Assembly (NCBI GenBank): GCA_020072565.1
Contig: JAIQGI010000020.1
Coordinates: forward strand, 1 to 64,000
Source of the DNA: Terriglobia bacterium
GTDB taxonomy: Bacteria > Acidobacteriota > UBA6911
Direction: 5' to 3'
Length of the DNA: 64,000 bases
Positions 1-64,000 of the stretch are shown one piece after another. Under the pieces are notes generated by a model that did not search any database, was not told the origin of the DNA, and was given only the letters and a program-made list of their open reading frames with translations. Positions within the stretch are counted from its first letter, which is position 1. Every line of letters begins with the position of its first letter. The position numbers and the translations under genes were made by a program.

Positions 1-36
1 GAGTTCCTCCAGCATCATCTTTCGTAGTCGAGTCAC
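1..36 (-). CDS. Tyrosine recombinase, N-terminus only (runs off left edge)
   Basis: Twelve codons are visible, reading VTRLRKMMLEEL from a GTG at 36. A strong Shine-Dalgarno (AAGGAGG) sits a few bases upstream, at about 42-48. The peptide resembles the opening of XerC/XerD-like and IS-associated integrases, where a core-binding SAM-like domain starts with this kind of sequence. The catalytic domain lies outside the window. The identification rests on a short match, so a different gene is possible. Confidence 0.45.
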   Translation of the reverse strand, partial: MTRLRKMMLEEL

Positions 37-335
37 AAGCCCCTCCTTGTGACCCAACCTTACTATGTTTCGGCGTTATTGCCGCCAATCAGACTATTGG
101 CACCAAGTCCGCCGCACAGCGGCTTCGTTCAAGTGCGGTAATCGGAAACTACCCCCCCAAGCCTCCTGGCGGGCTACCAAAAGCGCGGTTTCGCGTTTTT
201 GCAAAATGACGTGGACCCCTCACCTGGGATCCCGCAATTCTGATGAATTTCTCATCAGCCGTTCACTTTGGTTATTCTGTCAACAGCGCGGAGACGTCCG
301 CGGGTGGGGAACAAACAGGTCTGGATTCTGAGGGC
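37..335. other. Gene-free stretch with several perfect small hairpins
   Basis: No convincing gene is present. Besides the terminator-like hairpin at 179-200, there is a 7-bp-stem hairpin at 240-258 (CTGATGA/TCATCAG) and a perfect 6-bp stem at 287-302 (CGCGGA/TCCGCG). Lying between a recombinase start and a secreted protein, these could be recombination or terminator structures. Nothing further can be said. Confidence 0.5.
179..200. terminator. Bidirectional rho-independent terminator-like hairpin
   Basis: AAAAGCGCG pairs with CGCGTTTTT around a GTTT-type loop, so both strands show a GC stem followed by a T run. It lies about 140 bases past the stop of the secreted protein at 336-2009, and also behind any plus-strand transcript. 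Confidence 0.5.
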
Positions 336-2009
336 CTACTTCATTACGGATTCGTGGATTTTCAGGACTATGGGACCCTTTACGATGCCCTTGCGAAACT
401 CGATGATGCAGGGATTATCTGAAACATCGGGGCGCCCATCATTCTGCCGCCGGGCAAAAAGTGAATATTTGCCTTCCGGCAGATCGTTGATCATGAATTC
501 GCCGTCAAGATTGATAAAGCTGCGAATTCTGACGCCTGCATCCCCCTCATCCATCGGAACGATGTGGATGGCAAACGCATAACTGGGTGTGCCCGATGAT
601 TCGAAGACCCTGCCGTAGACGCCTCCGCCAACCTCAGGGGGTTTCTCCGCCAGATTCAAGGTGATTTTGAGCGGCCTCGAAATGAGGCTGGGTTCAAGAG
701 TGAGATCTCGGTCGGCATAGCCGGGCTTTGACACTCGGATATATCTGGCAGGCGGATCCGCTATAGAAATGGAGAAGCTTCCGAATCCATCTGTCTGGAA
801 AGTTTGTGAAAATCGACCATCATCCCTGAAATAGACCTTGGCTCCCTCAATCCAATTGCCATCGGGTCCAGTGACTGTTCCGGTCAGAAGCTCTGCTTTT
901 TCGAGGACAATTTCAATCTTCGGCTGATTGAGATCAGGATTAATCGGGATTGCGCGGGTCAAGTATCCGGGTGCCCCGACACGACATTCCAATTGCGGAG
1001 TTGAGCCCTCGAAATCCAACCGAATTCGCTGGACTCCCTTTACATCGGGCGTGGAGAGCGTGTCAATGGAAGTGCGGCATGCCCCATCTATCCATGCCGA
1101 CTGAATGGCCACTCCCGATGAATCTACCACTCTTACTTTCATGAACCTGACCTTTGCCTTCGACAGGCTGAGATCCACCGTTTTCACCTCACCGCTCTGC
1201 ATATCTACAAACGTCGAATTCTCCTTGTATTCCTCATGGCTGGCCGTTACCCAACACTTTCCGTCGACGACTTCCCGAATCTCATATTCTCCCCGGGAGT
1301 CCGTTTTCACGATCAAAGGAGCACTCAGGATCTGGCCGGTTTCCGACCTGAAGCTCCTCATGATCGAGGTGCATACCACGGCGCCCTCAATCGGCGTACC
1401 TTGCAGATCGGTGATTCGTCCGCGGATGGCTGATTTTGCTTCCTCCAGGACGAAATCTCTCCTGGAATAGGCAGAATCCTGGAAGGACAACGTGCCGAGA
1501 TATTCTGCGTAGCCGGGCTTGTTTACAATCAGATCGCCCTTTGGGGGGGAGTCCAGTATCAATTGATAAGAACCGTTTGCGTCTGTTGACACGGCTCCAA
1601 CCAGGTCTTCTCCTCTCCACAGATCATTAATCCTGGCGTACAGAGATACGTTCGCGCCGAGAATTGGCATTCGCTTGCTGGAGAAAACCCTCCCCGAGAT
1701 AACGTACTTCTTTTCCAACTCATTATGGGTGATGGATTGAGCAAGGGGCTGAGAGGCAGATGGGAGATCAACAGACGATTGTGATCGGGCAGGCCGCCAA
1801 GCCACGGCATTAGACTGGCCTCCGTCGGAACTGGATTCTTGTTCATAATACTGAAATCCAGCGCCGACAGCGCAATCGTGGCGCAATTTGGCAGCCCAGT
1901 ACAGCATGCAGATCAGGACAGGTAAGGCGCTGAGCAGACAGAGGATTCTTTTCCGGCTGCGATCTCCGTCTTTCCCCGGGTCTTTGTCGCTTCGCAAGAT
2001 CAATGCCAT
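336..2009 (-). CDS. Membrane-anchored protein with CarboxypepD_reg-like repeats
   Basis: A 557-residue protein with one hydrophobic segment at about residues 22-42 and a basic N-terminus, so it is either anchored or secreted with the bulk outside the cytoplasm. At least four repeats of the carboxypeptidase regulatory-like/CnaB-type beta-sandwich follow. Each has the pattern G-x-V/I...G-x-x-I-x-G-A-x-V... D-x-x-G-x-Y...K-P-G-Y (about residues 105-180, 190-265, 370-445 and 460-540). No catalytic motif is seen. Such repeats are common in secreted and TonB-associated proteins of Acidobacteriota and Bacteroidota, where they act as adhesive or structural modules. ATG 2009 is preferred to the TTG three bases upstream; AGGGATTG precedes it. 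The specific role is unknown. Confidence 0.8.
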   Translation of the reverse strand: MALILRSDKDPGKDGDRSRKRILCLLSALPVLICMLYWAAKLRHDCAVGAGFQYYEQESSSDGGQSNAVAWRPARSQSSVDLPSASQPLAQSITHNELEKKYVISGRVFSSKRMPILGANVSLYARINDLWRGEDLVGAVSTDANGSYQLILDSPPKGDLIVNKPGYAEYLGTLSFQDSAYSRRDFVLEEAKSAIRGRITDLQGTPIEGAVVCTSIMRSFRSETGQILSAPLIVKTDSRGEYEIREVVDGKCWVTASHEEYKENSTFVDMQSGEVKTVDLSLSKAKVRFMKVRVVDSSGVAIQSAWIDGACRTSIDTLSTPDVKGVQRIRLDFEGSTPQLECRVGAPGYLTRAIPINPDLNQPKIEIVLEKAELLTGTVTGPDGNWIEGAKVYFRDDGRFSQTFQTDGFGSFSISIADPPARYIRVSKPGYADRDLTLEPSLISRPLKITLNLAEKPPEVGGGVYGRVFESSGTPSYAFAIHIVPMDEGDAGVRIRSFINLDGEFMINDLPEGKYSLFARRQNDGRPDVSDNPCIIEFRKGIVKGPIVLKIHESVMK

Positions 2010-2229
2010 CAATCCCTATCGCCATTTATATGCTTTGAATTGAATGCAATCCGACCGTATCTCTTATTTATCGTCATTCGCATTCAACGGCAATAGGAGC
2101 CCATCGCATGAATCAACAGCGATGCTGGAAACTGAGAGGCCTCTGGGTCACTGAGGCGAGTAATGCACCTGAACCAGTCATGAAGCTGGATGGCAAGCAG
2201 AAAAACCGGGGAATTGTCCGCCGACAAGA

Positions 2230-3771
2230 TCAAAACTGTCGGCGTCCGTCTGCGTTTTTCGGCGTCCAGATATCGATCTTGCCGATCGGTACCGGGGGCG
2301 TGGCCGGTTCGAGAAACAGGCCGAATTCAGCGATTGCGGGACAGACCGGCGACCTGGTGATGCGGAGGCGCACCTTCGTCGTGGTTGTCGGTTGGGTACG
2401 CACCAGGCGGCAGGCGCCGATGGCGGTTCCTTTGGCTAACTCGCGCCAAGCGCCGCCCTGCCAGGCATCGAGCGCCCAGTCGTCCACCCGCTGGCCCAGG
2501 CGTATGGCTTCGCGCAGACGAACAATGTCGAAGGTGACAGGCCTGGCAAATTCCAATGTGACCTCCGGCGTGTGGACATCGTCGTCGGTGGCCCAGTAGG
2601 TTTCGCTGTTGTCATCGAGCAGGTTTGCGGGGCCGAAAACGCGCTGGTCACCGCTGCGGACATTGCCGGGAACGGCTTTGGCGCCCTTGGCGAGGTTTGT
2701 ACCGAATGTGGCCCTGAGCAATTTGCCGAAGCCCGCCAGAGATGCGGCATCGTTTTCGTGGATGCGGCCCCGGCGATCGGGGGGAACATTCAGGAGCATG
2801 GTCGCGCCGTGACCGACGCTTATGAAATAGTGGTTGAACAAATCTGCCGGCGTCCGGACCTTGGCATCCTCAGCCGGGTGGTAAAACCAGCCGGGACGGA
2901 TGGAAAAATCGACTTCCGCCGGCAGCCAGAACTTGCCATCGCGATGGCCATTTACCCCTTCCTTGTAGGCCGTGAATCCCGGAACAGGAGTCGTGCCGTC
3001 GGGGGCATGGGGTGTGTAGGTGGCCCAGCACGGATCGCCTGCGATGCCGCTCTCGTTGCCGACCCAGCGGGTGTCCGGACCAACGTCGCTGAAGATGCAG
3101 GCACCCGGCTGAAGCTCACGGATCAAGGCCCAGGTGTTGACCCAATCGTAGTAGGTCGTGCGGTCAATGTTCCGTCGCTCGCGGGCGCCCCCGTAAAAGC
3201 CGTCACCCCCGTTGGCGCCGTCGAGCCACACCGTAAAGATCGGGCCGTAGCCGGTGAGCAGTTCGCGGAGCTGGCTACGATAGTAGGCGATGTATTCGGG
3301 CTTGCCGTAATCCTTGTGGTTGCGGTCCCAGGGGGAGAGGTAAACGCCAAATTTCAATCCCTGCCGCCGGCAGGCGTCGGAAATCTCCTTGACCACGTCG
3401 CCTTTGCCGCCGCGCCACGGGCTGTTTTTCACTGAGTGCTCCGTGAACTTTGACGGCCACAGGCAAAAACCGTCGTGGTGCTTGCAGGTGAGGATGACGC
3501 CGCCAAGGCCGCCAGCCTTGAAGGTGCGCACCATCTGGTCGGCATCGAAATCGGTCGGGTCAAACACGGTTTCCTTCTCGTCGCCGTAGCCCCACTCCCT
3601 GTCGGTGAACGTGTTTACCGTGAAGTGCATGAAGCCGTAAAGCTCCAGGTGCTGCAACTGAACCTGCCTCTCGGAAGGCACCGGGCCGTACGGCTGCGGT
3701 GGGGATACGGCGGTTTCGCGCAACGGTACGACGAGCGCCGCGGCGGCAAAAAGCGCGAACAAATGTTTCAT
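2230..3771 (-). CDS. Secreted alpha-L-fucosidase (GH29) with C-terminal F5/8C-like domain
   Basis: A 513-residue protein with an N-terminal signal peptide (about residues 1-20). The GH29 TIM barrel covers about 25-360. It shows the N-terminal HFTVNTFTDREWG region, the CKHHDGFCLWPS segment and FTVWLDGANG, which carries the expected nucleophile Asp. The rest, about 370-510, matches a discoidin/F5-8-type-C carbohydrate-binding module (DNSETYWATDD, then a beta-sandwich). The family removes alpha-linked L-fucose from glycans; the linkage is not readable. The start at 3771 is chosen because AAAGGAG lies eight bases upstream, whereas an upstream in-frame start would overlap the preceding gene. It lies 52 bases downstream of the propeller gene on the same strand, so co-transcription is likely. 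Confidence 0.88.
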   Translation of the reverse strand: MKHLFALFAAAALVVPLRETAVSPPQPYGPVPSERQVQLQHLELYGFMHFTVNTFTDREWGYGDEKETVFDPTDFDADQMVRTFKAGGLGGVILTCKHHDGFCLWPSKFTEHSVKNSPWRGGKGDVVKEISDACRRQGLKFGVYLSPWDRNHKDYGKPEYIAYYRSQLRELLTGYGPIFTVWLDGANGGDGFYGGARERRNIDRTTYYDWVNTWALIRELQPGACIFSDVGPDTRWVGNESGIAGDPCWATYTPHAPDGTTPVPGFTAYKEGVNGHRDGKFWLPAEVDFSIRPGWFYHPAEDAKVRTPADLFNHYFISVGHGATMLLNVPPDRRGRIHENDAASLAGFGKLLRATFGTNLAKGAKAVPGNVRSGDQRVFGPANLLDDNSETYWATDDDVHTPEVTLEFARPVTFDIVRLREAIRLGQRVDDWALDAWQGGAWRELAKGTAIGACRLVRTQPTTTTKVRLRITRSPVCPAIAEFGLFLEPATPPVPIGKIDIWTPKNADGRRQF

Positions 3772-3823
3772 CGGCGTTCTCCTTTCGGCCTGTTCGCCGG
3801 ATCGCGGTCTGGCCCCAATGCGG

Positions 3824-6800
3824 TCACCTGCGGGGGGTGATGGCGATCGGGACGGTTTGAAAAAGCACCATGGGCTGCAGACCGGGCTTTGTGCCCCGCA
3901 GCAGCAGGATCGAAGAGGGCTCGCTACATTCAATTCGGATGGCAACCCCCGTATAGCCGTCAAAAAGCGCATCCAAGACCGCCAGCTGCCTGGCTCCAGG
4001 CGCCAGACCGTCGATCAATCGCTCCCTGTGAACCTCACCTCCGTCAGCATCCAGCAGGACGGCTTCCACTCGCCCGGGCATGGTTCCATGATTTACGACC
4101 GCCAGGCCTTCATACACGACGTGCCATTCGCCGGGATAGAACAGGAACTGCGTATCCACCACGGAGGTTTCGGGCACGTGAGCGGTGGCGCTCGGGCCCG
4201 ACAGATAGCGGTACGAGGAGCTGACTCGAAGAGACTGAGGGCCGCACACGCCGAGATGACTGATCGGTATGCCGGGGAAGAGGTCCGACGCAAGTGCAAT
4301 GGATGACTGCCCTGCTGGGACAAGCCTGAAGATCGAACCAAGCCGAATCCCATCAGCCCGGAAGGGGACCAATTCCAGGCTGGCATCGGCTCCACTGAAA
4401 TTGGTGGCCAGAATGGTCGTGTCGTAGCCGGCGTCCGGAGGAGTCACGTGCATGATCCAGCGCTGCGGGTCACATGGGCCCGGTACGGTGGCGCCATCTT
4501 CGCCTCGAGTGACAGGGGCGGTGTGGTACAGCAGAGCAGGGGTGGCGGATGCATCTCGGGTCCCGCGCAGGAACAGTATCGTCGACGGCTGGGCGCTCTC
4601 GATTCGGATCGCGGCCCCGTGAAGACCGCGAAACTCATAATCAAGGACGGCTAGTTGTTTTGCGTAGGGCGGCAGCGCGGGATTGAGCACGATACGTCTC
4701 AATTCCGTCCCCGCCTCACTCAGCAGGACCGCCTCGATGCGGCTGCTGTCCGAACTCACATTGACAAGCGCCATGCCGTCGAAAATCACATCCCACTCAC
4801 CCGGATAGAACAGGAATTCCGTACCCCGCAAGGAGACTTCCGGAACATGAGCGCTGGTGCCCGAACCGGCGGCACTTCGATAGGCTGCCGTTATAGAGAC
4901 CGATGATGACCCGCATATGCCGAAGTGGCTCACGGCCTGTTTCGAGAACAGATCCGCCGAAGATGACGTCCGCGTCTCGCCCGGCTTCACGATCATGGCA
5001 ACCGGCGCCATGCTGGTGCCATCGTCCCGAAAAGGCACCAATTCGACCTGGGCCTGCACCGCGGCGAAGTTGGTGGCGAACAGGGTCGTTTCAAAAGGTA
5101 CGCCCGCGGGGGTCACATGGGGAATCCAGCGCTCCGGAGTACACGGTGGGGGTTCCGGCACGGAGGCCAGCGGCACCCGCCAGGCCCCGCGGCCGTGGGT
5201 GAAGGCCCAGAGCACAGGTTCGGCGCCGGGGAGTTGTTGAAGGGTCAGCGACTCGGTCACGACATTGACGAAGCCTGAGTTCTCTACGGCCCATACGTTT
5301 CCGCCCTGCCGGGTAGTGAAAACTCCCAGGTCGGTGCCCAGATACAGGCGCTCGCGGTGGTTTGGGTCGACGACCACGACATGAACAGGGATGTCGGGCA
5401 GCCCTGTTGCTCCTTCGCCATCAATTGAAACCCAGTTTTCGCCGCCATCGGTGGTCTTCCAGACATGCGCGCCGCCGAAATCGGCGTAGGCTGCATAAGC
5501 GACCTGGGAATCGGAGGGGTCAAAGGTCAGCCAAGTGACATATCCGTGCCGTGGCTGCGAGGAAGGCCATAATGTGGAAGCGAATGAGCTGGTGGCCTGG
5601 TCCTGACGGTAAATGGAGCCATCGTTCATCCCAACCAGAACCCGTTCCGAATCCGATGCCGCCACGGCGATCGCGCTGACTTTGGCATTTGCAGACAACT
5701 TCTGCCCCGCCTGAATCCAGGACGCCGCGCCATCGCTGGTCCGCCAGATGGAGTGGCCTCCAAGCCAGAGTCGCTTTGAGTTATTGGGATCCATCACAAA
5801 AGGAGTAATGAATAGAGTACCGCTGCCGGGTTCCGAGATGCCCCTGGTTGCGGATGATGGAAACGTGCGCCCGCCGTCGGACGACTTGCGCAGGCTCAAG
5901 TATTGATATTCCCCATAGACAGTGCTGGGATTTTCGAAATCGACGGCGACATATCCTCCGTCGCCCCCGAGAACGTTGATCCATCCGTCGATGCCGTTCT
6001 GCTCTGTTCCCAGGACGGTCCCATTGTCTTGCGTGCCGCCGAGGTAGGTTTTTCCATCCGGAAACGGAGCGCCATGATAGAACTGCGTGACTCCGTAGCT
6101 GTGGTTGAGGGGAGTCCAACGCACCTGGCTGTAGTTCCGGCTGCACGGAGCCACCGCTGCGAGGCTGCGAGGCGCCCTAGCGTTGTCGGTCCGCCAGATA
6201 CCGCCATCACCACCCAGGTACATGATTTGATTCAACGTCCCGTCGTAGTCCGGATGGAAAAAAATACCGTGCTGATCGGCATGGGCCGAAGGCGGAGATT
6301 CAGCCCAGTGGCTCACGGGACCCCAATTACTTCCGCCATCATCAGAGCGAAAAAGATCGACGCCTCCGGCAAAAACAATTTCCGGATCGCGGGGATCGAC
6401 CGCGATCACGTTGGTGTACCATCCCATGGTCGAATAACTGTCACTCCCATATCCGCAAACGCGGTAGCTGGCCGCAAGAGGATTGGTCAACAACAGGGTA
6501 TTGAGCTTTGTCTTGTCGGTGTTCCGAACCGTTGCCCGCCAGGTATCGAGCACTCCACCCTGGTCCGAACGAAAGACCGCATGCAGCCCCCCGTCGAACA
6601 TTCCATTGGGGCCGGGAACGTAGCTGGCAGAGAGGGCATAGACAATGTCTGGATTGGACGGGGCGATCGCCAGTGAGGTCCGGCCCATACCAGCGTCCGA
6701 GAGCACGGCGACCCAGGAACCGTCGAGCTCGGCCTGAGTATTAAGATACACGGTGGCTTGCTGAAACGTGCCGCAAGTAGCAAACAGGTAATCGCTCGAC

Positions 6801-7678
6801 CGGTCGGTTCGCAACGCGAGGTCCAGGCAGCCACCCGTCACATCTTCGACATTCAGGACACGGGTCCAGCTCTGGCCCGCATCCGTCGAGCGCCAGACTC
6901 CGGTTCGAGTGGCAGCGTAAATTCTGCGGGAATCGTTGCGGCTGACCACCAGGTCGTTGACCCAGTAAAAATCGGAGTTCGAGGTGCTCTGCAGTCGCAC
7001 CCAACTCTCGCCGCCATCTACCGTCTTGAAGATGCCCTCGCCTCGCAGAGGCAAGCCGGTGCCCCGTACGATTTCGCGGAAATACCCTTCGCCTGTTCCT
7101 GCGTAAATGATCTTTGTATCAGCCGGATCCATGGCCATCGAGTTGACGGCGATGTTCGGGAGCAAGTCGCCCACAGCGCGCCAGGATCCCCCCGCGTCCT
7201 CGGTCTTCCAGATTCCACCTGAAACGCCGGCAGCATACATGGTTTCAGGCTGTCCCGGATCGACCAGGATCACCCTGGTCCGCCCGCCGATGTTGCCCGG
7301 GCCGACGGGCTCCCACGTGGAGAGCAAATTCCCCTGAGCCAGCCGCCGGGGATCCTTAGAGTTGCGCGCTTCGTAGAGAGACACCAGGGCCCTCCCCGTG
7401 CGGGTCGAGTAGCGCGGCATGCGTTCCATCCGATCGATCGCCTTGCGATAGGCGCGCACGAGATCCACAGGGTTCCCATTCGGGCCGGCACGCTTCATCA
7501 AGTAGTATTGGCGCGCTTCATCGGGCTCGTCGTAGGGGTTCAGCGACTTTTCTTCAGGTTCCAGCCGCGCAAGACCGGTGGAGGGAGTCCGTGCGTGCCG
7601 GGCAGCGCACGCAACCTGCCCTGCAAACAGAACCAGCAGCAGATGTAAGCATATCCTGGATCTGGTCGGCGAGCTCAT
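3824..7678 (-). CDS. Giant secreted BNR/sortilin-type beta-propeller protein
   Basis: A 1284-residue exported protein with a signal peptide at about 1-26. Residues about 100-870 contain many BNR/Asp-box and sortilin/Vps10-like blade motifs (for example IWKTEDAGGSW, IFKTVDGGESW, VFRSDQGG, VWKTTDGGENW), which predict one or two large propellers. The last 420 residues are two tandem copies, about 190 residues each, of a beta-sandwich domain. The copies start at CTPERWIPHVTP and CDPQRWIMHVTP, and each contains FLFYPGEW. Related modules occur in the proteins at 44387-46211 and 47912-52480. The family is often labelled glycosyl hydrolase or exo-alpha-sialidase, but no hydrolase active site is evident here, so binding or scaffolding is as likely. 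Start 7678 has GGGAGGAGG just upstream. Confidence 0.85.
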   Translation of the reverse strand: MSSPTRSRICLHLLLVLFAGQVACAARHARTPSTGLARLEPEEKSLNPYDEPDEARQYYLMKRAGPNGNPVDLVRAYRKAIDRMERMPRYSTRTGRALVSLYEARNSKDPRRLAQGNLLSTWEPVGPGNIGGRTRVILVDPGQPETMYAAGVSGGIWKTEDAGGSWRAVGDLLPNIAVNSMAMDPADTKIIYAGTGEGYFREIVRGTGLPLRGEGIFKTVDGGESWVRLQSTSNSDFYWVNDLVVSRNDSRRIYAATRTGVWRSTDAGQSWTRVLNVEDVTGGCLDLALRTDRSSDYLFATCGTFQQATVYLNTQAELDGSWVAVLSDAGMGRTSLAIAPSNPDIVYALSASYVPGPNGMFDGGLHAVFRSDQGGVLDTWRATVRNTDKTKLNTLLLTNPLAASYRVCGYGSDSYSTMGWYTNVIAVDPRDPEIVFAGGVDLFRSDDGGSNWGPVSHWAESPPSAHADQHGIFFHPDYDGTLNQIMYLGGDGGIWRTDNARAPRSLAAVAPCSRNYSQVRWTPLNHSYGVTQFYHGAPFPDGKTYLGGTQDNGTVLGTEQNGIDGWINVLGGDGGYVAVDFENPSTVYGEYQYLSLRKSSDGGRTFPSSATRGISEPGSGTLFITPFVMDPNNSKRLWLGGHSIWRTSDGAASWIQAGQKLSANAKVSAIAVAASDSERVLVGMNDGSIYRQDQATSSFASTLWPSSQPRHGYVTWLTFDPSDSQVAYAAYADFGGAHVWKTTDGGENWVSIDGEGATGLPDIPVHVVVVDPNHRERLYLGTDLGVFTTRQGGNVWAVENSGFVNVVTESLTLQQLPGAEPVLWAFTHGRGAWRVPLASVPEPPPCTPERWIPHVTPAGVPFETTLFATNFAAVQAQVELVPFRDDGTSMAPVAMIVKPGETRTSSSADLFSKQAVSHFGICGSSSVSITAAYRSAAGSGTSAHVPEVSLRGTEFLFYPGEWDVIFDGMALVNVSSDSSRIEAVLLSEAGTELRRIVLNPALPPYAKQLAVLDYEFRGLHGAAIRIESAQPSTILFLRGTRDASATPALLYHTAPVTRGEDGATVPGPCDPQRWIMHVTPPDAGYDTTILATNFSGADASLELVPFRADGIRLGSIFRLVPAGQSSIALASDLFPGIPISHLGVCGPQSLRVSSSYRYLSGPSATAHVPETSVVDTQFLFYPGEWHVVYEGLAVVNHGTMPGRVEAVLLDADGGEVHRERLIDGLAPGARQLAVLDALFDGYTGVAIRIECSEPSSILLLRGTKPGLQPMVLFQTVPIAITPRR

Positions 7679-8240
7679 AGCCTCCTCCCGGAAATCGTCG
7701 TTGGAATGCGAATCGCATGCGCAGAAGTCCCCGATCGCCACAAGCTCGACCGGTTGCGCTTATTATAGAGGAAAGGAGCGGTCCAGGGGGTCTCTCAAAG
7801 CTGAATACCAGCGATTCAGGCAATATCCAAAAACCTCAACGCAGAGTTCGCAGCGCACGCAGAGAATGCTCACCGAAGAAGGACGCGGATGCTGTTCCTC
7901 TTCCTTGCCCCGGATATGAAAAAGTCTTGCCCTGCAGAAGAATCGCAGATGCTATGCGGCCTCGGCGGACTCTGCGTTGAGATTTTTCGGATGCGGCTTT
8001 GCGTTGACGCCAGCATGGATTGGGGCATATAAGGAGATTCTATAGCGAGGTCACTAGAGGGAAAATTTGATTCCCAGCGCTTTCGTGCGCGGCGGCTGTA
8101 ATCGGCCAACCTGGATCTCTGGCCTGCCCCAGGTGCCGGAGGGGGAGGGATATCCAGGATCGACCTTTCTGGACATCGGCCCGCGGCCTGCGATATGGTC
8201 GTCGCCGGAATCGGACCTGCTGTGACGGGGAGGCATCATC
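7679..8240. other. 562-base intergenic region holding a MITE-like repeat
   Basis: No credible gene is seen. Most of the stretch is the 168-bp inverted-repeat-ended element at 7825-7992. The region separates a minus-strand and a plus-strand gene, so both promoters should be here, but I cannot pick one with confidence. A good Shine-Dalgarno (GGGGAGG) for the downstream gene lies at about 8226-8232. Confidence 0.6.
7825..7992. repeat. MITE-like element, copy 1
   Basis: The ends are near-perfect inverted repeats of about 22 bp. The left end reads ATCCAAAAACCTCAACGCAG and continues AG; the right end reads CTCTGCGTTGAG then ATTTTTCGGAT. The core contains further CGCAGAG-type words. Related elements with the same termini lie at 24049-24157 and 29068-29170, so this is a dispersed family rather than chance. 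Confidence 0.6.
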
Positions 8241-9518
8241 ATGGAACGCAAAGACTTCTTGAAGGGGATGGCCGCGTTTCTCGGCGGCCTGACCTTGACC
8301 GGAGATATGACCTGGGCGGGGCTTCGAAACCAGCTCCAGAGTGCCGCGGCCGGGGATGAAGAGCGTTTCTGGAAGCTGGTGCGCGATCAGTTTGTCCTGG
8401 ACCCGGAGTGGACGTACTTGAACTTCGGCGGGCTCGGCTCCTGCCCTCTACCGGTTCTGAACAGCTTTTCGGAATGGGCCCGGAACGAGGAACGGGCTCC
8501 CAACGCCGGCCACGATGAAAGGGAGTGGTCGGCAGTCAAGGAGAAGCTCGCGCGCGTGTTGGGGAAAAACTGCCGGAAAGAGGATCTGGCCCTGATCAGC
8601 ACGGCAACAGAGGGGATCAACACGATCATCAACGGCCTCCCGCTAAAAAAGGGAGACGAGGTCATCACTTCCACACACGAACATGTGGCTCTCAATTCCG
8701 CGCTCCTCAACCGCATGCAAAGGGACGGCATCGTCATCCGCCTCTTCGAGCCCGATAAAGAGAGAGGCGCGGGCAACGTGGAGCGCATCGCCGGCCTGAT
8801 CAACAGCCGGACCCGGCTCGTCTTCATCAGCCATGTCACCTGCACGGCCGGCCAGCGGTTCCCCGAGAAGGATATCACCAGGCTGGCGCGTGAGAAGGGA
8901 ATCTGGTTTGCCCTGGACGGTGCGCAAGCCCCCATTTGCGTCCCCTTCGACATCATCGATTGCGGCGTCGACTTCTATGCCTGCAGCACACACAAGTGGA
9001 TCATGGGCCCCAAGCGAACCGGTTTTCTCTATGTGCGCCAGGGGCTCCTCGACATCCTGCGCCCGATGACGGTCGGCGCCTCTTCGTCCGAGCGCTACGA
9101 CATCAGGAAGAATGAGTTCGTCCTTCACCCGACGGCCCAGCGTTTCGAATATGGAACCCAGAACGACGCCCTCTTCTACGCCCTGGGAACGGCGGTCGAC
9201 TTCGTCGAGACCATCGGAACGGACCGCATCTGGCGGCATAACCACGCAATGGCCGAGCGCTTCTATCAGGGTCTGCGGGAGATTCCCGGCGTCGAGATCC
9301 TTTCGCCGCAGGAGGAGGCCTACCGGTCTGCGATGATCAGCTTCCGCATGAAAGCATATGACTATGCGAAGATCAGCGAGCACCTGGCCAAGGACAAGAT
9401 CCGCGCCCGCACAGTCACCGAGGGAGGTCTCAACTGCATTCGCGTCTCCTTCCACATTTGTAATCACGACGGGGAAGTTACGCGTATTCTCGGATCGCTC
9501 CGAAAGCTGGCTGCGTGA
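8241..9518 (+). CDS. Class V PLP-dependent aminotransferase-like protein with N-terminal export-like segment
   Basis: A 425-residue protein of fold-type I. The PLP-binding lysine is K252 in ACSTHKWIMGPKRTGF, and the cofactor Asp/Gln stretch WFALDGAQA lies just before it. It resembles the isopenicillin-N epimerase / cysteine desulfurase-like branch, but no persulfide Cys loop is seen, so a desulfurase role is not supported. The N-terminus (ERKDFLKGMAAFLGG) resembles a weak twin-arginine signal with R-K in place of R-R, followed by a short hydrophobic stretch. This suggests export of a PLP enzyme or a relict signal. GGGGAGG precedes the ATG. The substrate is unknown. Confidence 0.82.
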   Translation: MERKDFLKGMAAFLGGLTLTGDMTWAGLRNQLQSAAAGDEERFWKLVRDQFVLDPEWTYLNFGGLGSCPLPVLNSFSEWARNEERAPNAGHDEREWSAVKEKLARVLGKNCRKEDLALISTATEGINTIINGLPLKKGDEVITSTHEHVALNSALLNRMQRDGIVIRLFEPDKERGAGNVERIAGLINSRTRLVFISHVTCTAGQRFPEKDITRLAREKGIWFALDGAQAPICVPFDIIDCGVDFYACSTHKWIMGPKRTGFLYVRQGLLDILRPMTVGASSSERYDIRKNEFVLHPTAQRFEYGTQNDALFYALGTAVDFVETIGTDRIWRHNHAMAERFYQGLREIPGVEILSPQEEAYRSAMISFRMKAYDYAKISEHLAKDKIRARTVTEGGLNCIRVSFHICNHDGEVTRILGSLRKLAA

Positions 9519-9672
9519 AGATGGAGGCCATTGCAGCCTGCAGGGAAAAAGATTCTGATAGAAAATGTGACGACAGAAACGGAACCGCAGGTAGTACCCG
9601 ATTGATGCGCAGGATTCCACAGGCATGTATCTGCGCGCATCGGCGGTTCCCGGATTTTTGGAGGGGGGGCCC

Positions 9673-11307
9673 GTGAAACGCCTTCTACAGTTCCTTTTTT
9701 TCATTATTTCGACTGCCTGCTGCCTGGCGTTCGCCGCCCAGGGCGTGAGCCAATACTTTCCCCGACCCGAAGCACAGAAGGAATATGACAGGGGCAAGGC
9801 TGCCCAGAAGATCGGGTACGCGAGCGCTGCAATCCAGGCATTCCGCAAAGCCGTCGAACTCGACCCAAACTACATCGATGCCTTTTCGGAACTGTTGGCA
9901 ACCGCCAGGGCTGTCCAGCGCAGCGCCCAGGGATCGGAGGGACAGGGCTTGACCTTGGGCGACAGTGCATTGCGTGCCGTGCGCATCCTTTACACTGCCC
10001 AGGCCGCGCTTTCACCCAAGAATGCCGTCTATCAATGGGTGCTGGGGCAACTTGACGAATCACAGACTCAGGCAGCTGCGGAGCGGTATTTCCGGCAGGC
10101 GATTGCGCTGGACGCGGATTTCGTCAAGGCCTATCAGTCCCTGGCATCTACATTGGTTTTCCGTGGCGACCTTGCAGGGGCGCGCGAATCTCTCCGCAAG
10201 GTCTACGAGATGCGTCCGGACGATCCGGAAGCACTTGCGGCGTACGCCCAGCGCGTGGGCCAGACCGATCCCGGCCTTTATCGCAAACTCACGGAGGCGT
10301 TCCTGAAGCAGTTTCGGGGGCACGAAGGGGGCGCCGATCTGCTCGCCAACATGGCGGCATATGAAGGAGATTTGAGTGCGCGCATCGGGATGTTGGAACG
10401 GCTTAAGGCTTCGTACCCTCCCAGTGAATACGAGGCAAGCGAGTGGTCCATGCGGTTTCTCTTTGATGCCTACAACCGCTCGGATCCGCTCAAGGCATTC
10501 GCGCTGGCCCAGGAAATGTCAAGCCTCATGCCTGCACGCAGCGAAGCGGGGACGGAATGGCAGAGCTTTGCAGAATACGGGCGGTCCATGGTGGTCGCCC
10601 GCACGATGATGGATCGCAGGTCATACATGGAGGCTGCCGATCTGCTCAACCAGGCAAAGGCGCCCTACCTTGTTTCGCCGGATCCGAACACCCTCCTTCA
10701 GGCAGAAGCGACGGACATGGCCGGCAATGCCGCCCGAGCCTATCAGATTCTCGTGAGCGCCATGGCCGTGGAACCCAGCGATGCGCTTCAATCCGCCCTC
10801 ATCCGCTATGGCGCGAAGCTCAAAAAGACTCCCGCGCAGGTGGAAGCAGACGTCTGGGAGTTCAGGCTCAAAAAGACCAAGATGTGCAAGGATTTCGAGC
10901 TTACTCCTCACTTCGGTACCAAGAAGGTCCGGCTCTCGGACTATCGCGGCCGCATGGTATTGCTTACCTTCTGGAATCCCGGTTCAGGGACTTGCCGCGA
11001 GGAATTGCCCACCCTGCAGAAAATTCTCGACAAATACGGGCCGCAGGGCCTTGCAGTCATCACTGTCAACACGCAACCTTCGGACGCGATGGCGTCCATT
11101 CTGATGAATCGTTATTCCTTCATCTCCCTGCGCGCTCCGAACGACGAGTGGGCCTGGAACAGATATAACCTCAACTCCGTACCCGCCAGCATCCTCATCG
11201 ATCGTCAGGGCCGCGCCCTGTTCCGTCCGGCGTTCTGGGGTTACGATCCGCAGCACACATTCGACCTCGAGATTCAGACGATGCTCGCACGCGAGCCGAA
11301 GAACTGA
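9673..11307 (+). CDS. Exported TPR protein with C-terminal thioredoxin-like (TlpA/AhpC) domain
   Basis: A 544-residue protein starting at GTG 9673, directly behind GGAGGGGGGGCCC. A hydrophobic signal peptide covers about residues 1-22. Several tetratricopeptide repeats fill about 30-400. The last 140 residues form a TlpA/ResA-like thioredoxin fold (DFELTPHFG...LSDYRGRMVLLTFWNPGSGTC...PTLQKIL... SVPASILIDRQG). The normal WCxxC is altered: the first cysteine position is S438 and only C441 remains. A classical dithiol reductase activity is therefore unlikely, although a monothiol or peroxiredoxin-like role is possible. The gene stands alone, 154 bases after the aminotransferase. Confidence 0.8.
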   Translation: MKRLLQFLFFIISTACCLAFAAQGVSQYFPRPEAQKEYDRGKAAQKIGYASAAIQAFRKAVELDPNYIDAFSELLATARAVQRSAQGSEGQGLTLGDSALRAVRILYTAQAALSPKNAVYQWVLGQLDESQTQAAAERYFRQAIALDADFVKAYQSLASTLVFRGDLAGARESLRKVYEMRPDDPEALAAYAQRVGQTDPGLYRKLTEAFLKQFRGHEGGADLLANMAAYEGDLSARIGMLERLKASYPPSEYEASEWSMRFLFDAYNRSDPLKAFALAQEMSSLMPARSEAGTEWQSFAEYGRSMVVARTMMDRRSYMEAADLLNQAKAPYLVSPDPNTLLQAEATDMAGNAARAYQILVSAMAVEPSDALQSALIRYGAKLKKTPAQVEADVWEFRLKKTKMCKDFELTPHFGTKKVRLSDYRGRMVLLTFWNPGSGTCREELPTLQKILDKYGPQGLAVITVNTQPSDAMASILMNRYSFISLRAPNDEWAWNRYNLNSVPASILIDRQGRALFRPAFWGYDPQHTFDLEIQTMLAREPKN

Positions 11308-11411
11308 TTGAGAAAACGTGTCTTTCAAAAACGGTTTCTTGTGAGGCCTGAGGAAATCACGAGAGCAGGCTGCCGCGCCGCCAGGCGCTAAAGGGCTTGA
11401 CATGCCCGGAG

Positions 11412-13034
11412 ATGGGAAATCATCATGACAAGGAATCATCGGGTGAGAGGAAGAAATTGTCCGCGAGTAAGATCTCCATTATTTGTTCCACCGACGACAT
11501 CTACTGCATCGGTCCGCGCCGCCTCTCCGCCCAGCTCAAGCGTCACGGATTCGAGGTTAACCTGATATTCCTGCGCGCAGCCAGTTTTTGGGGACAGGCG
11601 CGGCAAAGGCTCGGCACCTATTTCGACAACGCCGACCTCCCTGAGCCGGTCTATCGGCAACTCATGGAGCTTTGCCGGGACAGCGCGGTCGTCGGCTTCA
11701 GCGTGTGGACTCATCAAGTCGAACAGGTAACTCTGGTCACACGCCGCCTGCAGAAGGAGCTCAGCTCGCTCGTCGTCTGGGGCGGGATTCATCCCACCAG
11801 CTTCCCCGTGGAATCACTGCGGGCCGTGCCGGGAATATGCATGGGCGAGGGAGACGTCAGCTTCCTGCGGCTCGCTCAAGCGTTGCAGGAGGGAGGCGAC
11901 TACCGGACGACTCGGGGATTCTGGTTTCGCGATGGCGAAGGAATCGCCCGCAACCCGGAAGAACCGCTGGTGAACGATCTCGACGAGCTCCCATTCCTCG
12001 ATTTTGAATTCGGGGACCACTTCGTCAATGATGGCGGCACCTTGAAGCGGATGAACATGCGTCTGATGAAGAAGTATTACGGCGGCAAGATGTGGACCAT
12101 GTTCAGCCAGGGATGTCCGTATAAATGTACCTTCTGCTCAAATGATGTGCTCATTGATTTGGACACCGGATACCGGAAATTTCGCAAGCATTCGGTTGAT
12201 TACTTCCTCGCCGAGCTGCGCTATGTCCTCTCGCGCTATCCCCACATCTACAACATCATCATTGATGACGACGCCTATATGTTTCTCCCCAAAGAGATCA
12301 TCCGGGAGTTCGCCGAAAAGTACAAAAAGGAGTTTGATGTCCCCTTTTTCGTCAGCGGCATCATCCCCGCATCCATCGATGAGGAAAAGTTTCAGGTCCT
12401 GATGGATGCCGGCATGATCAAGGCGCGCATCGGCATCCAGTCCGGGAATCGCCGCATCATGAAGGAGATATTCATGCGGCCGCCCCACGACCGCAAGTTG
12501 GTGGCCGGCTCGGAGATCGCCTACAAAAACCGCAGGAAGCTTGCGCCCGTGCAATATGATCTGATTGTCGACAATCCTTGGGAACATCCCGAGGAATTGA
12601 AAGATACCATCCGGCTGGTGCACGCGCTCAAGCCGCCGTACACCTTCGCGATCAACTCCCTCACCCTGCTGCCGGGGACCACGATCTACCGCATGGGGGA
12701 GCAGGCGGGATTCACCAAAAAGGATCAGAAGATCACGCTGGCATCGTACGTGCAGTATATGCCCACGGCGCTGAACCTGACCCTTGCCTTTTACAACGTC
12801 AGGAGAGTCCCGCAGCGCTGGATTGATTACATCATGGCGAAAGACTTTGGCACCCGCACCGTGACGATGAAGCAGTACCCGCTTATCGGCGCCATCATCA
12901 TTGCGTTGGGTCTCGTCAAAAAGGTCGCCCACGGTCTCCTGCGCCGCGATATCTCGGCGATTCCCCGTCCTTTCGACCGGCGGCTGGGAAGGTTTTTTGT
13001 GAGACGCCGCATCAAGACCGCCGACCGGGTCTGA
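11412..13034 (+). CDS. B12-binding-type radical SAM protein
   Basis: About 540 residues. An N-terminal Rossmann-like region (about 20-150) has the organisation of cobalamin-binding domains fused to radical SAM enzymes (WGGIHPT, MGEGD), but I see no DxHxxG ligand motif. Cobalamin, if bound, would be base-on or held differently. The radical SAM core carries the CxxxCxxC cluster at C235-P-Y-K-C239-T-F-C242. The family includes methyltransferases and other lipid, hopanoid or cofactor-modifying enzymes; substrate cannot be assigned. The start is uncertain: ATG 11412 has GGAG too close, TTG 11397 is upstream, and TTG 11457 has a well-spaced GAGAGGA. Confidence 0.82.
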   Translation: MGNHHDKESSGERKKLSASKISIICSTDDIYCIGPRRLSAQLKRHGFEVNLIFLRAASFWGQARQRLGTYFDNADLPEPVYRQLMELCRDSAVVGFSVWTHQVEQVTLVTRRLQKELSSLVVWGGIHPTSFPVESLRAVPGICMGEGDVSFLRLAQALQEGGDYRTTRGFWFRDGEGIARNPEEPLVNDLDELPFLDFEFGDHFVNDGGTLKRMNMRLMKKYYGGKMWTMFSQGCPYKCTFCSNDVLIDLDTGYRKFRKHSVDYFLAELRYVLSRYPHIYNIIIDDDAYMFLPKEIIREFAEKYKKEFDVPFFVSGIIPASIDEEKFQVLMDAGMIKARIGIQSGNRRIMKEIFMRPPHDRKLVAGSEIAYKNRRKLAPVQYDLIVDNPWEHPEELKDTIRLVHALKPPYTFAINSLTLLPGTTIYRMGEQAGFTKKDQKITLASYVQYMPTALNLTLAFYNVRRVPQRWIDYIMAKDFGTRTVTMKQYPLIGAIIIALGLVKKVAHGLLRRDISAIPRPFDRRLGRFFVRRRIKTADRV

Positions 13035-13210
13035 CTCAGGATCGATAGTCTACGCAATTTGGAAGGATACTGGATCGTGAGAGACTGAAGCTCAATCCGG
13101 TTACGGACCCAGGGTTTCGTCCGGTGTCGCCGGTTTCATCCCGGAAGTAACGCGCTCATATCTAGTCCTGGACAGCTACCACGGAATGCATGAACTTCTA
13201 GAAAGGCCTC

Positions 13211-14389
13211 CTACTTCGTGCTGAATCTGTAAATGATGGTGTTCTTGTAGGTCTGGCCCGGCTTCAGCACCACCGATGGAAAGTCCGGCTTGTTGGGCGA
13301 GTCCGGATAGTGCTGCGGCTCCATGCAGAAGCCGTTGCGAAACTGGTATACCCAGCCGCCCTTGCCCTTGAGCGTGCCGTCGAGGAAGTTGCCGGAATAG
13401 AACTGCAGGCCCGGTTCGGTGGAAAGCACTTCCAGCACCCGGCCGCTGGTCGGTTCATAGACCCGCGCCATGAGGCCGAGTTCCCCCATGGGCTTGTTGA
13501 TGACCCAGTTGTGGTCGTAGCCCTTGCCGAATTTGAGCTGCTCATTATTCTCGCCGATGCGGGCGCCGATCGTCGTGGGCGTATTGAAATCAAATGGTGT
13601 GCCCTGCACCGGCTGCAGCGCGCCCGTCGGAATCAATCCGCTGTCTACGGGCGTGATCTTGTCGGCCTGGATCATCACTTCATGGCCCAGAATGTCGCCC
13701 TTCCCTGCGAGGTTGAAGTAGGAGTGATGCGTGAGGTTCACCACCGTCTCCTTGTCGGTCGAGGCGGTAAAGTCGACCTTGAGTGCATTGTCGTTGGTGA
13801 GTGTATAAACCGCAGTTATCGTGAGGTTGCCCGGATAGCCTTCTTCTCCGTCCTTGCTGAGATAGCGTAGCTCCAGGGCCGGCTCACTTCCCTGCAAGGG
13901 CCGGGCCTCCCACACTACCTTGTCGTATCCCTTGACGCCGCCGTGCAGGTGATTCGGCCCATTGTTTGCGGCAAGCCTGTATGCCTTGCCGGCCAGTGTA
14001 AATCTGGCCTTGCCGATGCGATTCCCATAGCGCCCGATCAGAGCGCCGAAATAGGGATTGTTCTTGACAAATTCCGGACTGAGGTAGCCATCCAGCGTGT
14101 CGAAGCCAAGGACCACGTCGCCGAATTGCCCGTTGCGGTCCGGCACCTTCAGGGACACCACGATTCCGCCGTAATTGGTAATTTTGGCCTCGAGGCCCTT
14201 TGCGTTACGCAGCGTGTAGAGATCCACCTGTGTACCCTCCTTCGTGCCGAATGATTCTTTGCCGATATCGCCCGTGGGCTGAGGCTGAGATTGAGATGGC
14301 GACTGAGTCTGAGGCGCCGGGGTGCAGCCGCCGAAACAGGCAGCGCAGAAGGCGCTGAGGATGATGATCCCAATAAGTGATTTTCGCAT
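13211..14389 (-). CDS. galM: Exported aldose 1-epimerase (galactose mutarotase)
   Basis: A 392-residue GalM-family enzyme that interconverts alpha and beta anomers of aldoses. Conserved features are GRYGNRIGKARF, NNGPNHLHGG, the catalytic-His segment NLTHHSYFNLAG and the region EPGLQFYSGNF that holds the catalytic Glu. The N-terminus is a lipoprotein-like signal (hydrophobic stretch ending CFGGC). The enzyme therefore acts outside the cytoplasm, probably lipid-anchored, on incoming sugars. It is the last gene of the arabinose operon, 25 bases after araD. Confidence 0.9.
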   Translation of the reverse strand: MRKSLIGIIILSAFCAACFGGCTPAPQTQSPSQSQPQPTGDIGKESFGTKEGTQVDLYTLRNAKGLEAKITNYGGIVVSLKVPDRNGQFGDVVLGFDTLDGYLSPEFVKNNPYFGALIGRYGNRIGKARFTLAGKAYRLAANNGPNHLHGGVKGYDKVVWEARPLQGSEPALELRYLSKDGEEGYPGNLTITAVYTLTNDNALKVDFTASTDKETVVNLTHHSYFNLAGKGDILGHEVMIQADKITPVDSGLIPTGALQPVQGTPFDFNTPTTIGARIGENNEQLKFGKGYDHNWVINKPMGELGLMARVYEPTSGRVLEVLSTEPGLQFYSGNFLDGTLKGKGGWVYQFRNGFCMEPQHYPDSPNKPDFPSVVLKPGQTYKNTIIYRFSTK

Positions 14390-14414
14390 GGTTTGGCTCT
14401 ATTGAATGACTGGG

Positions 14415-15149
14415 TTATTTATCGTTCCTGGATGACTTGACAGTTGAACGTGACGGGCTCCTTTGCCCGTAATAGGCATCGCGACCGTGCTTACGCGAGA
14501 AATGCTTGTCGAGCAGCACGCGCCGTATCGATTTTGTCGCAGGTTGGATGCGCATCGTCTCGCTTACCAGACGGGCGAGGTGCTCAAGAACGATAGCGTG
14601 CTGGACTGCGTGCTCGACCGACTCGCCCCATGTGAATGGGCCGTGACTGGCCACCAGAACGCCCGGAAAGGCCAGCGGATCCATGCGGGCGAGGCGCTCC
14701 ACGATCACGCGACCGGTGTTGACCTCATAGCCGGTCTTGATTTCTTTTGCCGTCATAAGGCGGGTACAGGGAACGGGGCCGTGAAAGTAGTCGGCATGGG
14801 TGGTGCCGAGCGCCGGGATCTCGCGGCGCGCCTGCGCCCACGCGGTGGCATACAGACTATGTGTGTGCACGATGCCGCCGATGTTTTTAAACGCCCGGTA
14901 CAGAACGAGGTGCGTCGATGTATCGGTACTGGGATTGAATTCCCCCTCCACAACCTCGCCGGTCGTGAGGGAAACGACGACCATGTGCTCGGGACCCATC
15001 CCTTCGTAGGGTACCCCGGACGGCTTGATGACAACGTGGCCGCTCCCTCGATCCACAGCGCTGGCGTTGCCGAACGTCTGCACAACCAGCCCTTCTTTGA
15101 CCAAATCAAGGTTCGCCTTATACACCCGCTGCTTGAGTTCCGTCAGCAT
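14415..15149 (-). CDS. araD: L-ribulose-5-phosphate 4-epimerase
   Basis: A 244-residue class II aldolase/adducin-family protein converting L-ribulose 5-phosphate to D-xylulose 5-phosphate in the cytoplasm. Seen are the substrate-binding GNASAVD and KPSGVPYE segments, the zinc-binding HTHS of IVHTHSLYATAWAQ and the later VASHGPFTWG. Length is normal with a short extra Lys/Arg/Ser-rich tail. Its place after ribulokinase supports arabinose rather than ascorbate use. Confidence 0.93.
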   Translation of the reverse strand: MLTELKQRVYKANLDLVKEGLVVQTFGNASAVDRGSGHVVIKPSGVPYEGMGPEHMVVVSLTTGEVVEGEFNPSTDTSTHLVLYRAFKNIGGIVHTHSLYATAWAQARREIPALGTTHADYFHGPVPCTRLMTAKEIKTGYEVNTGRVIVERLARMDPLAFPGVLVASHGPFTWGESVEHAVQHAIVLEHLARLVSETMRIQPATKSIRRVLLDKHFSRKHGRDAYYGQRSPSRSTVKSSRNDK

Positions 15150-15256
15150 TTTTTTCGGACCACGAATTCCACGAGAGACACGAAAAACACTAAGTCATAT
15201 GGGAGGAAATCCAAAGACCATCTTCCCCTGCTATTCATTGCGTGGTTTCTCCTCCT

Positions 15257-16933
15257 TCATTTTCGCGCGCGGTTGCGGATATCGATCAGCTCTTTCATTA
15301 CGTCGTAGAGGTTGCCGCTCCACTCTTTGGTGCCGAAGGCGTCGTGCAACCTCTTATAAACAGCATATAGCCTGCGATAAGTCTCGTGGGCCTTCGGATT
15401 CGGCTTGAAGACACGGGGCTTGAGGCCGGTCATGGCCTGCTGCGCCGCAGCGTAATCCGGATATGCGCCGGCGACGACGGCCCCTGCGATAGCCGCCCCC
15501 AGGGCGCACGTCTGAGCGGAACGGGAGATCTTCATCGGCCGGCCCGTCACGTCGGCGTATATCTGCATGACGAGAGGGTTCTTTTCCGCAATTCCGCCGC
15601 AGTTGACGATTTGCTCGACCTTGACACCGTACTCCTCGAACCGGTTGATGATGGTCAAGGCGCCGAACGCAGTCGCCTCGATCAGTGCCCGGTAGATTTC
15701 AGCGGGCGTGGTGTACAGCGTCTGCCCAAGCAGCACACCGGTGAGACGCTGGTCGACCAGGATGGTGCGGTTGCCGTTATTCCAATCCAAGGCGAGTAAA
15801 CCTGACTCGCCCGGCGTCAATTTTGCGGTTGCGGCGGAGAGTTGCTCGTGGGAGCCCGCTTTGCGGCCGCCCGGCCTGACATAGTTTACGAACCAGTTGA
15901 AGATGTCTCCCACCGCGGACTGGCCCGCTTCAAGGCCGAAGTAACCCGGCAGGATGCTCCCTTCCACAATTCCGCACAGACCGGGGATGTCCGCGAGTTC
16001 CTGCCTGGCGGGCACCACCATCATGTCGCAGGTGCTGGTCCCGATGATCTTGACCAGCGTGCCCGGCGCGATGCCGGCGCCGATGCCCCCGAGGTGAGCG
16101 TCGAACGCCCCTACCGCCACCGGCAATCCCGCAGTCAGACCGGTGCGCTGGGCCCATTCTTCGGTCAGGCCACCGACCGCGCGGTCAATCGTATGCGCCT
16201 CGCGGGGCAGACGGCAGCGCAAGTCGCCCAGCTTGGGGTCGAGTTGCGTCAAGAACTCTGCATCGGGATAGCCGCCCCAGCTGAGGTTGTACATCGCCTT
16301 GTGGCCCGCAGCGCAGACGCCCACGATCAGCCTGTCCGGTGCCTCGGTGCCGGTAAGCATCGCAGGCACCCAGTCGGCGCACTCCACCCAACTGTAGGCG
16401 GCGTCGAAGACCTCGGGGCTGGTCCTGAGGCAGTGGAGAATCTTGCTGAAAAACCACTCGCTGCTGTATGTGGAGCCGCACTTGGCGAGATAGTGCGGAC
16501 GAATTTTCTTCGCCAGTTCGGTGATTTCAGCCGCTTCGGCCACACCGGTATGATCCTTCCACAACCAGGCCATGGCCGCGGGATTATTGGCATACTTCTT
16601 CTGAAACGCGAGCGGCCGGCCATTGCTGTCCACCGGAATCGGTGTGCTCCCGGTCGTGTCGACCCCGATCCCGATGACCTGCTCCGGCTTGAAGCCCCGC
16701 ACCTTCTTGCGCGCCTGTGCGATGGCCTTCCTGATGGTTACCTGGGCGCCTTTGGCGTAGTCGGCGGGATGCTGCCGCGCCAGGTTCGGGTCGCGCGCGA
16801 GAATCACGCCGGCTTCGCCATGCTCGTAGCCCCAGACCGCCGTGGCCACTTCACGGCCGTCGGCGACACTGACGAGGAGGGTTCGGACCGAGTTGGTGCC
16901 GTAATCTAAACCGATAACATATCTTGGGCTCAT
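15257..16933 (-). CDS. araB: L-ribulokinase
   Basis: A 558-residue FGGY-family kinase that phosphorylates L-ribulose with ATP. The N-terminal sugar-kinase phosphate-1 motif is IGLDYGTNSVR. GVDTTGSTP and KCGSTYSSEWFFSKI follow the AraB pattern, and the C-terminal FGGY region includes NCGGIAEKNPLVMQIYADV. Length matches AraB. It lies 20 bases behind the dehydrogenase gene and 107 bases before araD, in one operon. Confidence 0.93.
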   Translation of the reverse strand: MSPRYVIGLDYGTNSVRTLLVSVADGREVATAVWGYEHGEAGVILARDPNLARQHPADYAKGAQVTIRKAIAQARKKVRGFKPEQVIGIGVDTTGSTPIPVDSNGRPLAFQKKYANNPAAMAWLWKDHTGVAEAAEITELAKKIRPHYLAKCGSTYSSEWFFSKILHCLRTSPEVFDAAYSWVECADWVPAMLTGTEAPDRLIVGVCAAGHKAMYNLSWGGYPDAEFLTQLDPKLGDLRCRLPREAHTIDRAVGGLTEEWAQRTGLTAGLPVAVGAFDAHLGGIGAGIAPGTLVKIIGTSTCDMMVVPARQELADIPGLCGIVEGSILPGYFGLEAGQSAVGDIFNWFVNYVRPGGRKAGSHEQLSAATAKLTPGESGLLALDWNNGNRTILVDQRLTGVLLGQTLYTTPAEIYRALIEATAFGALTIINRFEEYGVKVEQIVNCGGIAEKNPLVMQIYADVTGRPMKISRSAQTCALGAAIAGAVVAGAYPDYAAAQQAMTGLKPRVFKPNPKAHETYRRLYAVYKRLHDAFGTKEWSGNLYDVMKELIDIRNRARK

Positions 16934-16953
16934 AGGATTCGCAGTCCAGTGGA

Positions 16954-18042
16954 TTAAGGTCCAATGTCGATGATGACTTTGTTCACGTGGTCCCGATATT
17001 CCGTGTTCAGCCGGAAGGCATCCGCTGCCTGCCTTAAAGGAAAACGGTGGCTGACCAGACCACGCACATCTACCCGGCCATGCTCGACCAGTCGCAGGGC
17101 GCGCGGATATACATGTTTCATACGGCGGCTCAACAGGATCGTAAGCCCTTTGCGACGCGCGGTGGAATGCTTCATGGCGAGCGTATCATCCGATGGAATG
17201 CCTACAAGCACAATGCGTCCGCCGGGCCGAGCGATTTCGGCGGCTTGCGCCACCGACTCTTCGCCCCACGCGGCTTCGATGGCGGTGTCTACGCCGAGGC
17301 CACCCGTCAGCTTTAGAATGAGTCGGGTGGAGTCTTCCAGTTCGAAGTTGATAGGAACACCACCGATCTTGCGGGCCAGCTCCAGCCGCCAGGGCAGCCG
17401 GTCGGTGACAAAAATCGGATCTGCCCCGGCGAGCTTCGCCACCTGCAGAATGAGAAGTCCGATCGGTCCCGCACCAAGAATGGCGGCACTGCTGGCAGCA
17501 CGAATGCGGGCGAGGTCGGCCGCGTGGATGGCAACACCCACCGGCTCCAGCAGCGCCGCAGCCACATCGTCGATTGTTTCGGGCACAGGAAAACAGGAAC
17601 GCCCCGGCATGAGCATCCACTCGCAAAGGCTGCCGTCATCGGGATAATTGCCGCAGAAATGGAGACGGCAACAGAGATTCGGATGCCCCTTCTGGCACAG
17701 GGCGCACCGGCCACACGGCTGGGCCGGATCCACCGCAACCCGCGTGCCCGGTCTGATGGGCGCGAAATTTCCGTCGAGTGAGTCGGCACCGGCGGCCTCA
17801 ACCACGCCGGAGAACTCGTGGCCGAGGATGAGCGGCGCTTTCACCCCGGTGTCGCCGATGCGCGCATCCCGGTAGGAATGCAGATCGCTGCCGCACAGGG
17901 CGGTGGTCCGGACGCGGAGCAGCACCTCGCCGCGGCCCGGCGGTCCCGGATGCGGCACTTCTTCGAGCCGCAGATCCGACGGCCCATGCAGCCGTGCCGC
18001 CAGCATGCGCGCGGGATAGGATCCATCAAGCTCTCGCGCCAT
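16954..18042 (-). CDS. Zinc-dependent medium-chain alcohol/polyol dehydrogenase
   Basis: A 362-residue MDR-family NAD(P)-dependent dehydrogenase. The catalytic-zinc region ([17 protein letters not shown]) and the structural-zinc motif ([15 protein letters not shown]) are intact, as is the nucleotide-binding ILGAGPIG. Relatives are sorbitol, threonine or galactitol dehydrogenases. In an arabinose operon, oxidation of L-arabinose, L-arabinitol or a related polyol is a fair inference, but substrate is not readable. AAGG lies about six bases before ATG 18042. Confidence 0.85.
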
Positions 18043-18061
18043 CAGACCTTAACCACGAAAT

Positions 18062-18080
18062 AAACGGGGAAAGCCCGTTT
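18062..18080. other. Intercistronic hairpin within the arabinose operon
   Basis: AAACGGG pairs perfectly with CCCGTTT across the loop GAAAG, in the 162-base gap between the isomerase and dehydrogenase genes. There is no T run, so an mRNA-processing or stabilising hairpin is as likely as a terminator. Degenerate CACGAAA-type repeats fill the rest of the gap. Confidence 0.35.
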
Positions 18081-18204
18081 GAGCATTAACGCATGTCGTA
18101 ACCGCCGGAGACGCCAGGGCGAGGCGCAACGTGCACCTTCACAAGACCTTGTGCGCTCCAGCTCATTCTTCGTGCATTTCGCGTGTTTCGCGGTTTCTCC
18201 GTTC

Positions 18205-19632
18205 TCATTCGTGGTGGTAAACTTCCCAGCCCAGATACCTGCTCAGCGCTTCTTTCACGCCCGCCGCAATGCTCGCCGGATTGACGGCGACATGGTGCTC
18301 GAAGCCGTTTTTGCAGATGTGAGCAAGCAGCTTCTGGAATTTGGGAATGCGCACAACACCGTAACCGCCGAAAGTCTCGAGCGGGTCATCCGTCACTTCT
18401 CCTTCACCGATGTATGCGCGAATCCTGCCGGCCGCGTCATCCGTGCTTGCGCGCAGATACGTGAACGGCGTGGCCTTGACCCGCCCCACCACGGTACCGT
18501 AAGTGTTTTCTTTCCCGACCGTGCCGGCGATAATCGCCTGGTAGTCCATCGCCGGTCTCTTCTCGCCGATGTTGACGAAAAGATCCTTGGGCAAGTTGCT
18601 GCAGTGGAAGATCACTCCCTTGTCCGGGTCGTCCCCGTAGTTATTGTTCCAATCCACAAGGGCGCTGGGCCTGCCGCTTCCCTGGGCCATGGCGACCATC
18701 GCCACAGTGCCCATGATATCTGTCTCGCAGGCGCTGCACATCAGTGTGTTGCTCATCATGCTCATCAGCAGGCACGGGACCACACCGAAGAACTCCTCCA
18801 TCGCCGTCCAGCATTGGATGGCGGTCGCGCCCAGGCGGGTCTGCATCATCCAGTTGTCCACGGCGACGCCGAACTTCGCCATCTTGAGGAGCGCAGCCGG
18901 CGGCACATGCCCGGCGGGAACGTAGTTGTGGATTTCATTAAGCTTGGCTTTAACCGGCGCATCGCCGTCTTTCATCTTGTTGACCCAGCCGAACAGCTCA
19001 AACAGATCGAGCGTCTCGATGCTGATGCCGGACTGCTCCAGCAGTTTCTCGCTGTAACGCACGGTGTTGAAGGCCGCGGGCCGGGCGCCGAGGGCGCCGA
19101 TGCGCAGGTTGCGCAGGCCCCTGACCACTCGGCAGGTGACGACAAAATCCGTCAGGTCCTGCGCAAAGTTGGCATGATCCGGGTTGACCGTATGCAGCCG
19201 GGTCAGTGTGTAAGGGATGCCGTACTGCCGGAGGTTGTTGCAGACCGACATCTTGCCGCAGAAGCTGTCGCGCCGATCCCGAATCGTCATGTTTTTCGGA
19301 TCGTCGTTAAAGGCGTGCACCAGTACCGGGACGTTGAGTCCCGCCCAGCGAATGGCGTTGGCCACACCCCGCTCGTCGCCAAAATTGGGCAGCGTGACCA
19401 GGATGCCGTCGATTTTGCCGGAGTTCTGTTTGAACAATTCGGCGCACTGTTGCGCATCGGCGAGCGATTCCACGGAGCCGAACTTTGTGGCCGCCTGCGG
19501 AAGAATGACCGTCCCGATGCCGAGTTTATCAAGAGTTTTCAGAATTTCCTTGCGCCCGGAGTCGCACAGGCGGTCCGGAAAGAAACCACGATTGCCGACG
19601 ATAATGCCCAGAGTTGTCATATTAATGGTCAT
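18205..19632 (-). CDS. L-fucose/L-arabinose isomerase-family protein
   Basis: A 475-residue protein of the fucose/arabinose isomerase superfamily (FucI/AraA-like fold). It has the N-terminal GIIVGNRGFFP, the domain-2 IGALGARPAAFNTVRYSEK and C-terminal metal/substrate loops such as CETDIMGTVAM and LVDWNNNYGDDPDKGVIFHCSN. It is not the classical AraA of enteric bacteria. Its place just after the regulator and before araB/araD makes L-arabinose to L-ribulose the natural assignment; L-fucose or another aldose is the alternative. ATG 19632 is used; a second ATG lies 12 bases downstream. Confidence 0.82.
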   Translation of the reverse strand: MTINMTTLGIIVGNRGFFPDRLCDSGRKEILKTLDKLGIGTVILPQAATKFGSVESLADAQQCAELFKQNSGKIDGILVTLPNFGDERGVANAIRWAGLNVPVLVHAFNDDPKNMTIRDRRDSFCGKMSVCNNLRQYGIPYTLTRLHTVNPDHANFAQDLTDFVVTCRVVRGLRNLRIGALGARPAAFNTVRYSEKLLEQSGISIETLDLFELFGWVNKMKDGDAPVKAKLNEIHNYVPAGHVPPAALLKMAKFGVAVDNWMMQTRLGATAIQCWTAMEEFFGVVPCLLMSMMSNTLMCSACETDIMGTVAMVAMAQGSGRPSALVDWNNNYGDDPDKGVIFHCSNLPKDLFVNIGEKRPAMDYQAIIAGTVGKENTYGTVVGRVKATPFTYLRASTDDAAGRIRAYIGEGEVTDDPLETFGGYGVVRIPKFQKLLAHICKNGFEHHVAVNPASIAAGVKEALSRYLGWEVYHHE

Positions 19633-19642
19633 TTTCCCGTTA

Positions 19643-20887
19643 TCACTCGTTATAGCTCAGCCAACCACGCAGAGCCCTGTGAGGCACCGCGGCGGTTGAC
19701 GCCACATCTTCCATCCTGACATCTGTTTCCATCGGCAGCACCAGCCGATCAATTCCTACTGCCACCAATCCGGCGGTGCGGCGCCGCGGCGCGCTCTCGA
19801 CTTCCAGTTCGCCGAAGCGGGCCCACATCGCACCCATGACGATGGCGCGCGTGAGATGGTCCATTACTGCGGCCGGCAGCTCCGTCAGCGTCCCCGTGAT
19901 AATGACCCGGCGGAGTCCCAGCACATTGAGCGCCCCGGCAATTACCACCGCGGTCGCATTCAGCGTCTCCGTCAACCAGCGGGGAACACCATTGTTCTCG
20001 ATCGCTCTGCAGAGGGATTCCCAGGTGAGGCGAGCCCCACGGTGGGAGATTGAGAAACTCTGCAGCAGGCCGCGTACCGAGACCAGGGTTTCGATGCAGC
20101 CCACTGCACCGCAGCCGCACTTGCGCAGGTTGTCGAGCACGGGAGTGTGCCCCAACTCACCACTGAGCGGCAGGGGGCTGGTATAGAGTTTCCCGGCCAC
20201 GATGGCCGCGCCCCCGACCCCCTCGCCAAAATCCACGAGCAGAAAGTCCTCCTCGTTGTCATCGACACTCTGGTGGCCCAACGCCAGGGCGCGCTCCTCC
20301 TGCACCAGTACCACGTTTGACGGCCAAACCTGTTGAACCAGCTTGGGGAGGTCCACCGCCTCCGTCCAGTGCAGGTTCGGGGAGAACAATACCCGCGCCT
20401 CCGGTTCATCCACGATGCCGGGCACGCTGACCATCACACCCCAGAACTCATTCTGCGGGATTTTCGCAGCCGCAGCCTTGAGCTGATGAACCCAACCCTC
20501 CGCCGAAGCGGGAGTTGTCACCTGCACCGTCCAACGATCCTCGGCGTCGACCCCTACCGGCACCGCTGCCAAATTCGTTTCGCTCACGCCCAACTGGATT
20601 GCCAGAAAACGCGGCCTGCTCCGGTTCAAGCGCAGGATTCGTCCCGGGCGTCCAACTTTCCCACGTGTGTCCGCTGCGCGCGCACCTGTGAGGACGGCGG
20701 CGGTTTTCTCGTCGAGCTCCTCCAGTACGTCCAGACGGAGCAACTCGTCGGCGATCTTGCCCGCCGTCGGCTGACTCAGCCCAAGCGACTTGGCCAGGTC
20801 AGCCCGTGAGGCCTGGCCGATTCGCTGCAAGCGTCCCAGCAGGGCCCGCTTGTTGATACGACCCATCTTGGCAGGAATGAGTACCAT
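19643..20887 (-). CDS. ROK-family transcriptional regulator (XylR/NagC type)
   Basis: A 414-residue protein. An N-terminal winged helix-turn-helix (about residues 15-60, SRADLAKSLGLSQPTAGKIADELL) precedes a ROK sugar-kinase-like domain. The ROK zinc motif CGCGAVGCIET and GELGHTPV are present. As first gene of the operon it likely represses the arabinose genes and itself, with a sugar as inducer. A perfect AT-rich palindrome lies four bases before the ATG, which would let the protein block its own gene. No Shine-Dalgarno is seen before ATG 20887, so a leaderless message or the ATG at codon 8 is possible. Confidence 0.88.
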   Translation of the reverse strand: MVLIPAKMGRINKRALLGRLQRIGQASRADLAKSLGLSQPTAGKIADELLRLDVLEELDEKTAAVLTGARAADTRGKVGRPGRILRLNRSRPRFLAIQLGVSETNLAAVPVGVDAEDRWTVQVTTPASAEGWVHQLKAAAAKIPQNEFWGVMVSVPGIVDEPEARVLFSPNLHWTEAVDLPKLVQQVWPSNVVLVQEERALALGHQSVDDNEEDFLLVDFGEGVGGAAIVAGKLYTSPLPLSGELGHTPVLDNLRKCGCGAVGCIETLVSVRGLLQSFSISHRGARLTWESLCRAIENNGVPRWLTETLNATAVVIAGALNVLGLRRVIITGTLTELPAAVMDHLTRAIVMGAMWARFGELEVESAPRRRTAGLVAVGIDRLVLPMETDVRMEDVASTAAVPHRALRGWLSYNE

Positions 20888-20891
20888 GGCA

Positions 20892-20905
20892 GTTAATTAA
20901 TTAAC
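20892..20905. promoter_or_regulatory. Perfect 14-bp palindrome, candidate ROK operator
   Basis: GTTAATTAATTAAC is its own reverse complement and stands out in GC-rich surroundings. It lies immediately upstream of the regulator start. ROK repressors bind AT-rich inverted repeats in their own promoters, so autoregulation is a reasonable inference. Confidence 0.55.
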
Positions 20906-20934
20906 GCAATTATTGGCTTGCCGCGTCGCCATGA

Positions 20935-20960
20935 TAACCACGAAACCCACGAAATACACC
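20935..20960. repeat. CACGAAA-type degenerate intergenic repeat
   Basis: ACCACGAAACCCACGAAATACACC is a short, periodic word of a family also seen at 15159-15193, 18166-18216 (inverted) and 40301-40328 (inverted). All copies are intergenic. Function unknown. Confidence 0.45.
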
Positions 20961-21131
20961 AAAAATCCTTGATGTTTTTTGCGAATCTCATGGTTGCGCC
21001 TTCGGAGCAATCCCCCCTGCCCCGGAGCGCCGCACCTTCCACGATGAAAATGACCCCATGGGTCCTGCTTCCAATACCCTCTTGGGGAGGGTGGTCGGAT
21101 GTTTGAGGCCGATATTTCCGGAGCGAGGCGG

Positions 21132-22703
21132 CTAGTCCGGAGGCGCGGGGGGCGGATGGTGGCCGGTGCCGGGGCGCCGCATCAGGAGCACAAGAGGAGT
21201 GAGCAGGACGAAGATGAGGCCGAGCAACCTGAAGGCATCGTTGAACGACAGGATGCCGGCCTGCTGTTGGGTCATGCCGAACAGTGCCGCATAGGTGCGC
21301 TTCGTAGCCGTGACTGCGTCCGCCCCCTGCCCCAGAAACATCGTCTTCATCCTCTGGACCATGATCTGGGAGTCCATATCATAGGGATTGATCCGAGCAC
21401 CGAGAACATTGGTGTGAACCTGCTGTTGGCGCGTAAGTATGGTCCCGATGACGGCGATCCCTGTGCTTCCGCCGATGTTGCGCATCAGGTTGAACAGGCT
21501 CGTAGCATTCCCCATTTTCTCCTTGGGAATCCGGTCCATCGTGACCGTCGCCAGCGGCACGAAAAGCAAGCCAAGCCCTATCCCTTGGACCAGCTGCGGC
21601 CAGAAAATATTCCAGTAACCGGCCTCGAGGCTGATCCGGGCAAACCAGAAGAGAGAGAAGCCCCCGACCATGTATCCCACCATCAGCAGCTTGCGCGGAT
21701 CGATCCTTGCCATCATGATCCCCACCAGCGGCATGGCAAGCAGTGAGCCTACTCCGCGCGGCGCCATGGCAATCCCGGCCTCGAGCGGCGGATACCCCAT
21801 GAGCGTCTGCAGTAGGATGGGAAGCAGGACCAGGCTTCCATACAAAACGAACCCCATCAGTGTCATCAGCACCACGCCCGTGCTGTAGGTACGCTCCCTG
21901 AAAACGTGCAGATCGATCACCGGATTGCGCACGCGCAGCTCGCGGATGACGAGCAGCGGCAGGACCATGACCGCCGTTACCAGCAGCGCCGTGATCCAGT
22001 TCGACGAAAACCAGTCCTCCTGCTGCCCCTTGTCCAAGCCGATCTGCAATGCCCCGATCCCCACCGCCAGCAGCCCGATCCCCCAATAATCGATACGCGC
22101 CGTGCCGCGCCGGATGTAGCGGGGATCGAAAATGAAGGATGAAGTCATGAACAGGGAGAGCGCACCGAAGGGGATGTTGATGTAAAAAATCCATCGCCAC
22201 GAATAGGTGTCGGTCAGCCACCCGCCGAGGACCGGACCGAGAATCGGTGCGACCACGATCCCGACGCCAAAGAAGGCCATGGCCTTGCCGCGTTCGCGCG
22301 GCGCAAACGCCTCCAACATGATCGCCTGGGAGATCGGCTGCATGACGCCGCCGGTCATGCCCTGAACAATGCGGCACACGATCAGCATCGGCAGATTCAC
22401 CGCCAGGCCACAGAGAAACGAAGCCGTCGTGAAGCCGACCACGGAAATCATCAGGAGCCGCTTGCGCCCGAAGTGGTTTGCCAGCCAGCCGGTGAGCGGC
22501 AGAATGACGGCATTGGCCGCCAGGTAGGACGTCAGGGCCCAGGTCGACTCTTCAATGCTGGCCGAAAGGCTGCCGGCAATGTGGGGCAGCGACACGTTGA
22601 CGACGGTGGTATCCAACACCACCATGAAGGTGCCCATCATGACCGACAGGGACACCAGCCATGGATTGACATAGGGGGGCGCGACCTCAGGGATGCGATC
22701 CAT
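21132..22703 (-). CDS. DHA2-family MFS multidrug exporter (EmrB/QacA-like)
   Basis: A 523-residue inner-membrane transporter with about 14 predicted membrane segments. DHA2 features seen are the N-terminal MMGTFMVVLDTTVVNVSLP and LTSYLAANAVILPLTGWL, and GAPILGPVLGG-type motif C (written here as APILGPVLGGWLTD). It lies four bases after the HlyD-family gene. The pair is expected to form an EmrAB-like proton-driven efflux pump that works with an outer-membrane channel; no TolC gene is present. Drug specificity cannot be inferred. Confidence 0.93.
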   Translation of the reverse strand: MDRIPEVAPPYVNPWLVSLSVMMGTFMVVLDTTVVNVSLPHIAGSLSASIEESTWALTSYLAANAVILPLTGWLANHFGRKRLLMISVVGFTTASFLCGLAVNLPMLIVCRIVQGMTGGVMQPISQAIMLEAFAPRERGKAMAFFGVGIVVAPILGPVLGGWLTDTYSWRWIFYINIPFGALSLFMTSSFIFDPRYIRRGTARIDYWGIGLLAVGIGALQIGLDKGQQEDWFSSNWITALLVTAVMVLPLLVIRELRVRNPVIDLHVFRERTYSTGVVLMTLMGFVLYGSLVLLPILLQTLMGYPPLEAGIAMAPRGVGSLLAMPLVGIMMARIDPRKLLMVGYMVGGFSLFWFARISLEAGYWNIFWPQLVQGIGLGLLFVPLATVTMDRIPKEKMGNATSLFNLMRNIGGSTGIAVIGTILTRQQQVHTNVLGARINPYDMDSQIMVQRMKTMFLGQGADAVTATKRTYAALFGMTQQQAGILSFNDAFRLLGLIFVLLTPLVLLMRRPGTGHHPPPAPPD

Positions 22704-22707
22704 GGCG

Positions 22708-23949
22708 CTACTTCATGAAAACGGTGGGGACGACCGACATGCCGGGCCGCAGCAGGTGCTCCGGGTCCTGCCCCTTGTCAAAGAGGATTTTTACCGGGAT
22801 GCGCTGAACCACCTTCACATAGTTACCGGTGGCGTTCTCCGGTGGCAGGAGGCTGAAGCGCGCGCCGGTAGCGGCTGCGATGCTTTCCACGCGGCCCCAG
22901 AATTTTCTGCCGTAGGCATCAACCGTGATGCTGACCCGCTGGCCGGCACGCATGCTGTGCAACTGCGTTTCCTTGAAATTGGCGGTCACCCAGATGTCTT
23001 CGAGCGGCACCAGGGCCAGCAGTGGTTGCCCGGGCTGCACAATCTGCCCGGGCTCGACATTCTTTTTGCTGACCACGCCGCTCACCGGGCTCCTGATTGT
23101 CGTGTATTGCAGATTGAGGCGGGCTTGCTCAACCGCAGCCTCGGCGAGCTTCACCTTGGCCTCGGCTGCCGCTGCACGTGCCCTGGTAACTGCCACCTGA
23201 TCCGGCCCCGTTTCTGCCGAGTGCACATCTGCGTGAGCCTGCTCGACCAACCGGTCTGCCTGCGCCAGACGGCTGTCAGCCACAGCCACCGCATGCTCAG
23301 CCTCCGAGATTGCCGAGCGGGCGGCGTCTTCGCCGGCCCGGGCACCCTCTTCCAGAGCGATAGCGGCATCATATTGCTGGCGCGAGATCTCGTCCTTCAC
23401 GATCAGTTTCTTCATGCGATCGAGATCCTGTGTCAGCCGCACACGGTTGGCAGTTGCCTCGCGCAGCCGCGCCTGAGCCGTCGTCAGTCGCGACCGGGCA
23501 GCTTCGAGCTCACCTGCGGCAGCCGTGGCACCGGCGCGCATCCGTTCCAGGCTGGCCGCAGCGCTCGAGACCTGGCTCTCCGTGGTTGTGGAGACGATCG
23601 GTACTCCCGAGCGAGCCGCCTGCAGCGACGCCTGGGCGTCGGCCAGGTTCGCTTCTTCGCGTGCAAGCGCCACCTCGTAGTCTTTTGAATCGATCTGCAC
23701 CAGGAGTGTCCCGGCCGCTGTGTACTGGTTATCGTCGATCTTCACCTCCAGCACCGTCCCACCCACGCGCGACGCGACCGGCACGATGTGGCCATCGATC
23801 TGGGCATCATCGGTCGATTCCCTGTCTGCAAAGTACCGCCAGCCATAGTAGGCCCCGGCCAGCGCGGCCCCCACGATCAACACCAAGGCTATTTTCAAGA
23901 CGGGGCGGGCAGATCGAGTCCTCGATTCGGCATTGTCACTGAGGGTCAT
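22708..23949 (-). CDS. HlyD/EmrA-family periplasmic adaptor
   Basis: A 413-residue membrane fusion protein. One N-terminal membrane segment (about 18-36) is followed by a split biotinyl-lipoyl domain (VPVASRVGGTVLEV at the start and YTTIRSPVSGVVSKKNVEPG later), a long alpha-helical hairpin rich in Ala/Glu between them, and a beta-barrel region. It pairs with the DHA2 transporter just downstream and bridges it to an outer-membrane channel. AGAAGGG precedes the ATG. Confidence 0.93.
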   Translation of the reverse strand: MTLSDNAESRTRSARPVLKIALVLIVGAALAGAYYGWRYFADRESTDDAQIDGHIVPVASRVGGTVLEVKIDDNQYTAAGTLLVQIDSKDYEVALAREEANLADAQASLQAARSGVPIVSTTTESQVSSAAASLERMRAGATAAAGELEAARSRLTTAQARLREATANRVRLTQDLDRMKKLIVKDEISRQQYDAAIALEEGARAGEDAARSAISEAEHAVAVADSRLAQADRLVEQAHADVHSAETGPDQVAVTRARAAAAEAKVKLAEAAVEQARLNLQYTTIRSPVSGVVSKKNVEPGQIVQPGQPLLALVPLEDIWVTANFKETQLHSMRAGQRVSITVDAYGRKFWGRVESIAAATGARFSLLPPENATGNYVKVVQRIPVKILFDKGQDPEHLLRPGMSVVPTVFMK

Positions 23950-24048
23950 AATCCCTTCTCTATGATTGCTGTCATTTTTGAACGCTCAATATACTACTTA
24001 CTCCTGGGAGCAAGATCGACAAAAACAGCTGAGAAAATACTCCGGAAA

Positions 24049-24157
24049 ATCAAAAACTCAACGCAGAGAGGTCCCAGCGTAGCGAAGAGCGGCGAGAGTG
24101 GGACCGGGGCCGAGAATGCTCTGCGAGTTCAGCGAACTTTGCGTCAAGGTTTTTCGG
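24049..24157. repeat. MITE-like element, copy 2
   Basis: Left end ATCAAAAACTCAACGCAGAG and right end CTTTGCGTCAAGGTTTTTCG are inverted relatives of each other and of the 7825-7992 element. An inner inverted repeat (GGTCCCA / TGGGACC) and CGCAGAG / CTCTGCG words could fold the RNA into a long hairpin. It fills most of the gap upstream of the efflux operon. Confidence 0.55.
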
Positions 24158-24195
24158 GTGCGCCGGGAAAAAGATCGGGGCCGGATCTGCAGGAG

Positions 24196-25281
24196 TCAGA
24201 CAAACTCCGGATTTTTTGACTTTTGCAGATCCGATCCCGTAAGTTGGCCGCAGGCGGCCTGGACATCGGCACCGCCGCTGTAGCGCTTGCGCGCACTGAA
24301 TCCTTCTTCGAAGAGGATGTGCCGAAAACTCAGTTCTCTCCCGTCGTCGGATCGTTTATATTCTCGCGGATTCTGTCCATTGATGGGGTTGTAGGGAATG
24401 ACACGGATCTGTGGCCGCAGCCCCGTTTTCTGCTGGAAATTCCGGGCGCATCGGGCGAGTGCGCGCGCATCCTCTTCGCTATCGTTGACGCCGGCCAGCG
24501 GTGTCACCGCCCACATCGGAGCCAGCCTCGTGACACGAACATGTTCGGCGACGGCGTCGAGCACCGTTTCGAGAGGGTGGACCCGATCGATCGGCATCAG
24601 CGCACGCCGCACCTCGGGACGCGCGCTCCCGATCGAGATCGCCAGCCGGACTTTGGGGGCTTCTTTGGCGAGGCGGCGAATGCCGGCAGGGAGCCCGGCG
24701 GTACATACCGTAATCGAGCGACTGTCGATGGCCTGCGCACAGGGCTCGCAGAGTACGCGAATTGCATTTACCACGTTTTCGACGTTTGCCAGCGGCTCTC
24801 CCATACCCTGAAACACGACGCCGTGCACGCACTGAAGCTGCGCCCGATCCAGCCCGCGCCGGACCGCCCTCACCTGCTCGACGATTTCCCAGACTTCCAG
24901 GTTTCGGATCAAGCCCATTTTGCCCGTGGCACAAAAACTGCAACCGAAACCACATCCGGCTTGCGAACTGACGCACACCGAAAACCTGCCGGTTCGCTCC
25001 AACGGAATCCTGACGGTCTCCACGGCATGGCCGTCTGGCGTCAAAAAAGCGTATCTCACAAAGGGATCAATCCTGCTGGGATGCACCGCTCTGACGGCAA
25101 GTCGGGGCAGGATGCCTGCAGCGCGCACAGCTTCCAGGCTGTTACGGCGAACCATCTCGACGAACCGGGGCAGGCAATCCTGGCGGTGGACGGCACCCAC
25201 AATCTTGCGGGCTTCCTCCAGCGAGATCCCGGGGACGGCTTCCTTCAGAGCGTGCGGCGTGGATGCCTGAAGATAAATCAT
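24196..25281 (-). CDS. RlmN/Cfr-like radical SAM methyltransferase (divergent)
   Basis: A 361-residue protein with the layout of 23S rRNA A2503 C2-methyltransferases. The cluster motif is C110-G-F-G-C114-S-F-C117 within SSQAGCGFGCSFCATGKMG. The family's FQGMGEPLANVENV segment is present, and the C-terminal methyl-carrying cysteine is C344 in AACGQLTG. It differs from typical RlmN in other conserved stretches: SIGSARPEVRRALMPI where RlmN usually has SLHA, and no VRRTRGDDI. It may be the housekeeping RlmN of this lineage or a paralogue acting on another RNA position. AGGA precedes the ATG. Confidence 0.8.
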   Translation of the reverse strand: MIYLQASTPHALKEAVPGISLEEARKIVGAVHRQDCLPRFVEMVRRNSLEAVRAAGILPRLAVRAVHPSRIDPFVRYAFLTPDGHAVETVRIPLERTGRFSVCVSSQAGCGFGCSFCATGKMGLIRNLEVWEIVEQVRAVRRGLDRAQLQCVHGVVFQGMGEPLANVENVVNAIRVLCEPCAQAIDSRSITVCTAGLPAGIRRLAKEAPKVRLAISIGSARPEVRRALMPIDRVHPLETVLDAVAEHVRVTRLAPMWAVTPLAGVNDSEEDARALARCARNFQQKTGLRPQIRVIPYNPINGQNPREYKRSDDGRELSFRHILFEEGFSARKRYSGGADVQAACGQLTGSDLQKSKNPEFV

Positions 25282-25400
25282 GCGATCCTGTTAATTTGCG
25301 ACTCAGTGTCGGATCCGGGGAAATCCATTTTCCAACTCGTCTGCTTCTTGAGGTTGAGCAATTGGGGAAAATGAAATCTGCCGGACCCGGCACCGGTACT

Positions 25401-25970
25401 TCACTTTCGCCGTGCAGTGCCCTTGGTATAGACGGTGAACTCGCTTCCGGGCATCGCAATCGAAAATGTGATCGTTAATGTGCGATCAGGATTCAACCGG
25501 TAATCAAGACGGTAGCGAGGCGCTTTCGGGGAGTCGTCAGACTCGAAGACGGCAGCCCCATCCTTTGGGAAGGAGATCCGATATGTGATTTCATGACCCT
25601 CGTTATCGATATAGAAAGCCTTGAGCTGCGTCTCCCCCAGCGGCAGATAAATAATAAGCAGATCCTGATGGGAAATCCCTGTTTTCTCCCCCTGCTTGGG
25701 GGCGTAGTCCGCGCGGTTTCTGCGGACCAGCACTTTATCGCCGAGGTCAAACGCGAAGGAGGTACTCCCAGAAATCGCTTCTCCCGGTTGTCCCGAGCCT
25801 TCAACTCCAACCCAATCGCCCAAAAGAAACCTGCAAGGTCCCCACGGATCCGCGACCTTCGAGGTCTGTGGGTCCGACCGCGCAGTCTGATCTATGGCGG
25901 GAACGTGCTCAGGCAAGAACATGAGAGCGAGGAGGCACAGCATCGCGGCCCTGGTTTGTGTTGCTGTCAT
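25401..25970 (-). CDS. Small secreted protein with heme-binding/DUF1579-like beta-barrel look
   Basis: A 189-residue protein with a signal peptide (about 1-24) and a strong GGAGG eight bases before the start. The mature part begins WGPCRFLLGDWVGVEG and contains short alternating strands. This is reminiscent of the small calycin-like barrels annotated DUF1579 or nitrobindin-like, in which an N-terminal (L/F)xGxW motif is common. No heme ligand can be assigned. Function unknown; the fold call is an inference. Confidence 0.65.
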   Translation of the reverse strand: MTATQTRAAMLCLLALMFLPEHVPAIDQTARSDPQTSKVADPWGPCRFLLGDWVGVEGSGQPGEAISGSTSFAFDLGDKVLVRRNRADYAPKQGEKTGISHQDLLIIYLPLGETQLKAFYIDNEGHEITYRISFPKDGAAVFESDDSPKAPRYRLDYRLNPDRTLTITFSIAMPGSEFTVYTKGTARRK

Positions 25971-26382
25971 GAGAATCCTCCACGCAAGATGCAGAGCATA
26001 ATGAATCCGTTGACTTCTTCAGAGGCAGCCATTTCCGGATTGCAGTTCAGCTCTTGCTTTTTACCGGCAACGAATTCTCAAATGATACGCGGGTGTTGAC
26101 AAAAATCCATGCAATTCTCCGATGCAAACATGGGAAAGACGTCAAATGAACAAACCCTTCCTCCTGCCACTTATGTGGTAGTATCGCTGTCTGTGTTGCT
26201 CGCCGGCTATATCCCGGCGCGCCGCGCCGCAAGGATCGTTCCGGTTGCTGCACTCAGTGATGGACGACCGTGAAGAGTGTTGAGGGAACGAACCTGGCGA
26301 TTCAACGAGGAAGAACAGCTATGATTGACGACAGAACGAGTCAGCAGCCGGCGGCAGGTAACTCGGGTCTGTCACTCATCCC
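25971..26382. other. Gene-poor gap with a permease remnant
   Basis: The 412-base gap holds only the FtsX/MacB-type tail at 26163-26273. The rest shows no coding signal that I can support. No clear Shine-Dalgarno is visible before the M20 gene. Confidence 0.5.
26163..26273 (+). pseudogene. C-terminal remnant of an FtsX/MacB-type ABC permease
   Basis: The plus strand reads PATYVVVSLSVLLAGYIPAR, continuing RAARIVPVAALSDGRP and a stop at 26271. The hydrophobic helix followed by YIPARRAAR...P..AL is the typical C-terminus of MacB-like permeases, including the paralogous orphan permeases abundant in Acidobacteriota. Nothing upstream continues the family, so it is a decayed tail left by a deletion. 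Confidence 0.6.
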
Positions 26383-27582
26383 ATGAACACGGAATCCCAA
26401 ATCGCGGCCTATGTCGCGTCCCATCACGACAAAATCGTGAGTGCTCTTGCGGAACTGATCGCCATACCGACGGTGAATCCGCCCGGCCGGTCGTACTTTG
26501 AGTGTGTGGAGTATCTTTCCAAGCTCCTGCAGTCGTGGGGGATCGAGCACGAGATGCTGTCCATCCCGCACGAAAGTCATCCCCGATATGCCATCATCGG
26601 CGCCTATGGCAAAGGCGAGGATGGCCTTCATTTTCACGGCCATTACGACGTCGTCATCGCTCAATCTCCCGACCAATTCCAGCCTCGGCAGCACGACGGC
26701 CGTCTCTACGGGCGCGGCAGTTCCGACATGAAGGGCGGAATTGTAGCCATGCTTTTTGCCCTGCGGGCGCTTCAGGAGTGCGCCGTCAGACTTTCGAAGA
26801 AGATCACGTTCACACTCGTCCCCGATGAGGAAACCGGCGGTCGCCTGGGAATGCGCCACCTGGCGCAAGCGGGGCTGCTGCCGCGGGCAGGCTTGGGAAT
26901 GCTGATGCCGGAGCCGACCAGCGGCGTCGTCTGGAACGCATGCAGGGGAGCGCTCACCTTGCGGGTTCGCATCAAGGGCAAGACGGCACATGTCGGTCTG
27001 CCTCACCAAGGCGTCAACGCTTTCGAGGGCATGGCGGCAGTATTGAATTCACTGTTGTCCTTAAAGCCCACCATCGTGGCAAGGCGCACTTCGCTGCCGT
27101 TGAATCCCCCCGAGGCAAGTTCCTCGGTGATGGTGCTGGGAGGAGAATCGGGCAGTGGCTCCAATTTCAATTCCGTTCCCGAGAGTGCCTGGTTTTCTGT
27201 CGACCGGAGGATCAATCCCGAGGAGAACCTGGCTCAGGCGAAGGAAGAATTGGACCGGGTTTTCGAACGGCACCGCAGAGAAGGCCTCGACATCGAGGTG
27301 GAGATTGTTCAGGAAGGCGAACCAGCGGTCGCGCCTGCCGAGACCCGGTTGGGGAAGATTCTGGCCCGGACGGTCACCGACGTCATTGGAATCCCGCCCG
27401 CCTTCGAACTGTGCCCCGGCATCCTGGAAACGCGATTCTTCACAAACCAGGGCATCCCCGGCTACGGTTATGGCCCCGGAGTGCTCGAGATCTCGCACGG
27501 ACCGAACGAATACGTCGATCTGGACGCCTTGCGGCGCTGCACCATCGTCTACGCCCTTACCGCAGTGCGCCTCCTGGGTTGA
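26383..27582 (+). CDS. M20-family metallopeptidase (ArgE/DapE/carboxypeptidase-like)
   Basis: A 399-residue cytoplasmic di-zinc hydrolase. Metal and catalytic residues are readable: H87 and D89 in HGHYDVV, D115 in GRGSSDMKGG, and E149/E150 in PDEETGG. Later family motifs are ACRGALTLRVRIKGKTAHVG and the C-terminal SHGPNEYV. The family removes acyl or amino-acid groups from small peptides or N-acyl amino acids (ArgE, DapE, CPG2). Substrate is not readable, and no biosynthetic neighbours help. Confidence 0.9.
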   Translation: MNTESQIAAYVASHHDKIVSALAELIAIPTVNPPGRSYFECVEYLSKLLQSWGIEHEMLSIPHESHPRYAIIGAYGKGEDGLHFHGHYDVVIAQSPDQFQPRQHDGRLYGRGSSDMKGGIVAMLFALRALQECAVRLSKKITFTLVPDEETGGRLGMRHLAQAGLLPRAGLGMLMPEPTSGVVWNACRGALTLRVRIKGKTAHVGLPHQGVNAFEGMAAVLNSLLSLKPTIVARRTSLPLNPPEASSSVMVLGGESGSGSNFNSVPESAWFSVDRRINPEENLAQAKEELDRVFERHRREGLDIEVEIVQEGEPAVAPAETRLGKILARTVTDVIGIPPAFELCPGILETRFFTNQGIPGYGYGPGVLEISHGPNEYVDLDALRRCTIVYALTAVRLLG

Positions 27583-27685
27583 GGCGGTCGTTGCCCCTGT
27601 AAATCCGTTACGCCGCCAGGCGGCGCTCTGGAGCGTTGCCGGCTTTCGAAATTCAAAGGAGCCACGGAGGCATGGTTAGTCGCTT

Positions 27686-28978
27686 CTACCTGCGGTTGAA
27701 CTCAACGTAACTTTCCTTCAGCGGCTCCCAGTGCAATGCCGGACAACTACCGCACTCTGATGCGGGCGGATCTACATGGATCATGTCAGGTTGCCAACCC
27801 GGGACCATTCTGGCCGTGTTTTTGGCTATCCACGGGTTGGCAGGAAACCCGACGATGGCAAGGTTTTGGGGCCGGCGCGCCCGCAACTGTTCGATGAGTC
27901 GATTGGTAGGGGCGGCTCTTTGCTCAAACTGCCTATCCTTGATCCAGATGTAGCCGATATTGGCTGCAACGAATAGGATCACGAATGCCCTGCACAGTGC
28001 CTGACTGTCCAGTCCATGAATCAGAACGGCCAAGGCCCATACAATTCCCATGGACGCGATGTACTCCTGACGACTGGTAACGTGGCCTTGATAGGTAAGA
28101 AAAACATAGGGGACCAATGCGATCGCCGCAAAACCCAAGCCCCAGCCGGCAGGTTTAAGTTCGGCCAAATCCCGCCGCCGGACCACATGAAGAATGACGG
28201 CGAGATAGACCCAGGGGAACATCATCCGGTGCATGCTTCGCAGGAGGACAGGCACACCGTGCCAGCCCAGCGAATAGGAGCCGGTGCCAAGCATGAAGTT
28301 ATGGGCAGCAAGCCGATAAAACAGGGCGGCGAATGCTGCAGAGATTGTAAAGATGAGAGCATATCCAAGCCGAGAGAGAGCGTGCCCTCTGGATCGCCAA
28401 TCAAGCAACGGCAACAGCCCCAACAGCGCCAGTGCCGATTCCTTTGAAAACAGGCCGGCAAGAAACACTAAGGAACTCCAGGCGCCATGTCCCCTTTCCC
28501 AAAGAAGCAGGCAGGCAAGCAGGCAGAGTCCCAACAGGGTTTCATTCATTGCCGCCAGCCACATCACGGCTTCCTGATGTCCTTGAATCGATGCGAAAAA
28601 CACGGCGGCCAGCAGCCCGATCCGGGACGATTGCATGAGCCGGGTCAAAAGCTGCCAGATCAGAATGGAATTAATGAGATGAAGCAGCAAATTGAATGCA
28701 TAGTACCACGCCGGATGGTATCCAAAGAGAAATCTGAGCATTCCAAAGAAGATGTAACTCGTAAGCCGGAAGCACTCGGGAGGGATGGAAAACAGATACA
28801 GGAAATCATGCTGTAGTGCATCCAGGCGCCCCAGAATGACAAAGTCGTCCGAGATAAAGCCGTTGTTAACGCAAGGCAGGTAGGCGACGGCGCACAATCC
28901 AGCCAGGAGGAGGACGACTCCGGCATCACGGGGGAGCCTTCCCCTTTTCGCTGATCCTGTGTCAGCTGCGTTGCTCAT
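27686..28978 (-). CDS. Polytopic GT-C-like glycosyltransferase / membrane protein
   Basis: A 430-residue protein with about ten or more hydrophobic segments. The first periplasmic loop has NNGFISDDFVIL, a paired-Asp motif like that of GT-C mannosyl- or arabinosyltransferases using polyprenyl-phosphate sugars. The rest is membrane helices with a short C-terminal soluble tail. The family is often annotated as a hypothetical or O-mannosyltransferase-like protein. Specificity is unknown. ATG 28978 is preferred; a TTG at 29017 is the other option. Confidence 0.7.
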   Translation of the reverse strand: MSNAADTGSAKRGRLPRDAGVVLLLAGLCAVAYLPCVNNGFISDDFVILGRLDALQHDFLYLFSIPPECFRLTSYIFFGMLRFLFGYHPAWYYAFNLLLHLINSILIWQLLTRLMQSSRIGLLAAVFFASIQGHQEAVMWLAAMNETLLGLCLLACLLLWERGHGAWSSLVFLAGLFSKESALALLGLLPLLDWRSRGHALSRLGYALIFTISAAFAALFYRLAAHNFMLGTGSYSLGWHGVPVLLRSMHRMMFPWVYLAVILHVVRRRDLAELKPAGWGLGFAAIALVPYVFLTYQGHVTSRQEYIASMGIVWALAVLIHGLDSQALCRAFVILFVAANIGYIWIKDRQFEQRAAPTNRLIEQLRARRPQNLAIVGFPANPWIAKNTARMVPGWQPDMIHVDPPASECGSCPALHWEPLKESYVEFNRR

Positions 28979-29017
28979 GTCGGGCCCGACGCTACCAAAG
29001 CCGCCTTGGAAAATCAA

Positions 29018-29349
29018 CGGCCCCCGAGCGCACTCATGGGCGGGGAAAATACCTCAAGCCTCAACAGCTCAACGCAGAGAATGCCGAGCGAAGCAGAGAA
29101 GGCAGGCCTTTGATAGCCTCAAATCCGACCTCTCTGCGCCCTCTGCGACCCTCTGCGCCCTTTGCGTCAATCCATTGCTCTTCAATCGAATTGGAACAGA
29201 GAACCCGGCGCAGCGAACTCCTTATTCGACATGTTTCGCTTGCCATATCCGCCGGACAAAGATATCCTCGCCCCCACTGGAATAATCTCTTTCTGAGTGG
29301 CATTTCTTGACGAACATAACACACCCGACATCTCGAACATGGGGAGGAA
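29018..29349. other. 332-base gap with MITE-like copy and periodic CTCTGCG words
   Basis: The gap between divergent genes contains the element at 29068-29170. It ends in a run of CTCTGCGnC words with about 9-10 base spacing (29130-29166). No gene is seen. GGGGAGGA at 29341-29348 is the ribosome site of the S9 peptidase. Confidence 0.55.
29068..29170. repeat. MITE-like element, copy 3
   Basis: It opens with CTCAACGCAGAG and closes with CTCTGCGCCCTTTGCGTCAA, the inverted relative. These are the same termini as the elements at 7825-7992 and 24049-24157. The interior differs in length and sequence between copies. Confidence 0.5.
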
Positions 29350-29355
29350 TTGATC

Positions 29356-32160
29356 ATGTCTAACCATCTTAAGTATAGGCATCTCAAACAGAAGGGCCTA
29401 TTTGCGCTAATGGCCCTGGTTCTCTTGATTCCATTGATTCCCGCCAGGCCGCAACCCGGCGCGCCGGCGGATAATCCCGCCATCACGCGGGCCAACTATG
29501 ATCTGGCCGCAAAGTGGACGCAGGCTAAGATTCAAAAACTCGTGTTCGATACCGCCGTTACGCCGCACTGGCTCGAAACCGGCGATCGCTTCTGGTACAC
29601 CTATCAGACGCCGCAGGGGAGAAACTTCTACCTGGTCGATCCTGCGAAAAAATCGAAGACACTGCTGTTCGACAACGCCAAAATGGCTGCGATGCTCACT
29701 ACGATCACGCGCATACCGTACGACTCGCAGCACCTCCCCTTCACTACAATACAGCGGTTCGTAAAGAAAGACACCGCCTTCCAGTTTCAGTTCACCGTCC
29801 CGGTGGACGCCGACATCGTTACAACCAAGAAGGTGGAACAGCAAGCTCAAAAGACCGATCAGCAAGCTCAAAAGACCGATCAGACGGGCCAGACAGGCCA
29901 AAGAGGCCAAACGCAGGGGCAGAGAGGTCAGGGCGCACGAGGTGGTGCGCCTGCGGCGCCGCCCAGAACCAAGACCCTTCATTTCGAATATGACCTGGCA
30001 ACCGGAAAGGTCCAGTTGCTCGAAGATTGGAAGGATCCCGAAAGAAAACCGGCATGGGCCAATGTCTCTTCCGACGGCAAGACCATCATATTTGCCAGGA
30101 ATCACAACCTTTACATGATGGACGACGTCAATTTCGAAAAGGCCAAGAAGACCCCAAACGACAGTTCGATCGTCGAAACCCAGCTTACGACCGATGGAGT
30201 TGAGCATTACAGCTTCGCCGGCGGAAGAGGCGGAAGAGGCGGTGATCAACAGCAGCAGCAACAACAGGAAGAAATCACCACCACTCAAGAACAGGGCCAG
30301 GGTGAAGGGCGCGGAAATGCTCGCACGGCCCCGATCAGCCCTCAATGGTCCAAGGACTCAAAGAAGTTCTGCGTCACGCGCAGGGACGACAGGAAAGTCA
30401 AAGATCTCTGGGTAATCTACACACTTGACAATCCGCGCCCGACGCTCGAGACCTATCGCTATGCCATGCCCGGCGAACCGGACGTGCCGCAGGAAGAAGT
30501 CCTGGCCTTTGACCGTGATACCAAGGCGCGCGTAAAGGTCAAGGCGGACGCCTGGAAGGACGAGAACATGACCGTCTATTCTGCGCGTGTAACCGCCTCG
30601 TTCCGGGAGCAGAATCCCGATCGCACCGAGCAGACCTGGTTCACCGATGCGCCTGACAAGGTTTACCTCAACCGCATCAGCCGCGACATGCACAAGCTTG
30701 ATGTGTGTGTGGTGAATCCCGACACGGGCGATGCCAAGGTGCTCGTCGAAGAGCGATTAAACACCTACATCGAGACCCAGACGCCGCGCCTCATCAACAA
30801 CGGCCAGGAATTCATCTGGTGGTCGGAGCGGGATGGCTGGGGCCACCTCTATCGCTACGGTATTGATGGAACGCTGAAAAACCAGATCACATCGGGCGAG
30901 TTCGTCTGCACATCGGCCGGCGGCGGGGGTGGGGGCGGTGGCGGTGGGGGCGGCTCTGTCCAGGGCGTCGATGAAAAGAGCGGCACACTCTTCTTCACCG
31001 CGGTCGGCCGTGAGCCGGGGGAGGATCCATACTACGCACATCTCTATCGAGTCAACCTGGATGGCACCGGTTTGAAGCTGCTCAATCCAGGCGACGCGTC
31101 GCATGCCGTAAATATGTGCGAATCGTCGAAGTACTTCGTCGACAACTCCTCCCGGATCAACGCCGCTCCCCGGTCCGTACTATACGATAACGCCGGCAAT
31201 CTGGTGATGGACCTCGAGACGACGGACGTCAAGCCCTTGCTGGAAGCCGGGTACAAGTTCCCGGAACCCTTCAAAGTCAAGGCGGACGACGGCATCACCG
31301 ATATCTACGGTGTCATGTACAAGCCGTTTGACTTTGATCCCAACAAGAAATATCCGATCGTCCTGTACGTCTATCCCGGTCCCCAAACCGAGAGTGTGAC
31401 CAAGACCTTCACCCGGGGGAATTACAGCACTTTCCTGGCGCAGTTCGGTTTCATCGTGATCGAGGTTGGAAACCGCGGCGGCAACCCGCAGCGCTCCAAA
31501 TGGTATCACAACTACAGCTACGGCGAGGATATCAGCTTCCGCGACTATGGCCTGGCGGATAAGAAGGCAGCCGTTGAGCAACTGGCGCACCGCTTCTCTT
31601 TCATCGACATCAATAAAGTCGGGATCTGGGGGCATTCGGGAGGCGGATTCATGTCCGCCGCAGCCATGCTCGTGTTTCCCGACTTCTTCAAGGTGGCATG
31701 GTCTGAATCGGGCAACCACGAGAACAACGTCTACAACAACTCCTGGAGTGAGAAAAACCACGGCATCAAAGAAGTGACCGACAAGGATGGAAATACAACG
31801 TTCGAGTTTACCATCGACAAGAACTCCGAACTCGCCAAGAACCTCAAGGGGCATCTGATGCTGACTACGGGTGACCGCGACAACAACGTCCACCCTGCTA
31901 ACACCATGCGGCTCGCGGACGCCTTGATCAAAGCAAACAAGCGTTTTGACATGATGATCTTCCCCGGGCAGCGGCACTCCTACGGAGAAGACGGCCCCTA
32001 CTGCGAGTGGATCCGTGCCGACTACTTCTGCAAGTGGCTGATCGGCGACTTCTCGAGCAACGTCGATCTCGTCGAACTCGCCCGCGAGAAGGAGCAGAAC
32101 AACAAACCGGAAACCACGGGCAGAGGCGGGGGAGGAGGCAGGGGCCGGGGCGGCAACTGA
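29356..32160 (+). CDS. Secreted S9 (DPP IV-like) prolyl dipeptidyl peptidase
   Basis: A 934-residue protein with a signal peptide (about 10-35), a central beta-propeller and a C-terminal alpha/beta hydrolase. The catalytic triad is S761 (GIWGHSGGGF), D842 (TGDRDNNVH) and H874 (GQRHSYGE). Low-complexity inserts are unusual: a Gln/Lys/Gly-rich segment at about 155-200 with a repeated QQAQKTD, another Gly/Gln-rich stretch near 295-320, a run of 12 glycines near 519-530, and a Gly/Arg C-terminus. They probably loop out of the propeller. The family releases dipeptides from peptides in the periplasm. ATG 29356 has GGGGAGGA seven bases before it. Confidence 0.9.
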   Translation: MSNHLKYRHLKQKGLFALMALVLLIPLIPARPQPGAPADNPAITRANYDLAAKWTQAKIQKLVFDTAVTPHWLETGDRFWYTYQTPQGRNFYLVDPAKKSKTLLFDNAKMAAMLTTITRIPYDSQHLPFTTIQRFVKKDTAFQFQFTVPVDADIVTTKKVEQQAQKTDQQAQKTDQTGQTGQRGQTQGQRGQGARGGAPAAPPRTKTLHFEYDLATGKVQLLEDWKDPERKPAWANVSSDGKTIIFARNHNLYMMDDVNFEKAKKTPNDSSIVETQLTTDGVEHYSFAGGRGGRGGDQQQQQQQEEITTTQEQGQGEGRGNARTAPISPQWSKDSKKFCVTRRDDRKVKDLWVIYTLDNPRPTLETYRYAMPGEPDVPQEEVLAFDRDTKARVKVKADAWKDENMTVYSARVTASFREQNPDRTEQTWFTDAPDKVYLNRISRDMHKLDVCVVNPDTGDAKVLVEERLNTYIETQTPRLINNGQEFIWWSERDGWGHLYRYGIDGTLKNQITSGEFVCTSAGGGGGGGGGGGGSVQGVDEKSGTLFFTAVGREPGEDPYYAHLYRVNLDGTGLKLLNPGDASHAVNMCESSKYFVDNSSRINAAPRSVLYDNAGNLVMDLETTDVKPLLEAGYKFPEPFKVKADDGITDIYGVMYKPFDFDPNKKYPIVLYVYPGPQTESVTKTFTRGNYSTFLAQFGFIVIEVGNRGGNPQRSKWYHNYSYGEDISFRDYGLADKKAAVEQLAHRFSFIDINKVGIWGHSGGGFMSAAAMLVFPDFFKVAWSESGNHENNVYNNSWSEKNHGIKEVTDKDGNTTFEFTIDKNSELAKNLKGHLMLTTGDRDNNVHPANTMRLADALIKANKRFDMMIFPGQRHSYGEDGPYCEWIRADYFCKWLIGDFSSNVDLVELAREKEQNNKPETTGRGGGGGRGRGGN

Positions 32161-32236
32161 CGGCCGGACCGGAGCTTCTGAAACTCGCTCCTGATCACGC
32201 CAGGGGCGCGGCGCGTCGTGCCGCTGCCTTGCCATA

Positions 32237-32283
32237 AAGATCAGAAAGACCTCGCGGCGGTTGCCTGAGGCCTTTCTGATCTT
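32237..32283. terminator. Strong bidirectional hairpin between convergent genes
   Basis: GATCAGAAAGACCTC and GAGGCCTTTCTGATC pair over 15 bases with one mismatch, around an 11-to-13-base GC-rich loop. It sits 80 bases after the S9 peptidase stop and 25 bases after the end of the convergent kinase gene, so it can serve both. Confidence 0.7.
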
Positions 32284-32307
32284 CGAGGTCCAGGCGGTCT
32301 GATTCGT

Positions 32308-35300
32308 TCAACGGTTACCGTGGGTTGGCACTTCCTGGGCCAGTCCTGTCAGCACAGCTGTCAAGGATCGCGTCTCGCGCTTCAGGGATTCCAGAATCGC
32401 TCCGGCTCGGCTCATGTCGCCTGTGCGCCCCATGTTTTCGAGCTCTTCGAGTAAGGCCACCGTTGGGCGTGCGCCGAAGTTGCCGGCGGAACCCTTCAAA
32501 TTGTGAGCCGCAGCTGCGAGAGCACATGGATCGTTGCGGCGGACGGCATCTTCTATCTCGTTGAGACGTGCCGGGCAATCCTGCAGAAACAGGTCGACAA
32601 TCTCAGCCAGCAGGGCCGGGTCACCGTCCATCTCGCTCAGAACCGTGTTGGCATCGAAGGTTGGGATTGCGGTTCTTTCGTTCGACGCTTCTGCAAAAAT
32701 GCGGAGCGTTCTCTCAATTGTCGCCATCAGATCGCCTTTCTTGAGCGGTTTGGCAATGTAGTCGTCCATGCCGGCTGCGACGCATCTTTCCCTGTCACCC
32801 TTCATGGCATGCGCGGTCATCGCCACAATCGGGACATGGCGGGAGCCGCGCTGGCGCTCGCGTGCGCGGATGTGTCCTGCAGCCTCAAACCCGTTCATCA
32901 CGGGCATCTGCACGTCCATCAGGATCAGATCAAACGATCCGTCCACAGCAACCGCCACTGCCTCACATCCGTCGGCGACCACAGTCGCCCTGTGCCCGCA
33001 ACTCTCCAGCATGCGCACCGCCACCCTCCGATTGACGGCGTTGTCTTCCACCACCAGGATATGCAGCCCCGCTCTGGCTGTATCCGGCCTGGTTTCCGCT
33101 ATTTGGAAGTCTGCAGCAGCTTTCCGGTCTTTACCGAGGGCTGCCATCATGGATTCAAGCAGTTCGGCCCGTTTGATGGGCTTGACCAGATAGGCGGAAA
33201 TGCCCAATTGGCGGCAGCGGGCGATGTCTTCCGGCTGCTCTGACGAGGTCAGCATCATGATCAGCGCTCCTGCCAGCTTGGGATCGCGTTTGATCGCGGC
33301 CGCAACCGCAAAGCCGTCCATTTCTGGCATCTGCGAATCGAGTAGAACAACGGGAAACGGCGTGCCCTCGCTCGCCGCCTTTGAAAGAACATGCAACGCC
33401 GCGCGACCGCGATCGACGACGCTCGGATGCATCCGCCACGAACTCAGGATTTCCCGCAGGATGAACCTGTTGGTCTCGTTGTCATCCACTATGAGCGCAG
33501 GCAGGTCGGCGAGAAGATGCGGAACAGCATGGTCGATTGCGGACTCTCCCAGGCCGAAACACGCAGTGAAACGGAAGACGCTGCCGCGCCCCAACTCACT
33601 TTCTACCCAGATGCGTCCGCCCATCATTTCAGCCAGTTTGCTGGAGATGGTGAGCCCGAGACCCGTGCCCCCGAAGTTGCGGGTGGTTGAGCCATCCGCC
33701 TGACTGAACGCCTCGAAAATCGAACGCTGCTTTTCGGGGGGGATGCCGATGCCGGTATCCCGCACTGCAAACTGCAGGCATACCGGGCCGGCGGTCCCAT
33801 CGGCTTGTTCGGGAGATGACGCGCAGTCCACCTCCAGTGCCACCTCGCCCCGGTGGGTGAACTTGATCGCATTGCCGACGAGATTGACGATGATCTGCCT
33901 CAGGCGGAAAGGATCGCCGATGAGCGCTTCCGGGATCTTGTGGGGAATGTGGCAGGTCAATTCGAGCCCTTTCTGGTGGGCGCGCAAGGCGAGGGCCTTC
34001 ATGGTATCCTCGATGCAGGATCGCAGATTGAAATCGGCGTTGTCGAGATTGAGCTTTCCGGCTTCAATCTTGGAAAAATCCAGGATGTCGTTGAGGATGG
34101 TCAGCAGCGAGTCGGCTGATGCCTTCACCGTGCTGAGATACTCCCGCTGCTCAGATGACAATTCGGTGTCCAGGGCCAGCTCCGTCATCCCCATGATGCC
34201 ATTCATGGGTGTCCGGATCTCGTGGCTCATGTTGGCGAGAAAGTCGCTCTTGGCCCGGCTCGCAGCTTCGGCCGCCTCCTTGGCTGTCTGTGCCTCAACT
34301 TCGGCCCGCTTGCGTTCCGCGATCTCATGCTGCAGTTTGCCCGTTCTCTCATTGACCAGGAGAACGAGCTCCTGCTCCCGGTTTCGCAGGCTTCTCACGC
34401 GCAGGCGGTAAATCCCGCTACCGCATCCCACGAGCACCAGGAGAAGGAGCGCCTGAAACCAGTGCGTCTGATAAAAAAACGGCGCCAGATAGATGCTCAT
34501 GGAAGCGCCCGCGTCGTTCCAGACGCCATCGTCGTTGCAGGCCATGGCCCGGAACCGATACCGCCCCGGGGGGATGTTCGTATAATAGGCGACACGCCGG
34601 GTACCCGCATCGATCCAATCGTTGTCGAAGCCCTCGAGTTGGTACTTGAACTGAACCTTCTGGGGAGACAGGAAGCTCAGCCCGGTATAGTGGAACTCAA
34701 GTTCTTTCCGTCCGGGCGGCAAGCTGATGTCGCCCGTCGATTCAACGGGCCGGCGGTCGACCATCACGGTTTCAATGATTACGGGAGGAGGCAGAACGTT
34801 GGCTCTCATCTCCTTGGGATTGACGACTGCGATGCCTTTGATGGTGGGAAACATGAGCATGCCGTTGCGCGTTCTCCAGCCGGCAGGCTGCGAACTCCCG
34901 TTGCATTCGCTGCTTCCCATGCCATCGGAGGTATCGTAGGCAACCGACTCAATACGCGCGATCCTTCCCTCTGCAAGTCCATTCAGGTCTCTCATGCTGT
35001 TACTGAAGACTCCGCGGTTGCAGCTCATCCAGAGGTTTGCCTTCTCATCCTCGAGAATCTGAAAAATGACGTCGTCGTAGAGGCCTTCCTTCGAAGTGTA
35101 GCGGAAGAACTCGCGGTTCTTGAATCGGAGCAGGCCTCCGCCGTAGGTACCAAGCCAGAGCGTGCCTTCGCTGTCTTCGTGAATGGTGTAAATGGCGTCG
35201 TTGCCGTCGTGGAGCCTGTAGGCGGTAAATTTCCCATCCTTGAAGAGATTGAGGCCGCTGCTTGTGCCGATCCAGAGGTTCCGATTTCGGTCTTCGTAAA

Positions 35301-36738
35301 TGCACCGGACTGCGTTGTCGGACAGCCCGTCGTCGGTCGTGTACACGGTGAAGCGTCCGTCTTTCAAGAGATTGAGTCCGCCCCCTCTCGTGCCGATCCA
35401 GAGATTCCCCCTGCTGTCTTCATAGATCGCCCGCACCGATTCCTGCGAGAGCCCTTGACTGACGGTGTAGTTCTGGATGCTGCTGCCCCGAAGGCGGCTC
35501 AATCCGCTGCCGGTTCCGACCCAAAGGTCGCGGTTTCGATCTTCGAAAAGCGAAAAGACAACGTTGCTGGCAAGCCCGTCGCGCATAGTGTAGACTCGTG
35601 GCGCTTTGTTCGGGCTGAAACGTGTCAGCCCGGCTCCGTTGGTTCCCGCCCAGATGTCTCCCGCCGTGTCCTCGAAGATCGTCCGGACAAAATCACTCGA
35701 CAATCCCTCGAGCGTGGTAATGCTGGTGAACTTTCCCTTTCTGACTCGATTCAATCCGCCGCCGTAAGTCCCGAGCCACAGGCTCCCTTCCCGGTCGCGG
35801 CAGATCGAGAGGATAAAATCGCTGGTCAGCCCTTCCCGGGTGGTGAAGCTGGAAAATTTCCCATCTCTAAACCGGTTGACCCCTCCTCCTTCAGTACCGA
35901 TCCACAGGCTTCCCTCACCATCCTCGTAGAGAGAGGAAATCGAATTATGCGTTAGCCCGTTGCCCATCGTGTAGGTGGAGATCCTATCGCCGGTCAGGCA
36001 ATTCAGGCCCATATTTGTGCCGATCCACAGTTTGCCGGCGTGATCTTCCAGGAGGGTCTTCACGGTACTGTCCGAGAGTCCGTCCTGGGAGGTATAGACC
36101 CGAACGCGCCCGTCCTGGATCCGATTAAGTCCTTTGTTGGTTCCCACCCAAATGCTGCCGTCGCGTGTTTCACAGATGGCAAGGACGAAGCCGTCGGAGA
36201 GTTTATTCGTGCCGTACTTTATCGCTTTCCCCCCCTGCAGTTCGACCAATCCGCCGCCAAAACTGCCGACCCACAGATGGCCTGCTCTATCTTCATACAA
36301 GGCATGGACGTCATCGTTCATCAGCCCGTCACGGGTCGTATAGACAGTGAACTTCCCGTTCAGCATCCGAACAACTCCCCCGCCGACGGTGGCAAGCCAC
36401 AGCCCGCCGTCCTTACCTTCGATCATCGCCTGAATGTGGTTCCTGGTAATCTGAGGTGTGTTCTTTTTGTTGAACACTTCAAAACGGACGCCGTCGAAGC
36501 GGACAAGCCCTTCCTGCGTGCCCAGCCAGATATAACCGTCGCGACTCTGGAGAAGAGCGTGCACCGAGTTTTGGGGCAGGCCATCCTCGATCTGCCAGGC
36601 ATCATGGGAATATCTGAGGAGTTCATCGGCGGGGAGGCTCCCACTCAGAGCAAAGCTCGCCCGGACCGGCACCACAGATCCCAAAAGGACGGACACCAGG
36701 AGCAAACGAGCGTTCTGTATCAGCCCAGCCTTTATCAT
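32308..36738 (-). CDS. Hybrid two-component sensor kinase with periplasmic propellers
   Basis: A 1476-residue protein. After a signal/anchor segment (about 1-30) come 13 two-component-regulator propeller repeats (patterns such as [13 protein letters not shown]) spanning about 45-640, enough for two seven-bladed propellers. A Y_Y_Y domain ([16 protein letters not shown]) follows, then one membrane helix (about 780-800), a coiled coil, and a HisKA domain with phospho-acceptor H839 ([11 protein letters not shown]). The HATPase_c domain comes next ([17 protein letters not shown]), then two receivers with D1134 (LLDSQMP) and D1275 (LMDVQMP), and an HPt domain with H1412 ([12 protein letters not shown]). 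No DNA-binding domain is present, so output goes to a separate regulator. Such sensors often read polysaccharide fragments. ATG 36738 follows GAGGTGC. Confidence 0.93.
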
Positions 36739-36966
36739 ATGCACCTCATATCGGATACACAACGGCTTCGGAATGGCGATACTACGCGATGCTTATCGGC
36801 AGCCTGGCAACCGCAAATTAGAGCGCTGCAACGGGTTTTAGGAGCTTGGTTCAGAAGGGTTTGACGCCGATTGGCAAAAGTGGGGCATTCCGGATCGCCG
36901 GTGCTGATACGGCTCTTGCACGCTGAGGCCGGAGATCAGGGATGTCCCTCCATCGTCCGGTTGAGT

Positions 36967-38487
36967 CTAATTGTTGGCCATTTCGACAGCGGCCAGGAAG
37001 ATCAGGCGCGCCAGGTCGACCATGATATCCGGCGTTATGATGTCGATCGAGTCGTGCGTGGTATGGTAGGTGGCAAACGGCAACCGGGCCCCGCCCGAGG
37101 TGCCGAAGGAAAGTGTCGGGATGTTGGCCCACATGAAGTGGGCGGCATCCTGGCGCGGTCGCGCAAGATTGGCCGTGAAACCCGCGTTCACTGGACGGTG
37201 GATATACTTGCGGTTGTTGCGATCAATGAACTCCCACAGTTGCGGATAGTTCTTGCCGCCTCCTCCGCTGATGCGTTCGCCCCGGCCGACGGTTTCCAGA
37301 TTGATGAACCCTTTGATCTTGTCGTTGGCAATGAACGGGTGCGCCAGGTAGTATTCCGAGCCTCTTACACCCTGCTCTTCCGCACCGAACAGGAGAAAGA
37401 CCACCGACCGCTTGAGCGGAATCCCGGATCGCGCAAGCGCCTCGGCGATCCCAAGCGTCACAGCCACAGCAGAAGCATTGTCGTTAGCACCAGGCATGAG
37501 CTCAGGATTTCGGCCCAAGCCGTCGAGGTGGCCCCCGATGATGATCGCCTCGTTCTTCAGCACCGGGTCCTTCCCTTCCAGGAAGCCGATCACATTGGCC
37601 CCGATTCCCTCCGGGTGATACTCCGTTGTGTTCTTGATGGTGACCGTCTTTCCAGTCGCAAACGATACCGTTTCCTTTGCCGAACGAATACGTTCCACGA
37701 GAGCATCATGCTTCTTGCCGGTGCCGGCGAAAATGTCATTTACGACCCCAGGACTGACGTAGGTCAAAAGGAAGTCCTTGACGAACACGCAGTTGGGATT
37801 GGCTATATGATAGTTATAGACCATTCCCGCCGCGCCATGAGCCTTGGCATTCTTAACCTTGTAGTCGTGAAACGAGTAAGGCCGCCAGCGTTTGAACTCG
37901 TCCGCTTCCCTATCCGGAGAGATGGGCACCTCCGGCTCGACCAGGACAAACTTCCCTTTCGTGTCGACTCCCTTGTATTCGTCATAGTTCAGTTCGGGCG
38001 CAGTGATGCCGTAACCCACATACACCACCTCAGCCGTGACAGTGCCGGAGTCGGACGTCGATCCCGGGAAAAAGTCGTTCTCAAAGACGTAAGGTTTTCG
38101 TACCACATCTCCATTTTCCAGACTGATCTGCAGGCTGATCTCGTCGCCGGGCAACACCAGCGTGTAGGGATTCGGAAAGTTTTGCGTATAAGTGCCCTTG
38201 TCGCCGCCGGGCTTGATGTTCCAGCGCTTGAACAGGTCCGCAGCCCACTGCGCCGCTTTGTTGAAACCGGGAGTCCCGGTCAATCTCCCGTCATACTTCT
38301 CCGAACTCAACTCCTTCACATAATCAAAAAGCGTGAGGCTCGAGATCGAGTGCATGACCGCCATGAGGTTGTCTTCACTGAGTAGCGGATCCGGCTTCTT
38401 TGCCCCTTCCTGCCCGGGAAGCAGTCCGGCCACAGCAGCCAGGAGTAGGAACAGAAGGAGGTTTCGACACAGGAATCGTGATTTCAT
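36967..38487 (-). CDS. Secreted M28-family zinc aminopeptidase
   Basis: A 506-residue protein with a signal peptide (about 1-25), a PA-type insert (about 115-260) and an M28 catalytic domain. Zinc ligands and catalytic residues appear in order: GGHLDGLG (His), PGANDNASAVA (bridging Asp), LFGAEEQGV (catalytic Glu and ligand Glu) and the late HTTHDSID (His). It probably trims N-terminal residues from peptides outside the cytoplasm, like the nearby S9 peptidase. GGAGG precedes ATG 38487. Confidence 0.9.
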   Translation of the reverse strand: MKSRFLCRNLLLFLLLAAVAGLLPGQEGAKKPDPLLSEDNLMAVMHSISSLTLFDYVKELSSEKYDGRLTGTPGFNKAAQWAADLFKRWNIKPGGDKGTYTQNFPNPYTLVLPGDEISLQISLENGDVVRKPYVFENDFFPGSTSDSGTVTAEVVYVGYGITAPELNYDEYKGVDTKGKFVLVEPEVPISPDREADEFKRWRPYSFHDYKVKNAKAHGAAGMVYNYHIANPNCVFVKDFLLTYVSPGVVNDIFAGTGKKHDALVERIRSAKETVSFATGKTVTIKNTTEYHPEGIGANVIGFLEGKDPVLKNEAIIIGGHLDGLGRNPELMPGANDNASAVAVTLGIAEALARSGIPLKRSVVFLLFGAEEQGVRGSEYYLAHPFIANDKIKGFINLETVGRGERISGGGGKNYPQLWEFIDRNNRKYIHRPVNAGFTANLARPRQDAAHFMWANIPTLSFGTSGGARLPFATYHTTHDSIDIITPDIMVDLARLIFLAAVEMANN

Positions 38488-38665
38488 GGGAATGCCTCCA
38501 GAAGAAAGTGCGACAAGCAAAGCGGCGCCAAGATATCACCGCCTATGAGCGGAAGCAAGGCGGTGCCCAGAAGGCAAAAGACACAACCAGGACTCAAAGG
38601 CCCAAATTCTTCGAGAAATGCGGCCTTTCTTAAAGTCTCGGACTTTTGGGGCTTCACAAAAATTC

Positions 38666-38679
38666 TTGACCTGAATCAA
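38666..38679. promoter_or_regulatory. FNR/CRP-family binding site
   Basis: TTGAC-CTGA-ATCAA differs by one base from the FNR consensus TTGAT-N4-ATCAA. It lies 58 bases before the ATG of the ferredoxin-domain gene. Anaerobic activation by an FNR/Dnr-type regulator is the inference. A direct repeat GAGTACCATCA follows; its second copy overlaps the ribosome site and start codon. Confidence 0.55.
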
Positions 38680-38737
38680 GGATTCTTGCACGTCCCCTGA
38701 GTACCATCAGACCGGATCCTGAAACAGGAGTACCATC

Positions 38738-39592
38738 ATGAAGCGGAAAATCATCAGAATTGACGAAGAAAAATGTAACGGATGCGGGCTTTGCCTTCCC
38801 GGCTGTCCCGAAGGGGCGCTGCAGATTATCAACGGGAAGGCCCGGCTGATCAGCGACCTCTTCTGCGATGGTTTGGGCGCCTGCCTGGGACATTGTCCCG
38901 AGGGTGCCATCACGATCGAGGAGCGCGAGGCCGTTCCCTATGACGAGCGCCAGGTGATCGCAGGCATCGCCAGGCAGGGTCGGGCAGTGATCGACGCCCA
39001 CCTCAAGCACCTCAGGGAGCACAACGAGATGGCGTTTCTGCAGCAGGCGCTTGAATATCTGCGTGAACAAGGCCTGATCGCGAGCCCGGGTAATGCGGGC
39101 AGCAAGCCGACCCCTGCGGCGCGTAAACCCGGCGGCTGCCCGGGCTCGCAGGTTGTGAGCTTCGGTACTCGCAACGAGGGAGGCGATCCGCGCCAGACAG
39201 GATTGCAGCCATCCCGGCTCACACACTGGCCCATACAGCTCCACCTCATTTCCCCGCAGGCATCTCACTTTCACGGATCCGACCTGCTGCTGGCAGCAGA
39301 TTGTGTAGCCTTTGCGCTGGGAGGCTTCCATGAAGATCACTTGAAAGGCAAAACCCTCGCCATCGCATGCCCGAAGTTGGACAACGGGCAGGAGATCTAT
39401 CTCGAGAAGCTCACAAGCCTCGTCGATGTTGCAGAGGTGAAGAGCCTCACAGTGATGATCATGCAGGTTCCCTGCTGCGCCGGGCTCCTGCATCTCGCTC
39501 GCCGGGCTGTGGAACAAGCCGGCCGCAAAGTGCCGATCCACTTCTTGGTCGTCGGTCTGCGCGGGGAGATCCTGCAGCAGGGTTCCCTGTAA
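38738..39592 (+). CDS. Two-cluster 4Fe-4S ferredoxin-domain protein
   Basis: A 284-residue protein. The first 65 residues hold two 4Fe-4S motifs: CNGCGLCLPGCPEGA and the irregular CDGLGACLGHCPEGA. Residues about 75-110 are helical. The remainder is a conserved domain with scattered cysteines (C near 192, 209, and the pair in QVPCCAGLLH). Such proteins occur in anaerobes as iron-sulfur oxidoreductase or regulatory components; partner and substrate are unknown. AGGAG lies close to the ATG, and an FNR-type site lies upstream, suggesting induction without oxygen. Confidence 0.85.
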   Translation: MKRKIIRIDEEKCNGCGLCLPGCPEGALQIINGKARLISDLFCDGLGACLGHCPEGAITIEEREAVPYDERQVIAGIARQGRAVIDAHLKHLREHNEMAFLQQALEYLREQGLIASPGNAGSKPTPAARKPGGCPGSQVVSFGTRNEGGDPRQTGLQPSRLTHWPIQLHLISPQASHFHGSDLLLAADCVAFALGGFHEDHLKGKTLAIACPKLDNGQEIYLEKLTSLVDVAEVKSLTVMIMQVPCCAGLLHLARRAVEQAGRKVPIHFLVVGLRGEILQQGSL

Positions 39593-39694
39593 AGGCAGGT
39601 GTGGCCGCACCTGATAAAAGACTCAACGGAGAGCTCGCTAAGTTCGCAGAAACCGCAGAACATCTGCGATTCTTGCCCGCCAGGGAGTAGGCGA

Positions 39695-40276
39695 CCACGC
39701 TCCGAAGGCGTGGCTTTGGCTTGCCCCGCAAAGCGGGGCGAGTCACATATCAGAAGGCCCCATTGGGGCCGTTCAGATTATAAATCATCGCATCCCTAGC
39801 CAATCGTCTCCTCACCAGTTGCACGCACCTTCACCCAGCCCCGCGCCCCCGGCATCTTCACCCAGCCCCGCAAGGGGGCGACCCCAGCATCTTCACCCAG
39901 CCCCGCAGAGGCGACCCCAGCATCTTCACCCAGCCCCGCAGAGGCGACCCCAGCATCTTCACCCAGCCCCGCAGGGGCGACCGCAGCATCTTCACCCAGC
40001 CCCGCAGGGGCGACCGCAGCCAACAGCCCGGGGCGCAAGCCCCGGGTCGAGGCGATCGCAAAAAGGAGCCCTGTAGGGGCGATGCAGCTCACCCGCTTTT
40101 TCTGTGTCGCCCTGTCGGGGCTCATCCTTGAACTCCGGTCCAATCCCAGGCCTTGCGGCCTGGGCTGTAAACTGCAGCCGCCCCTTCGGGGCTAGTAGCA
40201 ATCCACGGATCGCCGTAACGGCTGAGCATGCCAGGGTCGCACGGTCAGAGGCCGTGGGTTTGGCACGCACCCACGG
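39695..40276. repeat. Mosaic array of about ten different GC-rich hairpins
   Basis: Small palindromes with unrelated stems follow one another: 39695-39713 (CCACGC/GCGTGG), 39723-39739 (GCCCCGC/GCGGGGC), 39756-39770 (GGCCCC/GGGGCC), 40027-40046 (CCCGGGGC/GCCCCGGG), 40145-40164 (CCCAGGCC/GGCCTGGG), 40180-40192 (GCCCC/GGGGC) and 40252-40276 (CCGTGGGT/ACCCACGG), plus GCCCTGTAGGGGC-type pieces. This is like REP/BIME islands but with varied stems. Confidence 0.7.
39852..40018. repeat. Five tandem copies of a 33-bp unit
   Basis: Unit starts at 39852, 39887, 39920, 39953 and 39986. The first copy is 35 bp because of two extra G bases; the others are exactly 33 bp. Each carries GCATCTTCACCCAGCCCCGC followed by AGAGGCGACCCCA or AGGGGCGACCGCA. 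The GCCCCGCAGGGGC core is itself a small hairpin. Copies 2-3 and 4-5 share the same variant, a sign of local duplication. Confidence 0.85.
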
Positions 40277-40459
40277 GCCGAAGAAATACCGGGCAGGCGC
40301 ATTCGTGTTCTTAGTGTCTTTCGTGGCTGCCTTTTGCCCGCAGCGTCTGAGTCGCGGGTGGCGTTGTCTGCGGTCTTGCAATCAGGAGGCGGCTTCTGAT
40401 AGCATAACCGGCGCGTTCGTTTAGATTTGCGGCTCCAGCAGGATCCAGAGGTTGTCAGG

Positions 40460-41473
40460 ATGCACAAAGTCCCCTTTACCGAATCGCTCAGAATCATCGC
40501 ACGCGGATCGCTGAACTGGATCGCCGAGCGCCCGATCGTGGTCTCATTCGAGGTAACTGATTCATGCACTTGCTTTTGCAAGCATTGTGACCACGGCGGC
40601 CCCAGAGACGATTCGCAAAACTTGAAACCGAGGGATTATCGCCGCTACATGGATGTGTTGCGCCCCAGCGTAGTACAGGTTTCGGGGGGCGAACCCCTCC
40701 TGCGCGCTGATCTGATTGAGATCGTGCGCAACATCAAGAGACCGTCAGGGCTTCCCTATACCATCCTGGTTTCGAACTGGTCGCTCATGACGAAAGAGCG
40801 CTATCTGGCGCTGAGAAATGCCGGCATTGATCAGTTCTCCGTCAGTCTCGATTTTCCGGATGAGCGCCACGACCGGTTCCGCCAACTTAAAGGCTTGTAC
40901 CGGCGCTTGAACGAGATCATTCCCACCCTGGCTGCGCTCGGCCACGACGATATCGTATTGAACAACTGCATTACCAGCGAGAATGTCTGGGAGATCAACG
41001 CTGTTGCCGATAAAGCGCGCGAGTGGGGAGTCAACGTCAGCTTCAGCGCCTATTCTCCGCGGCGCACCGGTTGCCGCGACTACTTCCTCAATGCCCCGGA
41101 GCAATTGGCGATTCTGAAACAGGAACTGGACTTGATAAAAGCGCGGATGGGCGATACCCGCTGGGTGGCCAATTCCGAAAGCACCATCGATGCGACCAGG
41201 CGCTACTTCGAGAACGGCAGAGCCCCCGGCTGCAAGGCCGGATTGCGTTTTCTGGTAGTAACCAGCGATGGCTCGCTGCAGCCCTGCTCGATGCAATTCA
41301 AGCGTTACCGACTCCTGGAACAGGCTCGCATGGTAAGTGAATTCACCCAGCACAACACCTGCGACGAGTGTTACGTTTCCATTCGCTCCTACCTGGATAA
41401 GAACTTTCCCCAGATCCTGCGCGAAAACGTCGCAGGTTTCTTCTCCTTCGGAACCCGGTCGAACTCCTGCTGA
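40460..41473 (+). CDS. Radical SAM protein, MoaA/SPASM-like
   Basis: A 337-residue protein. The cluster motif is C36-T-C-F-C40-K-H-C43 (CxxxCxxC with an extra Cys), followed by the GGEP-type SGGEPLLRADL and SVSLDFPDERHDRFR. C-terminal cysteines (APGCKAG, LQPCSMQ, NTCDECY) fit a SPASM or twitch auxiliary cluster, as in enzymes that modify peptides or cofactors. No precursor peptide gene is recognisable nearby. ATG 40460 is preferred to an upstream TTG at 40427. Confidence 0.85.
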   Translation: MHKVPFTESLRIIARGSLNWIAERPIVVSFEVTDSCTCFCKHCDHGGPRDDSQNLKPRDYRRYMDVLRPSVVQVSGGEPLLRADLIEIVRNIKRPSGLPYTILVSNWSLMTKERYLALRNAGIDQFSVSLDFPDERHDRFRQLKGLYRRLNEIIPTLAALGHDDIVLNNCITSENVWEINAVADKAREWGVNVSFSAYSPRRTGCRDYFLNAPEQLAILKQELDLIKARMGDTRWVANSESTIDATRRYFENGRAPGCKAGLRFLVVTSDGSLQPCSMQFKRYRLLEQARMVSEFTQHNTCDECYVSIRSYLDKNFPQILRENVAGFFSFGTRSNSC

Positions 41474-41534
41474 CCGACGAAGGCCCGCTCCCGACAATCA
41501 ACGTTGTTCAACCGTACAGGAAGCTGCAGCTTTC

Positions 41535-41753
41535 TCACCAGCGCGTCTGGTTATGCCAGTAGTAAAGGGCCCCAGCCCCGATGACCCCGAGGATGCCGGT
41601 TATCAGCAGGAATTCGAGCACTGCGGGAATGGCGGCTGCAAACATGAACACTGTGGCGAAAACGAAGATCAGTCCCGGAATGCCGTCGACCGGGATCTTG
41701 TCAATCCGGATTCCCTGATGATACTCGACTCTTTGGTTCCACGGTTTTTCCAT
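41535..41753 (-). CDS. Small two-helix membrane protein
   Basis: A 72-residue protein with a charged N-terminus (MEKPWNQRVEYHQGIRIDKI) and two adjacent hydrophobic segments of about 18-20 residues. This composition is not random and supports a real gene, but no family is recognised. It converges on the radical SAM gene. The start is uncertain; no good ribosome site is seen. Confidence 0.5.
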   Translation of the reverse strand: MEKPWNQRVEYHQGIRIDKIPVDGIPGLIFVFATVFMFAAAIPAVLEFLLITGILGVIGAGALYYWHNQTRW

Positions 41754-41918
41754 AGCACTTAATACGATCCTGAAGCGCAAAGGGTTCCATTCCTCCGGCA
41801 GCGAGCATTCAGCGCAGACTCAAACACTCACGGCAAAGCATCTGGACGGCAATTCCAGATTCCTCGCGTCTTAGCCTGATTGATTCATGAATGATCCGGG
41901 TTAAAGTCTTTAATCCCA

Positions 41919-42344
41919 GTGATAGGACTGAGATATCATATTCAGGGGCCTGATATGGATGACAGAGCTTCACGGGGATCTCTGGTGTGGATCATATCGA
42001 CTGAGCAGTGGCCTCGAGCCATCCTTCGGGCCGAATTGATCGAACATGGGTTTGACGCAGTCGGGTATCTGACTTTGGATGAGGCGCTTGTCGAGCTCCC
42101 TCGCCGGCTGTCACGGAAGCCTCAGATCATAATTCTCGACTTGAGCGGCCAGGAGATCACGCGGGCACGACTGTTTGCCCTGGTGCGCGAAGCTATCCCG
42201 ATCGTAATCCTCGGCGGCGCCGTGGAGGTGGGCGATCCCCTAATAGGCGAGTTCTCATGGGCGGGTATTCTGAAGCGGCCCTTCATGATTCGGGAAATAA
42301 TCGCCCTGGTCGATCAACTCGTCCGGCGCACTTCACACGCGTGA
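41919..42344 (+). CDS. Degenerate receiver-domain protein
   Basis: A protein of 129-141 residues (GTG 41919 or ATG 41955). The fold resembles a CheY-like receiver: WIISTEQWPRAILRAELIEHGF, a putative phospho-site strand IIILDLSG, and a late LKRPF that holds the conserved Lys. The N-terminal acidic pair is replaced by Ser/Thr-Glu. It may act without phosphorylation. There is no output domain and no kinase partner adjacent. Confidence 0.6.
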   Translation: MIGLRYHIQGPDMDDRASRGSLVWIISTEQWPRAILRAELIEHGFDAVGYLTLDEALVELPRRLSRKPQIIILDLSGQEITRARLFALVREAIPIVILGGAVEVGDPLIGEFSWAGILKRPFMIREIIALVDQLVRRTSHA

Positions 42345-42428
42345 AAACTACCTCGTGCCTCTCGTCTTTCAACAGTATTTCTAGAACAGCGAGGTGAGGA
42401 GTTCCACAAGCACACCGTTCCGTTTGTG

Positions 42429-43808
42429 CTATCGGAACATTGTGAAAAGGCCGACCTTCCACCCGCGGAACGGAGGCAGAAAAATGCACTGTCCCGAGGA
42501 GCACACCTCTCCGCCGCGCATGGCGCCCGTGGAGAATTCGAAGTAGGAATCCCTCTTCAGGTTGATTCGGAATCCGCCGCTGTGAAAGTGATTCCGGCCG
42601 TCAATCGGCTGCCGGGAATATTGTTTTTGAAAAAAGACCGCTCCGTGGGGAGCCCATGAGACCTGCGAAAAATAGTCGGTCTCGTTGAATTGATAGTAGC
42701 GTTGAGTATATCGCTTGTCGCGCGATGACAAATCGACGGCAACTGCATCGGTGAGCCGGTACAGGATATGCCCTTCGGTGATCTTCACAGGGTAGAAGAC
42801 ATCCTTGAGACCGTAGCTGAAGGAACCATCCAGTTTTCCCCAGAGCTCCGTGGCGTTCAAGCCCGCGTACACCTGAGGGCCAACCACGCCGGCTTCCTGG
42901 ACCCGGCCTATGCTTACAAACGGGATGATGTCGGGATTGAAGAATGAATACTGAGAATACAGCCGGAAGGTCTCCGAATCGTTCAGATCGCTCGCCTCGT
43001 CTCCTCGATCCGCCGACGGAGGATTGTTGAGCTCGTTGCTGAAATTCTTGTACTTCTTGTATTCGAAGAGAAGGGAGACGTTGTTGCGCGTCCAGCCCAG
43101 GTTGGCGTAGTACCCGGAACCGTCCATCAGGAACGGGTCCCGAAAATTCAGCCGGCTGATTTCCGCATAGTAGCTGAAGCCTCCCGGAAATTTGTCTGCG
43201 CTCCAGCTGACGGACCAGGCCAGCCGGTCGCCCAGCTGCTGAAACGTGTTCGAGTCGTGGATAAAGCTGGCGTGGACACCGATGCGGTTGCCCTTGTAGT
43301 AATCACGAACGGCCTCGCCTCCCGCAACCTGCCATTTCTGCTGCTCCAACTCGTCCTCGACACTCCCGCCGAGCGTTCGAAAATCCCAGCCGCGCGCATG
43401 GTAATGAAAATCGCCGCCGAGGACCGTCCGGTCGCGGAATGCCTTTTCGTTCTGCAACACCGACAGAACCAACCCGCGGCCAAGCACGGAGTGGAAATCG
43501 CCGGCCTGGATTTCAAAGCTGTCCGTCGCGTACTGTGCGTACTTCCGGAACACGTCGTACTGAGCCTTCGGTAACGTCCAGTCGGATGACTGCTTGTAGA
43601 AATTGTGGCCGCGCAGAGTCAAGCCGGTTGCCCAGTTAGCCCACTTCACAAATAATGAGGATGAGTTGTAAAACTGATTGGGCCCGGTGGCGAGCGCGTT
43701 CCTTTGATAAGTAAAATCGTTGGTGAACAGAAAAGTGGGCTTATTCTCCTGGGCATTTCCACTCAGGCAGAAGAGCATCACCGTCCATGGAACCACGCCC
43801 CATTTCAT
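42429..43808 (-). CDS. DUF6029-like outer-membrane beta-barrel protein
   Basis: A 459-residue protein with a signal peptide (about 1-19). It then has almost continuous alternating amphipathic strands rich in Tyr, Phe, Trp and Asn, ending in an aromatic Phe-Arg. This fits a monomeric outer-membrane barrel and resembles proteins annotated DUF6029, which I recall next to TlpA and Omp28-like genes. Its ATG overlaps the stop of the TlpA gene by four bases, so the two are translationally coupled. The role is unknown; it could be the outer-membrane partner of the redox proteins in the same cluster. Confidence 0.75.
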   Translation of the reverse strand: MKWGVVPWTVMLFCLSGNAQENKPTFLFTNDFTYQRNALATGPNQFYNSSSLFVKWANWATGLTLRGHNFYKQSSDWTLPKAQYDVFRKYAQYATDSFEIQAGDFHSVLGRGLVLSVLQNEKAFRDRTVLGGDFHYHARGWDFRTLGGSVEDELEQQKWQVAGGEAVRDYYKGNRIGVHASFIHDSNTFQQLGDRLAWSVSWSADKFPGGFSYYAEISRLNFRDPFLMDGSGYYANLGWTRNNVSLLFEYKKYKNFSNELNNPPSADRGDEASDLNDSETFRLYSQYSFFNPDIIPFVSIGRVQEAGVVGPQVYAGLNATELWGKLDGSFSYGLKDVFYPVKITEGHILYRLTDAVAVDLSSRDKRYTQRYYQFNETDYFSQVSWAPHGAVFFQKQYSRQPIDGRNHFHSGGFRINLKRDSYFEFSTGAMRGGEVCSSGQCIFLPPFRGWKVGLFTMFR

Positions 43809-44281
43809 CGGTTCAAGCCCTCTATGATTTTCTGTATTTCCTTTTCGTCGCCCGGAAGATAACCCGTGCGGGAGTAGACGATGCTGCCGGCCTTGTCGAC
43901 CACCAATGTGAAGGGCACCTTCTTCTCGGGATCGAACATCTGGATGACTTTGCCGTCGATATCCAGCAGAACCGTGAAGTCGAACTTTTTCCCCGCAATA
44001 TAGGGCCTGACGCCGACCATGGTGCTGGAATCATCCGTCGAGATGGCGATGATCCGGATGGCAGGGTGCTCCTTTTTGATTTTGTCCAGTTTGGTCAGCA
44101 GCTGCTTGCAGGGGACACACCAGGTCGCCCAGAAGCTGATCACCATGACTTCCTTGCCGACGTGGTCGCGGGTGTTGAACTGTGACCCGTTGAGGTCCTG
44201 CAAGGAAAAACCAGGAAGGATTCCCGCCCGAGCAGTTGTCAATAATAGCAGTCCCGCTGCCAATCCAGCCGTCCATTTCAT
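43805..44281 (-). CDS. TlpA/ResA-family periplasmic thiol-disulfide oxidoreductase
   Basis: A 158-residue protein with a signal peptide (about 1-19) and a thioredoxin fold. The active site is C55-V-P-C58 in FWATWCVPCKQ, and the cis-Pro loop is KVPFTLVVDKAG. TlpA/ResA proteins keep cysteines reduced in the oxidising periplasm. A strong AGGAGGG precedes the start. It lies 105 bases after the cohesin-like gene and overlaps the barrel gene, and is a likely electron donor for the UxxC protein two genes upstream. Confidence 0.9.
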   Translation of the reverse strand: MKWTAGLAAGLLLLTTARAGILPGFSLQDLNGSQFNTRDHVGKEVMVISFWATWCVPCKQLLTKLDKIKKEHPAIRIIAISTDDSSTMVGVRPYIAGKKFDFTVLLDIDGKVIQMFDPEKKVPFTLVVDKAGSIVYSRTGYLPGDEKEIQKIIEGLNR

Positions 44282-44386
44282 CGCTACCCTCCTGCTCCCG
44301 GCGGCCTTTCGTTTCTTCTTGAACGACCGCCCTGGCGAAAAAACCAGGCCTTCGCCGCATGGAAACGCGTGCCGGGCCTGGTGGGC

Positions 44387-46211
44387 TCAACGTATCGGCA
44401 CCGCGGAGAGAAAGTTGTAGGACGTGTCTCCGAAAAGCATGTACGCGTACACTTCAACGTCCGAGACCAGCCGAATGAAGCCCCCGGATTGGCTGCCTTT
44501 GAATTCGGGAATCAGCTGCTGGACCAGTTGGGCCGTTCTGCTGTTCGGGCCCAGTGCATATGGCGTTTGCGTGCCCGCGACCAGTTTGCCTTCCTTATCG
44601 TACAGCTCGAGCTGAATGTTCGCCGTGGCGATTGTGCTCGTGTTCACCAACGCCAGTCCGGTGAAGTAATCCACGTCTCCGATACGGCCCACGGCCACGT
44701 GACCGAAAAAGATTTCACGTTTGGCAGCCGACGTGGACATCAGGGGTAACGCCGCCAGGTAGGTGCCGGCGACCGGGTCCCCGAAGGTCATTGCTCCTAT
44801 CACCCCCTGGTCACTTGCCACCGACAGCGTGCCGACGAACACCTGTGATGTCGTCAGCGGATTCGCCAGACCAAACAGCTCCCATCCCGGACTGGAAAGC
44901 TGCGATTTGGCAGCCATGGATCGAACTACTGGCGCAGCCATCTCCTGTCCCTGTTCGTTCAACAACCGCAAGATGACCCGGCTGGTCTGGCTGGAGGGAT
45001 TGACCAGGGCGATCTGGGTGTTGATTCGCAGATTACTCCCCAGGTATCCGCTGGCAAATTGAGGGCCGGACAATCGATTGGGAACCATCGATCCATCCTG
45101 ACCATTCAGAGCAGCCAGCGCCTTGCCGGTGCCGAATCTCTCAAAGCCCAGCAACTGCCCGTCGGCGGCATTAACCTCCACATACCCGCTGGTCTGGCTG
45201 ATCTCCTGGACCGCAGTGCCGTGAGCCGCCACGACTGTTTGAGGAATCGCTGCCGACCATAGGAAAGACAATCCATGAAGCTGGAGCGTAGACCATATCG
45301 GCTCCGTCCATTGCCTCAACTCCCGTCGCGGAGGTCATGCCCTGGAGGAAGAAACCGCTGATGTCCGGCTGGCTTGACCGCACCTCAATCCATCCGTGCT
45401 CCACGCCCATGGCGGCCGGGCTGTTGAATATCTCCTCCGTTACCTTCGCCTCCTGACGCATAGGTGCCAGAACAACAGGCGGTGAGGGATTGACGGCAGA
45501 GGACAACTGAGCCAGGGCGCCGTGGCGGTCCCAACCGAACACCTGGATGGTGGCCGTCTCTTTCCCTTCATTCAGGAAGGCCACGCCCTGGAAAGTGCCC
45601 GGCATGGAAAACCAGGAGGGACAGAAAAGACTCGGGACGGTTGTGGATGACCCGATCGACAGGGAGTACGAGTGATCAACCCAGGGAATCCGTTGGGTTG
45701 GGGCGCCGGCCGTCGTAGGCACACCTATCAACGCGCCCGGATGAATCGTGCGCGCCGAGCCGGCCAGGAATGATGCGCTGCCGGGTCTCGTGAGTTGAAA
45801 AACCAGGCGTGCCAGCTCGACCTGCATGCCCGGATTTTCGGTGCCGCTCCGGGTGTTCATCAGGGTGACGAAGCCTCTGGCGTTGGCGACCGCTACGTCC
45901 GTATATGCAAATCCGGCATCCGAATAGCCGGGGGCTTGTCCGGAGCTTACCGAAAGCAGGAGGACGCGGGACGAATCGAATCCTACCGGAATAGAGAATC
46001 CGGTCAAGATGGGATTGTCGCCGCCAGATGCCGTTACCGAACTCAGGTCTGCGAAGGCTCGCACTTCGAGCTGGCTGTCCGCCATCGACGGGTTCGCAGG
46101 TTTGAACTGCAAGGTGATCGCAGCCGCGCCGGTGAAAGCGTTCTGTGCGCATACGACAAGACCCGACGCAAGGCAGAACCACATTCCAAGCAGGAATCTT
46201 ACCGCTGACAT
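44387..46211 (-). pseudogene. Secreted cohesin-like / beta-sandwich protein, broken by frameshift
   Basis: Two open segments in different frames (46211-45171 and about 45319-44387) together make one secreted protein. The first has a signal peptide (about 1-21), a cohesin-like domain at about 30-165 (GFSIPVGFDSSRVLLLSV, then ANARGFVTLMNTRSG) and the start of the beta-sandwich repeats. The second continues those repeats to VPIR. Near 45240-45270 the first frame reaches a YAPASWIVFP-like block. The second frame then enters at PQTVVAAHGTAVQE, so roughly 30-40 residues of a repeat seem missing as well. Either a true deletion or an assembly error is possible. GGGGGAG precedes ATG 46211. Confidence 0.65.
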
Positions 46212-46285
46212 CGTGATCTCCCCCTTTCAAGAAGAAGGGACGCGTGCCTCGACTCAGAGGAAGGCCCATCGCGTCGATGGGCGCA

Positions 46286-47482
46286 TCAGCGCCTGAGTTT
46301 TTTTATCTGAACGGCGGCACCTGTCTTGGGCAGAAGGGTTTCGAAATAGACCAGATCCAGAATATCAACGACTCCATCTTCGTTCAGGTCGGCACCCGGC
46401 AGGAGAAACGCTTTGTTCTCGAGCAGATACTCGGTCAAAAGCCTGCGATCAACTTCGTTGATCACCCCGTCCGCATTGAAATCGCCTTTGTACCCGATTG
46501 CAAACAGGCCGGAAACAGCTCGTGTTCCGCCGTAAGGGTCGCTAACTGCCAGCAGGCATTGGGAGGAATTGATCTGGGGTACCGTCCAGCTGTATTGACC
46601 TGTCCCGGAGGAAGCGGTCTGGATTGCCTTCCAACTCTGTCCACCGTTGTCGGAGTACTCCACTTGAACAGCTCCCAGGGGACGATCGGACGACCATGCA
46701 ATGGAATGCGCAGAATTCCTCAGCCACATGGCGCCTGTTGCAGGTCCTCCCGACATCTTGATGGTCGGGATCGTACTCTCCAAGGGCAACATCGCACCTT
46801 GCAGAATTCGCTTATCAGTGGCCTGGAAAAAAACGACGATCGAACAGTAATTCCAGTCAGGCTGCACGGAAAACTGTTGGGTGGAGGCGGCATTTGCGCC
46901 CGGGTCCAGCGTCATAGTCTGCCCGGCGGCATTCGGCAGCATGGCGCGGCAGACGAAATCCACGATATCCATGTCCATCCATCGGTAAAAGCGGTGGCGT
47001 TCGACCAAAGCCACATGAAGAACGCCGCTCAGCCTCTGGGACGAAGTGTTGGCGATTTCCACGCGCACCTGGTTGGCAGACTCCAGAGACAACGAGAAAT
47101 CCACGGTTGGAGACACGGCAGCTGCCTGATCATAGGGGTAAACATATTGGCTGTACATGCTGCCGGATGGAAGTCCCCCGCGCCTCTCGATGGTGCCGTC
47201 AAACAAAACACGGGGGGTACCAGCGCCGGCTCCATAGTACTGGGATCGAGTGGTGAAGGCTCCGCCGCTGTCGAAGGAGTCTTCGTGGTAGGCGATCACC
47301 GCCAAAGCCTCCGGCTTCTCCTGCTTCAGTTGTTCCAGCCCGCGCTCCGCGCTGGGACAATACGTTCAAGATATTCCTGTAAAGATCTCGGCGATCACCA
47401 CCTTCTGACTCGCGCCGTAGGCCGAAGGGAGTGCGGCAGTGACAAGACAGAAAGCAAGAATCCCGCTGATTCGTGGTCGCAT
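46286..47482 (-). CDS. Omp28-like thioredoxin-fold protein with dockerin; candidate selenoprotein (UGA at codon 39)
   Basis: From ATG 47482 (GGGAGGGA before it) the frame runs 398 codons to the stop at 46286 with one interruption, TGA at 47368-47366. Residues 1-23 are a signal peptide. Then EIFTGIS-U39-T-Y-C42-PSAERG matches the Omp28-like FTGTWCxYCP motif, with UGA exactly at the first redox cysteine. The fold continues through ALAVIAYHEDSFDS and TPRVLFDG. A beta-sandwich segment (about 215-330) precedes a dockerin-type tail with two Ca-binding repeats (GDFNADGVINEVD and GADLNEDGVVDILD). Conventional gene calling would start at a false TTG at 47305 and lose the redox site. A nonsense change from TGC/TGT is the alternative. 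First gene of the minus-strand cluster. Confidence 0.75.
47330..47360 (-). promoter_or_regulatory. Candidate bacterial SECIS hairpin
   Basis: Starting six bases after the UGA, TTGTCCCAGC pairs with GCTGGAACAA in nine of ten positions. The loop GCGGAGCGCGG can close two more pairs. The apical loop is about 18-23 bases after UGA and is G-rich, fitting the position and loop rule described for bacterial SECIS elements. Confidence 0.45.
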
Positions 47483-47911
47483 TGGATCCCTCCCAAGGTA
47501 TTCGACCGGCCGGCTGCTGTTTGCACTGCCAGCCGGCATCGCTTATCAGCGAAGGACAATATGGTTTGCCGGTTTCTTGGATATCCAAACCATTAGATAC
47601 GAACTGTCCCCTTGCGGTTCAGAAGCCGGGAGTTCCCGCCGGGGGCTATAATAGCAACCTATCTCTTTCTCTTTTGTGACACAAGGGAAAAGCGAACGGT
47701 GATCTTTAGGTTGCATCGAGGAAACGACTTGCGTTACCATTTAAATTGAAATTACCTTCAGGTTCGTCAGAGCAGATTGAATCAGAATCATGCGGCCGGA
47801 TCACCAGCGGTCGTAATTCGGACGAACTACGATACCGGACTTCATCTGCGGTGGGGAGTGTGAGTTCCTCGATGAATAGTGGACCACACATGCGCCGCCA
47901 GGGGAGTCAAT
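47483..47911. promoter_or_regulatory. Divergent promoter region between the two UGA-containing genes
   Basis: No gene is seen. The region must drive both genes. Notable sites are TATAAT at 47647-47652 and the palindrome TTGTGACACAA at 47674-47684, a CRP-like half-site pair. The leader of the metalloprotease would be long. AGGGGAG lies just before its ATG. Promoter assignments are tentative. Confidence 0.4.
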
Positions 47912-50900
47912 ATGAGGCCTCACCATATCAGTTGTATTCTGATCTTCGCTGTCGGCTTTCTTTTCAAACCGGTGATCGCAGGAGTGACCCCGCAGTCACG
48001 ATCCATAACGTTTAACGGCCGCATTCAAGCTGCCGAAGTCGACCAGTTCGACGAAGCTGCCGGCGTGTGGAAACACAAGCGGGTTCTGCTTCTCAATACA
48101 GCCGGCGGCGAATTGCTGGAGCTGGAGCGCGCGCCGGTCGAGTTGGCACGCGCCGGGCTTGGCCGGCAGGTTCGTGTTTCCGGTTCCTTGCAGAAACAGA
48201 AACTGGTCGTTGAACATTTCGAACCCGTCGAGTCCCCGGAGGCGACGGCAGCACATGCGCTTTTGCAACCGACGCAACAGGTCCCGCTGGCATCGGACAC
48301 ACTCGGAGGCCAGAAGACGCTCGTTGCCCTGTTCAACTTCACAGACGTACAAACCCGGCCTTTCACACTCGATTCCATAAAAGACAAAGTTCTGTATGCT
48401 GCCAAGTCCACAGACAGCTTTCTAAGGGAGAATTCCTACGGGAAACTGTGGCTGGACGTAGACTTTGTTGACTGGAGAACCTTGCCGGCAATATCAACAC
48501 AGATCTGTCCAGGTTCTACCTGATCATTCAATCAGCAGCTTCTTGGCGAAGCTATCAAAGCATTGGATGCCGATGTTGACTTCAGGAACTACAGCCGGCT
48601 GATTCTGCTGTTTGTAAAAAACGCCAACGGTGTCTCTCAGGGAGCCATGGGCTCGGTTGGGAAGTGGGACTTGAAGTCTGCCGGGGATGGCTCTTTCCGT
48701 GCCTCCGTCTTTTACATGGGCGAAAGCTATATTACCAGTGAGGCAATCGCTCACGAAATCGGTCACAATCTCGGATTGCCACATGCTTCGAGCGTGCCCT
48801 GTGTACCCGCGAGCCTCGTGGATCCCGTCGACTGCTGTGGCAGTTGGGATGAGGCGGGCGATGCGGGAGACACGATGGGAAGCATCACCGGATTCCAGCA
48901 TTTCTCGTCCGTTTTCAAATCTCTGTCTTTCTGGTTTGATCCCGCTCAAGTCTTCGATGTGGCGGATTCCGGTGAGTACACCCTGGATCAACTCGAGCTG
49001 CCTTCCAATGGAATCAAAGCCCTGCGGATCCCGGCTGGAAAAGACTCGTCAGGCCAGGAGGCCTACTATTGGGTTGAGTACAGAACCACGGGGACCTTCG
49101 ACCAGGAACAGGCAGTGCAGGTGCGTTTCCAACCCGTGGCAGCCTTTAATGGCTCGTCCATGACGAATAACACCCTGAGATTCAAAGGCCCCGCATTTGG
49201 CGGGAGCATCTCGGGAAAGGTCGTGTCGGAATCCGATGGATCACCTGTACCGCAGCAGGCATATGTTTATCTATACGACACTGCCTGGAGATCCATTCGG
49301 AGTGCATATACAGACGGCGCGGGACACTATGCGTTCAAGGGCCTGGCTGCCGGCAGTTATTACCTGCGTACTTCCAACAATGTGGGGCTGATCGACGAAT
49401 ACTACAATAACGCACGGAGCCAGAAATCCGCTTCCTTGCTCACCCTTACCCAGGACCAGACGATCGACAATGCAGATTTTGCCCTGGCAACCGGCAGCAT
49501 TCTGTCGGGCGTCATCAACCGCGAATCGGACGGAACGAGCGTTCCGAACGCCTATGTTTATGCGTACGACAGTTCATGGGCCTATATCAGAGGAATTGGA
49601 GCGGACTCATCCGGCCGTTATGCATTGACAGGTCTGCCAGCCGGCAAGTATTACCTGGAGGCTTACAGCTCAGCCGGGTACGGCTATCTGACAACGTGCT
49701 ATATCAATACTCTAAACCGCGCTACGGCAACCTCGGTTTCTTTGAACCCGGGAGAGCGGCTCAACGATATCGATATTTCGTTGTTTCCAGGGGGTGCCAT
49801 CTCGGGCAAGGTTCTGCAGGCGTCGGATAATGCAGCAATTCAGAATGTCTGGGTAAATGCATACGACAACGCATGGAAAAGCATTAAATCGGCGGTCACC
49901 AGCTCCGACGGCCGCTACATGATCAAGGGCCTGCCTTCAGGAAGCTATTTTGTCGGCGCTTTAAACAGCCTGGGCTACATCAACGAGTATTACAGGGAAG
50001 TCACGGACCGGAGTGCCGCAACCGCGATCCAAGTTGTGCAGGACTCCGAAACCGGCAGCATCGATTTCACGCTGGCCAAAGCCGGCACCGCATCGACAGA
50101 GGCTCACAACCACAACTCTTCAGGATATTGGGCCCGACAGGCACCGCAGGGAATTGATGAGGCCGCGGGAGAACAGAATCACTCCGCTTCAGGCGACCCA
50201 GTTGCCCTTCCCGACCTGACTGCCGACCTCGGTTTTTCCAGCTCCGCCGAAGGCAGAATCCATCCGGCAAAAGCGCAGTCGCTAACCCTGCCGTCAGCAA
50301 TTCCTGCCATTCAATCCGGGAATCCGGTCGTTTCGCTTTCCGATGTGACCTCGACGGCGCCGTTTCTTGATCCGTATCGTGGAGTGAAGATAGAGCTTCT
50401 GGAGAGCACGGGGACCGGCGCCGAGGCGCGCGCAAAACTGAAGATTTCCCTATCGAAGTTGCGGATCGATGTGGGGCACACGATCAACTTCGATCAAATC
50501 GCGATCGGCGGCAGGCAGGCAAAGGAATTGACAATTACCAATGAAACCCCCGCGGCTGTCATGATGGGCATGCTGTGTGTCCAGGGAAGAAGCGATGAAA
50601 ATTTCTCGGTGACCAGGGATGAATGTTCGGGGATAAACCTGACGCCGGGCGCCACCTGCAAGTCGGAGGTCTCTTTCTCTCCCGTGCGCTACTCCGGTAC
50701 TGCGGAGGGCGAGTTTGCCGTCCTGAAGATTCCGACCAGCGACAGCCTGCACAGTGCGGCTTCGGTTGATCTCCGGGGCAAGACTCTGGCTGCCGATCTC
50801 ACCCTTTATGGATATCAGGGCGCGAACTTTGTTGTCGGTCGAAACGGAATCTATGAATTCGATGTCGTTAATTATGGAACGGTGTCTTCCTCCGACGTCA

Positions 50901-52480
50901 TCACGATCACGGATAAGTTGCCGACAGGATTGCGTTACGTCTCCAATTCGATCGGCTGGAGTTGCTCAGTAGCAGGTCAGGACGTGAGTTGCTCAAGAGC
51001 GCTGGTTCTGAGACCCAACTATGGCACCGTCCTGGACCTGACCGTTGCCGTAACAGCCGAGGCGGCACCGACGTGTGTGAACAAGGCTACTGTCTCCAAT
51101 TCATCCGATGCCAATCCGGACAACAATTTTTCCATTCTGACGACCATGGTCGACCTGGGGTCCGGCGAAGCTTCGTACGGTCCCATTCTCCTGAAAGAAG
51201 ACGGCACATTCACGGGCTTCGCTTTCCTGAATGCCGGGACAGCCACGGCGGCGCTTTCAATTACTGCCCTCGATAAGACGGGAGCCGCCCTGCAGTATGA
51301 TGGTATGACCAATCCCGCGACGCTTGTCCTCAAGCCAGGTGCGCAGTTTCCGGTTATGGACGACCAGCTCTGGGCCTTCCCTCCGGGCGAGAAGGCAAAG
51401 ATGGGCTGGTTCCGGGTCGACAGCCTGATCCAAAGGGTTTTGGGATTCACATTGGCCTTCGACGGGATGCTGCAGGTGCTCGACGGGGCCACTTTCTCGC
51501 GATCGCCTGCCGGCACGGTAGTTCTTCCCGATGTCGTGACCGAGGGTTTTACGCGGATTCATGTCCTGAATCCGGGTACCGCAGACGTCAACCTGACTAT
51601 CGGTTTGGTCGCCGCGGATGGGACGCCGCGGCCGACGGCAGCCCGTAAGCTGGGACCGAACGCTTCCCTTGCTGAGACCGTACAGGAACTGTTTGGCGGC
51701 GTCAGTGCTTCAACATCAGATTATCTTCGGGTGACCGCGAACGGTGACATCGTAGCTATGGAATGCCTCGGCGTCGCAGACCAGTGGATCAGGGCTCTTG
51801 GCGCGCAGGACGCCGGCGGGGGAGCGCAGGTTTTGTATGCATCTCAATATGCGGTCGGTGGACCCTACTGGACCACTTCAATCTCCATAGTCAATCTGGA
51901 TTCTTCGCCGGCCCAGCTCAGAGCCAGATTGATAAACGACGATGGGAACCAGATCGGCCAAACACTACTGATGCCGATCAAGGCCAACGGCAAAGTTCTG
52001 TTGAGTGAACAGAACCTGTTCTTGGAGGCGGGAGATACCCTGACGCAGGGATATGTGGAAATCACCAGCGACGGTGCCCGGCTGGCCGGGAGCGTCACTT
52101 TCGGGGATAAACAAGGCAGGATTTCCGCCTCGCTGCCGTTGCAGCCGGCGGCACACAAGGAGTTTGTTTACGGCCACGCCGCTTCCAACGCGACCTGGTA
52201 TACCGGCATTGCCCTGGTGAATCCCAATGATTCCGACATCACAGCCACACTTCAGCTCTATGACAAGTCCGGACAGTTGTCGGCTTCAAAAACCGAAGTC
52301 ATGGGAGCCAAGCGGCGCAAAATACAGTTGCTGAACGGATTTTTCCCTGAGGCAACAGGTGCCGATATCACCTCCGGGTACATTCGAGTCTCTGCCGGCA
52401 GCCCTTTAGTCGGCTTTGCCCTTTTTGGCACAAGGAACGATACCGTGCTGGCGGCGATTCCACCTCAGGCTATTCGATAG
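47912..52480 (+). CDS. Large secreted metalloprotease; candidate selenoprotein (UGA at codon 204)
   Basis: From ATG 47912 (AGGGGAG before it) the frame is open for 1522 codons except for TGA at 48521-48523. Signal peptide about 1-23; propeptide-like region to about 150; a gametolysin/M6-like protease with zinc site H281-E-I-G-H285-N-L-G-L-P-H291 and DTMGS Met-turn. The UGA sits in QICPGST-U204-SFNQQLLGEA, where M11-like proteases commonly have Cys before the next helix. Three CarboxypepD_reg repeats cover about 428-727, a DUF11 domain about 960-1080, and beta-sandwich repeats fill the rest. Its 3' end overlaps the convergent methyltransferase by 11 bases. A nonsense mutation is the alternative, but 1300 intact codons follow. 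Confidence 0.72.
48537..48553 (+). promoter_or_regulatory. Candidate SECIS-like hairpin after UGA204
   Basis: AGCTTC and GAAGCT form a perfect 6-bp stem with loop TTGGC, 20-24 bases after the UGA. The distance fits bacterial SECIS elements. The loop has GG at positions three and four rather than one and two, so the match is weaker than that in the Omp28-like gene. Confidence 0.35.
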
Positions 52481-53054
52481 GAAGCCTTGGTGAGAATACC
52501 AGAAAGTACTGGTAGGGCAAAAAGGTGTGTTCTTTGGCCAGCGTGAAGCCGTTTGATTCCATTTGCCGCACCACATCCTCACGGGCAACTTTCATTTCGG
52601 GCGGAGGACCCAGAGGCAATTCCTTCTTCTGAAAGTCGATGATAATGACCTGGCCTCCGGGTTTGAGTATTTTTTTCAGGAGTGCAAGGTATTGAGTCTG
52701 GTTTTCGATATGGTGCCAGGTGTCGCAGATGAAAAACCGGTCTATTGAAGCATCCATGAGCAACGGATCATCGGGAGCGGAAAGGATGGTCACGACATTT
52801 TTCAGTTGCAGCTCGCGGACGCGGCGATTCAGGTACAGGATCATGTCCGGGCTGATATCGACCGCATAAACACGTCCATTGCTGCCCACATGTTGGGCAA
52901 ACCTCAGTGCGAAATATCCGGAGCCTGCGCCGATGTCGGCCACCACCTCCCCTTCTTTCAGGCCAAGCGCCATGATTACCTCGTGGGGTTTCTGATAGGC
53001 ATCGCGCTGAGGATCTTCCAGAGATGCGATGTAGGCCTTCGGATCCTGGTGCAA
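52470..53054 (-). CDS. Class I SAM-dependent methyltransferase
   Basis: A 194-residue Rossmann methyltransferase with SAM motif I VADIGAGSGYFALRFA, acidic motif II VYAVDISPDM and later FICDTWHHIEN and KPGGQVIIIDF. Relatives usually carry an N-terminal signal peptide. Here the only available start is TTG 53054; an open in-frame extension upstream (NPVKPLTADDVHRL) has no ATG or GTG. The start is therefore doubtful and an N-terminal part may be lost. Substrate unknown. Confidence 0.8.
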   Translation of the reverse strand: MHQDPKAYIASLEDPQRDAYQKPHEVIMALGLKEGEVVADIGAGSGYFALRFAQHVGSNGRVYAVDISPDMILYLNRRVRELQLKNVVTILSAPDDPLLMDASIDRFFICDTWHHIENQTQYLALLKKILKPGGQVIIIDFQKKELPLGPPPEMKVAREDVVRQMESNGFTLAKEHTFLPYQYFLVFSPRLPIE

Positions 53055-53324
53055 TCTGTGAACATCATCGGCAGTAAGCGGCTTGACCGGATTCTGTGCC
53101 GTGGATCTGGTCCTTTCTTGTCCTGCATTGCATGGCCGCCCGCCGGCAGCGACCGATTCCCATGCACTATGGTATCACACTGACAAAATCAGACCCAGTT
53201 CCCAACCAGCTTCTCAAAACGGAAAGCAGCCAAGAATGGCGGCATTTGTGAAATTCGTACCATTCGTGACTGTCTTAAACATTCCGCAATCCGCAATCGA
53301 CAAGATCCGCGATTCAAATTGGTG

Positions 53325-55034
53325 CTACCTCAGGATCCGCGTGAACACCGCGCCCTTTCCGCCTCGCAAGTCTCTGCCGTAAGAGACGCTGAGGGTAAGC
53401 CGGCCCAGGATCGTCAGCTTCGACTCCAGGCCCGTGTCCCAAAGCCAGGGGGATCCGAAGAATGTTGTGCTGTCGTACATTTTGCCGGTGTCGAGAAATG
53501 GACCCAGGGACAGCTCCCAGAAGCCGGGTTGATGGATCAACTTGTCCAACTGCCAGTTCATGAGCAGATAACGGCGGCCGAGCGGACCGGCTCCCTTCCT
53601 CCCATCTCGCGTTCCACTGTGGCCGCGCAAATAGAGATCGTTGTCGCGCTCCATCCCCAGGCTGAACATCTCCTCAAAGGGCGCGTGGCCGGCAGTCGTG
53701 CCTGCGCCGAGCCGTCCGGAGAGCTGGTAATCCTTGCCGCTTGCCTGCGGCAGCAGGTGCCATTCCAGGGTTCCTGTTATTCTCAAGAAGGCTCCGTCAG
53801 ATGCGCTCAGGATCTTGCCGATTCGTGACTCAGTGCTCCAGCTCAGTTCAAACCGGTGTTCAGGAGCGGACCGGCTCTGACGCAATCCAATCTCATACTC
53901 CAGGGTTATTCCTTTTCTGAACAAGGCCTGCCAGGCAGCACTGCCCGGAGGAGTCGTGTTGAACCGCCGGTCTGAGACAATAACTCCATTCCGCATGCTG
54001 GTGCGGCTCCCCAGGAACGTTTGGACTGCCGCTCCCGTTTCCAGCGTGCTCATGGTGAAGGAACTTTCCGCGAACGCCGGGTTCCGCAGCGAGGCTGCGA
54101 CGTCCCAGTTCTCGCGGCGCGCGTCCAGGCGGGCCTGAAAGCGCAGACCTGGGCTGCCTCCGACCGGACCGGATACCTCTGTGAAAAGGCGCCGCTTTTG
54201 CGCGTCCCAGCGGCCGAGTGAAATCAAGTTCCAGGCAGCTCCTCTGATGTTAAAGAACTCCGGGTGCACGGTCCGGTACGGCGCGCCTCTGAGTAGCGAA
54301 ACCAGCCCATCGAGCCACGAGTCGCCCCCCCCATTGCGCTCCAGCGCGCGAAAGCCGAGGTCGAAGCTCCCGTCATCCCGGGGCAACAGCTCGAAACGCG
54401 GGGATGAGTAAATGCCGAGCGAATCTATCGATGTGCGGCTTGCGTAATACTCCTTCAGCGTGAGCGGCGCGCCCGGTGAAAATGCGAATGAGCGGTCAAG
54501 CAGCACCGGATCGACGCGCAGGCTCGGCTCGATGTTGACTTCCCGAACCTGAGGCTTGTCGACCCGATTCCAGAACTTGAGCGCAGCCTCCAGATTACCG
54601 TTGAGAAAGTAAAGGCTGGCCAAAAAGTCGTTTCCGTAGGCATCGGCGGGATCGAGTTGCAGCGCCTGTTTCAGGAAGGATCTTGCCTCCCCTCGCTTTC
54701 CTGCTTTGAACATGACTCCGGCGAGTTCGAGCGGAAATCTGATGTCGCGCGGCGCCTTGGTCCGGCCTGACTCAAAAGCGGCTTCGGCTTCCTGCCAGTG
54801 CTCGAGACGGGCCAGCGCGATTCCCCGATAATAGTCGAAGTCGGCCGGCGCCTCCGGCGTGGCGGGCGCAAGCCTGATAATCTCCTCCCATTGGCCGGCA
54901 GCCGAAAGTGTCCTGATACGGGAGAGGAGCGAGTTCGCATCCCCGGAATCTCGCTGATCTTGACCGGAGCATTGCGGGCCCAGGCAAAGCGCGAAGGCCA
55001 GAATCAGGTTCCGGAAGACGGTTTCAGCTCTCAT
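53325..55034 (-). CDS. TPR protein with C-terminal outer-membrane barrel
   Basis: A 569-residue exported protein (signal about 1-24, CSGQ possibly a lipidation site). TPR-like helices occupy about 30-165 (FDYYRGIALARLEHWQEAEAAF, LQLDPADAYGNDFLASLYF). The remaining 380 residues are alternating strands with Omp85/surface-antigen-like character, ending SVSYGRDLRGGKGAVFTRILR. Its ATG at 55034 lies inside the end of the C39 peptidase gene (11-base overlap), showing coupling. It forms an operon with PA2778- and PA2779-like genes. Confidence 0.75.
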   Translation of the reverse strand: MRAETVFRNLILAFALCLGPQCSGQDQRDSGDANSLLSRIRTLSAAGQWEEIIRLAPATPEAPADFDYYRGIALARLEHWQEAEAAFESGRTKAPRDIRFPLELAGVMFKAGKRGEARSFLKQALQLDPADAYGNDFLASLYFLNGNLEAALKFWNRVDKPQVREVNIEPSLRVDPVLLDRSFAFSPGAPLTLKEYYASRTSIDSLGIYSSPRFELLPRDDGSFDLGFRALERNGGGDSWLDGLVSLLRGAPYRTVHPEFFNIRGAAWNLISLGRWDAQKRRLFTEVSGPVGGSPGLRFQARLDARRENWDVAASLRNPAFAESSFTMSTLETGAAVQTFLGSRTSMRNGVIVSDRRFNTTPPGSAAWQALFRKGITLEYEIGLRQSRSAPEHRFELSWSTESRIGKILSASDGAFLRITGTLEWHLLPQASGKDYQLSGRLGAGTTAGHAPFEEMFSLGMERDNDLYLRGHSGTRDGRKGAGPLGRRYLLMNWQLDKLIHQPGFWELSLGPFLDTGKMYDSTTFFGSPWLWDTGLESKLTILGRLTLSVSYGRDLRGGKGAVFTRILR

Positions 55035-55578
55035 CTTTCGGCAGCACCAGAAGAGTCCAAAAGCCGCAGCGGCTCCATGCGCTCTCAAAGTCGGCGCGCT
55101 TCATCTTTTGCAGCTTGCGCCGGGCGGGATCATTGGCGAGGAGAAGATCGTGAGCGTTGTCGATGCCCGCTACCACCAGATAGTGGAAGGTGCCGGAGCC
55201 TTGCTTTATCGCCACGATGAGAGGACGGCCTTGGGCAACGTGATGCTCCAGGTCAGCCCATTCACCCACAAAGGCGTAGGCTCGGAAACCGTGGTTTTCG
55301 AAATAGCGGGTCACATCCCTGGTAGGAACCCCTTTTGAATTGCGGGAGTTCAAGCTTCGGCGGATGGCGGCTTCATCAGCGGCTGCATCCGGCTGCCGGT
55401 GTGAGCTTGCAGCCCAGTATTTCATTACCATCGAGATACAGGCCGGTCCGCAGCTATTCCCGACCTGCGCGACGAATGGCACGTCCAGCCAGATTTCTTT
55501 GGGTGCCGCGGCTGGGACCTGAGCCAAAGCGCACAGCAGGCAGAGTTCGGCCACTCCGCGAAGCGCCGTCATGGACAC
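55024..55578 (-). CDS. PA2778-like exported C39-type cysteine peptidase
   Basis: A 184-residue protein with a signal peptide (about 1-25) and a papain-like C39 fold. The catalytic Cys is C43 in QVGNSCGPACISM, with the His in TFHYLVVAGID and the Asp in LLANDP. Relatives such as PA2778 of Pseudomonas are secreted rather than fused to ABC transporters. The conserved pairing with a PA2779-like gene, seen here 22 bases upstream, supports this subfamily. The substrate could be the small partner protein. Start GTG 55578; an ATG lies six bases downstream. Confidence 0.85.
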   Translation of the reverse strand: MSMTALRGVAELCLLCALAQVPAAAPKEIWLDVPFVAQVGNSCGPACISMVMKYWAASSHRQPDAAADEAAIRRSLNSRNSKGVPTRDVTRYFENHGFRAYAFVGEWADLEHHVAQGRPLIVAIKQGSGTFHYLVVAGIDNAHDLLLANDPARRKLQKMKRADFESAWSRCGFWTLLVLPKDES

Positions 55579-55599
55579 GACAGCCCCTCCCCGTGTTTC

Positions 55600-56007
55600 T
55601 TATCTTTTGACGATTATGAGCACGATGACGGCTGTCGCCAGGGCGATAATGATGTAAGTCAACTGTTGGTTCGTTAAAGCGCCGGCAGCAAAGTCGCGCT
55701 GAGCCTTGTCGACTCTCGCGGCCAAGCGGGCCAATTCCTGATCATCCAGGTGCGACACGGCGCGCTCTATCTGCCTGCGCACGCCAGGGAAGTTCTCCAG
55801 CGCCCGGGCAGCCTGATCGGAAGTGAAGAAACGCCGCACGCGGCTCAAGTTTCCCTGCCGCTCCTGCGCATGCGCCAGGATCGACTTCTGGATGTCGGCC
55901 TTGCTGACCACGTGCTCACTGGCCCGGAGGCTTGCAGGCACCACGAGCGCTGCAGCCAGAATGGGAGCCAGAAGGATCTTGACCAGTTTCATAGGCGAGG
56001 ACGTCAT
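55600..56007 (-). CDS. PA2779-family small membrane protein
   Basis: A 135-residue protein: signal or anchor segment (about 5-28), a helical charged middle (ARALENFPGVRRQIERAVSHLDDQELARLAARVD) and a C-terminal membrane helix ending IVKR. This matches PA2779-family proteins, always small, with the same layout and often encoded next to the C39 peptidase. It may be a substrate or membrane tether of that peptidase. GGGAGG precedes the ATG. Confidence 0.8.
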   Translation of the reverse strand: MTSSPMKLVKILLAPILAAALVVPASLRASEHVVSKADIQKSILAHAQERQGNLSRVRRFFTSDQAARALENFPGVRRQIERAVSHLDDQELARLAARVDKAQRDFAAGALTNQQLTYIIIALATAVIVLIIVKR

Positions 56008-56148
56008 GGAACCTCCCTTAGTGTTTTGTCACTGGCTTCAAAATTACTTGAGTCTCCCGGGCTTTGCAAGAGCAACCCAAACCCGGCGCAGCCTTTCCAG
56101 TGCATGGAAGCCTGCCCTGGTCCAGCGGACACTAACCCCGGCAATCGC

Positions 56149-57801
56149 TCAATACCCGATCGCCTTGCCCTGGCCGCGCGGATCGGCCGCGCCCGTGAAG
56201 CGCACCGGCTTGTGCGCGGAATCATATTCGATCGTCAGCCCGTGGGCGTTGCCGATGCCCGGCACGACGCGGATATTGTGTCCCAGCTTCGACAGTTGCG
56301 CGCGCACGGAAGCGGGAATGCTCTCTTCCACCCCCAGCACATCCGGCTCGTAAAAGCTGATTCTTCCCGCCGCGATGGCCTGCCGGATATCCATCTTGAA
56401 GTCGATCAGGTTCACTACCATCTGCGCAACGGTCTGCCCAATCGTATGGCCTCCCGGCGTGCCGATTGCGACCCACGGCCGCCCGTCTCGCAGGATAATC
56501 GTCGGACAGTCGCCCGACAGTTTGCGGCGGCCGGCGTGGGCATCCATCGGGTTGCCTTTGGGTTCGAAGGTACAATAGGCGAGGGAGTTGTTCAGCCAGA
56601 TGCCGGTTCCCTTGGGCATGATCCGGGCGCCGAAGGCGTTTCCCAGTGTCTGCGTGGCCGAAACGACGTTTCCCCACCGGTCGGCGACGACAAAGTGTGT
56701 CGTGTGCTGTTGCCGGTTGCCGAAACTGGTCGGCGGCATAAAAGGCCGCGCCCGGTTGGGATCGATTTTTGCTGCCTCTTCTTTCCAGTAGGCCTCCGAC
56801 AAAAGCCGGTCCAGCGGAGGAGGATCGATTTCAGGATCTCCGGCATAGCGCAGCCGCACCCAGAAGCCGAGCTTCGTGATCTCCGCAAACGTGTGCAGAT
56901 ATGCGGCGCTGTTGTGTCCGAGCGCGCGCGTATCAAACTGGCTCATCATGCCGAGTCGGACGAGGTAGTCGAAAGTGTTGGCCGGCGGCGATGCGGTAAC
57001 GATTTGATGGTCGCGGTAGGAGATCTGAATGGGCTTCCACCATTCAGCCTGGTCGGCGGCCAGATCCCGCATGGATAAGAAGCCGTCCCGTTCCCGCATG
57101 GCGGCATCAATAGCCTTGCCGATCTCTCCTTCGTAGAAAGCCCTTGCACCTTCGCTTGCGACCAGGCGCAGGGAGCGCGCGAGGTCCTTCTGGACTAGAC
57201 GTTCGCCGGCCTTCAGGGGCCGGCCATCCCGGCCATACTCCCGGCGAGCCCAATCCGGGAACGACGAAAATGCCGCTGCAATCGATCTCTCCTGTACCGG
57301 GCTGATGGCAAAGCCCCCCTCCGCCAGTTCGATCGCGGATTTAAACAGGTCACCCCACACAGATTTCCCGTAGAGTCTGGAGAGCTGTTCCCAGGCATGG
57401 ACATTCCCCGGGGTCGAGACCGCCTTGGCACCTCGCCGGTTTTCTTCATAGTTGGGCGTCGGAGCGCGGAACGCGTCGGAATTGACCGCGAACGGAATCC
57501 TCCCGCTCGGATTGAGAAACCGGGTTTCCCCCTTGCGGGCGTCATAGATCAGGATGGTGCCATATCCCCCCATGCCGGACATGTCAGGTTCGACCACGTT
57601 CAACGCGGCCGCGACCGCCACTGCCGCATCGAATGCGTTCCCTCCCTCCTTGAGCGTCCGGATGCCCGCTTCTGAAGCCAGCGGATGGGCAGAGCTGATC
57701 ATCCCGGAGGAACCGACGGCGGATGCATCCGACTGCCATCCGAGGCTGGAATTCCACACAAGCATCGCCACCAGAACAAGCACGCAAAGTGAGGTCTTCA
57801 T
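56149..57801 (-). CDS. ggt: Gamma-glutamyltranspeptidase
   Basis: A 550-residue periplasmic Ntn-hydrolase that cleaves gamma-glutamyl bonds, as in glutathione. Signal peptide about 1-22. The heterodimer is made by self-cleavage before T367 of HTTHFVV. Family features include GGNAFDAAVAVAAALNVVEP, MSGMGGYG and the small-subunit GGHTIGQTVAQ. A longer open frame upstream is not coding; GGAGG sits before ATG 57801. No glutathione genes are adjacent. Confidence 0.93.
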   Translation of the reverse strand: MKTSLCVLVLVAMLVWNSSLGWQSDASAVGSSGMISSAHPLASEAGIRTLKEGGNAFDAAVAVAAALNVVEPDMSGMGGYGTILIYDARKGETRFLNPSGRIPFAVNSDAFRAPTPNYEENRRGAKAVSTPGNVHAWEQLSRLYGKSVWGDLFKSAIELAEGGFAISPVQERSIAAAFSSFPDWARREYGRDGRPLKAGERLVQKDLARSLRLVASEGARAFYEGEIGKAIDAAMRERDGFLSMRDLAADQAEWWKPIQISYRDHQIVTASPPANTFDYLVRLGMMSQFDTRALGHNSAAYLHTFAEITKLGFWVRLRYAGDPEIDPPPLDRLLSEAYWKEEAAKIDPNRARPFMPPTSFGNRQQHTTHFVVADRWGNVVSATQTLGNAFGARIMPKGTGIWLNNSLAYCTFEPKGNPMDAHAGRRKLSGDCPTIILRDGRPWVAIGTPGGHTIGQTVAQMVVNLIDFKMDIRQAIAAGRISFYEPDVLGVEESIPASVRAQLSKLGHNIRVVPGIGNAHGLTIEYDSAHKPVRFTGAADPRGQGKAIGY

Positions 57802-57947
57802 TTGCCTGGTCCTCCGAAAACTCGCCCATTCGTAAATTGTGCGAACCCGGGCCGCATCCTCATTTTCCCGATCAGAATCGTGCAACGAATTCCGCGGTGT
57901 CCAACACCTTGAGCGGGGATTGCTGGAAAGCCCCGGCTCCAGAGGGA

Positions 57948-59228
57948 TCAGGGCCGTCGTCGGTTCTTGCGCACCTGATAAGTGCGGGCGAGTTCCATGA
58001 AGATGCCCACATCCCGGTCCAGGTCGGTCTGGGTTCCGTCGAAGAAGAAGTTTCTGATTGGAATACCGTTGTGATCGGCGCTGACCTGCGGGTAGATGGC
58101 TTCGGTGACGATCCCGTTCATGCAGGTGAAGGGAGAGATGTCGACCACGCCATCGCATCCCTGGTGGTAGTGGAAAACGGTCTTGCCGACGCTGAGAGTC
58201 ATCTCCCCAAGGGCGCCCTCGTGCGGCAGGTAGGGATCGGAGTACTTGAAGATCTCCTGGATGGAGGGTTCTTCGTAGCCCTCGAAATCCTCCTCGAATA
58301 CCTTGTAGAGCCGATGCTCGTCTTTGTGCTGGATGTGGTTTTTGATGTTCGCGGCCAGCATCGCCTTCGAGAACAGCTGGCCCGACTGCTGAAGCCGCTT
58401 CTTGTGCTCCAGGTTCGTGTACCACACCCACTCTACAATATGGGCGAGAGTGCATTCGCCGCCGAACTCCTCGATTTTCCGGATCGTGAAGTCATTGGTG
58501 AAGGACGTAAGGCGGCAGAAGATCTCCCCCACGACTCCGATCAGGGGGCGCTTGCGCGGATTCCGGACCGCGATCTTGTGGAACTCATCGCGCGCGCCGG
58601 CGAGCGCGGCGATGAGATCCTTGATCCGCTGCTCCGTGGGCACGCCCTGGCGTTCGATCGCCCGTTCCACCCCCGCAATCGCGCGCGTGTGGACGGCGTC
58701 CGTATCCCCCCGGTTGATTTCGTAGGGACGGGTCTTATGCAGCATTTTGCGCAGCGCATCTGAGGCAATGAGCCCCCGCAGCGCGTTGCGTTGCAGCTCG
58801 TTCACCTGCTCGCCCATCCCCTTGTAGCCATCGCGGCTCGTGGGCGAAAACACCATCACGTCATCCAGCCCGATGTCGCGCAGCACCTTACGCAGGTAGG
58901 GCGCGTACTGGCCAAAGCGGCAGGGGCCGTCGGCCGTAGGCATGAAAAAGGCGGTTTTCCCCGCCACGAAGTCCGGCTGCTCTATGATCTTGAGGAAATT
59001 GCCGAGGGTAACCCGGGCAGGCAGGCACTCTTCCCCGGAGGTGTAGCGCCCTCCCAGTTCGAGCGTGCGCGCGTCGGAGTCAGGGCAGATCTGTGCTTCA
59101 ATGCCCACGCTGCGGAAGGCTGCCGCGAAGGCAATGGCTCCGCCCTTGCTCATCTGCGGGATGTAAAGCTTCCTGCCCTTTATGGATTGCTTGCGCCCGC
59201 GGTCAGTTCCTGTTCGGTCGAACCCCAT
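57948..59228 (-). CDS. 2-hydroxyacyl-CoA dehydratase-like/DUF2229 protein (C-terminal half of a split activase)
   Basis: A 426-residue protein. It begins KLYIPQMSKGGAIAFAAAFRSVGIEAQICPDSD, the region that in long CoA-activase proteins follows DUF2229. It contains SGEECLPARVTLGN, CRFGQYAPYLRKVL, and DGVVDISPFTCMNGIVTEAI. Cysteines in these blocks resemble cluster ligands of the HgdB/D dehydratase fold. In many relatives this part is fused to the activase encoded just upstream in one chain of about 1400 residues. Here it is separate, starting at ATG 59228 with a 49-base overlap. Probably acts in ATP-driven low-potential electron transfer. Confidence 0.8.
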   Translation of the reverse strand: MGFDRTGTDRGRKQSIKGRKLYIPQMSKGGAIAFAAAFRSVGIEAQICPDSDARTLELGGRYTSGEECLPARVTLGNFLKIIEQPDFVAGKTAFFMPTADGPCRFGQYAPYLRKVLRDIGLDDVMVFSPTSRDGYKGMGEQVNELQRNALRGLIASDALRKMLHKTRPYEINRGDTDAVHTRAIAGVERAIERQGVPTEQRIKDLIAALAGARDEFHKIAVRNPRKRPLIGVVGEIFCRLTSFTNDFTIRKIEEFGGECTLAHIVEWVWYTNLEHKKRLQQSGQLFSKAMLAANIKNHIQHKDEHRLYKVFEEDFEGYEEPSIQEIFKYSDPYLPHEGALGEMTLSVGKTVFHYHQGCDGVVDISPFTCMNGIVTEAIYPQVSADHNGIPIRNFFFDGTQTDLDRDVGIFMELARTYQVRKNRRRP

Positions 59229-62200
59229 CTCCGCAAAACTCCTTTGCTGTCCAGATACGCTTCGCAACGGGTCAGCATGCCGGCGTCGTTGTTGTGCCCG
59301 TCGAACTGCAGCGTGAGGAAGGGCCTTCCCGAGACTTCTGCGATGAAGTGCTTGATGTAGGAATCCGGCCCGCACTTGAAGTTGGTGATGTAGACAATGT
59401 GCAGCTGAGGCTTGTCCTGGACGAACTCGGCGGCCGCCATGACTTTGTTGCCGTAGCTCCAGAACATGTTGTCGTTGAAACGGCTGATGTCGCGGCCTTC
59501 AAGGTCGAGAAAGTCGAGGCCCAGGACATTTGCCCCATAGTACTTGCGCATCTTGGTGGCGATGTCCAGGTTGATCCCTTTGTCGTAAATGTTGTAGGGC
59601 CTTCCCAGCAGCACGATGCCATGCTCATTGTGATCGGCGATGCTCTTCAGTGTTTTGGCGCCCGCCTCGAGGAGACTGTCGCGGAACACGTCCATGGCCG
59701 CAAAACCGCGCTCGACGGCCCATTCGACCTGGTGCAGGCTGCGCCCCAGTCCGGCTTCGTTGAGCGCGTCCCGTATCGATCGCGCCACGGCCCGGTTTCC
59801 GTGATTGAACCAGAGCGTCGGCGCTATGATGCGCCGCCGGTGTTCGGAAATGAAGGGGGCCACGCGGGTGATGAACGGGAGAGTCTGGTTCCAGGGACAG
59901 AAGAAGGACGGCTTGTCCGCCGGCGAACCCGGCGACGAAATGTAATTGGGGACCAGAATGAAGTCCGTTTGCTTCTCGATCAACCAGCGGATGTGGCCAT
60001 GAGCCACCTGGATCGGAAAGCAGGGCTCCGATACCACGGCTTCCAGCCCGAGCTTCACGATCTGGTTCGTGGTCGGCTCCGACAGCAGCACCCGGATTCC
60101 CAATTCGCGCAGGACATTGAACCAGAACGGCGCCCATTCGTACGTAGACATGCAAAACGGAATACCCACCACCGGTCCGGCGCCGGACTCGGGATCGTAA
60201 TCCGCCATGAGCAGATTGCGGCGGTACTCGATCAGGTTTTCAACCACCGGTTCGTGCTCGCACTTGACCGCCTTGCGATAGCGCTCCGAGCACTTGTCGC
60301 CCCAATAGGTCTGCTCGCCTTCGACTGTGAAGCGCTGCATCTGGCAGAAGTTCGTGCACCCTTTGCAGGTGAACTCGAGGATCTCATAATCGACTTTGTC
60401 GAGGTCGAAACCGCGGAAGGCGCTCTCCTTGTGGCCGTGGAGCATCTTTTCCCTGGCCAGCAAGGCCACTCCCACGGCTCCCATCACGCCGTTGAACGGC
60501 GGTACGATAATCCTCTTACCCAGGATCGAAGAGAAGGCGGCAGCCACCGCATCGTTGTAAGCGGTGCCTCCCTGGAAAAAGATTACCTCGCCGATCTTGC
60601 GCCCCCGCACGACGCGGTTGATGTAGTTGGTGGCCACCGAATAAGCCAGGCCGGCCACAATCCGGTCCAGGGAGGCGCCGCGCTGCAGGTAGCTGTTGAC
60701 ATCGCGTTCCATGAAGACCGTGCAGCGTTCGCCGAGCCGTATGGGCTCTGCGCTCGACAGTGCGATGCGCGCGAAGTCATCTTCGATGCGGACCCCCAGC
60801 TCCTTGGCGCGTTCCTCCAGGAAGCTGCCCGTGCCGGCCGCACATGCCTCGTTCATGGCGAAATCGACTACGATCCCTTCTTCAAGACTGATGAACTTGG
60901 CATCCTGGCCGCCGATTTCGAAGATCGTGTCCACTCCCAGTCCGAGAATGGTGCGGTCGATAAACGCGGCACCGGTCTTGTGCGCTGTGATCTCATCGTT
61001 GACCGTGTCGGCGCCGACCAGCTCGCCTATAAGCTCGCGCCCTGAACCCGTGGTCCCCACGCCGCGGATGCGGATCTTCCCGCCCAGATCGCGTTCGATC
61101 TCGCACAAGCCCCGGCTGACCACTTCGATCGGGCGGCCATCCGTGCGCAGGTAGATCTCCTTGAGCACATTGCGTTCGGTATCGATCACCGCAAGGTTGG
61201 TGCTGACGGAACCGATGTCGATGCCGAGAAACGCATCGCGCACACCTCCTATCTCGGAGGGCGATACGGCGACCATGTGGTTCCGCAGCAGCACGACGTT
61301 TTCCATCGAAAGCCGCGGGGAACTCGGGATCTGCTGGGTCTCCGACGAACCCTCGAGGCTGAAGGCGTGCCGCTCGCGGCTCTCCGACCGCGCAGCCTCC
61401 TCGGCGAGAATGGCGCTCCCGACGGCGCCTAACGCGGCATGGTCTTGCGGCACAACCAGCGTACCTGGAGCCCAGCCGAACGCCGCTTCGATCGCCTGGA
61501 CCACGCCGCGGTTCGAAGCCACGCCGCCCACGAAACACACCTCGGGAACTATCTTCTTTCCCTTCGTGATCGCACTCTTGAAATTGCGGGCGACCGCATC
61601 GCAGAGGCCTTTGACGATCTCCTCAGGCGTGAATCCCTTCTGCTGCGCGTGAATCATGTCGCTTTTGGCAAACACAGAGCAGCGACCCGCGATCTGTGCG
61701 GCGCGCTCGGTGGCGAGAACTATGTCCCCGATCTCTTCGACCTTGAACAGCAGGCGTCCCGCCTGCTGGTCGAGGAAGCCGCCGGTTCCGGCCGCACAAT
61801 CGCCGTTGGTCTGGTAATCGGCGATGCCGAGCCGGCCATTGTCGCCATGCCTGTCAAAGCGTATGTACTTGGAGTTCTCCCCCCCCATCTCAAACAGGGT
61901 GTGCACCTTCGGGAGCAGCAGTTCCACGGCCTTGCAGAGAGCACGGAATTCATTCTGCTTGCTGACATCAAACTCCGAACTCAGCAGCTTCGCTCCTCTG
62001 CCGGTGCCAGCAACTTCACCCAGCGCGGACCGGCCGACGAGTCCCACCAGGCTTTCAAGCAGAGCACGTGTCTCCTGCACCGGGTTCCCGGAAATGCGCG
62101 CGTAACGCGTTATCGCCAGCCAGCAGTCCTCCTGTGCAGGCGTGGTAAGCTGCCTGACAGACTGAAACAGCGGATGGGATGAGTGGTTTTTAAAAAACGG

Positions 62201-62278
62201 CGCATCCGCAGCATCGCGGGAAAACAGTGCAGCCTTGACGCTGACGGAGCCGAGGTCGATTCCGATAAAAATTGCCAT
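59180..62278 (-). CDS. Tandem BcrAD/BadFG-type activase with DUF2229
   Basis: A 1032-residue protein with two ASKHA ATPase modules (GIDLGSVSVKAALFSR at the start and GIDIGSVSTNLAVIDT near 335). Each has its iron-sulfur cysteine pair: CAAGTGGF with GRCSVFAKSD, and CAAGTGSF with GERCTVFMERD. The two modules are a fused version of the HgdC homodimer that shares one 4Fe-4S cluster. The C-terminal third (about 640-1010) is DUF2229, with CKGCTNFCQMQRF and PTLWFNHGN. It uses ATP to drive one-electron reduction of a partner, most likely the neighbouring dehydratase-like subunit. Final substrate unknown. Confidence 0.9.
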   Translation of the reverse strand: MAIFIGIDLGSVSVKAALFSRDAADAPFFKNHSSHPLFQSVRQLTTPAQEDCWLAITRYARISGNPVQETRALLESLVGLVGRSALGEVAGTGRGAKLLSSEFDVSKQNEFRALCKAVELLLPKVHTLFEMGGENSKYIRFDRHGDNGRLGIADYQTNGDCAAGTGGFLDQQAGRLLFKVEEIGDIVLATERAAQIAGRCSVFAKSDMIHAQQKGFTPEEIVKGLCDAVARNFKSAITKGKKIVPEVCFVGGVASNRGVVQAIEAAFGWAPGTLVVPQDHAALGAVGSAILAEEAARSESRERHAFSLEGSSETQQIPSSPRLSMENVVLLRNHMVAVSPSEIGGVRDAFLGIDIGSVSTNLAVIDTERNVLKEIYLRTDGRPIEVVSRGLCEIERDLGGKIRIRGVGTTGSGRELIGELVGADTVNDEITAHKTGAAFIDRTILGLGVDTIFEIGGQDAKFISLEEGIVVDFAMNEACAAGTGSFLEERAKELGVRIEDDFARIALSSAEPIRLGERCTVFMERDVNSYLQRGASLDRIVAGLAYSVATNYINRVVRGRKIGEVIFFQGGTAYNDAVAAAFSSILGKRIIVPPFNGVMGAVGVALLAREKMLHGHKESAFRGFDLDKVDYEILEFTCKGCTNFCQMQRFTVEGEQTYWGDKCSERYRKAVKCEHEPVVENLIEYRRNLLMADYDPESGAGPVVGIPFCMSTYEWAPFWFNVLRELGIRVLLSEPTTNQIVKLGLEAVVSEPCFPIQVAHGHIRWLIEKQTDFILVPNYISSPGSPADKPSFFCPWNQTLPFITRVAPFISEHRRRIIAPTLWFNHGNRAVARSIRDALNEAGLGRSLHQVEWAVERGFAAMDVFRDSLLEAGAKTLKSIADHNEHGIVLLGRPYNIYDKGINLDIATKMRKYYGANVLGLDFLDLEGRDISRFNDNMFWSYGNKVMAAAEFVQDKPQLHIVYITNFKCGPDSYIKHFIAEVSGRPFLTLQFDGHNNDAGMLTRCEAYLDSKGVLRRWGSTEQELTAGASNP

Positions 62279-62471
62279 AGACAGATGTTTCCACTCGTTT
62301 CAAACTCGGCCGCGCGAAGAACTGAGAGCCGGTTCGCCTTGATTCTCTCTGAGCCTTAGAAGTGGGTTGTCAAAAACACCTTTAAGGCTCAGAGACTCCA
62401 AGGCTCAAAGAGATAGTAAAGGAAACGCGCCGGATGCTCTCCGTTTCTCCGTGGTAAATCCAAGATGCGTC

Positions 62472-62501
62472 AAAGCGGAGATGCGCCGGCATCTCCGCTT
62501 T
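62472..62501. terminator. Perfect 13-bp hairpin after the radical SAM gene
   Basis: AAAGCGGAGATGC pairs completely with GCATCTCCGCTTT around GCCG, 25 bases past the stop of the minus-strand radical SAM gene. There is only a short T run, so it may be a weak terminator or an RNA stabiliser. Confidence 0.55.
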
Positions 62502-62526
62502 GGGGACTGGCAATCTGCAGGCCAGC

Positions 62527-64000
62527 TTAGATGATTTCCTGGCCCTGCGCTTTCCTGCGTCTCCGGTATTCTTCCGCCGGTATCGAGAATTGATCCTCGA
62601 TGGTCGTGCGGTGCACGAGGCCGCCGTTGTAAGCGCAGAAAGGAATGATCCGGCCCGCCGGAGTGGCATAGTGGATGACGCAGCGCCGCACGCGCTCCAA
62701 ATCGTAGTTGTAGGCATCCATAAAGTGCATCCCCGCCACGAGCAGGGTTTTGTTCGTGTACGTGCCGTCCTTTTCGCCCCGACCGGCTTCCTTGTCGAAA
62801 AAGCCGTCGAGAGTCTGCAGGAAACGGGTGAAATCGAGGCCTGCCGGAGCCTTGTCCTTCTTGTAGTGTTTCTGCAGCTGGTAGAACGCGTTCATCTGGG
62901 CGAAGCGCCTGAACCGGCTGGCCTTGGTCTTGGCAGCCTGGATCTCGATTTCCTTGAACATGCCTTCGACATCCGTAAAGCGCGTGATCGGGATCGCCTT
63001 GCCGGTGCTTTGCTCGATGAACAGGTAGGTACCGAGCGAGCAGTGCGGATGGCAGGTGATGTGAACAGTGTCCGCACCCCGTACCGAGCTGATGATTTTC
63101 GACACCGGCTGGACAAAGCTCAACGGATACCAATCGTCTTTGGTCGCGATCCCCGTCTGTTCCTCAATGCAACGAACCAGGTCGGGCAGGGTGAAACGGA
63201 GTTTCAGGCGCTCTTCATAGTTGATCCGGCCGGTAATGGCGACGGGCTGATAGCTAATGCCGCTCGAGACATCAATGTTGTCGAGGGCGAACTTGAGGAT
63301 TTTACCGACCTGATCCTCGTTGATCCCGCCGGCAATCGTCGGTACATAGACGATTTTGATCCCTGCCTTACGGACCGCCTCGACAGTCTTCAACTTATAT
63401 TCCAGCAGATTACGGCCGCGCGTCTGCTTGTAGACATGATCGTCCACGCCGTCGAACTGCAGGTAGATCGTGTGAAGTCCTGCTTCGGCGGCACGCATGG
63501 TGAAATCAGGGTCCGCAAACCGGATTCCGTTGGAAGCGACCTGGATGTGACTGAACCCCAGCTGTGTCGCCCCACGGAGGATCTCCAGGAAGTCGGGGTG
63601 GATCGTAGGCTCACCACCGGAAAACTGGACGAGGCGGCCTGCCACCGGCTGCTCCCCCCGATAAAGCCGCAACATCTCCATGACTTGGTCTTTGCTCGGC
63701 TCGTAAACTTTGCCGGTCACATTCGAGTTGGCAAAGCAGATCGGGCAGGTCAGATTGCAGCGATTGGTCAAGTCGATGTTGCCCAGCGAAGTGTGGCTGG
63801 CATGACGCTGGCAGATGCCGCAGTCGCGCGGGCAGAGCTCGCTATAGGTATTCGGGTTGGACAGCCCTTTGCCGTCGCCGAATTCCCATTTTTCCGCTTT
63901 CAGATAGAGCTCGACGTCGGACCAGTACAGATCCTTGCAGTAGCCGTGCTCCGGGCAAGTCTTGTCCATATAGACCTTGCCGTCCTCAGCGAACAGGCGG
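62527..64000 (-). CDS. COG1964-type radical SAM enzyme (5' end beyond window)
   Basis: At least 490 residues; the frame is still open at the right edge, reading LFAEDGKVY before the first in-window Met at 63969. The cluster motif is CNLTCPICFAN, with QFSGGEPTIHPDF following. The Cys-rich start (DKTCPEHGYC, then CPRDCGICQRH) and late Cys-His segment (HITCHPHCSLGTY) match the COG1964 family. That family includes pterin methyltransferases and the tetraether or membrane-spanning lipid synthases. The last gene before the activase, on the same strand with a 248-base gap. Substrate unproven. Confidence 0.85.
   Translation of the reverse strand, partial: RLFAEDGKVYMDKTCPEHGYCKDLYWSDVELYLKAEKWEFGDGKGLSNPNTYSELCPRDCGICQRHASHTSLGNIDLTNRCNLTCPICFANSNVTGKVYEPSKDQVMEMLRLYRGEQPVAGRLVQFSGGEPTIHPDFLEILRGATQLGFSHIQVASNGIRFADPDFTMRAAEAGLHTIYLQFDGVDDHVYKQTRGRNLLEYKLKTVEAVRKAGIKIVYVPTIAGGINEDQVGKILKFALDNIDVSSGISYQPVAITGRINYEERLKLRFTLPDLVRCIEEQTGIATKDDWYPLSFVQPVSKIISSVRGADTVHITCHPHCSLGTYLFIEQSTGKAIPITRFTDVEGMFKEIEIQAAKTKASRFRRFAQMNAFYQLQKHYKKDKAPAGLDFTRFLQTLDGFFDKEAGRGEKDGTYTNKTLLVAGMHFMDAYNYDLERVRRCVIHYATPAGRIIPFCAYNGGLVHRTTIEDQFSIPAEEYRRRRKAQGQEII

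Follow-up and report, generated by a model that had tools for sequence, protein, structure and literature searches.

Does the one in-frame TGA of an Omp28-like gene in the window (the whole stretch of DNA that was analysed, 64,000 nucleotides long) end translation, or is it decoded as selenocysteine (Sec)? Read on the minus strand of the assembly that is the source of the sequence, the gene extends over 398 codons from an ATG at 47482 to its true stop, a TGA at 46286-46288, and the single internal stop between the two is the TGA of codon 39. The gene very probably encodes a secreted selenoprotein with Sec at UGA 39, a call made because of the Sec/Cys column across homologues, the Sec machinery of the genome, a SECIS-fitting hairpin, a second selenoprotein gene, and a conserved neighbourhood. 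The frame is defined by the following features:

46286-47482, minus strand: gene very probably encoding an Omp28-like selenoprotein (398 aa, Sec at residue 39), from the frame and Pfam/NCBIfam matches
47488-47494, minus strand: Shine-Dalgarno sequence GGGAGGG, read from the sequence, ahead of the ATG at 47482
47366-47368, minus strand: in-frame UGA, very probably read as selenocysteine (U39), from the codon column TGT/TGC/TGA in 70 homologous domains

The residues around codon 39 are FTGIS-U-TY-C, i.e., UxxC, and the TGA sits at the first Cys of a CxxC. The first-pass annotation had described a frame broken only by the TGA at codon 39, with the UGA at the first cysteine of a CxYC redox motif; both descriptions hold on the minus strand across 47482-46286, the motif reading U-T-Y-C. 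The window and six other stretches were scanned for TGA codons that could be read through and have a Cys three residues off: both flanks of the codon-39 TGA stay coding and belong to a recognisable family, and a family recognisable on both sides was found only in the window gene and in its homologue from genome G157. Were the TGA a nonsense mutation, or an assembly or sequencing error, the true codon would be TGC or TGT, one base away; such a change would look identical, and the nearest orthologue (from G100) does carry TGC. The sole stop in 398 codons nevertheless hits exactly the catalytic Cys, with coding kept on either side of it, and this explanation is very unlikely once the homologues, machinery, and RNA folding described below are also weighed. 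UGA might instead stop translation, with a second protein lacking the thioredoxin (Trx) motif starting downstream, e.g., at the TTG at 47305, from which an open frame of 339 codons extends. The product would, however, lack the signal peptide and half of the predicted Trx fold, and the N-terminal region stays in frame in homologues; the chance of such a restart is close to nil. With Sec at codon 39 as the preferred reading, any pipeline that takes TGA solely as a stop truncates the gene ahead of its active site.

Homologues were surveyed in up to 396 genomes of one phylum per search, and the column was read in distinct domains of the fetched loci. Among 70 homologous domains, which are mutually related and do not represent 70 independent events, the codon at the TGA column is TGT in 34, TGC in 29, and TGA in seven, with no others. 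The in-frame UGA thus pairs with a conserved Cys of the homologues (63 Cys codons and seven TGA), and neither TAA nor TAG occurs at this column in any of these domains. Besides that of the window, the TGA genes comprise three in G379 and single ones in G157, G299, and G416, the last being DUF1223-like; the recurrence of TGA at the same column in six further homologous genes, without TAA or TAG, argues against mutation or error. Aligning homologues at U39, a check that the first-pass annotation had proposed, hence returned Cys or TGA only. The same annotation had counted TGC or TGT in relatives as refuting Sec; this was mistaken, since such Sec/Cys pairs are expected and support the call.

The nearest full-length relative is the G100 orthologue (L026/L128), which shares 37-38% identity over about 380 residues, has TGC within a CQYC motif, and matches Omp28 (PF11551) over the cut-off at 50.8 bits, its dockerin being sub-threshold. 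The phylum survey yielded no close relative that combines this TGA with a dockerin, the nearest dockerin-type relative having Cys. Searching the query protein against genome contigs returned no relatives. Two TGA matches were dropped as selenoprotein examples, that of G267 having Cys at this column and that of G268 having its TGA elsewhere. In G416:C865 (L151, L203), TGA takes the place of the first Cys in the CxxC of a DUF1223-like gene, which may encode a DUF1223 selenoprotein. Related proteins on G299:C61 (L199) and G379:C69 (L201), with FESF[VL]RPG-U-P[IV]C and strong hairpins, form a further TGA-bearing branch.

The genome itself contains tRNA-Sec(UCA), selA, selB, and selD, so that all four components sought after the first pass were found; a complete Sec machinery is a further point against mutation or error. 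The tRNA-Sec scores 73.5 bits; of the tRNA-Sec model hits that were examined with ARAGORN, it alone has a UCA anticodon. A separate tRNA on a 5.3 kb contig (G000:C119:4882-4968; L015 1501-1589) has a Leu-like body with a long variable arm, but an anticodon that ARAGORN gives as UGG (Pro). A second selenoprotein gene, G000:C13:23279-23464 (L126, L129), is CMD/AhpD-like, with its second active-site Cys replaced by TGA (CDYU, a CxxU) and a strong SECIS-like hairpin; CMD/AhpD is a known selenoprotein type (PMC13188914). Elsewhere, tRNA-Sec is present in all three of the other TGA-gene genomes searched (G157, G379, and G416), and selB was found in G157.

Two selA (C23 and C19) and two selB (C3 and C19) accompany the one tRNA-Sec found (contigs C3, C19, C23, and C25; L111-L114); on C19, selA and selB flank a selD that is fused to an AhpD-like domain. 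By comparison, four other genomes checked (G001, G100, G065, and G157) have one selB each over the cut-off. The duplication bears on whether UGA might be read as Cys by a suppressor tRNA: in some Desulfobacterales, a selC* tRNA-Cys(UCA) operates with its own SelB*, and a second selB is part of selC* systems (PMC7609411); this genome, too, has one, together with a second selA. Here, however, the sole UCA-anticodon tRNA among the hits described above is tRNA-Sec, and the second selB adjoins selA and selD, pointing to selenium, which leaves decoding as Cys extremely unlikely. Misbinning of the Sec contigs is not indicated: their GC content is 0.586-0.595, and their tetranucleotide correlation with the window is 0.59-0.76, against 0.68-0.72 between parts of the window, a weak test in that G100, a different genome, reaches 0.43-0.62.

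If UGA 39 is decoded as Sec, the RNA just 3′ of it is of interest:

47330-47360, minus strand: SECIS-like hairpin with 9/10 pairs; the apical loop starts 18 nt past the UGA and begins with G

The hairpin, already reported in the first pass as having 9/10 pairs and lying six bases past the TGA, is present as described, with arms UUGUCCCAGC / GCUGGAACAA and its first base being the sixth after the TGA. Its stability falls within the top 2% of the gene's codon positions (7/384) and, among random positions in the window, within the top 4%; taken alone, it is only moderately unusual and constitutes weak evidence. The SECIS rule (PMC13188914), i.e., a loop of 3-9 nt with G in the first two positions, a spacing of 16-37 nt, and MFE ≤ -7.5, was applied together with a minimum of 4 uninterrupted pairs in the upper stem. 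All seven TGA genes, that of the window included, pass it, as does the CMD gene; the rule is permissive, with 31 of the 63 Cys homologues also passing. Folding z-scores are nonetheless lower for TGA genes than for Cys homologues (Mann-Whitney p = 0.006), and this better folding of the RNA after the TGA again speaks against mutation or error. The Cys orthologue of G100 fails the rule, with a z of +1.1. Upstream, the leader at 47484-47700 is slightly more stable in its fold than shuffled versions (z -1.9) and matched no Rfam family.

The protein itself can be divided as follows:

47411-47482, minus strand: predicted Sec-type signal peptide, residues 1-24, read from the sequence
46778-47410, minus strand: thioredoxin-like and Omp28/DUF1223-like region, residues 25-235, from sequence/profile comparison
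46352-46489, minus strand: type I dockerin, residues 332-377, PF00404 at 29.9 bits

Dockerin_1 exceeds its Pfam cut-off of 22.9 bits, bearing out the dockerin of the first-pass annotation. DUF1223 scores 27.3 bits, slightly under the Pfam cut-off of 30.7, and the NCBIfam matches Omp28_seleno and lipoprot_Omp28 are both sub-threshold; Omp28 (PF11551) over its cut-off is not among the Pfam matches of the window protein. A profile from five relatives matches the HBP35 structure 5y1a, the DUF1223 protein 2axo, and archaeal thioredoxins, the sequence-profile match to 5y1a having an E of 7e-9; together with the sub-threshold matches, this supports the original Omp28-like assignment. A single-sequence AlphaFold model was too poor (pLDDT 45), and a fold search on it was uninformative. 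Judged by its sequence, the window protein is most likely an oxidoreductase of the Trx/Omp28 type that is exported and also carries an Ig-like region and a dockerin.

Downstream, the following genes continue on the same strand:

45171-46211, minus strand: protein without a family match, with a signal-peptide-like start; next gene downstream
44387-45319, minus strand: protein without a family match; overlaps the preceding frame, true start uncertain
43805-44281, minus strand: TlpA/ResA-like thioredoxin, WCVPC; neighbour kept in G157 and G379
42429-43808, minus strand: DUF6029 protein, overlapping the TlpA gene by 4 bases; neighbour kept in G157 and G379

TlpA-like and DUF6029-like genes adjoin Omp28-type genes in two distant genomes, next to the Cys form in G157 and the TGA form in G379. 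This conserved set of Omp28, TlpA, and DUF6029 genes suggests that the three act in a shared thiol-disulfide pathway, with the TlpA/ResA-like thioredoxin being the probable redox partner of the selenoprotein. Also in the window, at 40145-40193 on the plus strand, lies an Acido-Lenti-1 RNA (Rfam RF01687) that barely exceeds the gathering score; short of proof, it suggests that the DNA comes from a member of Acidobacteriota. Two cohesin domains, possible dockerin partners, are encoded in large open frames at G000:C7:277356-277736 and 283369-283752.

Taken as a mechanism, SelB and Sec-tRNA(UCA) would read UGA 39 as Sec, aided by the hairpin just 3′, and the protein would then be exported. U-x-x-C, placed where the thioredoxin helix begins, would act as a selenol/thiol-disulfide oxidoreductase, much as the CxxC of HBP35; by this analogy, the protein is likely a secreted enzyme similar to HBP35, whose thioredoxin activity requires both active-site cysteines (PMC2907840). 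Electron exchange with the adjacent TlpA/ResA-like thioredoxin is probable, and the C-terminal dockerin probably serves as a tether to a surface protein, cohesin-bearing or otherwise. A fuller scheme, in which a cohesin-dockerin scaffold displays an exported Sec redox enzyme at the surface and a TlpA-like thioredoxin supplies it with electrons, while the two SelA/SelB pairs serve different selenoprotein messages, is speculative and rather unlikely as a whole.

How much of this is new? The first-pass annotation had proposed a new selenoprotein; the selenoprotein stands, but novelty at the family level does not. GOS_C, a UxxC Trx-fold selenoprotein family with 74 Sec-containing sequences, was reported in 2008 (PMC2398784), and a 2026 review links it to NCBIfam NF045500, "Omp28-related selenoprotein" (PMC13188914). 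What is new is a divergent branch that combines Trx/Omp28, an Ig-like region, and a dockerin in a recurring neighbourhood. The literature searched contained no description of the dockerin-bearing branch, nor any mention of Omp28 or HBP35 together with selenoproteins. Within one phylum, several branches of the Omp28/HBP35/DUF1223 superfamily, the dockerin branch included, have Sec in place of Cys at this codon, which makes the superfamily a good case for timing the gain or loss of Sec and connects selenium with the thiol-disulfide chemistry of exported proteins encoded next to TlpA and DUF6029 genes.

With NF045500/GOS_C, the window protein shares a predicted Trx-like fold and a UxxC at the same place, through a local match to window residues 25-121. 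That match, however, spans just model positions 37-142 of 377 and scores 49.1 bits against a curated cut-off of 200, which is reached by none of 396 genomes of the phylum; by the curated cut-off, the window protein is thus a relative of this family, expected to work in a similar way, rather than one of its members. DUF1223 proteins (PF06764, PDB 2axo) have the N-terminal CxxC region in common with it, and the DUF1223-like gene of G416 also has TGA, but the window protein scores below the family cut-off and possesses additional C-terminal domains. The G100 Cys orthologue resembles the window protein in its whole architecture and differs in having TGC in place of TGA and in being without a SECIS-like hairpin. 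HBP35 of Porphyromonas gingivalis (5y1a; PMC2907840) and the Omp28 lipoproteins of Bacteroidota likewise consist of an exported CxxC Trx domain followed by an Omp28-like domain; these, however, use Cys rather than Sec, and attach to the surface through a conserved C-terminal secretion domain, where the window protein instead has a dockerin.
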